From Candidatus Latescibacterota bacterium (GTDB taxonomy: Bacteria; Latescibacterota; UBA2968): DNA of 36,964 nt. This document shows positions 1 to 36,964 of the stretch, one piece after another. Every line of letters starts with the position of its first letter. Position 1 is the stretch's first letter. The stretch spans positions 1 to 36,964 of the forward strand of contig JAJEAX010000049.1 of NCBI GenBank assembly GCA_022822565.1, read 5' to 3'. The position numbers and the translations under genes were made by a program. The notes below the pieces were generated by a model that saw nothing but the letters and a program-made list of their open reading frames with translations, was not told the DNA's origin and made no database searches.

Positions 1-342
1 ATCGATCAACCAGTCCAAAATATCGGGATCGCGCACCAGCATATCAGCCATAAAAGGACTACTACCCAAAACGCACAACAACATGCGCCACAACTCGGGA
101 TACTCATTGAGCGTGTGCAAAAACGACGCGCGACCAGCCTGCACTATACGCACAAAATTATGCAGTGCCATATCGGGGTCGGGCGCATCGATCAACACCT
201 GAAAAAAATCGTCGGGAAGTTGACCATCAGCCTCTGAACCAGCCAATTCTTCGAGATTGTGCAACGCGCGTTCAACATCTCGAAATCCCGCCTGTGCAAG
301 CGCGTCTTTTGCATCGGGTGTGTCAAAATTAAAAATGTTCAT
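1..342 (-). CDS. glnE: Glutamine synthetase adenylyltransferase, N-terminal part (cut by window edge)
   Basis: Reading the minus strand from an ATG at 342 gives 114 codons with no stop, running off the window. The translation starts MNIFNFDTPDAKDAL and contains LLCVLGSSPFMADMLVRDPD, which matches the N-terminal part of the bifunctional glutamine synthetase adenylyltransferase/adenylyl-removing enzyme (the conserved Gly-Ser-Ser-x-x-x-Ala-Asp-x-Leu, Asp-Pro segment). This enzyme switches glutamine synthetase by adding or removing AMP at a tyrosine, in response to glutamine and PII. The gene for PII lies 93 bases upstream in the same direction, which supports the call. The catalytic nucleotidyltransferase domains are outside the window, so activity cannot be judged. 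Confidence 0.8.
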   Translation of the reverse strand, partial: MNIFNFDTPDAKDALAQAGFRDVERALHNLEELAGSEADGQLPDDFFQVLIDAPDPDMALHNFVRIVQAGRASFLHTLNEYPELWRMLLCVLGSSPFMADMLVRDPDILDWLID

Positions 343-361
343 AATGGATATCCAATACGAC

Positions 362-386
362 GGGCGAAAGATCTTTCGCCCCTACA
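362..386. repeat. Intergenic palindrome (REP-like), copy 1
   Basis: GGGCGAAAGATCTTTCGCCC is a perfect 20-base palindrome at 362-381, followed by CTACA. A second member with different arm sequence but the same GGGCGA...TCGCCC ends and the same trailing CTACA lies at 32052-32078. Both sit about 25-40 bases beyond a 32-base repeat that starts at a gene's stop codon. The element lies between glnB and glnE and could fold in their joint transcript. Confidence 0.7.
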
Positions 387-406
387 ATCATCTGCGTAAA
401 ACGCTC

Positions 407-435
407 ATCTGCGTTTATCTGCGTTCATCTGCGGA

Positions 436-438
<3 letters not shown>
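407..438 (-). repeat. 32-base repeat starting at the glnB stop codon, copy 1
   Basis: The plus-strand sequence is three near-copies of ATCTGCG(T/G) and is identical over 32 bases to 32111-32142. On the minus strand it begins with the TGA stop of glnB (436-438). The second copy begins in the same way with the TGA stop of the beta-helix gene. Related wording (GGATAAACGCAGATG) recurs at 785-826. Confidence 0.8.
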
Positions 439-826
<388 letters not shown>

Positions 827-868
827 AATACAATATATTCCGACAATCACATCTGTTCAAATGCGTTG

Positions 869-897
869 TTGACACCAAAGAAAAAAATCTCTATCCT
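869..897 (+). promoter_or_regulatory. Sigma-70-type promoter of the cupin gene
   Basis: TTGACA at 869-874 is a consensus -35 box. After a 17-base spacer TATCCT at 892-897 can serve as the -10 box. The expected leader is about 40 bases and ends in AAGGA before the ATG at 942. Confidence 0.6.
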
Positions 898-941
898 GTG
901 CCCATTGAAAACCATCACCAATACGCAAAAAAGGAAACGCT

Positions 942-1295
942 ATGCCTGTTACCAGACTATCGGAAACCACAGCCGAAGAATTTCCCTGGGGCACCCTCAA
1001 CTGGCTCATGGGCCAGGCCATTGATCCCGATGCCAAACAGACTTTTGGCCTGGCCGTCATCGAACCCGGTCAGCAGAATCCACCGCATTACCATCCCAAT
1101 TGCGAAGAAATCCTCTACGTCGTCTCCGGAACATGCGAACACACGTACGGTGACGACAGCTATCAGCTCAAACCGGGCGATAGCATTCGAGTTCCCGCTG
1201 GCGTAATCCACCACGCGATTAACAACGGCGATGAGCCACTGCGCGCAATCATCTCCTTTTCATCGGGTGACCGTCAAACCGTATTTCTCGAATAG
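942..1295 (+). CDS. Single-domain cupin protein
   Basis: This 117-residue protein is a complete small cupin (cupin_2 type beta-barrel). Both cupin motifs are visible: PPHYHPNCEEILYVVSG around residues 47-63 supplies the two histidines and the glutamate that bind a metal, and PGDSIRVPAGVIHHAINN around 78-95 supplies the third histidine. Such proteins range from sugar isomerases to dioxygenases and sensory domains, so the substrate is unknown. The ATG has an AAGGA ribosome site and its own promoter. The stop lies 7 bases before the start of the HAD phosphatase gene, so the two are almost surely co-transcribed. Confidence 0.85.
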   Translation: MPVTRLSETTAEEFPWGTLNWLMGQAIDPDAKQTFGLAVIEPGQQNPPHYHPNCEEILYVVSGTCEHTYGDDSYQLKPGDSIRVPAGVIHHAINNGDEPLRAIISFSSGDRQTVFLE

Positions 1296-1302
1296 GCGAA
1301 CC

Positions 1303-1872
1303 ATGACTATTCGCGCCATCATCTTCGACATGGACGGTACACTCACAGAATCGTACATCAACTGGCCGGAGTTGCGATCAAAAATCAATTGTCCGCCCGA
1401 AAAAACCATCATCGAACACATCGACAACTTACCCGCAAAACAACGCAAACAGGCCAATGACATCCTGCTCCAAAAAGAATGGGAAGCAGCACAACACGCC
1501 GCCATTCGCGCTGGTGCAACAGAACTCATCGACGCACTACGGGCGCGCAACTACAAACTCGGCCTGGTCACCAACAACCACGGCGCCGCTATGCACCGTG
1601 TGATCAACCGACTCAACCGCGCCTTTGACGTCGCCTTCAGCCGCGACGACGGTCCCATAAAGCCCAGCCCCTACCTCATCCACAAAACGCTCCAGACCCT
1701 CGGCAGTTCCCCAAACGAAGCCATAAGCATCGGCGATAGTCGCTACGACCTCATGGCCTCTGCTGCTGCCCGCGTGCGCTGTATTCACTTCACCGATGGC
1801 GCATCCGACCTCGCGCACGATCTCCAGGTCGCGTCACTATACGCCATCATACCGCTCCTGGACCAGCTTTAG
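1303..1872 (+). CDS. HAD-family phosphatase (phosphoglycolate phosphatase-like)
   Basis: The 189-residue protein belongs to the haloacid dehalogenase superfamily of aspartate-nucleophile phosphatases. Motif I is DMDGTL with Asp9 as nucleophile and Asp11 as acid/base; motif II is the threonine in GLVTNN; the motif III lysine is in KPSPYL; motif IV is GDSRYD. The helical insert between motifs I and II indicates a subclass I cap of the Gph/PgmB type. The open frame extends upstream to 1231, but the ATG at 1303 is preferred because it begins the domain directly and avoids overlap with the cupin gene. The last 26 bases overlap the convergent aminotransferase gene. The substrate is not predictable. 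Confidence 0.85.
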   Translation: MTIRAIIFDMDGTLTESYINWPELRSKINCPPEKTIIEHIDNLPAKQRKQANDILLQKEWEAAQHAAIRAGATELIDALRARNYKLGLVTNNHGAAMHRVINRLNRAFDVAFSRDDGPIKPSPYLIHKTLQTLGSSPNEAISIGDSRYDLMASAAARVRCIHFTDGASDLAHDLQVASLYAIIPLLDQL

Positions 1873-3040
1873 CTGACACCAATTTTTCTGCACACGTTCG
1901 GATGCGCGCCAACGCCTTTTCGATATTTTCCACAGAATTCGCGTAAGAAAACCGCAGATACCCCTCGCCGTATTCCCCAAAATCCGACCCCGCCAGACAC
2001 GCGACATGCCCCTCATTCAAAATCACATCCGCGACTTCTGAAGACAACTTACCCAATCCCGTGATATTTGGAAATGCGTAAAAAGCCCCCTCGGGCATCG
2101 GGCATGTAATCCCCTCAATCGCATTCAAACCCTCTACAATAATCGCACGCCGTTTGCGAAACGCATCCATCATGTCCGCAACTGCATCCTGTGGCCCCTT
2201 CAACGCCGCTACAGCCGCCATTTGCGTAAACGCAGCCGTACACGAATTGCTATTGACCATCAGCCGGTCAAAATGCGGCACGAGATCCATCGGCATCACA
2301 CCATATCCAATACGCCAGCCCGTCATCGCATACGTCTTGGAAAACCCATCGAGAATAATCAATAAATCGGCAATACCCTCACACGCAGAAATGCTGTGAA
2401 ACACATCGCCATAGGCCATTCGAGAATAAATTTCATCCGACAACACGGGAATCTGATGCTCGACCGCCACCTCGGCAATCGCCTTCAAATCACCTTCTGG
2501 AATCACGCCACCCGTGGGATTTTGCGGTGAATTTAGAATAATCAGCTTTGTGCGTTCCGTCACCAGATCGCGCAACTGATCCGTATTCAGGCTAAACCCG
2601 CGATCCTCCGTCAGGGGCACGGGCACGGGTTGAGCACCCGCAAAGCGAATCACCGACTCGTAAATCGGAAAACCCGGATTCGGATAAATCACCTCATCGC
2701 CCTGCTCTGCCAATGCGAGAATGGAATAAAACATAATCGGCTTGGCACCGGGTGTCACCACCACCTGATCGGGATGCACGTCAATCTGTCGCGTAGTCGA
2801 AATCTCTTCGGCTATTGCCTCGCGCAACTCGGGCAGTCCCACGGGCGGACCGTAATGCGTAAACCCATCGGACAGCGCTCGTTGTCCCGCCTCCACAATA
2901 TGCGCGGGTGTATCAAAATCTGGCTCACCAATCTCCAGATGAACCACATCGTGCCCCATCGCCTCCAGCGCACGCGCCTTCACCAACACCTCAAAAGCAG
3001 ACTCCGTACCCAACAGCGACATGCGATTAGCAATATTCAT
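1847..3040 (-). CDS. Class I/II PLP-dependent aminotransferase
   Basis: The 397-residue protein is full length for fold-type I aspartate-family aminotransferases (subgroup I-gamma, as in AspC/AATase Ib or alanine/aromatic transaminases). The N-terminal LEIGEPDFDTP, the cofactor asparagine in NSPQNPTGG, SDEIYSRMAY, and the Schiff-base Lys235 in DGFSKTYAMTGWR are all present, as is the carboxylate-binding arginine near the C-terminus (YLRFSYA). It acts in the cytoplasm, moving an amino group to 2-oxoglutarate or a similar acceptor. AAGGA precedes the ATG. The gene follows the 3060-3935 gene by 19 bases on the same strand and overlaps the HAD gene tail to tail. The amino-acid specificity is unknown. 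Confidence 0.9.
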   Translation of the reverse strand: MNIANRMSLLGTESAFEVLVKARALEAMGHDVVHLEIGEPDFDTPAHIVEAGQRALSDGFTHYGPPVGLPELREAIAEEISTTRQIDVHPDQVVVTPGAKPIMFYSILALAEQGDEVIYPNPGFPIYESVIRFAGAQPVPVPLTEDRGFSLNTDQLRDLVTERTKLIILNSPQNPTGGVIPEGDLKAIAEVAVEHQIPVLSDEIYSRMAYGDVFHSISACEGIADLLIILDGFSKTYAMTGWRIGYGVMPMDLVPHFDRLMVNSNSCTAAFTQMAAVAALKGPQDAVADMMDAFRKRRAIIVEGLNAIEGITCPMPEGAFYAFPNITGLGKLSSEVADVILNEGHVACLAGSDFGEYGEGYLRFSYANSVENIEKALARIRTCAEKLVSAKAGPGAV

Positions 3041-3059
3041 CGTAAAGTCCTTATGGAAT

Positions 3060-3935
3060 TCATTTGTTTAAAGCATTGTGTAGCTGAAACCTTCCCTCAG
3101 TCTTCAATAATCGCTCAAAAGCTGGGGCGTTATACCTGAAATGATTCCAATTGAGTTTCTCTGCGACTTTGCGATCTAGCTCGAACGCTCCGCCTTGGGC
3201 TTCCACAGGATGGCCATACTGATTTGTAAAGACAAAATAGGGACGAAGGCGAATGCGCTGCACTTCACTGCACGCGGGATCAGTGAACACTCTTTCCATA
3301 AATGAACCAGTGTGAACAATCAATAATTCACGCGTACTTTTAGAGGACCAAGACCCATCCTCTCTATAAGCCACATCGGCTGTGTAGCCTATGGAAATAC
3401 TGATGACCGAAGCAACCTTTTTTCCGTCCCTCCTGACTGTCTTGCCAAAGACGTGACGGCCATGCTTTTCCACTATACGCGCAAGTGTGCCTGGCTTTGT
3501 GGTATATCCCTCTTTCTCTTCTTCTTTCTGTTTTTCCAATGCTACCTTAGCTGAGTCAAGAAAGGCTTGTGTGCGAACCACAAGGCTACTGGCCTCATTG
3601 AGCAATTTTGCACTCTTTAGGGCACTGATCGCTTCATCGGCAGAGTCTATGGCGGTCTGGTAATTCTGAGAGTCGTATGCCGTACGCGCAGTTGAGAGTA
3701 ACTTTGTTCCTCTTTCAAACTGTTTTCGCGCTCGTTCCAATTTCACCTCATCTGGTTCCAACGCGGCTGATAGAATAACCGCTGCAATTGCTCCTACACC
3801 ATAGTAGAGGAGTACTCTCCCACGATTACGCTTCTCACCCCAGCGGATCACAAGCGATGGTCGAATCAGGCCAATGACCATTCCCATAAAGGCAATCAAA
3901 AAGAGTAGCACAAGGATTGTGTTGATTGTTTCCAT
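3060..3935 (-). CDS. Membrane-anchored protein with two N-terminal helices, function unknown
   Basis: The 291-residue product starts with a hydrophobic helix (about residues 5-25), then a basic stretch RPSLVIRWGEKRNRGR, and a second hydrophobic helix (about 42-60). Next comes a charged, helix-rich part (about 62-140) with TPR-like or coiled-coil character, and then a mixed soluble domain of about 140 residues. No family is recognised. The helical hairpin with the polar linker suggests a cytoplasmic-membrane protein with a soluble C-terminal domain. A GGGAGAG ribosome site supports the ATG. It lies in a run of minus-strand genes of unknown role (5490 to 3060) upstream of the aminotransferase gene. 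Confidence 0.7.
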   Translation of the reverse strand: METINTILVLLFLIAFMGMVIGLIRPSLVIRWGEKRNRGRVLLYYGVGAIAAVILSAALEPDEVKLERARKQFERGTKLLSTARTAYDSQNYQTAIDSADEAISALKSAKLLNEASSLVVRTQAFLDSAKVALEKQKEEEKEGYTTKPGTLARIVEKHGRHVFGKTVRRDGKKVASVISISIGYTADVAYREDGSWSSKSTRELLIVHTGSFMERVFTDPACSEVQRIRLRPYFVFTNQYGHPVEAQGGAFELDRKVAEKLNWNHFRYNAPAFERLLKTEGRFQLHNALNK

Positions 3936-4084
3936 AATCTCTCCCTCTATTCGGTAAGTTTTCGTCCCAAAGAGTCATTTACTTCATCTTGTATCTCGAT
4001 TTTGGTAATCATAGCGTTCAGCATCAGCGGTACGCGCAGCACTTTTTTTATATGTTGTTAGGTGTACTTGGGCCGGGCACACAT

Positions 4085-4900
4085 TTAGTTGTTGTTATAA
4101 CCATACTGACCTCGCGACAAGAGAGCCTCCTTCCAGTAGTTCTCACGTTCGATAATCACCGTATCGTCGATTCTGGCAGGATAGTACTCGAGTAGAGAAA
4201 TTCGAAAATATTGTCTCGCATAGTCAAGGCCCCGTTGAGCGATCAGAGTGGTCAACTCGTCATTCCAACCGTGGCCAGTTTCAACATAGCAACTCCATCG
4301 TGCCCACACACCTGCTCCTCCGTAAGCAGCACCGACGTACTTTCTTCCATTATTTTTGTCTATAATGAGGTAAACGCCCTTGACATTTTCAAGGGCAGCC
4401 CTCCAATCCGGACGATTATTCTGAAAAATTACCTCCAACTTATCGAAGTCGTGGCTGATGTTCTCGTAGCCAGGAAAACGCTCCCCGCTGTACGGTTCTC
4501 TGAGGAGTTCAGAAATGAACATTTCGTCTATCCATTCCTCCAATCTCAGGGAGTCTATTCTTGATGCTGTTGGAAAGCAAATTTTGAGACGCCCCACTAG
4601 ATCTTCGTAGTCGGGGACGCACTCAATCGTATAACTATGGGCATAATTCACAGGAGTTCTGGTGAGTACCTCGTAAATGCCACCGAATAGCCAGATATCG
4701 GGTTCTGGATAGAAGTCAATCAAGGCAAGGATATAGGGCCTATTGAATCTATCATTGTATTTACGCCAAGTGTTCCATTCATCCCACTCTCCTCTGTCTC
4801 GAACGAACACGTCCAGAGGCTCATCAGTTCCATTATAGTAAGCAGTATGAACCTTATAGTCCTCTGGATTCAAGATTGGCAGCAGTCGTGAGAGGTTCAT
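4085..4900 (-). CDS. GIY-YIG nuclease-domain protein with uncharacterised N-terminal domain
   Basis: In this 271-residue protein the last 100 or so residues form a GIY-YIG nuclease domain. GVYLI stands for the GIY element, KYVGAA for YIG, an arginine follows on the next helix (VWARW), the catalytic glutamate is in IIERENYWKEAL, and a closing asparagine is in YGYNNN. The first 165 residues form a separate domain, recalled from standalone GIY-YIG proteins of this layout, with Tyr/Trp/Asp-rich strands. Related enzymes nick or cut DNA in repair, homing or restriction; a role for this subtype is not established. No methyltransferase lies nearby, so a restriction system is not supported. AAGGAG precedes the ATG. 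Confidence 0.8.
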   Translation of the reverse strand: MNLSRLLPILNPEDYKVHTAYYNGTDEPLDVFVRDRGEWDEWNTWRKYNDRFNRPYILALIDFYPEPDIWLFGGIYEVLTRTPVNYAHSYTIECVPDYEDLVGRLKICFPTASRIDSLRLEEWIDEMFISELLREPYSGERFPGYENISHDFDKLEVIFQNNRPDWRAALENVKGVYLIIDKNNGRKYVGAAYGGAGVWARWSCYVETGHGWNDELTTLIAQRGLDYARQYFRISLLEYYPARIDDTVIIERENYWKEALLSRGQYGYNNN

Positions 4901-4926
4901 CTTTACTTCTCCTTTCTTGTTTCTTT

Positions 4927-5490
4927 TTATTTAACGTCCAATTCCAAAGAAGCCATAAATTCCGCTCCACTCGCGTATATTCCTTCCTTGCTTGGAGGGA
5001 CTGCCCCGTCGTTAATTAGAACGAGCCAGCGAATTTCCTGAAAAAATGTAACGAGAGATTTGAATAGTTCGTCCAGGCGTTCCAATTCTTCAAAAACCTC
5101 GGCACCATGTGTTTTTTTACCCCCGCTCTGCTGCAAAGCGTCCCGAATATCGCGCAACACTTTTCTCTCATTGATGAAATATGCCTCTCCTTTTTCCAGA
5201 GCAGGCACCCCAATATCATCGGGATCCATTTCTTGGCCCGGCGGAAAATTTTTAGCGGCTTTCAAAAGCCGATCAGGAAAGGTGGCAATGATAGCAGCCT
5301 GAGCATTGTACCGTTCCCGAAAGCTATCGGTTAATGCCTGTATCACCCTTTTATTTAGATTTTTGTGCAGATTTACCAGTGTATTTTCGCGTAGCACTTC
5401 TGGTTGTTCCAGAGGTTGCGCTCCCCAGACTAATGCGCCGGTGACATCGCGCACCGCTTCACCGCTAAATCCAGAGACTTGTTGAGTCAT
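4927..5490 (-). CDS. Uncharacterised soluble protein
   Basis: No family is recognised in this 187-residue protein. It is hydrophilic and mostly helical, without signal peptide or membrane segment; the middle (about residues 60-150) is rich in Glu, Arg and Lys and could form a coiled coil. Two in-frame ATGs compete, at 5499 and 5490. The second is chosen because AAAGGA lies 9 bases upstream of it, whereas the first has that site directly abutting. It is the first gene of the minus-strand set that includes the GIY-YIG protein, 26 bases away, so the two are likely co-transcribed and may work together. Confidence 0.65.
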   Translation of the reverse strand: MTQQVSGFSGEAVRDVTGALVWGAQPLEQPEVLRENTLVNLHKNLNKRVIQALTDSFRERYNAQAAIIATFPDRLLKAAKNFPPGQEMDPDDIGVPALEKGEAYFINERKVLRDIRDALQQSGGKKTHGAEVFEELERLDELFKSLVTFFQEIRWLVLINDGAVPPSKEGIYASGAEFMASLELDVK

Positions 5491-5497
5491 CTTGATC

Positions 5498-5531
5498 ATC
5501 CTTTCATCCTGAAAATCCTGATTCAGACAAA
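5498..5531. repeat. Short degenerate tandem repeat upstream of the 4927-5490 gene
   Basis: ATCCT occurs three times in the plus-strand sequence (ATCCTTTC, ATCCTGAAA, ATCCTGATTC), and the first unit supplies the ribosome site of the minus-strand gene. It may be a dispersed intergenic repeat; only one copy is seen in this window. Confidence 0.35.
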
Positions 5532-5556
5532 GGTTTCACCGCTAAATGCTGACCAC

Positions 5557-6120
5557 TTATTTAATAACAATTGCGTGTGCAACTTCGGGACCGTGAACAC
5601 CCAGCGTCAGCCGCATTTCAATATCTGCGGTACGGCTCGGTCCAGAAATAAAAGTCGCCGTTGCATTTTCGGGATGATCCAGATAAAATTGGCGCAACGG
5701 CGCGGCGGCATCCTTCAAATTCTCCAGCAACGTACTCGCCTTAAAAATGCCGATATGTACCCGGGGCAATGTCGAAACGAGACGCACGGCATCGTCCAAG
5801 GCAAACTCGACGAGACTACCCGACTCAGCCACGGCAAAAACCGCCCAGGACACCCCCACCTCGGCAGCATCAATCGCGTGGGGCAACTCGGAACTGTCAA
5901 AGGGGGGCATACCCACATCAATTCCCGCATCCACACACGCGCGTTCAATAGCATCGTCCAACCCATCGGGCAACTCGGCAAACACAGCCCGCTTACAATC
6001 CACCTCCCTGAGCACACTGACCACAATGGGCGCAACTGCATCAGCATCCTCAGCCACATGTGCGACACCGGACAGCGACGCGTACTTTTCGACAAAAGCA
6101 TCGATCAATTCATCACTCAT
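5557..6120 (-). CDS. LUD-domain protein, LutC/YkgG-like
   Basis: The 187-residue product matches the LutC side of the LUD family, a partner of the iron-sulfur proteins LutA and LutB in L-lactate oxidation to pyruvate. The typical core is visible: VSWAVFAVAESGSLV, then RLVSTLPRVHIGIF, then FISGPSRTADIEM followed by GVHGPE. The family fold is related to ribose-5-phosphate isomerase-like enzymes and binds no obvious cofactor alone. No lutA or lutB neighbours are seen, so this is either a solitary copy or part of a complex encoded elsewhere. The name lutC is withheld for that reason. No RBS stronger than a weak purine run is seen. Confidence 0.85.
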   Translation of the reverse strand: MSDELIDAFVEKYASLSGVAHVAEDADAVAPIVVSVLREVDCKRAVFAELPDGLDDAIERACVDAGIDVGMPPFDSSELPHAIDAAEVGVSWAVFAVAESGSLVEFALDDAVRLVSTLPRVHIGIFKASTLLENLKDAAAPLRQFYLDHPENATATFISGPSRTADIEMRLTLGVHGPEVAHAIVIK

Positions 6121-6275
6121 AATCCACCTATCAATAGAAGTTTAAAAGACATTCAAATTAACGCGAAATACCTTTTGGCGCAAGTAAAAGCCCCTACTTT
6201 ACCCTTTACCCTTTGCACTCTGCTCTTTATCTTATCCCCATTCCACACACTATCCATTGTTCACTGGAAACTATT

Positions 6276-7274
6276 ATGCATTCTCCAATACGCATTGCAC
6301 AAATTGGCCTTGGGCCACTCGGCCAGATGCTCACTCCTTATCTGGTAAAACGATCGGGCATTGAAATCGTCAGTGCCGTTGACATCGACCCATCCAAAAC
6401 AGATCGCGACCTGGGCGAAGTGAGCCAATGCGACCAACCCCTCGGCATAGCCATCACCGACGATCTCGACAGGGGATTGACAGACACAGATCTCGCCGTA
6501 GTGACAACCGTATCAGAACTCCAACGCATCGCCCCCACATTAAAAGAAATTATCGACCGGGGCGTCAACATCGTCTCAACCTGTGAAGAACTGTCTTATC
6601 CCTGGACAACACAACCCGAATTATCCGCAACCATCGACACCTGGGCAAAAGAACGCGAAGTCTCAGTTCTCGGAACCGGCATCAACCCCGGTTTTCTCAT
6701 GGACTTCTTGCCCACAGCGGCCACGGGCGTATGTCACACCGTACATTCCATTCGCATAGAACGCATCCAGGATGCCTCCGCGCGCCGTCTCCCCTTTCAG
6801 CAAAAAATAGGTGCTGGCCTCACCGTTGAAGAATTCCAGAGCCTCGTCGCCCAACAAAAAATCCGCCACGTCGGCCTCACCGAATCCATGCACATGATCG
6901 CCGCGCGATTGGGGTGGCAACTCGACCACACCGAAGACATCGTAGAACCCGTTCTCGCAGAACCGGGGCGTTGTGCAGGCGTATTGCAAACGGGACGGGG
7001 ATACCACAACGGACGGGAAGTCCTCACCCTCATCTTCAAAGCCGCCGTCGGACAACTCATACACAATGGCGAATCAATCGAATCCCAGGAACGCATCCAG
7101 ATCAATGGCATGCCCGCTTATGACCTCATCATACCCGGTGGCATCAACGGCGACATCGCCACCTGTGCGGTCATCGCCAATGCCATCCCAATAGTCGCAT
7201 CTGCTGCGCCCGGACTGCGCACCATGATTGACATCCCCCCACTCTCCTGCGCGCAAGAAATCCCTGAGGGATAG
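6276..7274 (+). CDS. NAD(P)-dependent dehydrogenase of the 2,4-diaminopentanoate dehydrogenase/DapB-like type
   Basis: The product has 332 residues. The N-terminus IRIAQIGLGPLGQMLTPYL is a Rossmann nucleotide-binding turn (Gly-x-Gly-x-x-Gly), followed by the acidic end of the second strand in SAVDIDPSK. The following GRDLGEV-like wording (DRDLGEVS) and the later VLGTGINPGFLMDFLP are typical of the family around 2,4-diaminopentanoate dehydrogenase (ornithine fermentation) and dihydrodipicolinate reductase N-domains. Many genomes carry such homologues without the ornithine pathway, so the substrate is open. The frame opens at 6213, but the ATG at 6276 places the Rossmann motif at the usual distance from the start. 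The stop codon abuts the glgB start, so the two are translationally linked. Confidence 0.8.
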   Translation: MHSPIRIAQIGLGPLGQMLTPYLVKRSGIEIVSAVDIDPSKTDRDLGEVSQCDQPLGIAITDDLDRGLTDTDLAVVTTVSELQRIAPTLKEIIDRGVNIVSTCEELSYPWTTQPELSATIDTWAKEREVSVLGTGINPGFLMDFLPTAATGVCHTVHSIRIERIQDASARRLPFQQKIGAGLTVEEFQSLVAQQKIRHVGLTESMHMIAARLGWQLDHTEDIVEPVLAEPGRCAGVLQTGRGYHNGREVLTLIFKAAVGQLIHNGESIESQERIQINGMPAYDLIIPGGINGDIATCAVIANAIPIVASAAPGLRTMIDIPPLSCAQEIPEG

Positions 7275-9155
7275 ATGCCCCCTATTCTAAGCGATTTTGA
7301 CCTGCACCTGCACAGCGAAGGCAATCACCATCACATCTACGACTGCCTCGGTGCACACCCCACAGAAAAAGGCGTGCATTTTGCCGTATGGGCACCCAAC
7401 GCCCAGCGCGTAAGCGTGGTTGGCGACTTCAACGCCTGGAACGGATGCCAGCACCCCATGCAAAACAGAGGCAACGCGGGTATATGGGAACTATTCGTCC
7501 CCGACCTGACGCCCGGCACCCTCTACAAATACGAAATCAAAGCTCAAAACGGCGATATCTTTACCAAAAGCGATCCCTACGCCTTCTATATGGAACACCG
7601 CCCGCGCACAGCCTCCGTCGTGTACCAGCCCGACGACGCCCTGTGGACCGATACCGATTGGCTGCAAACCCGCCGGAAAAGAGACCCGTACACAGAACCC
7701 ATCGCCATATACGAAGTACACCTCGGGTCCTGGCGGCGCAACCCGGATGAAGATAACCGATCACTCACCTATCGCGAACTCGCGCATGAACTCGTCGAAT
7801 ACGTCCTCGAAATGGGCTATACCCACATCGAACTCCTCCCCATCATGGAACACCCCTTAGACGAATCCTGGGGATATCAGGTCACGGGCTATTACGCGCC
7901 AACCAGCCGATTTGGCACGCCAGATGACTTCAAATATCTCGTCAATCATTGCCACATCCACGGCATTGGCGTCATTCTCGATTGGGTACCCGCACACTTC
8001 CCAACAGACGCGCATGGACTCGCACAATTTGACGGCTCAACCCTGTACGAACACGCCGACCCTCGGCAAGGAACACACCCCGACTGGGGCACTCTAATTT
8101 TCAATTACGGACGCAATGAAGTACGCAACTTTCTGATCGCCAATGCCCTCTTCTGGATCGAAAAATATCACATCGACGGACTGCGCGTCGATGCAGTTGC
8201 ATCCATGCTCTACCTCGACTATTCGCGCAAAGAAGGCGAATGGATCCCCAACCAGTATGGCGGCAGAGAAAATTTAGACGCCATCGCCTTTATGCATCAA
8301 CTCAACACCCTGATCCACGAAAAGTTCCCAGGCGTCTTAATGATCGCCGAAGAATCGACCTCCTGGCCCGGCGTCTCCCGCCCCGTCTATCTGGGCGGCC
8401 TCGGCTTTGGATTCAAATGGAACATGGGCTGGATGAACGACACCCTATCCTATATCTCTAAAGAACCGATCCACCGCAAATACCACCACGACAACCTCAC
8501 CTTTGGCCTCGTCTATGCCTTCCACGAAAACTTCATCCTCGTACTCTCCCACGACGAAGTCGTCCACGGCAAACGCGCCCTCATCGACAAAATGCCCGGC
8601 GACCGCTGGCAAAAATTTGCGAATCTGCGCGCCTTTTACGCTTTTCAATACGCCCATCCCGGCAAAAAGTTGCTCTTTATGGGCGGTGAGTTCGGCCACT
8701 GGCAAGAATGGAACTCACAGGAAAGCATGCACTGGCACCTGCTCTCAGAACCCGATCACGCGGGCCTGAAGCGCTTTGTAAGAGACCTCAACACCCTCTA
8801 TCGGGGAGAACCTGCACTCTACGAACAGGACTTTGATCCCGAAGGCTTCGAATGGATCTCGCTCCACGACGCCTCAAACAGCGTCCTATCCTTCCTGCGC
8901 CGCGCGCGATCACACGATGCCCCTTTGATCTTTGCCTGCAACTTTACCCCCGTCCCAAGAGAAAACTACCGCATCGGCGTACCCACCCCGGGCACCTACC
9001 GCGAACTCATCAACAGCGACGCCAAACGCTATGGCGGCAGCAACATGGGCAACCTCGGCACCGTTCACACCGAACCTATCGCGAGCCACGGTCATCCGCA
9101 ATCCCTGCAAATCACCCTCCCCCCACTTGCTGCTGTCATGTTTAAGCCCGAGTAA
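7275..9155 (+). CDS. glgB: 1,4-alpha-glucan branching enzyme
   Basis: The 626-residue protein is a GH13 branching enzyme making the alpha-1,6 branches of glycogen in the cytoplasm. An N-terminal CBM48-type domain (about residues 30-115; [20 protein letters not shown]) precedes the TIM barrel. Conserved barrel elements are visible: ELLPIMEHP, the nucleophile Asp306 in GLRVDAV, the acid/base Glu359 in MIAEES, and Asp427 in [18 protein letters not shown] is characteristic of branching enzymes rather than amylases. A C-terminal beta domain follows. The start lies directly after the stop of the upstream dehydrogenase gene with GAGGG just before. No other glg genes are in the window. Confidence 0.95.
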
Positions 9156-9181
9156 AATCCCTTAAAAAAAGAGATTTTTTT

Positions 9182-12100
9182 ATGATCCAATCACTCAACC
9201 GCACAGGCACCTGGCGGACTTATTCCATAGCCGATGGCCTGTCCAGCGTACGCATCCAACACATCGCCGAAGACAGCGAGGGTTATCTCTGGTTCGCCAC
9301 CTGGGACAACGGAGCCATCCGCTTTGATGGCGATGCGTTTCAGACATTTACGCAACATGATGGTCTTTGTAGCGACCAGATTATTACGATCTATATGGAT
9401 AGCCAAAAGCGATTGTGGTTCGGTACATCAAAGGGCGTTTGCTGGTATGACGGAGCAAATTTCCACCATTTGGAAGACGATGGCATTGCGGGCAGAACCG
9501 TGCAATCCATCTACGAAGACCGTGAGGGCCGTATATGGTGTAGTGGCCAGCATACCCTGGGATATTGCGATGGCACGGTCTTCCACGACATGATTCCCCT
9601 TATTCCGGATTGGAATATCCCCAATTGCTGGGGCATCACTCAGGACCCACGAGGCCACCTGTGGTTTGGCACTGAATATCCCATCCGCTTTGACGGCACA
9701 TCCTTTCATAGCTATGAAGAGGAAGAGGGTTTTGTCCCAGCTAAGATCAGCTATGCCGTGAGCCAGGACCATACCGGCAAGGTGTGGATTGGCCAGCTTG
9801 GATATGGAGATAAACTCTGGTGCTATGCCGATGGCAGTTTCCAGTCTATTCAGGTAGAATTGGGAGGTTGGCTACGCAAAATACAGTGTGATCGGGAAGG
9901 TCGGATGTGGTTATGCACCTTGAATGGGGTGCTCTATCAGGATGGCGATGGGTTCAGCAAGTTTACCCCTGCCGATGGTCTGCCGCATCCCAGAGTCATA
10001 GCCGTATTCCAGGATCGGGAGCATCAGTATTGGTTCGCCACCTGGGGCGGTATCGGGCTTTACGAAGAACACAGTATCAGCATTTTCAATCTCGGTAAGA
10101 TGTTCGAATTCTTTATTGAGATTTCGCAGATCGTGCAAGATCGACGAGGTGATATATGGATCGGGTATATTTCTCCTGATCTCTCCCCCTTGCGCAAATG
10201 CATCGTTCGCATTGATGATGGGCACGTTACAGTTTCAGGTATCGAGCAGGGCTTTGATATTAACAACTGTTTCTCTATATACGAGGACCACGACGGATAT
10301 CTGTGGTTTGGTGGTGGCAACGGCCTATTCCGCTACGATGGGAAGAAAATAGAAAAAATGCAAACACCCGCGGGTTTAGGGGAAAAGAGTGTCAGCACGA
10401 TCACCCAGGATTCGCAAGGGCAATTCCTCTTCGGCTATTGGGAACGGGGCAGTACAAAAACAAGAGAAACAGAAGAGCTTTTTGCCAGCCCATTAAAGCT
10501 CATTTACCAGCAGGACGAGCGATTTCAAACCATTTTTTCGCAGGAGAAAAAGGGAAATATTTTAGACCGCATTGGCACTGTAATCGCTGGCCGCAACAAC
10601 GAGGTCTATTTTCATCTGGCACGCCACCATTTCTCAAATGACGATAAGGGCCTTGCTCGCTGGCATCCCGAAGAGGGTCTTAAATTTTATGGGGTTGAAG
10701 ACGGGCTGATAGACGACAGGGTCAACGATTTGCTATTAGACCGCGATGATAATCTGTGGATCGCCACTCAGAGCGGTCTTGCCTGTTTTGACGGCAGAAC
10801 CTTCCGCACCTTCACGACTGAAGACGGTTTGCCGAACAACCGCATCCGTTGTTTGTTCGAGGACTCGCGCGGTCATCTCTGGTTTGGTACAGACGGAGGT
10901 GTGGTTCACTACAATGGTCAACTTTTCCAGACCATCAAGTCACCGCATATAGGACTGGTTTGCCAGATACTCGAAGATCGCGATGGAAATTTCTGGTTTG
11001 GCACTGTCCAGGGTACTATCATACGCTACCGTCTGCGACAGACCACGCCTGTGATTCGTCTGCTTCAGGTCATTGCCGCTCAGGTCCATGAGAACCCGCA
11101 GGAAATCATCGTATCTACCACAGATCAGCAGGTGATTTTCGAATATAAGGGCCTGAGTTTTTCCACACATCCCCACGACATGCTCTACATCTATCGCCTG
11201 AGGGGATACGATGCCGACTGGCAGCCCGCAACCCGAGAGATGCGTGCCTATTACCGGGACTTGCCGCCGGGAGACTACACCTTTCAGGTCAGGGCGATAG
11301 ATCGCGACCTCAATTACTCAGAGATAGCACAGGTAAGACTCTCGATATCAACAGACCCGCGTATCGAAGCATTGACGGACGTCATCAACCGCCGAGGAAG
11401 CCAAAAGTTTATCGGTCATAGCCAGGCTCTGCGACAGTTTCTAATCAATCTTGAAAAAATTGCATCCACCAATATAACCGTGCTGATGACGGGTGAGACG
11501 GGTGTGGGCAAGGGGTTAGCTGCTCGGATGCTACACGGGCTGAGTGCCCATAGCGATGGGCCTTTTATAGAGGTCAGTTGCGGTGCATTGCCCGGAGCGT
11601 TGATCGATAGTGAGTTGTTTGGTCACGAGAAGGGGGCTTTTACCAGTGCGATTTCCCGCAGACTGGGCAGGGTGGAACTGGCGAAGGGTGGCACGCTCTT
11701 TTTAGATGAGATCGGCGATATGGCTCTTGAAACGCAGGTCAAGCTGTTGCGCTTGCTGGAAGAGGGCACTTATGAGCGCGTTGGGGGTAGCGAAACGCTG
11801 AAGGTGCAGGCGCGCATTGTAGCAGCGACGAATCGCGACCTTGAAGAGATGGTCCGCACAGGTGCTTTCCGGGAGGATCTTTATTACCGCCTCAATGCCT
11901 TTCCGATGTATTTGCCGCCCCTGCGCGAGCGCAAGGAGGATATACCATACCTTGCCGAATTTTTCAAGCATCGCATGGCGACACATCTGAACAAGCAAAT
12001 CGGACCTTTGACGATAGAGGTTATAGAAGTGCTGCAAGCCTGCGATTGGCCAGGCAATGTACGAGAACTGGAACACACGATAAACCGCGCCGTCATCGTG

Positions 12101-12334
12101 TGTCAGGGGTCTCAAATAGAAGTTGCGGACATCGGCCTCATAAACAGTAGCGCTCCTGTTTCTCCAGACCGGGAAATCGTGCCTTTAGATGAATTTGATC
12201 GACGCTATATCCTGAAAGTGCTCAAAGCGACCAACTGGAAAATAAGGGGAACTGAAGGCGCGGCGACGCTGCTGGGATTACCGCCTTCTACCCTGTATAA
12301 CAAAATGAAAAAACTGGGTATCAAGCGCTCCTGA
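9182..12334 (+). CDS. One-component regulator: double beta-propeller, Y_Y_Y domain, sigma-54 AAA+ activator and Fis-type HTH
   Basis: The protein has 1050 residues. Residues 1-620 hold about 13-14 two-component-regulator propeller repeats (pattern D-x-x-G-x-x-W-F-G-T ... F-D-G), enough for two seven-bladed propellers. A Y_Y_Y domain follows (about 645-722). Instead of the membrane helix and histidine kinase usual after this pair, a sigma-54 activator module begins at about 743 (FIGHSQAL): Walker A GETGVGKG at 771-778, loop GAFTSA at 818-823, Walker B around Asp842-Glu843, and sensor-II arginines in WPGNVREL. Residues 1005-1048 form a Fis-type HTH. No signal peptide or membrane helix is present, so sensing must be cytoplasmic. 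The loop differs from the standard GAFTGA by Gly to Ser. Its likely target is the -24/-12 promoter 207 bases downstream. Confidence 0.92.
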   Translation: MIQSLNRTGTWRTYSIADGLSSVRIQHIAEDSEGYLWFATWDNGAIRFDGDAFQTFTQHDGLCSDQIITIYMDSQKRLWFGTSKGVCWYDGANFHHLEDDGIAGRTVQSIYEDREGRIWCSGQHTLGYCDGTVFHDMIPLIPDWNIPNCWGITQDPRGHLWFGTEYPIRFDGTSFHSYEEEEGFVPAKISYAVSQDHTGKVWIGQLGYGDKLWCYADGSFQSIQVELGGWLRKIQCDREGRMWLCTLNGVLYQDGDGFSKFTPADGLPHPRVIAVFQDREHQYWFATWGGIGLYEEHSISIFNLGKMFEFFIEISQIVQDRRGDIWIGYISPDLSPLRKCIVRIDDGHVTVSGIEQGFDINNCFSIYEDHDGYLWFGGGNGLFRYDGKKIEKMQTPAGLGEKSVSTITQDSQGQFLFGYWERGSTKTRETEELFASPLKLIYQQDERFQTIFSQEKKGNILDRIGTVIAGRNNEVYFHLARHHFSNDDKGLARWHPEEGLKFYGVEDGLIDDRVNDLLLDRDDNLWIATQSGLACFDGRTFRTFTTEDGLPNNRIRCLFEDSRGHLWFGTDGGVVHYNGQLFQTIKSPHIGLVCQILEDRDGNFWFGTVQGTIIRYRLRQTTPVIRLLQVIAAQVHENPQEIIVSTTDQQVIFEYKGLSFSTHPHDMLYIYRLRGYDADWQPATREMRAYYRDLPPGDYTFQVRAIDRDLNYSEIAQVRLSISTDPRIEALTDVINRRGSQKFIGHSQALRQFLINLEKIASTNITVLMTGETGVGKGLAARMLHGLSAHSDGPFIEVSCGALPGALIDSELFGHEKGAFTSAISRRLGRVELAKGGTLFLDEIGDMALETQVKLLRLLEEGTYERVGGSETLKVQARIVAATNRDLEEMVRTGAFREDLYYRLNAFPMYLPPLRERKEDIPYLAEFFKHRMATHLNKQIGPLTIEVIEVLQACDWPGNVRELEHTINRAVIVCQGSQIEVADIGLINSSAPVSPDREIVPLDEFDRRYILKVLKATNWKIRGTEGAATLLGLPPSTLYNKMKKLGIKRS

Positions 12335-12340
12335 TCACCG

Positions 12341-12369
12341 TCCGTATATGGATAAAGTCCATATACGGA
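12341..12369. promoter_or_regulatory. Inverted repeat of CCGTATATGG boxes, candidate enhancer site
   Basis: TCCGTATATGGA at 12341-12352 and TCCATATACGGA at 12358-12369 form a perfect 12-base inverted repeat with a 5-base loop. It starts 6 bases after the regulator's stop and is centred about 190 bases upstream of the -24 element, a common distance for a sigma-54 activator binding site. It could instead act as an RNA hairpin, but no T-run follows directly. Confidence 0.55.
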
Positions 12370-12406
12370 TGTTTATATATAACTTTTTATTAATCAATAA
12401 CATAAG

Positions 12407-12471
12407 AGCCAGTCTGAATTTTTTTGAACCATATACGGTTCAAAGGATATAAAATTCGGGCTGGTTTTTTT
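12407..12471 (+). terminator. Rho-independent terminator of the regulator gene, with nested hairpin
   Basis: CCAGTCTGAATTT (12409-12421) pairs with AAATTCGGGCTGG (12452-12464), with two G-U pairs, and seven T follow at 12465-12471. The loop of this long stem contains a second hairpin, TTTGAACC / GGTTCAAA (12423-12430, 12437-12444). Transcription of the upstream regulator should stop here, before the sigma-54 promoter. Confidence 0.75.
12429..12438. promoter_or_regulatory. Third CCATATACGG box
   Basis: The ten bases are identical to one arm of the inverted repeat at 12341-12369. This copy lies in the loop of the terminator, centred about 108 bases before the -24 element. Three copies of the box between the regulator gene and its presumed promoter suggest repeated binding sites. 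Confidence 0.45.
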
Positions 12472-12540
12472 GTTGATATAGAAATTTTATCTCAAATAAA
12501 AATAACACTTTATGAGTATTTATTTGGATTCTATCCACAG

Positions 12541-12556
12541 TGGCACGCTTTTTGCA
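12541..12556 (+). promoter_or_regulatory. Sigma-54 (-24/-12) promoter
   Basis: TGGCACGCTTTTTGCA carries the invariant GG and GC separated by exactly 10 bases and matches the sigma-54 consensus TGGCACG-N4-TTGCA. Transcription should start near 12566-12568. The promoter faces the exported-protein genes that begin at 12859 and lies directly behind the gene for a sigma-54 activator. Confidence 0.9.
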
Positions 12557-12565
12557 CTATATCTA

Positions 12566-12758
12566 CATTTTCAATGCCATAAAAGAGAAGATTTAGACTT
12601 CAAAGAGCAGCATCAAACACGGGTTTGAAACCAGGTCCTGAACGCCTCACTTAGAGAATTTGCCGGGCGAATCCCTCAACAGCCCGGCCCAGGGCGATAG
12701 ATGGGATTTTAAGCATACTTCTGTCGCCCTTCTCTTCTACCCCATTTTCAATGCCATA
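12566..12758 (+). repeat. Pair of 16-base direct repeats (12566-12581 and 12743-12758)
   Basis: CATTTTCAATGCCATA occurs at both positions, 177 bases apart. The first copy begins at the predicted sigma-54 transcription start. The unit bounded by the repeats contains the two stable hairpins described for the leader. Confidence 0.8.
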
Positions 12759-12858
12759 TCAGTGCATTTCACTTCTTCAAGTATGCGCGTGTGGCTTTAT
12801 CAGTAGATCCACCAACATCGCGTGTGAGCCGGAAACAAGTATCTAAAGGGAGGTATCT
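12582..12858 (+). ncRNA. Structured 5' leader or small RNA of the sigma-54 transcript
   Basis: No convincing ORF lies in the roughly 290 bases between the promoter and the first gene. Two strong hairpins follow one another: GCCGGGC / GCCCGGC (12662-12668, 12682-12688) and AGGGCGATAG / CTGTCGCCCT (12691-12700, 12721-12730, one G-U pair). A small GGTTTGAAACC palindrome precedes them. The pyrimidine run after the second hairpin (TCTCTTCTACCCC) is a weak termination signal. This may be a regulatory leader, an attenuator or a separate sRNA. I could not match it to a known riboswitch class. Confidence 0.4.
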
Positions 12859-13989
12859 ATGTGGAACCGTATTATCATAACCATTTGTTCGGTGTTTGTG
12901 TTGACAGGTCCAGCATCGTCTGGCGACATGACCCACATCCCGGACAGGGACTTCGATAAGCTCGCCTACGGAAACAAAAATCCTACAGGAATCTGGTCGG
13001 ATGGGACGACCATGTGGGTGGCAGACAGGAGCGCTAAGATTTATGCTTACAACCTGAGAACCAAGGCCCGTGATTCAGGTAGGGACTTCAATACACTGAA
13101 AGCCGCAGGAAACGAATCCCCTGCAGGGATCTGGTCGGATGGAACGACTATGTGGGTGGTGGACTTTCCTGACGCTAAAATTTATGCCTACAACATGAGG
13201 ACCAGAGCACGGGACCAGGAAAAGGACTTCGAACTCGCCTCAGGAAATAGAGTTCCTGAAGGAATCTGGTCGGATGGGACAACCATGTGGGTGAAGGAAA
13301 GCTCTTTCGATTTCGATAAGATTTATGCCTACAATATGAGATCTAAAGCCCATGATCCGAACAAGGACTTCAATACGCTGAGTGCCGCCGGAACACAAGA
13401 CACTGACGGGATCTGGTCGGACGGAACGACCATGTGGGTAGCAGACGGCTATCGGCATAAGATTTATGCCTACAACATGAGATCCAAAGCTCGTGACCGG
13501 AACAAGGACTTCGATCTCGCCATGGGAAACACCCGCCCCACAGGGATCTGGTCGGATGGAACGATTATGTGGGTGGCAGACTACGGGGGCCACATTTATG
13601 CCTACGGAGGTCAGGTCGGCAGTAGTGATCAAGCCATCCAGGACTTTTCGATGAAAATTAAGGGATCTACGGGGACCTTGAAAATTTGCGTGCGGGACCA
13701 CGAGTGCGAAGATGGGGATAAGATCAGCGTTGATGTAGATGGCAGGACCATATTTTTCGGAGAAATTGACAACGACTGGGACTGCTACAATCTGACGGTC
13801 TGGTCAGGCGAGAGCTATGCAGTGGAATTGACAGCCATCAACGGCACGGGATACAAGGGGGACTGTAGCTACAGAGACGAAAACACGGGCGAGATCCGCG
13901 TTACTGGGGAGAATACGGAAACGCAGGTCTGGCGTCATCGTGGAGGAGCCGGATCGAAGGCGCGCATCATCGTCGAAAGAGCCTGGTGA
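12859..13989 (+). CDS. Exported beta-propeller repeat protein
   Basis: The 376-residue product starts with a Sec signal peptide (MWNRIIITICSVFVLTGPASSG, cleavage near residue 22). About five to six repeats of 45 residues follow, each with GIWSDGTTMWVAD, KIYAYNM and (K/R)ARD..KDF, which look like blades of a propeller; residues about 255-376 form a separate beta-rich domain with four cysteines. Its role is unknown; repeat proteins of this form usually bind ligands or surfaces. It is the first gene behind the sigma-54 promoter, with a GGGAGG ribosome site before the ATG, and is followed by two SUMF1-domain genes on the same strand with a 33-base gap. The high similarity among repeats implies recent internal duplication. 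Confidence 0.85.
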   Translation: MWNRIIITICSVFVLTGPASSGDMTHIPDRDFDKLAYGNKNPTGIWSDGTTMWVADRSAKIYAYNLRTKARDSGRDFNTLKAAGNESPAGIWSDGTTMWVVDFPDAKIYAYNMRTRARDQEKDFELASGNRVPEGIWSDGTTMWVKESSFDFDKIYAYNMRSKAHDPNKDFNTLSAAGTQDTDGIWSDGTTMWVADGYRHKIYAYNMRSKARDRNKDFDLAMGNTRPTGIWSDGTIMWVADYGGHIYAYGGQVGSSDQAIQDFSMKIKGSTGTLKICVRDHECEDGDKISVDVDGRTIFFGEIDNDWDCYNLTVWSGESYAVELTAINGTGYKGDCSYRDENTGEIRVTGENTETQVWRHRGGAGSKARIIVERAW

Positions 13990-14022
13990 ATAAAGCAGGT
14001 CAAATGATGAAAGGAGAAACAG

Positions 14023-14853
14023 ATGTATCGTCCCAGTATTTGTATAGGCGTATTGATTCTTGTGAGCCTTCCTCTATGGTCACAACAGAACACCGGGAAT
14101 AGTGCGCCTTCACCCGGAGAGACTTTTCAAGATTGTGATGAATGTCCAAAGATGGTGGTTGTGCCATCGGGAGCGTTCAGGATGGGATCACCCGCGCGTG
14201 AGAGGGGTCCTTCTGATGAAAGGCCGCTGCATAGGGTGCGTATAGATTACCGGTTTGCGGTGGGTGTATATGAGGTGACCTTTGCCGAATGGTATGCCTG
14301 TATGGATGCAGGAGGTTGTGGAAACCATCTTCCGGATATTCCAGATGATAGCTGGGACCGCGAGAATCGTCCTGTGATCAATGTGAGTTGGAACGATGCC
14401 CAGTCTTATGTTAGTTGGTTGTCTGCCCGGACGGGTAACTCGTATCGTTTATTAAGTGAAGCGGAATGGGAATATGTGGCGCGCGCAGGTACGGAGACAG
14501 CATATAGCTGGGGGGACAGCATAGGTGTCAACCGTGCCAATTGCAGAGGTTGCGGCGGTGCCTGGGATGGTAAGGAACAGACGGTGCCTGTGGGATCATT
14601 CGCGGCGAATGCCTGGGGTGTTTACGATATGCACGGGAATGTGTGGGAGTGGGTTCAAGATTGCTATAATGGCAGCTATGAGGGCGCACCTGCTGATGGT
14701 TCTGCGTGGGAGTCTGAGGAGTGCGGTAGGCGCATCTGGCGTAGTGGTGCGTGGGACAGCGGACCGAGGGATCTGCGTTCGGCGCATCGCTACAGGAGCA
14801 CCCCCGGCTTCCTGTTCAGCAGCATCGGTTTTCGAGTTGCCCGATCTTTTTAG
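14023..14853 (+). CDS. Exported SUMF1/FGE-fold (C-type-lectin-like) protein, first tandem copy
   Basis: The protein has 276 residues with a signal peptide (MYRPSICIGVLILVSLPLWS). The rest is a formylglycine-generating-enzyme/SUMF1 domain: MVVVPSGAFRMGS, VYEVTFAEW, the conserved RPVINVSW, SYRLLSEAEWEYVARAG, AYSWGD, GVYDMHGNVWEWVQD and the closing GFRVAR. The active-site cysteine pair of true FGE is not evident, so sulfatase activation is unlikely; the fold is widely used for ligand binding and is a favoured scaffold of diversity-generating retroelements. Compared with the next copy, the last 40 residues differ sharply while the rest is closely similar. A GAAAGGAG ribosome site is present. It is probably part of the sigma-54-driven transcript. 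Confidence 0.9.
   Translation: MYRPSICIGVLILVSLPLWSQQNTGNSAPSPGETFQDCDECPKMVVVPSGAFRMGSPARERGPSDERPLHRVRIDYRFAVGVYEVTFAEWYACMDAGGCGNHLPDIPDDSWDRENRPVINVSWNDAQSYVSWLSARTGNSYRLLSEAEWEYVARAGTETAYSWGDSIGVNRANCRGCGGAWDGKEQTVPVGSFAANAWGVYDMHGNVWEWVQDCYNGSYEGAPADGSAWESEECGRRIWRSGAWDSGPRDLRSAHRYRSTPGFLFSSIGFRVARSF
14725..14841 (+). other. Candidate DGR variable region, copy 1
   Basis: Codons 14725-14826 align without gaps to 15772-15873 in the paralogue but only 11 of 34 residues agree (R, W, P, RSA, R, G, F framework). The next 15 bases (14827-14841, encoding GFRVA) are identical in both copies and have one A only, as expected at the homing end of a variable repeat. Conserved columns in the codons from 14740 on contain A at only three of 57 positions by my hand alignment. 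Confidence 0.55.
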
Positions 14854-14854
14854 C

Positions 14855-15064
14855 TCTTACGAATTGTCGAAAGATGATTATATGGACGGAAAGCAGGCTA
14901 AAGAGGCGTTTCGCCGCATGCTGTAGAGTTATCACAAAAAAGAGAAAGTATTCGTTAATAACGGGTTTGATATTCATCATTTGCGCGTGAATCCGAGCAG
15001 CATCCTGGACATCATCCGCAAACACAGTCCTGAAGCCTACGCTAAGATCATGGAAAAAAAATAA
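14855..15064 (+). pseudogene. C-terminal gene remnant with an in-frame TAG
   Basis: One frame reads through from 14855 to a TAA at 15062-15064 with a single interruption, TAG at 14924-14926. The sequence before it includes YMDGKQAKEAFRRML and after it FVNNGFDIHHLRVNPSS and ILDIIRKHSPEAYAKIMEKK, which look like real protein. No start with a ribosome site precedes it, and the parent family is not recognised. It lies between the two SUMF1 genes. It is either decayed or read with amber suppression, the latter having no support elsewhere in the window. Confidence 0.45.
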
Positions 15065-15081
15065 AGAAAGGAGATCTAAAG

Positions 15082-15900
15082 ATGTATCGTCACTGTATTT
15101 GTATAGGTGTATTCATTCTTCTGAGCCTTCCCCTCTGGTCCCAACAGGACAGTGGGGATAGTACGCCTTCACCTGGCGAGACATTTCAAGATTGTGATGA
15201 ATGCCCAAAGATGGTGGTCGTGCCATCGGGAAGGTTCACGATGGGATCTTCCATGGGTGAGGCGGGTCATCATGAACGTGAGAGACCGCTGCATAGGGTG
15301 CGTATAAATTACCGGTTTGCGGTGGGTGTATATGAGGTAACATTTGCCGAATGGTATGCTTGTCTGGATGCAGGAGGTTGTGGAAACCATATTCCGGATG
15401 ATATGCGCTGGGGCCGCGGGAATCGTCCCGTGATGAATGTGAGTTGGGACGATGCCCAGTCTTATGTGCGTTGGTTGTCTGCCCGGACGGGTAAATCATA
15501 CCGTTTATTGAGCGAATCGGAATGGGAGTATGTGGCGCGAGCAGGCACAGAGACAGCATATAGCTGGGGGGACAGCATCGGTGTCAACCGTGCCAATTGC
15601 TTGGGTTGCGGCGATCAGTGGGATAAGACTGCGCCTGTGGGATCATTCGCAGCCAATGCCTGGGGTGTTTACGATATGCACGGCAATGTGGGGGAGTGGG
15701 TACAGGACTGTTGGAATGACAGCTATGAGGGCGCACCTACAGACGGTTCTGCGCGGGATGAGGAGGAGTGCAACGATCGCGTGGTCCGTGGTGGTCCGTG
15801 GTACTTCACTCCGGAGTACGTGCGTTCTGCGTCTCGCAGCTTGAAGTCCTCCGGCTATCGGTTCCGCGGCCTCGGTTTTCGAGTTGCCCGGGATCTTTGA
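15082..15900 (+). CDS. Exported SUMF1/FGE-fold (C-type-lectin-like) protein, second tandem copy
   Basis: This 272-residue paralogue of the preceding protein has the same signal peptide type (MYRHCICIGVFILLSLPLWS) and the same ordered SUMF1 motifs, including SYRLLSESEWEYVARAG, AYSWGD, GVYDMHGNVGEWVQD and GFRVAR. Over the 118 or so residues before the variable segment I count roughly 20 differences between the copies, whereas 23 of 34 differ within it. AAAGGAG lies 8-10 bases before the ATG. The copy arose by tandem duplication; the remnant at 14855-15064 lies between. A ligand-binding surface or adhesion role is inferred from the fold and export signal only. Confidence 0.9.
   Translation: MYRHCICIGVFILLSLPLWSQQDSGDSTPSPGETFQDCDECPKMVVVPSGRFTMGSSMGEAGHHERERPLHRVRINYRFAVGVYEVTFAEWYACLDAGGCGNHIPDDMRWGRGNRPVMNVSWDDAQSYVRWLSARTGKSYRLLSESEWEYVARAGTETAYSWGDSIGVNRANCLGCGDQWDKTAPVGSFAANAWGVYDMHGNVGEWVQDCWNDSYEGAPTDGSARDEEECNDRVVRGGPWYFTPEYVRSASRSLKSSGYRFRGLGFRVARDL
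15772..15888 (+). other. Candidate DGR variable region, copy 2
   Basis: Partner of 14725-14841. Differences between the copies over the 34 codons fall at codon positions 1, 2 and 3 in the ratio 20:12:9, the reverse of what ordinary drift under protein constraint gives. The identical 15 bases after it lie at 15874-15888. Confidence 0.55.
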
Positions 15901-16324
15901 TCCTTTGGGCTTCACCTTTTTGTCCATTTTATAGGGAAGGAAGGGGGTGGTGTTTTTGGGGGTTACGATTTTTTTCGAGAGAGGTTTCATGTGATACGTT
16001 CGAGGAATTTTCCCCTTGAACATTCCTGTTATTGGATAGGATTTCAGGAGTTAGACTTTTGAATACCCATCAAATGCTCTGGCACGTCATAGTACTCTGT
16101 CGAGCCGCTATACACTTCATAGAGCAAGAAAATAATCACAAATGAATGACCTTGGCTTACCAAAGTCTGTGCTGAAATAGCTGGCCTCTTTGATTAAACC
16201 TTTAAGGATAGGCTATGTGGGTATAAGCTGGGGAATTCAATCAGTATAAAAACGGAAAGCCAGCGTATCGAACGCTTTTCGGAGCGCAGCATACGAACAA
16301 CATTCAAATACAAGGAGGATGGAG
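15901..16324. other. Intergenic stretch without a gene
   Basis: No ORF with coding character was found in these 424 bases. The only clear signal is AGGAGG at 16313-16318, the ribosome site of the next gene. TGGCACG at 16080-16086 lacks the TTGC partner and is not a sigma-54 promoter. No good terminator follows the second SUMF1 gene, so the sigma-54 transcript may continue. Confidence 0.5.
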
Positions 16325-17407
16325 ATGAAATCTTGGTGGTTGACAGTCGGAGGCGTCTTTCTAGCCCTTTGCTTAGACTCGGGTTTAGAGGCGGCTGAAA
16401 ACCGTGTTGTGGAGATTATATACGACTTCAGAAAGGGACAGACAGATTGTCGTCCCCAGATTAGAGTCGATACTATACTTGTACACAACAATGACGGGAA
16501 AGGCGACAGTGACAAGACGAAGACGAGGATACATCAATTCGAGATCAGGCCAACTGACAACGTGATATTAATCATGAAATGGCAATGCGGTGCCACCACA
16601 CAATGCGATTCTACAGCTTCGGGGATTCAGTATACTGTGATGGGCAAGGCCAAGAGCATCAACGTACTAAAGGTACTCTTGGAAAATCTCACAAAATTAA
16701 CTATGCCGACCACCTCGAAAGAAGAAGAATCAAGTTCTAAAACGGGACAGTTTGCCGTCTCTAAAGTTAATAATACAATCTGTTTACAACTATTGCCGGT
16801 GAAAGACGACTTGGTGGCGGGTGGTCATCTCATCGTGGCTTTTAATAAAACAAAAGACCAGAATGGTGAAGACCTGGCCTCGTCAGGGCCGTGGATATTT
16901 CGAATTGGAACTCCTCCACCTCGATTCACAGTGTCGCAAGGTCTCGTGATCACAAACGTCGCGAAACCAACTGTCGCTATCACCAAGGGGAATGATATAT
17001 CAAAGACAGAGAATGGACAATCACAGTACGAACAGCAACTCCAGTTGCTGGATGCCGAGGAACAATGGCGACTGTTTCAGTCGCCTGTTACCTTCTTAAA
17101 TCTCAAGCCTTGGTCCGGTTGGCTACGTAAGGGATGTTGGGGACCATATCTGTCCGTAGGATTCCAGGTTGGGAAACAACCGTTCGACGATCTCGTGGTG
17201 GGCTTGACGTGGCGAAGGGCGGAGGGCGGTATCGGCGTGAACCTCACTTTTGGTGGAGTTATCAGTCGTGGAACAGAGATAGACAAAAATAGTGGATTTG
17301 TGAAAGATCAGAAGATTGATTCGAGCACTAATCTCACTGTGAACGACATTCCGACGCAGATATTATATAATGTGGGATTGGCATTCGGATTGTCTCTGGA
17401 TTTCTAA
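16325..17407 (+). CDS. Exported protein of unknown function
   Basis: The 360-residue product has a signal peptide (MKSWWLTVGGVFLALCLDSGLEAA) and no recognised domain. The mature part is beta-rich, with a central linker rich in Ser, Lys and Glu (about residues 135-145) and a C-terminal third of alternating polar and apolar residues ending in Phe (GLAFGLSLDF). That pattern resembles the last strands of an outer-membrane beta-barrel, where a terminal Phe is typical. Two ATGs lie close together; the one at 16325 is 6 bases from AGGAGG, while the one at 16319 abuts it. The stop is 59 bases before the WG-repeat gene. Confidence 0.7.
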   Translation: MKSWWLTVGGVFLALCLDSGLEAAENRVVEIIYDFRKGQTDCRPQIRVDTILVHNNDGKGDSDKTKTRIHQFEIRPTDNVILIMKWQCGATTQCDSTASGIQYTVMGKAKSINVLKVLLENLTKLTMPTTSKEEESSSKTGQFAVSKVNNTICLQLLPVKDDLVAGGHLIVAFNKTKDQNGEDLASSGPWIFRIGTPPPRFTVSQGLVITNVAKPTVAITKGNDISKTENGQSQYEQQLQLLDAEEQWRLFQSPVTFLNLKPWSGWLRKGCWGPYLSVGFQVGKQPFDDLVVGLTWRRAEGGIGVNLTFGGVISRGTEIDKNSGFVKDQKIDSSTNLTVNDIPTQILYNVGLAFGLSLDF

Positions 17408-17466
17408 CGGTGTGCCGTTTGACATTTAATGGGACAAGCTCTATCACAGTAAAGGAAGGTGCAGCG

Positions 17467-18492
17467 ATGAACAAGATATTATATATCCTGATTTTCTCAA
17501 CACTGCTATTTTCAAGCTCCGATGCACAACAGGGCGAGGTCGAATATGTTATCAAGCCGCAATTTGACGATGCTGAGGATTTTTCAGAGGGCCTGGCTAA
17601 AGTGAAAATTGGTGACAGATGGGGATTTATCAACAAGGAAGGACAATATGTTGCTAACCCCCAATTTGATATTGCCTGGTCTTTTTCAGAAGGCCTGGCT
17701 AAAGTGAAAATTGGTGACAAGTATGGGTATATCAACCAGAAAGGACGATATGTTATCAACCTGCTATTTGACGATGCTGAGGATTTTTCAGAGGGCCTGG
17801 CTAAAGTGAAAATTGGTGACAAGTATGGGTATATCAACAAGGAAGGACAAGTCGTTATCCAGCCGCAATTTGAATATAGCTTTTATTGTGGGGATTTTTC
17901 AGAAGGCTTGGCTTATGTATCCATTGATGGTGATGATGTGTATATCAACAAGGAAGGGCAGATTGTTATCCAGCCGCAATTTGAATATAGCTTTTATTGT
18001 GGGGATTTTTCAGAGGGCCTTGCTTGTGTGGAAAATGGAGACAATTATGGGTATATCAACAAAGAAGGGCAATTGGTTATCCAGCCCCAATTTGACGGAT
18101 CTCGAGGTTTTTCAGAAGGCCTGGCTCTTGTGAAAATTGGTGATAGGTATGGGTATATCAACGAGGAAGGACAATATGTTATCAATCCCCAATTTGACAA
18201 TGCCTGGTCTTTTTCAGAAGGTCTGGCCTGTGTGGGAATTGGCGACAAGTATGGGTATATCAACAAGGAAGGACAATATGTTGTTAATCCGCAATTTGAC
18301 AATGCTGGAATTCGTTTTTCAGAGGGCCTGGTTGATGTGAAAATTGGTGATAAGTGGGGGTATATCAATAAGGACGGACAAGTTGTCATCAAACCGCAAT
18401 TTGACTATGCTCGATTTTTTTCAGAAGGTCTGGCTGCTGTGAAAATTGGCGACAAGTATGGGTATATCAGTAAGGCGTCTTTTGAGAAATGA
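17467..18492 (+). CDS. Exported WG-repeat protein
   Basis: The 341-residue protein carries a signal peptide (MNKILYILIFSTLLFSSSDA) and then about nine WG repeats of 32-37 residues with the pattern FSEGLA.VKIGD.(W/Y)GYINKEGQ.VI.PQFD. WG (KWG) repeats are typical of exported or surface proteins of unknown ligand. The repeats are highly similar at the DNA level, pointing to recent expansion and possible copy-number change by slippage. The frame opens at 17410, but the ATG at 17467 begins the signal peptide and has AAGGAAGG upstream. The last 31 bases of the gene plus about 105 bases of flank recur at 21185-21293. Confidence 0.9.
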   Translation: MNKILYILIFSTLLFSSSDAQQGEVEYVIKPQFDDAEDFSEGLAKVKIGDRWGFINKEGQYVANPQFDIAWSFSEGLAKVKIGDKYGYINQKGRYVINLLFDDAEDFSEGLAKVKIGDKYGYINKEGQVVIQPQFEYSFYCGDFSEGLAYVSIDGDDVYINKEGQIVIQPQFEYSFYCGDFSEGLACVENGDNYGYINKEGQLVIQPQFDGSRGFSEGLALVKIGDRYGYINEEGQYVINPQFDNAWSFSEGLACVGIGDKYGYINKEGQYVVNPQFDNAGIRFSEGLVDVKIGDKWGYINKDGQVVIKPQFDYARFFSEGLAAVKIGDKYGYISKASFEK

Positions 18493-18597
18493 TGGCGTTC
18501 TCCCCTTTTGGTTCTGGACCGCGGCTAACCCCCTGCCTGCCCCTGTATGCTTTAAGCAGGGGCCGCGATGACAGGCAAACAGGGGAAATGGATTAGT
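18462..18597. repeat. Long direct repeat, copy A (WG gene tail plus flank)
   Basis: From GTATATCAGTAAGGCGTC through GGAAATGGATTAGT this matches 21185-21293 with few changes. Copy A has an extra segment of about 27 bases containing a GCCCCTG / CAGGGGC hairpin. The core GGA(C/T)CGCGGCTAA...CCCTGCC...CGATGACAGGC recurs again near 23575-23630. Confidence 0.85.
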
Positions 18598-18790
18598 CCT
18601 GTTCTTGATCTAACAGGTGCCCAAATGCTTCAAGATTGGCCACCTGAATCGCCGCGCGGTGCAACTGCTTGAGGCGTTGTAAATCGTCGATGGCGGCTAT
18701 GCGAGCAGATAGGGGGTGCGACACTTGGAGATCAAATCGAATCTCCAGCACATCGAGGAGATCTTCAATATAACCGCCCTGAATGACCGA
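18593..18790 (-). pseudogene. C-terminal tail of a Rpn/PD-(D/E)XK-type or DUF4351-like protein
   Basis: The minus-strand frame encodes LLDVLEIRFDLQVSHPLSAR, then DDLQRLKQLHRAAIQV and NLEAFGHLLDQEQD before the stop. This resembles the C-terminal tail found behind transposase-like Rpn nuclease domains (short helical DUF4351-type segments). The nuclease domain is missing; upstream the frame runs into the antitoxin gene. It is a gene remnant, not an intact gene. Confidence 0.5.
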
Positions 18791-18791
18791 T

Positions 18792-19106
18792 CTATTGCGA
18801 TAAGAGCATTTTGGCGAGATCGGATTTGGTGACCCCAAGCGCGAAAAGGGATCGAATCAATAGATCTACAGAAACAGAGGGATCACCCGTTTCGATTTTG
18901 GCAACACGAGATTGACTGGATTGGAGACACTTAGCCAGTTGTGTTTGGGTCAAATTTTCTCGCTTGCGACATTGACGCACTTTCTTGCTCAACGTGATTT
19001 TGAGATCAATGTAAGCGGCTTCTTCGTCGGTCAGACCCAGAAAATCGTCTGTTGAACCCACACGCCACCCAGCAGCCTCGAGAAGTTCTTTCTTTTTAGT
19101 ATTCAT
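18792..19106 (-). CDS. HigA-type antitoxin with XRE helix-turn-helix
   Basis: In this 104-residue protein the second half forms a Cro/C1-type HTH: LTQTQLAKCLQSSQSRVAKI around residues 52-71, followed by a helix ending LFALGVTKSDLAKMLLSQ. It follows the toxin gene by 3 bases, in the reversed order (toxin first) that marks HigBA-like modules. It should neutralise the toxin and repress the shared promoter by binding the palindrome at 19453-19476. An AGGA ribosome site lies inside the toxin stop region. Confidence 0.85.
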   Translation of the reverse strand: MNTKKKELLEAAGWRVGSTDDFLGLTDEEAAYIDLKITLSKKVRQCRKRENLTQTQLAKCLQSSQSRVAKIETGDPSVSVDLLIRSLFALGVTKSDLAKMLLSQ

Positions 19107-19109
19107 GAG

Positions 19110-19445
19110 TCATCCTATCGAATCGTAGTGTTGTAGCCGTCTTTTACAAATATCAATAATTCTTTTGGGCGTCTGACGAGTCCTTTTTTGAAAAACTTCT
19201 GCTATGACGATGGCATCCGAATCAATGCGATAGATAATTCGCCAGGTCTCATTCTGATCTCGAATTCTCAATTCGTAACAATGTCTTCCAATAGAGGGCA
19301 TTGGTCTGGCTTGAGGCATTGAAAGCAGTTCACCGGCTTGAAGACTCCTCAGAAGAAAACCTGCTTCGATTCTCGCCGCTGAAGAAAATGGGGGTGTCTT
19401 GATTTGTCCGTGAAGCCATACAAGAGGTTTGTCAGAAGGACTCAT
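19110..19445 (-). CDS. RelE/ParE-superfamily toxin, HigB-like (phage-derived Gp49 type)
   Basis: The 111-residue protein starts MSPSDKPLVWLHGQIKTPPF, wording typical of the Gp49/HigB-like branch, with RIEAGFLLRSLQAG, SIGRHCYELRIRD, WRIIYRIDSDAIVIAEVF and a C-terminal RRLQHYD. Members are ribosome-dependent mRNA interferases that halt translation. The frame extends to 19472, but that start lies inside the operator palindrome. The ATG at 19445 coincides with the predicted transcription start, giving a leaderless mRNA, and it lacks a Shine-Dalgarno site, which fits. Ancestral arginine and lysine residues of the family (R, K in FQKRTRQTPK) are kept, so activity is plausible. Confidence 0.85.
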   Translation of the reverse strand: MSPSDKPLVWLHGQIKTPPFSSAARIEAGFLLRSLQAGELLSMPQARPMPSIGRHCYELRIRDQNETWRIIYRIDSDAIVIAEVFQKRTRQTPKRIIDICKRRLQHYDSIG

Positions 19446-19451
19446 AAAAGG

Positions 19452-19479
19452 AATATATGTCAAATATGACATATATCAA
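19452..19479 (-). promoter_or_regulatory. Promoter and operator of the toxin-antitoxin operon
   Basis: On the minus strand TTGATA (19479-19474) and TATATT (19457-19452) are spaced by 16 bases. A perfect 10-base inverted repeat, ATATATGTCA-AATA-TGACATATAT (19453-19476), fills the spacer and overlaps both boxes, the usual place for autorepression. Transcription should begin near 19445. Confidence 0.7.
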
Positions 19480-19520
19480 AAGAGAAAATTTAACTGTGGC
19501 AAATACCTGATAATAGCTTT

Positions 19521-19619
19521 TCACTCACTCCGCAGGGAATCCACAGGATTAGCGCCCGCAGTTCTGACAGCCTGCCACCCCACCGTCATCAGAGCAATGA
19601 TCAGCGTCAGCACGACGCG
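19521..19619 (-). pseudogene. 3' remnant of an FtsX/MacB-type ABC transporter permease, copy 1
   Basis: The minus strand encodes RVVLTLIIALMTVGWQAVRT then AGANPVDSLRSE and a stop. This is the closing transmembrane helix and C-terminus of a MacB-like permease (ALLTVSWQAIRAALANPVDALR in typical members). Nothing further upstream matches, so only the last 32 codons remain. A second remnant lies at 23746-23817. Confidence 0.75.
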
Positions 19620-19720
19620 ATGAAGAGAACATTGACTATAGAGGTAGAAGGCACACGTAAAGCAAGTTATCAGTACAAGACATTCTGTGCTTAAGACTGC
19701 AAGAAGGGGGAGGATTCAGT

Positions 19721-20989
19721 ATGTGGCGTATTTTTGTTGTATTAACAGTTGTGTTGGGATTCTTCACAGTTGCATCTGCCCAACTACCACCAAAGGTCAT
19801 AGCTGACAAATATCGGATTCAGTTAGAACAGCGACTTGAAAAAGAAAAATATAAAGCTGCTCTCAACATGGTAGAAAAGATCATCGCGCTGGCAAAAGAA
19901 CGCAGTTTTACATTGCCGCACGAATTCCACTTCCAGTATGCACAGATTGCCTTTTCAACAAGCTCAACCCAGGCCGCGTTTGACGCAGTGAACAAGTATC
20001 TATCAGCCGGACAGAAAGGCGCGTTCTACGAGGAGGCACTGGTGTTGTTAATCAATATTGAGAAGGAGCTTGAGAAGTTTGAATTTGGACTCACCGGATT
20101 GGCCAACCATTCTTCATGCTATTTCTGGAATTCCTCTCCTGAAATATACCCTGACATGGCCTGGTCTGGTGAGTGTTCCGGCGGCTTTGCCCAAGGTGAG
20201 GGAACACTCATCGGGGACTCTTTGAGTGACGCTTATTTTGCCCAAAATGCTCATTCCGTAAAAAAAGTAACAAGAAAAGAAAGGGGACAGTTTCAGAAGG
20301 GTAAGAAGCATGGGCATTGGGTCGAGTCTTACAAGGACAGCACGTGGTACGAATCACCCCCTGGGAAAACATGGTTGCGGGTATCGGAAGGCCTCTATGT
20401 TGAGGGCAAGAGACACGGATATTGGATCACTCATCTTGATTCACTCATAGATGAAGAAGGTCCCTATATAGATGGTAAGAGGCACGGAGACTGGGTCCAT
20501 TATTTTTCGGACAAAGGTGTAAAGGGAGAACATCTTATCTATGGAGTGCATAGGTGGTTCGAATACTGGTATAGTTGGCAAGGACGCCGGGCTCTTCCTG
20601 GATATGGAGACACGCACCGGGAAGCATTGGAGGAAGGCCCCTATGTGGAGGGCAAGAGGCACGGACGCTGGGTCGTTAGACGCACCTACGGCATTGACCT
20701 GCCTACTTGGAAATATCCCAGCGATTATTATCAGATTATAAAACAAGAAGGCCCCTATGTGGGCGACAAAAAGCATGGAGATTGGATCCATTATTTTCCG
20801 GATGGGAGTGTAGAGGCAAAAGGTTCCTATGTGGACAACAAGAGACATGGAAAATGGGTCCATTATTTTCCAGATGGGAGTGTAAGAATAAAAACATTTT
20901 GGACGAACGGCGAGAGGTCTGGACATTGGGTCTGGTATCATTGGAACGGGGATTTAGAATCATCCAAGACATACGGAACTGGTGAATAG
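19721..20989 (+). CDS. Exported protein with helical N-domain and MORN-type repeats
   Basis: The 422-residue product has a signal peptide (MWRIFVVLTVVLGFFTVASA), then an alpha-helical, TPR-like domain (about residues 25-115), a Cys-containing linker, and from about residue 185 to the end some eight MORN_2/YwqK-like repeats of the form GPYV(D/E)GK(R/K)HG.WVHYFPDGS. Such repeats form beta-sheets that bind membranes, proteins or peptidoglycan; the function here is unknown. The start ATG follows AAGGGGGAGG. The TPR-like part recurs as a fragment in the debris just downstream (20982-21185), suggesting that this domain is mobile or repeatedly duplicated in the genome. Confidence 0.85.
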   Translation: MWRIFVVLTVVLGFFTVASAQLPPKVIADKYRIQLEQRLEKEKYKAALNMVEKIIALAKERSFTLPHEFHFQYAQIAFSTSSTQAAFDAVNKYLSAGQKGAFYEEALVLLINIEKELEKFEFGLTGLANHSSCYFWNSSPEIYPDMAWSGECSGGFAQGEGTLIGDSLSDAYFAQNAHSVKKVTRKERGQFQKGKKHGHWVESYKDSTWYESPPGKTWLRVSEGLYVEGKRHGYWITHLDSLIDEEGPYIDGKRHGDWVHYFSDKGVKGEHLIYGVHRWFEYWYSWQGRRALPGYGDTHREALEEGPYVEGKRHGRWVVRRTYGIDLPTWKYPSDYYQIIKQEGPYVGDKKHGDWIHYFPDGSVEAKGSYVDNKRHGKWVHYFPDGSVRIKTFWTNGERSGHWVWYHWNGDLESSKTYGTGE

Positions 20990-21185
20990 CGGCGTGGGCG
21001 TTGGCACAGTGCGCTGGCTACTGGGCCATCGCAATTTGCAGACAACTCAGATGTCGTTTGAATATGTACAGATTGCTATGAAGGCAGGCGAACCTCGGAC
21101 TGCGCTTGACGCGGTGAAGAAGTATTTAGCCACAGCAGGGAAGGAGGGACAGTTCTACCAAGCGCAGTCCAAAGGTGGGGTATAG
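20982..21185 (+). pseudogene. Mosaic remnant: tyrosine-recombinase tail fused to a TPR-like fragment
   Basis: Starting at a GTG overlapping the end of the MORN gene, the frame reads VNSGVGVGTVRWLLGHRNLQ then TTQ, which matches the C-terminal box of tyrosine recombinases (LLGHxxxxTTQ). Directly after, it reads FEYVQIAMKAGEPRTALDAV and KKYLATAGKEGQFYQ, which matches the helical domain of the preceding MORN gene (DAVNKYLSAGQKGAFYEEAL). The catalytic tyrosine is lost. Two unrelated gene pieces are thus joined in one frame by recombination. Confidence 0.7.
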
Positions 21186-21293
21186 TATATCAGTAAGGCG
21201 TCTTTTGAGAAATGATGGCGCTCTCCCCTTTTGGTTCTGGATCGCGGCTTAAACCCTGCCACGATGACAGGCAAACAGGGGAAATGGATTAGT
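21185..21293. repeat. Long direct repeat, copy B
   Basis: It matches copy A at 18462-18597, including the last ten codons and stop of the WG-repeat gene (ISKASFEK), but without any WG gene in front. Together the copies bracket about 2.6 kb with the toxin-antitoxin pair and the MORN gene. Confidence 0.85.
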
Positions 21294-21314
21294 TGTATTC
21301 CATGTGGGCTTCTC

Positions 21315-21520
21315 TTTTTGACATACTCCCACGGCTGAAGCCAGTGGGATTCTTGTAGCTTCATCGGGGATTGTGGTATCATCAGCGATAGCGTGCTGTG
21401 CAAGCCACGTCTTACGTCGCCTCCTCCATAGGTGGATGCCCCCACCTGTGAATGTTTATTGCAGCATTGCGGTCTCTATCTATGACAAGACCACAACAGC
21501 CACACCGAAATGTTCTCTCT
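21315..21520 (-). ncRNA. Candidate omega (right-end) RNA of TnpB
   Basis: In IS605-type elements the guide RNA of TnpB overlaps the 3' end of tnpB and the right end of the element, with the guide taken from the flanking DNA. Here that is the minus strand from within tnpB through the hairpin at 21328-21348. The limits are only approximate; the guide would lie just below about 21320. Confidence 0.4.
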
Positions 21521-22521
21521 CGCAGTTCAAGGTCTTCTTTGACTGTGCCACAGGAAGAGCAGGTCTTAGAAGTGGGCAGCCACTGGTTGAGTTGCACAAC
21601 CTTCTTGCCTGTCTTTTGTGCCACATACTTGAGTGTGGTGAGAAAATCAAAGAAGCCGAGGTCACTGACCTTTCTGCCCCACAACTGTTTCATGGCTTTA
21701 ATGTTGAGTTTCTCAAAGCACATGATGTCGTATTGCTTACACAGTTGGCGGGCAAGCCACCAGTGGTATTCTCGTCGTTGGTTAGCAATACGCCGATGCA
21801 CATGGGCAAGGTCTTTCCTTGCACGGTGGCGATTGTTGCTCCCCTTCTCCTTGCGAGAAAGATTACGGTTGGCTTGCTTGACCTTACGAGAATTGCGAGA
21901 AAAATACAGAGGCGATTGTATTTGTGTGCCGTCACTGGCCGTGAGGTATGTTTTCAAGCCGAAGTCAAAGCCTGCGGTTCTACCCGTCTTGACAATGAAT
22001 GACTTGATACCTTTTGCTTTGGCAACAACACACAGCCACAGATCGCCTACACGGTCACGCTTGATTGTGACCGCCTTGATACTGTCTTTGTTGAAGTCTC
22101 TGCTTTTGTGATACCGAAATATGCGTTTGCCTATACGCACCTTGTTGCCTTCAAGAAACTTGTAGCCAGTTTGCTTGAGTGTATAGGACTTGTATTTGAA
22201 CCAACTACGGAATTGGGGGGGACGCTTATTGTCTTTGGCAAAGAACTTCTGATAGCCAAAGTCTATGCGTTCTACCACATTCTGCAACGCCTGGGAAGGC
22301 AATAAGCACCAGGCAGAAAAACGAACGGTCTTCTTCAGATTCGACAAGTGGCGCATCAGCCTGTACTTGCCCGGATACTTGCCGAACAGGCGATAGTATC
22401 GCTTGTGCAGAGCAATGAAGTGGTTATACACACCTACAAAAGCGTCTATATCTCGGTGGAGATATTTGTTGCGGTCACAACGACTATACAGCTTGTATTT
22501 GTAGGTCAAATACATGGACAA
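21412..22521 (-). CDS. tnpB: TnpB, RNA-guided nuclease of IS605-type elements
   Basis: The 369-residue protein is of typical TnpB length. The RuvC triad is visible: Asp186 in GFDFGLK, Glu270 in MCFEKLN, Asp350 in DRDRNAAIN. A zinc ribbon is formed by Cys321/Cys324 (CSSCG) and Cys340/Cys343 (CGCCG). The N-terminal Trp/Arg-rich and helical part fits the WED/REC region. All catalytic residues are kept, so the enzyme is probably an active guide-directed DNA endonuclease that helps retain the element. No frameshift is seen. A terminator-like hairpin on the same strand lies between the left end and the start codon. Confidence 0.93.
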   Translation of the reverse strand: MSMYLTYKYKLYSRCDRNKYLHRDIDAFVGVYNHFIALHKRYYRLFGKYPGKYRLMRHLSNLKKTVRFSAWCLLPSQALQNVVERIDFGYQKFFAKDNKRPPQFRSWFKYKSYTLKQTGYKFLEGNKVRIGKRIFRYHKSRDFNKDSIKAVTIKRDRVGDLWLCVVAKAKGIKSFIVKTGRTAGFDFGLKTYLTASDGTQIQSPLYFSRNSRKVKQANRNLSRKEKGSNNRHRARKDLAHVHRRIANQRREYHWWLARQLCKQYDIMCFEKLNIKAMKQLWGRKVSDLGFFDFLTTLKYVAQKTGKKVVQLNQWLPTSKTCSSCGTVKEDLELRERTFRCGCCGLVIDRDRNAAINIHRWGHPPMEEAT

Positions 22522-22535
22522 CCACCATAGAAAAA

Positions 22536-22652
22536 AGCCCGCTACAGTTGTCCTCTAAAAGCCAATAGCTATCAGACCAAAACGGGCTGTTATAGACACA
22601 AAAAAGGCTATTGGTTTTCTTTTTAGAGGACATTGATAATGTCCTCATTTTT
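22536..22652. other. Nested inverted repeats and terminator upstream of tnpB
   Basis: GTCCTCTAAAA-GCCAATAG (22550-22568) pairs with CTATTGG (22608-22614) and TTTTAGAGGAC (22621-22631). Inside and across it AGCCCG (22536-22541) pairs with CGGGCT (22583-22588), giving on the minus strand a stem followed by six T. On the plus strand GAGGACATT-GAT-AATGTCCTC (22626-22646) is followed by ATTTTTC, a good terminator. The folds overlap and so exclude one another. Confidence 0.6.
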
Positions 22653-22761
22653 CGGCGTTAGGTCAAGGTGCATATATACGCTAAAGCTCAAATGGAAGCC
22701 CTTATTATCCCACGGCTAAAGCTCGTGGGCTTTACGGGCTATTGGGTAAAGTGTTTTATAC

Positions 22762-23193
22762 TCACTGACCGTTTGTTGTATTCCCATTTTGGTCTTCTAA
22801 GGCAGCGCGTATGGCTTCTATATCAATATCCGGATGCATTTTTTTTATGATAGCAATGGTTTCCTCATGTCCTTTTCTTTGCCCATCCTGGAAGCGTTTT
22901 TCAAGATACCTTTCAGTCTCAGCACGGATTTTTTGAACTGGGACGATCATGAGATTTACCCCCTCTATAATGAAGAATGATAGAGTGATAGCAGAGAGAC
23001 CTATGGATCCTATAATACTGATTACCGTAATAATTGCATCGTAATCAGGTTTGGTAATTTTGTTCCAATTGTACCAAAGGACCAGTGCCAGAGAAGAGAC
23101 AAAGAACAGTGCTGCTAAAGCTATCAGCCATGTTCTTTCTGTATCTCCAGTGCTCCAAATCGACACCCTTTCTTCGTCTGTTTTCTCCGCCAT
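22762..23193 (-). CDS. Small two-helix membrane protein, function unknown
   Basis: The 143-residue product has a short polar N-terminus, two transmembrane helices (about residues 22-42 and 56-78) and a charged C-terminal helix (about 88-135; RAETERYLEKRFQDGQRKG). Both ends are predicted on the cytoplasmic side. No family is recognised; the tail's Gln-Arg-Lys-Gly-His-Glu stretch is like the linkers in Rpn-type proteins. The IS605-type element sits just beyond its 3' end. AAAGG lies upstream of the ATG. Confidence 0.65.
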   Translation of the reverse strand: MAEKTDEERVSIWSTGDTERTWLIALAALFFVSSLALVLWYNWNKITKPDYDAIITVISIIGSIGLSAITLSFFIIEGVNLMIVPVQKIRAETERYLEKRFQDGQRKGHEETIAIIKKMHPDIDIEAIRAALEDQNGNTTNGQ

Positions 23194-23866
23194 TCTATTG
23201 TGCCTTTTCTCTTCTCTCTATGTTCCCTATATAAGTATAGAGAAAATAGATTTCTAATGCAATTTCGGCCTAGATATAGTTTCAATGTCTGCCATAAGAG
23301 AGGCCTCAGGTCTGAGAGTTGGTCGTACTTTGGACGAACGCAACAGTCAGGACCCAAGCAAATATCAGGCCAAGATCATAAAATTGAGCGATAAAAGGAG
23401 GCTCGACAGAGATCCAGGCATCTCATTATGCATTTAATATGCTGTATTGAGCTATTATTCACAACTCGAATTTCAGGATCGTCTGTTGAAGCGGAGCGCA
23501 AGCCTTGACGGAAAAAGTGTACATTTTGAGCAATAAATGAGTGATTTGGTGAAAGATATGTACTTCTCATCATGCCACGATGACAGGCGAAAATCACTGG
23601 ATCGCGGCTAACCCCCTGCCGCGATGACGAGAGATGGAGACTACTCAATACCATGTCGCGATAACGGCTCTGGCGATCGACAGATTGCTCCAAATCTGAA
23701 TGGAAAAGCTCAAAATCCTGTATGCCTACTGATATCAATAGATTTTTACTCACCCCGCAGGGAATCCACAGGATTGGCTCCCGCAGTTCTAACTGCCTGC
23801 CAGCCCACCGTCATTAGATCATTCCTCAAAAAATAGATCAAGTCAACTTTTTTCACTGCAAAGTTC
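23194..23866. other. Gene-free stretch with repeats and remnants
   Basis: No intact gene is seen. A third partial copy of the dispersed repeat lies at about 23575-23630, with the inverted repeat TCGCGGC / GCCGCGA (23602-23608, 23618-23624). The FtsX-type remnant at 23746-23817 follows. A short frame around 23310-23440 reads VGRTLDERNSQDPSKYQAKI, which may be another remnant but has no recognised parent. Confidence 0.5.
23746..23817 (-). pseudogene. 3' remnant of an FtsX/MacB-type ABC transporter permease, copy 2
   Basis: The minus strand encodes LMTVGWQAVRTAGANPVDSL followed by RGE and a stop, nearly the same as the remnant at 19521-19619. Only about 23 codons remain. Confidence 0.7.
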
Positions 23867-23895
23867 TTGTGTACATAACATCAGTGTTTTATAAT
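23867..23895 (+). promoter_or_regulatory. Sigma-70-type promoter of the LarA-like gene block
   Basis: TATAAT at 23890-23895 is a perfect -10 box; TTGTGT at 23867-23872 is a partial -35 box at a 17-base spacing. The start would lie near 23902, about 48 bases before the ATG at 23950. Confidence 0.6.
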
Positions 23896-23949
23896 GTGCT
23901 TCATCAAACGAGACCCCAATCCAACCACACAAAAACAAAAGAGGCCGCG

Positions 23950-25188
23950 ATGAACAACACCGCCACAATACACACCCGTGCCTGGGCGGGTGATGAAGCC
24001 CTCACCCTCACCTTTCCCAAAGGCTGGATAGTCGAAACCTTTGGTCCACAGGAATGTCCTCAAGTCACCGCAGAACAGATCCAAACCGCCTTTGACAACC
24101 CCATCGGCACACCGCGGATTTCAGAACTCGCCAAAGGGAAAAACAGCGCCGCAATCATCGTTGATGACCTGAGTCGTCCCACACCCGCTGCCGAACTCAT
24201 CCCCTATGTCCTCAAAGAACTCGACGCCATACCCAAAAACCAAATCCGCATTGTCGTAGGTGGAGGCTCTCACCGCCCAATCGACGCGGAAGAAATCGAC
24301 AAAAAAGTGGGGGCTAACATCGCCCGCGCATATCAAGTCACGAACCACAACTTCATGAGCGGCGACCTCCGCGCCCTGGGCAGTCTGGACAGCGGCCTTC
24401 CCATTTACATCGACAGAGTTGTCGCAGATGCCGACCTCAAGCTCTGCGTAGGCGGCATCTATCCCCACGGCAACGTGGGTTTTGGCGGCGGTGCCAAACT
24501 CATCGTACCGGGCGTATCGGGCTTTGCCACCATGTTCTACTTTCACACCTTTTACGCAAATCGAGGACATGCCAATATTGAACGACAGGGCGACGAGCCA
24601 GACCACCGAGACGCCGCCGAAGCAGTCGCAAAAGTCCTGGGCCTCGATGCCGTCGTCAATGTAACACTCAACCGCAAACGCCGGATCACCGGTGTATTTG
24701 TGGGCGACTTCATACAGGCGCAGCGCACCGGCGCCCGATTCGCACGAAAAACCTATGCAACTCAAGCACCAGAAACAGAGCCTGACCTCGTCATTGCCAA
24801 CTGCTATCCACTCGACTACGACCCCGTTCAAGCCGGCAAAGCACTCTGGCCGCTTCGGCTGTTCAAAAACGCCTACAAAGTCGCCATCAATCCCGCCACC
24901 GATGGCATATGTCACCACGGACTATACGACGAAATAGACTACGCGCGGTTTTGCAAACTAAAATCCGAACAGCCCCAGCAAGAACTTCCCGAACCCAAAA
25001 TCGAAGGTCCGCACCAGACCCTGATGTGGTCTGAAAACTTTCCGGTTGACGAATTTTACAAACGCAACTCCGACGGTGTCCTCTTCCGCGATTGGGACAC
25101 GCTCTTCAACCAACTCATTGTAAAACTGCCCGATAATGCCCGCGTTGCCGTTTTTCCCAATGCGGCCATCCAAATTCCCAAAAAATGA
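23950..25188 (+). CDS. LarA-like (nickel-pincer cofactor) racemase or epimerase family protein
   Basis: The 412-residue protein belongs to the LarA family, whose founder, lactate racemase, uses a nickel-pincer nucleotide bound to a lysine. Key sites line up well: DDLSRPTP at 72-79, His108 in GGGSHRP, His173 in IYPHGNVGFG and Lys183 in GGAKLIVPG, matching His108, His174 and Lys184 of lactate racemase. The reaction is probably racemisation or epimerisation of a 2-hydroxy acid; the substrate is unknown. The cofactor genes larB, larC and larE are not in the window. The ATG at 23950 is preferred over 23869 because a GAGG ribosome site lies 6 bases upstream and the longer version would cover the promoter. 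Confidence 0.9.
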   Translation: MNNTATIHTRAWAGDEALTLTFPKGWIVETFGPQECPQVTAEQIQTAFDNPIGTPRISELAKGKNSAAIIVDDLSRPTPAAELIPYVLKELDAIPKNQIRIVVGGGSHRPIDAEEIDKKVGANIARAYQVTNHNFMSGDLRALGSLDSGLPIYIDRVVADADLKLCVGGIYPHGNVGFGGGAKLIVPGVSGFATMFYFHTFYANRGHANIERQGDEPDHRDAAEAVAKVLGLDAVVNVTLNRKRRITGVFVGDFIQAQRTGARFARKTYATQAPETEPDLVIANCYPLDYDPVQAGKALWPLRLFKNAYKVAINPATDGICHHGLYDEIDYARFCKLKSEQPQQELPEPKIEGPHQTLMWSENFPVDEFYKRNSDGVLFRDWDTLFNQLIVKLPDNARVAVFPNAAIQIPKK

Positions 25189-25266
25189 GGGTCTAAAACG
25201 CAGAATTTTACTTTTTTCAACGCGCCTATCATGCTATATTGGGCCAATGCAATTGTGAAAAAAATC

Positions 25267-25331
25267 ACGCAAGAGAACGGGGAGACGTAGGGACTGGGGG
25301 AGATCCTTGCAAATCCCTTGTTCTCTTGCGT
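25267..25331 (+). other. Hairpin in the leader of the PhyH gene
   Basis: ACGCAAGAGAAC (25267-25278) and GTTCTCTTGCGT (25320-25331) form a perfect 12-base stem around a 41-base G-rich loop. ATTATATTT follows and the ribosome site GGAGG lies 10 bases further on. It may end transcription of the LarA-like gene weakly or control the PhyH gene as an RNA element. Confidence 0.5.
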
Positions 25332-25351
25332 TATTATATTTGGAGGACGCC

Positions 25352-26152
25352 ATGTTGACACAAGAACAAATCGACTTCTACCACGAAAATGGATATCTCA
25401 AATGCGAAGCGCTCTTTACCCCTGAAGAAACCGCTGAACTCGGCTCGGAAATGGTGCGCATCATCGAAAACTGGGGCAATGAGACCATTGGCTGGCGGGG
25501 ACCCTGGCGCGATCGATACCTGCCCGAAGACGAACGCCTCAACACCAAAGCGGTCTTTATGCACAATCCCCAATTCTACTCCGCAACCTGGGGGCGCGCC
25601 ATCTTTAACGAACGACTCGTCGGCTGTGTAGAAGACCTGATCCGCGACACCGTTCAGTGGCACCACACCGTGCTCCATGCCAAACCACCAGAACTCGGCA
25701 CGCCTTTTCCCATGCACCAGGACTATCCCTTTTATCCGCACGACGGTCCCGACTTTGTCGATTGCCTGCTCCACCTGGACGACACCCCAATAGAAAGCGG
25801 ATGCTTGCGCGTGGTACCCGGCAGCCACAAAAAGGGTCCGCTCGTTCACGTCTTAGGCCCAGACACCTCTCCTCATCTGCCCCCAGATGAGTACCACCCC
25901 GACAAAATCGACTCCATCCTGATCCCGGCAAAAGCCGGAGACGTCATCTTCTTTAGCTACCAGATCATTCACTGGTCCGATTGCAACCGCACCAACGAAT
26001 GGCGAAAATCCGTGCGCTTCGGCTACCACAGCACCCAGATGCAACCCGTGGGCCGCGCAGAAGACGACCCCTATCGCATCGACCCCAACAACATTTTGGA
26101 ACGCAAGGACAGCACCATTGTGTCCGGCTTTAGAATAAACGAAGTGAATTAG
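25352..26152 (+). CDS. Phytanoyl-CoA dioxygenase (PhyH) family protein, first copy
   Basis: The 266-residue protein is an Fe(II)/2-oxoglutarate-dependent oxygenase. The iron-binding facial triad is visible as His122 and Asp124 in FPMHQDYPF and His207 in QIIHWSD, and an arginine for 2-oxoglutarate at about 222 (RFGYHS). CLRVVPGSHKKGP between them is typical of the family. Bacterial members hydroxylate diverse small molecules, so the substrate is unknown. The ATG at 25352 follows TTTGGAGGACGCC; the longer frame from 25307 would overlap the hairpin. Its stop is 4 bases before the sulfatase start, so the two are co-transcribed. Confidence 0.92.
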   Translation: MLTQEQIDFYHENGYLKCEALFTPEETAELGSEMVRIIENWGNETIGWRGPWRDRYLPEDERLNTKAVFMHNPQFYSATWGRAIFNERLVGCVEDLIRDTVQWHHTVLHAKPPELGTPFPMHQDYPFYPHDGPDFVDCLLHLDDTPIESGCLRVVPGSHKKGPLVHVLGPDTSPHLPPDEYHPDKIDSILIPAKAGDVIFFSYQIIHWSDCNRTNEWRKSVRFGYHSTQMQPVGRAEDDPYRIDPNNILERKDSTIVSGFRINEVN

Positions 26153-26156
26153 ACGT

Positions 26157-27401
26157 ATGAATAAACCCAACATCATCATCGTACTCGCCGACGACATGGG
26201 CTATGGGGATTCCAGCGCGTACGGGGGCTGGATCGACACGCCCGCAATGGAACAAATGGCCCGCGAAGGACTTAAATTCACCGACTTTCACTCCAGCGGT
26301 GCTGTTTGCAGCCCCACGCGCGCCGGGTTGCTCACTGGACGCTATCAACAGCGCGCAGGCGTGCCCAAAGTGATCGGTGCCAATCCCCAAAGCGCCGACC
26401 ACTATGTGGGATTGTACCCCTCTGAAATCACCTTTCCCAAACTGCTCAAAAAAGCCGGCTACACCTCTGCCATCTTCGGCAAATGGCACCTCGGTTACGA
26501 CAAAAAATTCAATCCTCTGCACCACGATTTTGATCGCTTTCGCGGATACGTCAGCGGCAACATCGACTACATCTCGCACTACGACCGTATGGAAGTGTAC
26601 GACTGGTGGGAGGGCCTCGAACACATCGAAGAAGAGGGCTATACCACACATCTCATCACCCAGCATTCGGTACAATTCATCAAAGACCACAAAGACACGC
26701 CCTTTTGCCTCTACGTTGCACACGAAGCAGTACACACCCCCTTGCAGGGACCTGATGATCCCGCCATTCGCGGCCCGGAAAAAGCAAACTTTCATCCCGA
26801 CGACCCCCGAGAAACCTATTGCCTTATGATGAAAGCCATGGACGACAGCCTGGCCGAAATTATGGGCACAGTGCGAGAACTCGGCATTGAAGAAAACACC
26901 CTCGTCTTCTTTTTTTCCGACAACGGCGGCACCCGTCAAAATCCCGAATCCAATGCCCCGTTGCGCGGGAGCAAAGGCACCGTATGGGAAGGCGGCCACC
27001 GCGTCCCCGCCATTGCATGGTGGCCCGGAACAATAGCCCCCAACAGCGTCACCGGCCAACTCGCCATCAGCACAGACCTCTTTCCCACCATGTGCGACCT
27101 CGCAGAAACACCTGCACCCGACAATCACTTTGACGGCATCAGCCTCAAATCCACCTTCCTGAACGAGAGCGAACCCGGTGCCCGACAACTGTTCTGGAAT
27201 GGCCTTGCCATGCGCGACGACAATTACAAACTCGTAATCGAAAAAGGCACGCCGCATCTATTCGACCTATCCCAGGACATATCGGAAAGCAACGACCTCG
27301 CATCGCAACAACCCGACCGCGTTCGGCAAATGTGCGATGCAATCGATGCCTGGAAACGCGACGTAGCCGACGGTGCAACACCGCAACAAGATACGTTCTG
27401 A
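26157..27401 (+). CDS. Type I sulfatase (arylsulfatase family), no signal peptide
   Basis: The 414-residue protein is an alkaline-phosphatase-superfamily sulfatase. The N-terminal metal-binding NIIIVLADDMGYGD, the formylglycine motif with Cys51 in CSPTRAGLLTG, the FGKWHLG box, and the metal ligands in FFFSDNGG are all present. The cysteine must be oxidised to formylglycine by a maturase for activity. Neither SUMF1 protein in the window fits that role, as both are exported and lack the catalytic cysteines. No export signal is visible, so a cytoplasmic organosulfate is the likely substrate, possibly brought in by the symporter encoded next. The C-terminal part is short, as in small-substrate sulfatases. 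Confidence 0.93.
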   Translation: MNKPNIIIVLADDMGYGDSSAYGGWIDTPAMEQMAREGLKFTDFHSSGAVCSPTRAGLLTGRYQQRAGVPKVIGANPQSADHYVGLYPSEITFPKLLKKAGYTSAIFGKWHLGYDKKFNPLHHDFDRFRGYVSGNIDYISHYDRMEVYDWWEGLEHIEEEGYTTHLITQHSVQFIKDHKDTPFCLYVAHEAVHTPLQGPDDPAIRGPEKANFHPDDPRETYCLMMKAMDDSLAEIMGTVRELGIEENTLVFFFSDNGGTRQNPESNAPLRGSKGTVWEGGHRVPAIAWWPGTIAPNSVTGQLAISTDLFPTMCDLAETPAPDNHFDGISLKSTFLNESEPGARQLFWNGLAMRDDNYKLVIEKGTPHLFDLSQDISESNDLASQQPDRVRQMCDAIDAWKRDVADGATPQQDTF

Positions 27402-27413
27402 GAGAGGAAATAT

Positions 27414-28955
27414 ATGCTTGGACTACACCTGCTGGACTTTGCCACGCTCGCCATCTATTTAATCGGCATTATGATTGCCGGCTTATGGGTCGCCCGCAAA
27501 ATCAAAAATACGGGCGACTATTTTATGGGTGGGCGCAGCTTTGGCAAAGCATTTATGATCATGCACGCCTTTGGCACCGGCACCCACACCGATCAGGCCG
27601 TCACCGTAGCGGGAGCCTCCTACAAATTGGGCATGGCGGGAATCTGGTATCAATGGCTCTATTTATTCGCCACCCCCTTCTACTGGCTCATCGCGCCAAT
27701 ATGGCGAAGACTGCGCTACCTCACCATAGCGGACTTCTTTGAAGACCGATTCAGCAACTCACTCGGTTATTTCTACGCCCTCTATGGCCTGCTCTACTTT
27801 GCCATACAAATCGGCATCATGCTCCTGGGCACGGGCAAAACAGCCAGTGCCATGACCGGCGGTGCGATTTCCCCCGAAATCGCCATCGGTGTGATGACCG
27901 TCCTCTTCCTCTCCTACGGTCTGTTAGGCGGCCTGCCCGCAGCCATCATCACCGACTTTATTCAGGGCATCTTCATCATCGTCCTCTCTTTTCTCCTCAT
28001 CCCCTTTGTCATAGACGGCGTCGGCGGCTTCACCGGCCTTCACCAGCAAGTGCCCATTGAAAAATTTAGCCTTGCAGCACCCGGCGATCCCCCGCCTGGA
28101 TACGATCGCATCACGCCCTTCTTCATCGTCATGGTCGTCATAAACGCCCTCGTCGGCATCATTGCCCAACCCCACCACATGGAAATTGGCGGCGCGGGCA
28201 AAACCGAACGCGAAGCCCGCGTTGGATTCACATACGGCAACATGATCAAACGCCTCTGCACCGTAGCCTGGGCATTTACCGGCGTAGCCTGCATTGCCCT
28301 TTATCCCAGCATCGACGACCCCGAACACGCTTTTGGACTCGCCTCGCGCGACCTCTTGCCCATCGGTCTCATCGGCATCATGCTCGCCTCGATGATCGCC
28401 GCAGTCATGTCCACCTGCGACTCATTCATGGTCGATGGCGCCGCCCTCTTTGTCGAAAACTTTTACAAACCCCTCTTCAAACCCGAAGCCGACGACAAAC
28501 ACTACCTCACCACGGGCCGAATCGTCGCCTTCATCCTGGTCGTATTTGGCATCATCATCGCGCTCTATTTCACCTCTGTCGTCGCAATTATTCGCCTCTC
28601 CTGGTCGCTCGTGGCATTCTTTGGGATTGCATTTTGGGGAGGTATTCTCTGGCGCAGGTGCAATGCACCCGGTGCCTGGGCGGGCCTGATCGTCTCGGCA
28701 TTCTTATTCGCCATATCCGGTCAAACAATCATCAATTTGGAAAGCCTGGGCATCTACATTGGCGGCCTCGGCTGGGAATTGCCCTATCGCTACGTACTCT
28801 ACATCGCCGGTGGATTTGCCGCACTCATCATCGTCAGCAAACTCACCAAACCGCAAGACAAAGAGCGACTCGACCGCTTTTACACCTTGCTCCACACACC
28901 TGTGGGACAAGAGCACAGATTGCGCGAAGCAGGTATAAAAGTTGTTATGGAGTAG
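27414..28955 (+). CDS. Sodium:solute symporter (SSS family)
   Basis: The 513-residue membrane protein has about 13 helices, usual for the SSS family. The N-terminus LAIYLIGIMIAGLWVARKIK then NTGDYFMGGRSFG is the family hallmark around helix 1, and GYGLLGGLPAAIITDFIQG-like sequence marks the mid-helix region. Members import sugars, organic acids, amino acids or osmolytes with sodium ions. It lies 12 bases after the sulfatase gene with GAGAGG before the ATG, so its substrate is probably linked to the sulfatase and the glycosidase that follows. Confidence 0.92.
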   Translation: MLGLHLLDFATLAIYLIGIMIAGLWVARKIKNTGDYFMGGRSFGKAFMIMHAFGTGTHTDQAVTVAGASYKLGMAGIWYQWLYLFATPFYWLIAPIWRRLRYLTIADFFEDRFSNSLGYFYALYGLLYFAIQIGIMLLGTGKTASAMTGGAISPEIAIGVMTVLFLSYGLLGGLPAAIITDFIQGIFIIVLSFLLIPFVIDGVGGFTGLHQQVPIEKFSLAAPGDPPPGYDRITPFFIVMVVINALVGIIAQPHHMEIGGAGKTEREARVGFTYGNMIKRLCTVAWAFTGVACIALYPSIDDPEHAFGLASRDLLPIGLIGIMLASMIAAVMSTCDSFMVDGAALFVENFYKPLFKPEADDKHYLTTGRIVAFILVVFGIIIALYFTSVVAIIRLSWSLVAFFGIAFWGGILWRRCNAPGAWAGLIVSAFLFAISGQTIINLESLGIYIGGLGWELPYRYVLYIAGGFAALIIVSKLTKPQDKERLDRFYTLLHTPVGQEHRLREAGIKVVME

Positions 28956-28964
28956 GGAATCGCC

Positions 28965-30506
28965 ATGCGTCTCAGGTCCATATTGCTTATCGCGATATTT
29001 TACACGAGTTTGGGGTATTCCTCTCAAGCCGCCGATCCCGTACTACATCTAAAAACTGACCAGACGCAACCCCTCCCCAAAAGCCTCTACGGCTTCAACA
29101 CGAACATGATGAGCGGTGACTACGGTTATCTCGACTCTAACTTCGTCGCGCTCACAAAAGACCTGCAACCCCAAACACTGCGTTTTCCCGGAGGCACAAT
29201 CGGCAATTTTTACCACTGGAAAATAGCTGGATTTATCCAGAGTGAAATGAGTTCAACCAGCAACGAGCAACTCAACAGACGAAACAGAGGTAATTTTGTC
29301 AGACTGAGAAAAAGGAGAAATGGGAGACTTGCATTTGACGACTTCATGCAGATGTGCAACGCGCTAAAAATAACGCCCGTCGTAGTCGTCAACCTGTGGA
29401 CGGGAAGCCCGGAAGAAAGTGCCGGATGGGTCCAATACGCAAAAAACAAGGGATACGAGATCGCGTATTGGGAACTCGGAAATGAGTACTACCTGCCGTG
29501 GTACGCGGAAAAATATCCCTCTGCCGAAACCTATATCGCACAAGCTCAAAAACATGCACAGGCGATGAAAGCGATTGATCCAAATATAAAAGTCTCGGTC
29601 TGTGCAAGCCCGGTAGCCTTCCACAAGAACGGCTTTGAAAAAAACGTGGATCAACGCAAATGGGATAGTGCATTGGCGGCTGCGGATCAATTTTACGACG
29701 CCTATACCGTTCACGTCTATGCGTATCGAACCGCTCGAAAAAAGGAAATAGAAGAATATCGAGGTTATCTCTTTGGTTGGATTCACTGCGACTTCGACGA
29801 CGCCATGGACTACTACAAAAAGTTATTCCCCGACAAGGAAATGTGGATAACAGAGTGGAATATCGCCAACCCCGCAAACCGGGTCGCCAATACACAACTG
29901 CACGCCATGTACGCGGGCGACTTCTTCTTAAAAATGCTCACGCAACCGCGCATTACCCATGCGAATTTTCACGTAATTGCCGGTCCCGGCAAAGGATTTC
30001 CCGCATTCTCCCCGATCACACCCCCATCGCCGAGAACCAATTGGAAATACGGGGGCGAACCAGAAGCGGATTTTGGAAAGACAATTCGGCGCGCGACCTA
30101 CTATCCCCTTCAATTAATTGGAGAAGCATTCGCGCAATCGGACACTAAATTCGCCCTCTCCATCCAAAATCCGCCCATTCTCAATGGACAACTCGAATAC
30201 GAAGGAAAACAAATACCGGGCATTCAAGCGCAGGCAGTCGGAAGCACCTCGCACCTTTTTGTTCTCATCAGCAACCGCACGGCAGACGACCTGTCGCCGG
30301 GCCTCACCATCGACGGCAAAAAATTTGAAGGCGCGCTCAAATACCGCTACGTAGCCCATGAAAGGCTCAATGCATCAAACGGAGGCAATGCGGAAATGGA
30401 AGGCGCGGGCAAAATAGAAGTCGCGATCCGCGAATGGTCTGGTGCTTGCAATAATCTCTTGATTCCCAAAAACAGTTTTGGCATCTTAGAATTATCGCGC
30501 AACTAA
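28965..30506 (+). CDS. Exported GH-A clan glycoside hydrolase (alpha-L-arabinofuranosidase/GH39-GH79-like)
   Basis: The 513-residue product has a signal peptide (MRLRSILLIAIFYTSLGYSS). A (beta/alpha)8 barrel carries the Asn173-Glu174 pair in WELGNEYY (acid/base) and Glu297 in MWITEWNI (nucleophile), the two-glutamate set of retaining clan-A hydrolases. LRFPGGTIGNFYHW near the start is typical of GH51/GH79-like enzymes. A C-terminal beta-sandwich (about 400-513) follows, as in those families. The exact family is not decided. It is next to a symporter and sulfatase, which suggests use of a sulfated or substituted glycan. Confidence 0.85.
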   Translation: MRLRSILLIAIFYTSLGYSSQAADPVLHLKTDQTQPLPKSLYGFNTNMMSGDYGYLDSNFVALTKDLQPQTLRFPGGTIGNFYHWKIAGFIQSEMSSTSNEQLNRRNRGNFVRLRKRRNGRLAFDDFMQMCNALKITPVVVVNLWTGSPEESAGWVQYAKNKGYEIAYWELGNEYYLPWYAEKYPSAETYIAQAQKHAQAMKAIDPNIKVSVCASPVAFHKNGFEKNVDQRKWDSALAAADQFYDAYTVHVYAYRTARKKEIEEYRGYLFGWIHCDFDDAMDYYKKLFPDKEMWITEWNIANPANRVANTQLHAMYAGDFFLKMLTQPRITHANFHVIAGPGKGFPAFSPITPPSPRTNWKYGGEPEADFGKTIRRATYYPLQLIGEAFAQSDTKFALSIQNPPILNGQLEYEGKQIPGIQAQAVGSTSHLFVLISNRTADDLSPGLTIDGKKFEGALKYRYVAHERLNASNGGNAEMEGAGKIEVAIREWSGACNNLLIPKNSFGILELSRN

Positions 30507-30522
30507 TTCCGAGGAGGCTATT

Positions 30523-30642
30523 ATGTTTGGCCTTGAAATTCGCAAACCATCCAAAGAAACAGTCATAGGCTTCATCGTCACATGGATCTGTGTGATCGGC
30601 ATTATCTTTCTCACACTGGCCCTCGTCCGCATCGGTGCATAA
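30523..30642 (+). CDS. Small single-helix membrane protein, 39 residues
   Basis: The frame encodes MFGLEIRKPSKETVIGFIVT, then a hydrophobic run WICVIGIIFLTLALVRIGA. One transmembrane helix (about residues 14-36) with a basic N-terminal side suggests an N-in orientation. A strong GAGGAGG lies 6 bases before the ATG, and the gene fits tightly between the glycosidase (16 bases) and the acetyltransferase (13 bases). It may help a neighbouring membrane protein such as the symporter; there is no direct evidence. Confidence 0.65.
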   Translation: MFGLEIRKPSKETVIGFIVTWICVIGIIFLTLALVRIGA

Positions 30643-30655
30643 AGGACTTATCCCA

Positions 30656-31135
30656 ATGATCCGAAAATACCGCCCCAAAGACCTCGACGCCCTCAAAGAA
30701 ATCACCGTCATCTGTTTTGATGGAGTATCGATTGACCAGAATATCGAAAAAAACTTCGGACAATTTGCCGACACAGACTGGAGAGAACGCAAAGCCAAAC
30801 ACATAGACGCGGATGTCGCCGCCAATGCCGATGGCATATTTGTTTGGGAAGACAACGGCAAAGTCGCGGCCTACATCACCACGCGCATCGACCATGAAAG
30901 CAAAATAGGCGGCATACCCAACCTCGCCGTCTTGCCCGAATACCAGGGTCAGGGAATCGGCAAAGCATTGATGACAGCCGCCTTTGACTATTTTGAAGAA
31001 CAGGAAATGGCCGTGGCAAAAATCGAAACCCTCGACCAGAATCCCGTTGGACAGAACTTTTATCCGCGCTCGGGCTTTACCGCAGTCGCCCGACAAATCC
31101 ACTACGCCATGCCCATGAAAGATCGCAAAGTATGA
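30656..31135 (+). CDS. GNAT-family N-acetyltransferase
   Basis: The 159-residue protein has the acetyl-CoA binding motif A, NLAVLPEYQGQGIGKALMTA, with Gln-x-x-Gly-x-Gly at about residues 99-104. The N-terminal IRKYRPKDLDAL and the closing NFYPRSGF are typical of the RimI-like branch. The substrate is unknown. The ATG at 30656 with AAAGGA upstream is preferred; the longer version would begin inside the small membrane protein gene. Confidence 0.85.
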   Translation: MIRKYRPKDLDALKEITVICFDGVSIDQNIEKNFGQFADTDWRERKAKHIDADVAANADGIFVWEDNGKVAAYITTRIDHESKIGGIPNLAVLPEYQGQGIGKALMTAAFDYFEEQEMAVAKIETLDQNPVGQNFYPRSGFTAVARQIHYAMPMKDRKV

Positions 31136-31141
31136 AAGGCA

Positions 31142-31225
31142 GTAAGGCGTAAAACGTGAGACGTGAGTAGAGTAGTCCTCCTACCTTTTATGTCTTGTAT
31201 CTTTGTGTCTTCGTGTCTTTGTGTG
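31142..31225. repeat. Low-complexity intergenic repeats
   Basis: Two short tandem repeats lie between the convergent genes: ACGTGAG twice (about 31154-31167) and a run of TCTTTGTG-like units (TTTGTGTCTTCGTGTCTTTG, about 31190-31225). The latter directly follows the 3' end of the minus-strand PhyH gene. Confidence 0.55.
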
Positions 31226-31233
31226 AGGCCATC

Positions 31234-32031
31234 TCACTCCTCACCTGCCTTCTGCCACACCGTTGGAAAATGTTCTCCCCGCAAAATCTCGCCATCTTCC
31301 ACGGTTACAAATTCCTTCATCGCGTGATCGCCGCTCGCATCGTAATACGTATCCTGCGTCATATAGTGAATCGCAATCGCGCGTCGGGGTCGCTTGCTGC
31401 GATTGTCGTGAGAACCGTGCCAGGTCAGAGCGTGATGATAATGCACCTCCCCCTTTTTCACCGGTCGGCGCACCACCGATATGGGTTGGCCTTCAAACTC
31501 CGACGGCATCGCGTCAAAATCCTTTACCTCCCGCACAAACGCAATCTGATTGCCCCACTTGTGCGAACCCGGCACCATACTCATACACCCATTCTCCACA
31601 TCCACATCGTCCAATGCCACCCACGCGCTCACCTCTGTCATCGGTCGAATAATCGGCCACAGCGGCGCGTCCTGATGCCATCCGGTCGTCCCCCCAATCT
31701 CAGCGGGCTTGTACTGAATCTGATCGTGCCAGATACGCAACTCCGTCGCCCCGGTCAACTGCGCCATCTCCTCTACAATTTTCTCTGAATACATCAAATT
31801 CTCAAACGGCTCACTCGCCTCCCAAATATTCACAATCTGCCAAACCGGCGCCGAATCATTACCGCCCAAATTGCGCAACAAAACCGGCTGCGACACATCA
31901 TCGCGATCTTTATTCTCAATCACCCGGTACAATTCCTCGCGCAACACCTCGACCTGCGCGTCATCCAACACCGAACCCCCATTCAAAAACCCATTTTCGT
32001 GAAACTCCGCCACTTGCTCTTCTGTCAGCAT
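31234..32031 (-). CDS. Phytanoyl-CoA dioxygenase (PhyH) family protein, second copy
   Basis: In this 265-residue Fe(II)/2-oxoglutarate oxygenase the facial triad is His119 and Asp121 in TGWHQDAPL and His205 in LTWHGSHDN, with a basic pair RPRRA (about 215-218) for the cosubstrate. CMSMVPGSHKWG is the family's core. Its N-terminus (MLTEEQVAEFHENGFL) is like the first copy, but the rest has diverged, so it is another subfamily. It is the last gene of the minus-strand block, 108 bases behind the beta-helix gene, with a repeat in between. Confidence 0.92.
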   Translation of the reverse strand: MLTEEQVAEFHENGFLNGGSVLDDAQVEVLREELYRVIENKDRDDVSQPVLLRNLGGNDSAPVWQIVNIWEASEPFENLMYSEKIVEEMAQLTGATELRIWHDQIQYKPAEIGGTTGWHQDAPLWPIIRPMTEVSAWVALDDVDVENGCMSMVPGSHKWGNQIAFVREVKDFDAMPSEFEGQPISVVRRPVKKGEVHYHHALTWHGSHDNRSKRPRRAIAIHYMTQDTYYDASGDHAMKEFVTVEDGEILRGEHFPTVWQKAGEE

Positions 32032-32051
32032 AATTTATCTCCTGAAAAAGC

Positions 32052-32142
32052 GGGCGACCACAAGGGGTCGCCCCTACATTTCACACTAATCTGTCCTCAG
32101 TCCTTTTTTTATCTGCGTTTATCTGCGTTCATCTGCGGATCA
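32052..32142 (-). repeat. Composite repeat at the beta-helix gene stop, copy 2
   Basis: The part at 32111-32142 is identical over 32 bases to 407-438 and on the minus strand begins at the TGA of the beta-helix gene. Beyond it lies GGGCGACC / GGTCGCCC (32052-32059, 32066-32073) followed on the plus strand by CTACA, a variant of the palindrome at 362-386. Confidence 0.8.
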
Positions 32143-33372
32143 AACCAAATTCCCCTCCGCCCGGCTATTTCTCCCCACAACAGTAACAGCCCTGTCCATC
32201 CCCACACAAAGATTACCACTAATCATATTATAGTCACTCGCGCCACTCTCCTCAATACCCTTCAACTGCGTCGGCTTTTCCTGATCGTCTGCACACCGAT
32301 TGCCCTGCACAATCGAATGCGTCAAATCGTGTACGCGGATCCCGGGATATTCTCCCTTTTCCGCCCGGGAATTGCTCAGCAACAAATTCCCCGTAATCAC
32401 CTGCTCATCCCCTCTATTTGCATCTATCCCACACATCCCATTGTACGAACACACATTATTACTCACAATATTGTGATGATCCCCGCCATTTGCCACACCG
32501 CCAATCCCGTGTTGTCCATTTTCGGAAAACACGCTATCACTACACACCGAATGATGCACCCGCGCGCAAAAATAATACCCATCCCCCCCATTTCCCTTCC
32601 CGATATTGTGCGACCACACACTTCGCGCCAACCCCGTTCCGGGATGAAACCCATGCCCGCGACATCCATGAGCCTGACAATGCGCTACCTGGGCATCGCA
32701 ACCGCGCTGAATCCCAAACCCATCGCTGGGCCATCCAAACACCGAACAATTCAGAACGCGTACGCGCTCACAGCCCACAATATGCACCGCCGAATACGTA
32801 AAATCCCACCAATCACCCTCGTAATCCTCGGGACCCTTAATCGTCAAATCTCGTATCTCAATATCCGTCTCACCCTCTGACCATATACAGGGAAACAAAT
32901 TCACCACCCGGGCATTGTCGCACGCCAACAATCGCCGATTAAACGGCACACTCATCCACACGCGATTGCCCACAACCCGCTCGACCTCCCCGTGCGTGCC
33001 CCACCATCCCCTGTGCTTATCGTCGCAAACCCCAATCCCCTCACCCACGCGAAAAGGCGGCTCAGTCTTACAGGTCAACACCCGACCACCTTTGCGAATA
33101 TCTTTTGACAGATAAGCCACCTGCAAAGGCCGAATCCGCAACACCGTCGCTGGCCCATCTCCGATCAAACTCACCCGACTGGGCACGTACAGCGTCTTGC
33201 GCAAAAGATACGTACCCGCTGGAATACGCACCCGACCACCGCTCTCTGGCAACGATGCAACCGCTTCTTCCAATCCACAGGTCATAGATTCCCGATCAAA
33301 AAAATCCGCAGCATTCACCTCATCTCGCGGCGCATCGGGCAACTGAATCTCTCTTGCTGGCATAGCAGACAT
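32140..33372 (-). CDS. Right-handed parallel beta-helix protein (pectate-lyase/NosD-like fold)
   Basis: The 410-residue protein has an opening like pectate-lyase-3 domains, with GGRVRIPAGTYLLRKTLYVP followed by SLIGDG, then serial beta-helix coils with ladder Asn and His residues (for example NIVSNNVCSYNGMCGIDANR). No signal peptide is seen, so it probably stays in the cytoplasm or leaves by another route. Members include carbohydrate lyases, hydrolases and epimerases; no catalytic set is assigned. The first ATG at 33372 has AGGAGG 6-7 bases upstream. It follows the aldolase gene by 17 bases. Confidence 0.85.
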   Translation of the reverse strand: MSAMPAREIQLPDAPRDEVNAADFFDRESMTCGLEEAVASLPESGGRVRIPAGTYLLRKTLYVPSRVSLIGDGPATVLRIRPLQVAYLSKDIRKGGRVLTCKTEPPFRVGEGIGVCDDKHRGWWGTHGEVERVVGNRVWMSVPFNRRLLACDNARVVNLFPCIWSEGETDIEIRDLTIKGPEDYEGDWWDFTYSAVHIVGCERVRVLNCSVFGWPSDGFGIQRGCDAQVAHCQAHGCRGHGFHPGTGLARSVWSHNIGKGNGGDGYYFCARVHHSVCSDSVFSENGQHGIGGVANGGDHHNIVSNNVCSYNGMCGIDANRGDEQVITGNLLLSNSRAEKGEYPGIRVHDLTHSIVQGNRCADDQEKPTQLKGIEESGASDYNMISGNLCVGMDRAVTVVGRNSRAEGNLV

Positions 33373-33389
33373 GACATCCTCCTAATTCT

Positions 33390-34109
33390 CTACGCACTCT
33401 CCAAAAACACCGTCACCCCCATATCGGCGTATTTCTCACGCGTATCCGGTGTGCGGTTGCGATGACAGACCGCCACGCCGGTCCCTTCCAAAGACCTGCA
33501 CAAATACGCGATCGTATCATCCACAGATTTCAACCAGTGTTGCGGATGTGCCTTAATGCTCATAGACAAATCCGTCGGACCCATCGACAAACAATCCACA
33601 CCCGCCTTCGCGAGCAAATGTCCACGCGTTGCAGCCTCTACCGACTCAATCTGCAACCACAAAATCCCAAAGCTATTCCACCAATCCGCGTACTCCTCTG
33701 CCTCTTTACCTTCCGCGCCTCGCCGATGTCCCCCGCCAAAACTGCGCCCTCCAGCCGGTGGATAATAAAAATAGTGCAACGCATCATCAACCGTCTCTTC
33801 CAACTCGGTCTGCGGAATCTCGATCCCACACGGACCCAAATCGAGATAATTGCCAATCAAATAGGCATTGCGCGTGTGTTTAATCCGAAACTGCACGAAC
33901 ACATCGCGCTCGGCAGCCATATCGCAAAACGCCGCAATGCGCTCTTCGCTCAACGGCGTATGCTGGCTGTCAATAGACACGAAATCGTAATCATCTTTAT
34001 CCATAATCTGATCAAACCGATCCGGCGGTGTATTCGGTGCCATAGACACGCCAATAATGCGTTCCCCATTGCGGTATTTCTGTTTTAGTCCAATTGCATT
34101 TTCAAACAT
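33390..34109 (-). CDS. HpcH/HpaI-type aldolase
   Basis: The 239-residue protein belongs to the class II pyruvate aldolases. The catalytic histidine is in SIDSQHTPLS, where the usual Glu before it is Gln. The metal ligands are likely the Glu in LWLQIESVEA and the Asp in GPTDLSMSI. GGRSFGGG corresponds to the conserved glycine-rich phosphate or pyruvate loop. Family members cleave 2-keto-4-hydroxy acids to pyruvate and an aldehyde. ATG at 34109 has AAAGGAG 6 bases upstream and is preferred to 34115, which abuts it. It lies 11 bases behind the DegT gene. Confidence 0.88.
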   Translation of the reverse strand: MFENAIGLKQKYRNGERIIGVSMAPNTPPDRFDQIMDKDDYDFVSIDSQHTPLSEERIAAFCDMAAERDVFVQFRIKHTRNAYLIGNYLDLGPCGIEIPQTELEETVDDALHYFYYPPAGGRSFGGGHRRGAEGKEAEEYADWWNSFGILWLQIESVEAATRGHLLAKAGVDCLSMGPTDLSMSIKAHPQHWLKSVDDTIAYLCRSLEGTGVAVCHRNRTPDTREKYADMGVTVFLESA

Positions 34110-34120
34110 AACCATCTCCT

Positions 34121-35374
34121 TTAACCGTGATTACTTCTTTCCCATTCCCGAAGCTTATCTGCATTTTCGCGCACCTTCACAAATGCGCGCGACATATCCC
34201 GCATCCGCGTTTCAGAAGCCAGCAAAGCCCTCTGGCTTATCGACAGCCTTTCCCTGCAATACTGCTCGACCTTTGGCAAGTGCAACGAGCGATAATCCTG
34301 TGCCGCATCTGTCCACGCAAAAGGCGTGTAATCGCGCGCTTTCCAATCCTCTTGAAAAACCGGATGTTTGTAAACCGGCACTTCGTAACCCGTACTCACC
34401 GGCACACCTTCAGCGCGTATCGCCCTGACAAATGCATCGCGTGAAACGCCATCAAACGCCTCGGATAAATACCGCGCACCATACACATGCCAGTTGACGC
34501 GGGTTGCGTCTTCCAAGCGGTGAATCGGCTCAATACCCTCAACCTCCGACAACGTGCGCGTCAACATCGCCCCATTTTGTTCGCGGATCTCCGTATGCTC
34601 GGGAATGCGCTTCAACTGGCACAATAAGACCGCAGCGACAAACTCCGTCATCCGGTGGTTCCCACCCCATTGTCGAGATTCCTCCGTACGACCATACCGC
34701 GACCGCCCGACATTGGTCGCACAGCCAATCGCATCGGCAACTGCCTCGTCATTGGTCAGGGCAATGCCCCCATCTCCACCCGTCATATTCTTGCTCTGCT
34801 GAAAAGAAAATCCCGAAGCCAGCCCCCAACTGCCCAGCCCGCGATCCCGATAAGTCGATCCCCACCCGTGCGCCGCATCTTCTAAAATCGCGAGATTGTG
34901 ACGCTCGGCAATATCCAACAACCGCTGGAGGTCACACGCCAACCCACCAAAATGCACTGGCATAATCGCCTTCGTGCGATCTGTAATAAGGCTCTCGACC
35001 TCCGCCACATCGAGATTATTGGTATCCGGATCTATATCGCAAAAAACAACCGTAGCACCTGCTTTTAGAATCCCCGAACACGTACCGATAAATGTATATG
35101 CACTCGTAATCACCTCATCGCCTACACCAATACCCGCCCCGCGACAAATCATCTCCAGAGCCACCGTACCACCCGTACACGCGATCCCGTATTTCGCATC
35201 TTGAAACGCCGCAAATGTCTCTTCAAACTCCTGGCACTTCGAGGAATTGTACCAAGCCCGACTCTCCAGCACCTCAATAAGCGCATCTCTCTCGGCCGCA
35301 TCGTACATCGGCCATAAAATATCATCCTTTTCTTTTACCTCACGCTCGCCACCCAACAGCGCTAACTCTGCCAT
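34121..35374 (-). CDS. DegT/DnrJ/EryC1/StrS-type PLP aminotransferase
   Basis: The 417-residue protein is a sugar or aminocyclitol aminotransferase of the DegT family. The substrate region GTVALEMICRGAGIGVGDEV, the cofactor site ILEDAAHGWG (Asp166) and the Schiff-base Lys195 in FSFQQSKNMTGGDGG are visible. The Gln-Gln-Ser-Lys wording resembles the AHBA-synthase/inositol-type branch. It is likely to aminate a keto-sugar or cyclitol. The open frame reaches 35593, but AAGGAGGG before the ATG at 35374 decides the start, and the longer version would overlap the CinA-type gene. It is part of the minus-strand operon. Confidence 0.92.
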   Translation of the reverse strand: MAELALLGGEREVKEKDDILWPMYDAAERDALIEVLESRAWYNSSKCQEFEETFAAFQDAKYGIACTGGTVALEMICRGAGIGVGDEVITSAYTFIGTCSGILKAGATVVFCDIDPDTNNLDVAEVESLITDRTKAIMPVHFGGLACDLQRLLDIAERHNLAILEDAAHGWGSTYRDRGLGSWGLASGFSFQQSKNMTGGDGGIALTNDEAVADAIGCATNVGRSRYGRTEESRQWGGNHRMTEFVAAVLLCQLKRIPEHTEIREQNGAMLTRTLSEVEGIEPIHRLEDATRVNWHVYGARYLSEAFDGVSRDAFVRAIRAEGVPVSTGYEVPVYKHPVFQEDWKARDYTPFAWTDAAQDYRSLHLPKVEQYCRERLSISQRALLASETRMRDMSRAFVKVRENADKLREWERSNHG

Positions 35375-35388
35375 ATTTCCCTCCTTGA

Positions 35389-35877
35389 TCAATCCCGCTG
35401 CAAACATTCGGCCAGCAGGTCTAATGCTTCGCGGGCAAACACTTCCATATTTTCGCCCCGGTTCTCGCTGCCCGTCGCGATCGCAATCGCACGCTCGATA
35501 TCTGGCCCCACAACGCCGATACACGTATGACCGGGCGGATCGCCGTACCGATTTCCCGTCGGACCAGCCGCGCCCGTCTCGCCGATGCCCCAATCCGCCC
35601 CCAAACGTTCGCGCGCAGCGCGAGCCAGATGCAGTGCGTGCGTCTTTGTCGCAGCCCGCGCCTCGCCCATTGCCGCATCTGAAATAGCCATCAATGTCTG
35701 CTTTGAATCACCCGTATAACACACCCCACCACCCTTGAAATAAGCCGAAGCCCCCGGCACAGCCAAAAGTGCTGCTGAAATAATTCCACCCGCCGAAGAC
35801 TCTGCCACCGACACGGTCTGTCCTTTTTCTTTTAACAATGCACCCACATCTACAGCCATTGTCTTAAAATCCGCCAT
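35389..35877 (-). CDS. CinA C-terminal-domain protein (nicotinamide-nucleotide amidase-like)
   Basis: The 162-residue protein corresponds to the C-terminal domain of CinA alone, as in PncC, which deamidates nicotinamide mononucleotide to nicotinate mononucleotide. VSVAESSAGGIISAALLAVP, then YFKGGGVCYTGDSKQTLM and GETGAAGPTGNRYGDPPG are characteristic. The conserved active-site Ser of AESSAGG is present. It lies 14 bases before the DegT gene and 25 bases after the permease gene on the same strand. Housekeeping NAD recycling or a side function in this operon are both possible. Confidence 0.85.
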   Translation of the reverse strand: MADFKTMAVDVGALLKEKGQTVSVAESSAGGIISAALLAVPGASAYFKGGGVCYTGDSKQTLMAISDAAMGEARAATKTHALHLARAARERLGADWGIGETGAAGPTGNRYGDPPGHTCIGVVGPDIERAIAIATGSENRGENMEVFAREALDLLAECLQRD

Positions 35878-35902
35878 ATTAAACCTCTACATTTTTGGGT
35901 AA

Positions 35903-36964
35903 TTATTCGCCTTCTTCTTTTGACTTTTTCTCTCCCACCGGAGCCTCAACGCGAACCGTTACAATATCCGCATCGTGATATTGCTGGTGACGCACAGACG
36001 ATGTGAAATGCTGAAGCAATCGCAGCGAGATTTCATGCTCCACCGGCATCTCTTCCGTCTGTTCTCTAAGATAGGCCATGCGGTCCTCAATATTCCCCTC
36101 ACCCGTCGAAGCGATAAACTCGAGTTCCGCGCCATTACCGCCATCGCTGTGCACAATTAGAAGCAAGCGTTTCTCCGCCTGTTCGTCCTCCCCTTGCTGA
36201 ATGAGAATCAAGAGGGTTTCTTCGGCAGATAGACAGAGACGATTCGTCATCCCGGCGTCCCAACCCCTGCGCGAAGCGAATTTTTCGAGGAAAGCCATAA
36301 TCTTCGGTAAAGCCTCGACAGTGAGCGCGGTCTCCACGCGCTGCCGGCGCGGTGCTGTCAACTCCATAAACAGCGTCAGGAAAATCGCCGTGAGGCCTCC
36401 GGCCGTCATCCCATTGCCGAGCAACGCTCCCCACCACTCACCGAGATGTTCCGCAAAGATGGCCTGATCCTGAAATCCCACACCAATCCAGAATGCGATT
36501 CCCGCGATCATCGCCTTGCGATAATCTACCCCATCCTGCACGATGATCCGCATACCCACGACAAAGAGAAGTGCAAGCAACACCGTCACATAGGCCCCGA
36601 CCACGGGATTGGGAATAGCCAGAAGGAGGGCCGACACCTTGGGTAGAAAGGACGCCGTCACAAATACGATGCCAATACACACGCCGACGCCGCGCGCGGC
36701 AACGCCGGTGAGTTCCGTGATTGAAACACTTGACGAGTAGGTCGTGTTTGGAACTGTTCCCGCAATGCCAGAAAGCAAGTTGCCCACACCATCTGCGGTG
36801 ACAGCGCCCTGCACCGCGCGAAAATCGGGCGCGCGGGGCGTGCGCCACGAAACCTTCTGGATGGCGATAGAATCGCCTATTGTTTCGATCGCACCGACCA
36901 GGGTCACAAATATGAAGGCGGGAAGAAGCGACCAGAAAACAGGGCCAAAGCTGAAATCAAAACC
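35903..36964 (-). CDS. NCS2-type purine/pyrimidine permease with C-terminal ATPase-like domain (5' part cut off)
   Basis: The frame is open to the window end, so the N-terminal half is missing; 353 codons remain. Residues from the left end carry hydrophobic helices typical of the NCS2/nucleobase-ascorbate transporter family, including GTVPNTTYSSSVSITELTGV in the conserved PN...TG region. About 150 residues follow after the last helix, where an NCS2 protein normally ends: EALPKIMAFLEKFASRRGWD then MTNRLCLSAEETLLILIQQG, like the N-box of HATPase/anti-sigma kinases (SpoIIAB/RsbW), and EISLRLLQHFTSSVRHQQYH. The fusion suggests substrate uptake linked to a signalling module. An ATPase role is inference only. 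Confidence 0.8.
   Translation of the reverse strand, partial: GFDFSFGPVFWSLLPAFIFVTLVGAIETIGDSIAIQKVSWRTPRAPDFRAVQGAVTADGVGNLLSGIAGTVPNTTYSSSVSITELTGVAARGVGVCIGIVFVTASFLPKVSALLLAIPNPVVGAYVTVLLALLFVVGMRIIVQDGVDYRKAMIAGIAFWIGVGFQDQAIFAEHLGEWWGALLGNGMTAGGLTAIFLTLFMELTAPRRQRVETALTVEALPKIMAFLEKFASRRGWDAGMTNRLCLSAEETLLILIQQGEDEQAEKRLLLIVHSDGGNGAELEFIASTGEGNIEDRMAYLREQTEEMPVEHEISLRLLQHFTSSVRHQQYHDADIVTVRVEAPVGEKKSKEEGE

Follow-up and report, generated by a model that had tools for sequence, protein, structure and literature searches.

We consider it likely that the 3' ends of two tandem genes in a Candidatus Latescibacterota genome are variable regions (VRs) once rewritten by a diversity-generating retroelement (DGR) whose machinery was probably lost, leaving the genes as fixed variants. 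The genes lie in a stretch of 36,964 nucleotides (here, the window), which is contig C196 of a 4.6-Mb MAG of 433 contigs that is 91.5% complete.

A tandem gene pair with variable 3' ends

The features on which the analysis draws are as follows (reverse transcriptase, RT; template repeat, TR; G008, a congeneric genome described below).
14023 to 14853, + strand: gene A, 276-aa FGE-sulfatase-fold protein, probable DGR variable protein (PF03781, E = 4e-54; translation)
14727 to 14843, + strand: VR A, gapless against columns 15-131 of the G008 template stretch (L069:8965-9120; DNA match, E = 2.4e-12)
14827 to 14843, + strand: IMH-like 3' boundary of VR A, GGTTTTCGAGTTGCCCG, identical in the G008 TR
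15082 to 15900, + strand: gene B, 272-aa paralogue of gene A, probable DGR variable protein (PF03781, E = 2e-54)
15776 to 15890, + strand: VR B, gapless against columns 17-131 of the G008 template stretch
15874 to 15890, + strand: IMH-like 3' boundary of VR B, GGTTTTCGAGTTGCCCG, the same 17 bases as in VR A and the G008 TR

Each gene encodes a single FGE-sulfatase (PF03781) domain after a hydrophobic N-terminal segment, which in the gene A product resembles a signal peptide. An AlphaFold model of the gene B product (pLDDT 89) matched PvdO, FGEs, and Treponema TvpA (2y3c), the last with a TM score of 0.72 (FGE/CLec fold). Both proteins lack the C-terminal active-site cysteine pair of catalytic FGE (as in SYLCHDSYC), which is kept in a paralogue on contig C415 of the same genome (one of the two control genes described below), and they scored 218 and 229 bits with the PvdO (dihydropyoverdine dehydrogenase) profile NF051459, below its 500-bit NCBIfam cut-off. 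As in other DGR targets, the VR lies near the 3' end of the gene and within a CLec-type fold. We suggest that the products are probably exported proteins with a ligand-binding role, whose C-terminal lectin surface was probably randomized by a DGR and afterwards fixed.

The original prediction, that the paralogues bear the trace of adenine-directed hypermutation, rested on counts that we could reproduce. Over 14725-14839, differences between A and B fall 20:12:9 at codon positions 1:2:3, and the first 34 codons of this stretch have 11 residues in common. Three of the 57 conserved columns in 14740-14826 hold A, compared with 20.5% (122/596) of the conserved columns upstream (binomial p = 0.0013). 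Divergence between the genes is 36.5% in the variable tract and 14.5% in the bodies, and the additional differences lie at codon positions 1 and 2. As a control, we compared two other FGE genes of the window genome with their congener orthologues and found about the same low divergence in the C-terminal tract as in the body; a small C-terminal excess, in few columns, was seen only where the body itself had diverged little.

The identical run said to follow the tract is real, its length being 17 bases rather than 15. All 17 of these bases, which form the homing sequence (IMH), are the same in VR A, VR B, and the TR of G008, synonymous sites included, and the chance expectation for such a sequence is 0.01 at up to 2 mismatches. 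An IMH-like match on contig C338 was read and set aside, as it resembles neither VR nor TR. We also sought a conserved hairpin directly 3' of the VRs, known from some DGRs, and found none there; the TR does have a hairpin, and a short one at gene B is not common to the others.

An intact DGR in a congener

The RVT_1 search took in 40 relatives of the window genome and found a DGR RT in G008 (OY282377.1, uncultured Latescibacteria), a complete single-contig genome of the same genus. This RT carries the DGR motif IGNLTSQ together with RYVDD, and its best solved-structure match is 8ub7 (E = 7e-41). Avd is encoded directly upstream (NF033474, E = 1e-30, above cut-off), and the TR, just 3' of the RT, would translate as RVLRGGSWNNKPRNLRSANRNRNTTENRNNNNGFRVAR. 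G008 has eight closely matching VRs, of which seven cluster around the RT. Relative to the TR, each of the eight is changed at 14-20 of 33-35 adenine columns but at only 0-2 of the 80-85 remaining columns. In sequence, the element shows all the hallmarks of a working DGR, and it is the positive control here. The search that had been proposed, for a DGR-type RT and an A-rich template, thus found both in a complete congeneric genome.

The proteins targeted beside the G008 RT are long and kinase-like, with the VR at the end, and the one that was scanned is a Ser/Thr kinase-FGE fusion. These fusions suggest that the family may be used for sensing, a role proposed for related cyanobacterial and Thiohalocapsa systems (PMC7517822, PMC10907252). 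A phage origin of the G008 RT was considered and rejected, as viral contigs held no relative and the best phage RTs were 34-38% identical. The best plasmid matches were cyanobacterial RTs, about 50% identical.

Window VRs compared with the congener template

Using the TR of G008, not one of the window genome's own, as the template, we found that mismatches in both window VRs are concentrated at template adenines. VR A differs from the TR at 20/35 template-A columns versus 12/82 non-A columns (p = 5.7e-6), and VR B at 25/34 versus 17/81 (p = 1.6e-7); as a counterpoint, these 12-17 differences among about 82 non-A columns also separate the window VRs from the G008 TR. All three other bases occur at template-A columns, and A and B differ from each other at 20 of 33 such columns. 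Together with the shared IMH, this excess of adenine mismatches supports the reading of both genes as DGR targets.

Search for the machinery in the window genome and genus

The window genome assembly (91.5% complete) yielded no RVT_1 protein, no relative of the G008 DGR RT, and no Avd. No sequence in it fitted a degenerate pattern of the template when as many as 3 mismatches were allowed, and DNA searches of the genome with VR A and the G008 TR returned only A, B, and short chance matches. The search of the window's own genome suggested at the outset therefore came back empty for RT and template, both of which were found in G008. A genome holding neither a DGR RT nor an A-rich template had been named as grounds for abandoning the original prediction, and this incomplete assembly, about 1 Mb smaller than most congeners, is such a genome; this speaks against current activity but leaves a DGR origin untouched, since a congener still has the template.

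Of 10 congeners, only G008 yielded an intact DGR RT or a TR, neither being found in the other 9, and VR-like genes are present in most congeners searched. The complete congener G007 encodes a truncated RT (148-aa frame), with no template by pattern search. In-frame, readable RT matches in congeners G005 and G009 carry a QG...SP motif, not the DGR motif, and were rejected as DGR RTs. Based on the broken RT of G007 and the single congener with an intact one, the best reading is that the machine was lost and its targets were kept.

Evidence that the targets are probably frozen

Retrohoming overwrites a VR with a copy of the template, so in live VRs the non-A columns are expected to remain identical while the rest of each gene diverges. 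This is what we observed in G008, where six targets compared pairwise differ by 6-15% in their bodies and at 0-2/81 VR non-A columns; at third positions, the VR non-A columns differ at 0-1/34 and the bodies at 0.05-0.17. Between A and B, 16/81 VR non-A columns differ, and third positions are equally diverged in the VR non-A columns (7/34) and in the bodies (40/191), at 0.21 in both. The VRs of G007 are intermediate (bodies, 19-38%; non-A columns, 6-16%). Since the non-A third positions of A and B have diverged as far as the bodies, the pair looks frozen and not currently diversified. The simplest history would be duplication, soon followed by independent rewriting of the copies, with no further homing; the lack of homogenization could also mean that the last homing drew on two different templates.

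About 8% of the window genome is missing and, because the MAG is incomplete, a DGR in its unassembled part might still diversify both VRs in trans, as documented for remote variable proteins elsewhere (PMC7517822, PMC10907252). We regard this as unlikely, given that active homing resets the non-A columns, as in G008, and that intact machinery was found in just one of 10 congeners. The machinery had been expected to be either remote or lost; nothing of it is in the assembly, and loss is favored over a remote, active element because RT, Avd, and TR are all missing from the assembly and the non-A columns have drifted as far as the bodies.

Alternative origins of the variable tract

Ordinary positive selection on ligand-contacting residues of duplicated FGE proteins would require no retroelement, and the excess of A/B differences does fall mostly at codon positions 1 and 2, in the FGE/CLec part with which DGR proteins bind. 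Because template adenines concentrate at those positions, we repeated the adenine test on codon positions 1 and 2 only. The contrast between template-A and non-A columns held for VR A (17/29 versus 5/47, p = 1.2e-5) and VR B (22/29 versus 5/47, p = 8.7e-9), and it held within the codons with A at position 1 or 2 (VR A, 18/31 versus 2/20, p = 5e-4; VR B, 24/31 versus 7/20, p = 3e-3). Selection on surface residues alone does not predict this contrast, nor does it sit well with an IMH identical even at synonymous sites or with homologous VRs in G008 that are clearly template derived, and we judge it very improbable. Replacement of the 3' end of one copy by that of a more distantly related FGE paralogue is less credible still, for although the locus is remodeled (12592-15957, or 12.6-15.9 kb, is about 81% identical to congeners G001 and G003, and the left flank, 1-9165, 92-93%), most non-A columns of both A and B agree with one and the same TR, third positions have diverged no further in the tract than in the bodies, and VR A has no other match in the window genome beyond short chance ones.

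Under DGR rewriting followed by loss, a template RNA ending in the IMH would have been reverse transcribed with misincorporation at its adenines, and the cDNA would have replaced the last ∼38 codons of A and B. Randomization would have fallen mainly on positions 1 and 2 of AAY codons in the FGE-type C-type-lectin surface, while third positions and framework codons would have been left fixed during rewriting. RT, Avd, and template would then have been lost, as they probably were in most of the genus, and A and B would survive as fixed variants of binding proteins, probably secreted, that have since drifted at an ordinary rate. For the genus as a whole, we are evenly divided on a broader pattern of diversifying and then freezing, in which the DGR is repeatedly lost and its receptor variants are kept as fixed genes, so that several species would hold hypervariable proteins orphaned from a single ancestral mutator and only one species would still have the working machine.

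Relation to known systems

Treponema denticola TvpA and Thermus aquaticus TaqVP belong to DGRs located in their own genomes, whereas the window genome assembly holds neither an RT nor a TR. These two proteins are FGE-type C-type-lectin DGR variable proteins (PMC6328139). Remote DGR variable proteins, including Ser/Thr-kinase-CLec fusions, are described from cyanobacteria and Thiohalocapsa (PMC7517822, PMC10907252). As in those systems, the targets here are paralogous CLec/FGE proteins away from the RT, and the G008 target that was scanned is a kinase fusion; unlike them, A and B encode FGE proteins that stand alone and begin with a segment resembling a signal peptide, and the assembly has no RT to act on the two genes. 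RT-less DGR fragments of Nanoarchaeota have been called fossils or remote targets (PMC4372165), the same two readings as were proposed here for a VR signature without an RT. They differ from the window pair in their target proteins, and the intact sister DGR available here allows activity and freezing to be compared through non-A divergence.

Separate descriptions already exist of DGR targets of the FGE type, of remote targets, and of "fossil" fragments lacking an RT; what is added here is a sister element that is intact and a clear way to gauge inactivity, within one genus that holds an intact DGR, a broken DGR, and orphan targets. We found no report of a DGR for the Latescibacterota lineage in the literature searched. 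DGRs are usually found via their RT, so targets that outlive the RT are invisible to such surveys. Two paralogues alone suffice to recognize DGR targets, and comparing non-adenine divergence with that of the gene body offers an easy way to tell targets still being rewritten from those frozen long ago.

Locus surroundings and related elements

Between A and B, at 14880-15064, lies a small degenerate reading frame containing HHLRVNPSSILDIIRKHSPEAYAKIMEKK, perhaps a gene remnant, for which we found no Pfam match. The flanking genes at 12859-13989 and 17410-18492 are built of internal repeats; one matches itself at a period of ∼135 bp, and nine WG repeats were identified in the other (PF14903, E = 1e-107). 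In G003 the syntenic locus holds one FGE gene; in G001 (contig C186) it holds one interrupted by an internal stop, and in G007 only a 60-residue fragment. Elsewhere in the window genome, FGE gene L003 (G000:C159:14969-15658) has a VR-like C terminus, RVVRGGAWYLEGYFLRSPVRDQHRTFAGSLYVGFR, that is conserved across congeners (orthologues L116, L117, L132, and L133) and is possibly an older frozen VR.

L230, from a different phylum (Candidatus Binatia OX638375.1), contains a DGR RT frame at 4271-5524 and a TR near 5346. Its RT shares 72% identity with the G008 RT, and its template peptide is nearly the same (RGGSWNNKPRNLRSANRNRNTAGNRNNNNGFRI); at the IMH position, however, this more distant DGR has another sequence. 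Many of the relatives are MAGs whose isolate names suggest sponge samples, and the family may therefore spread between co-residing bacteria.
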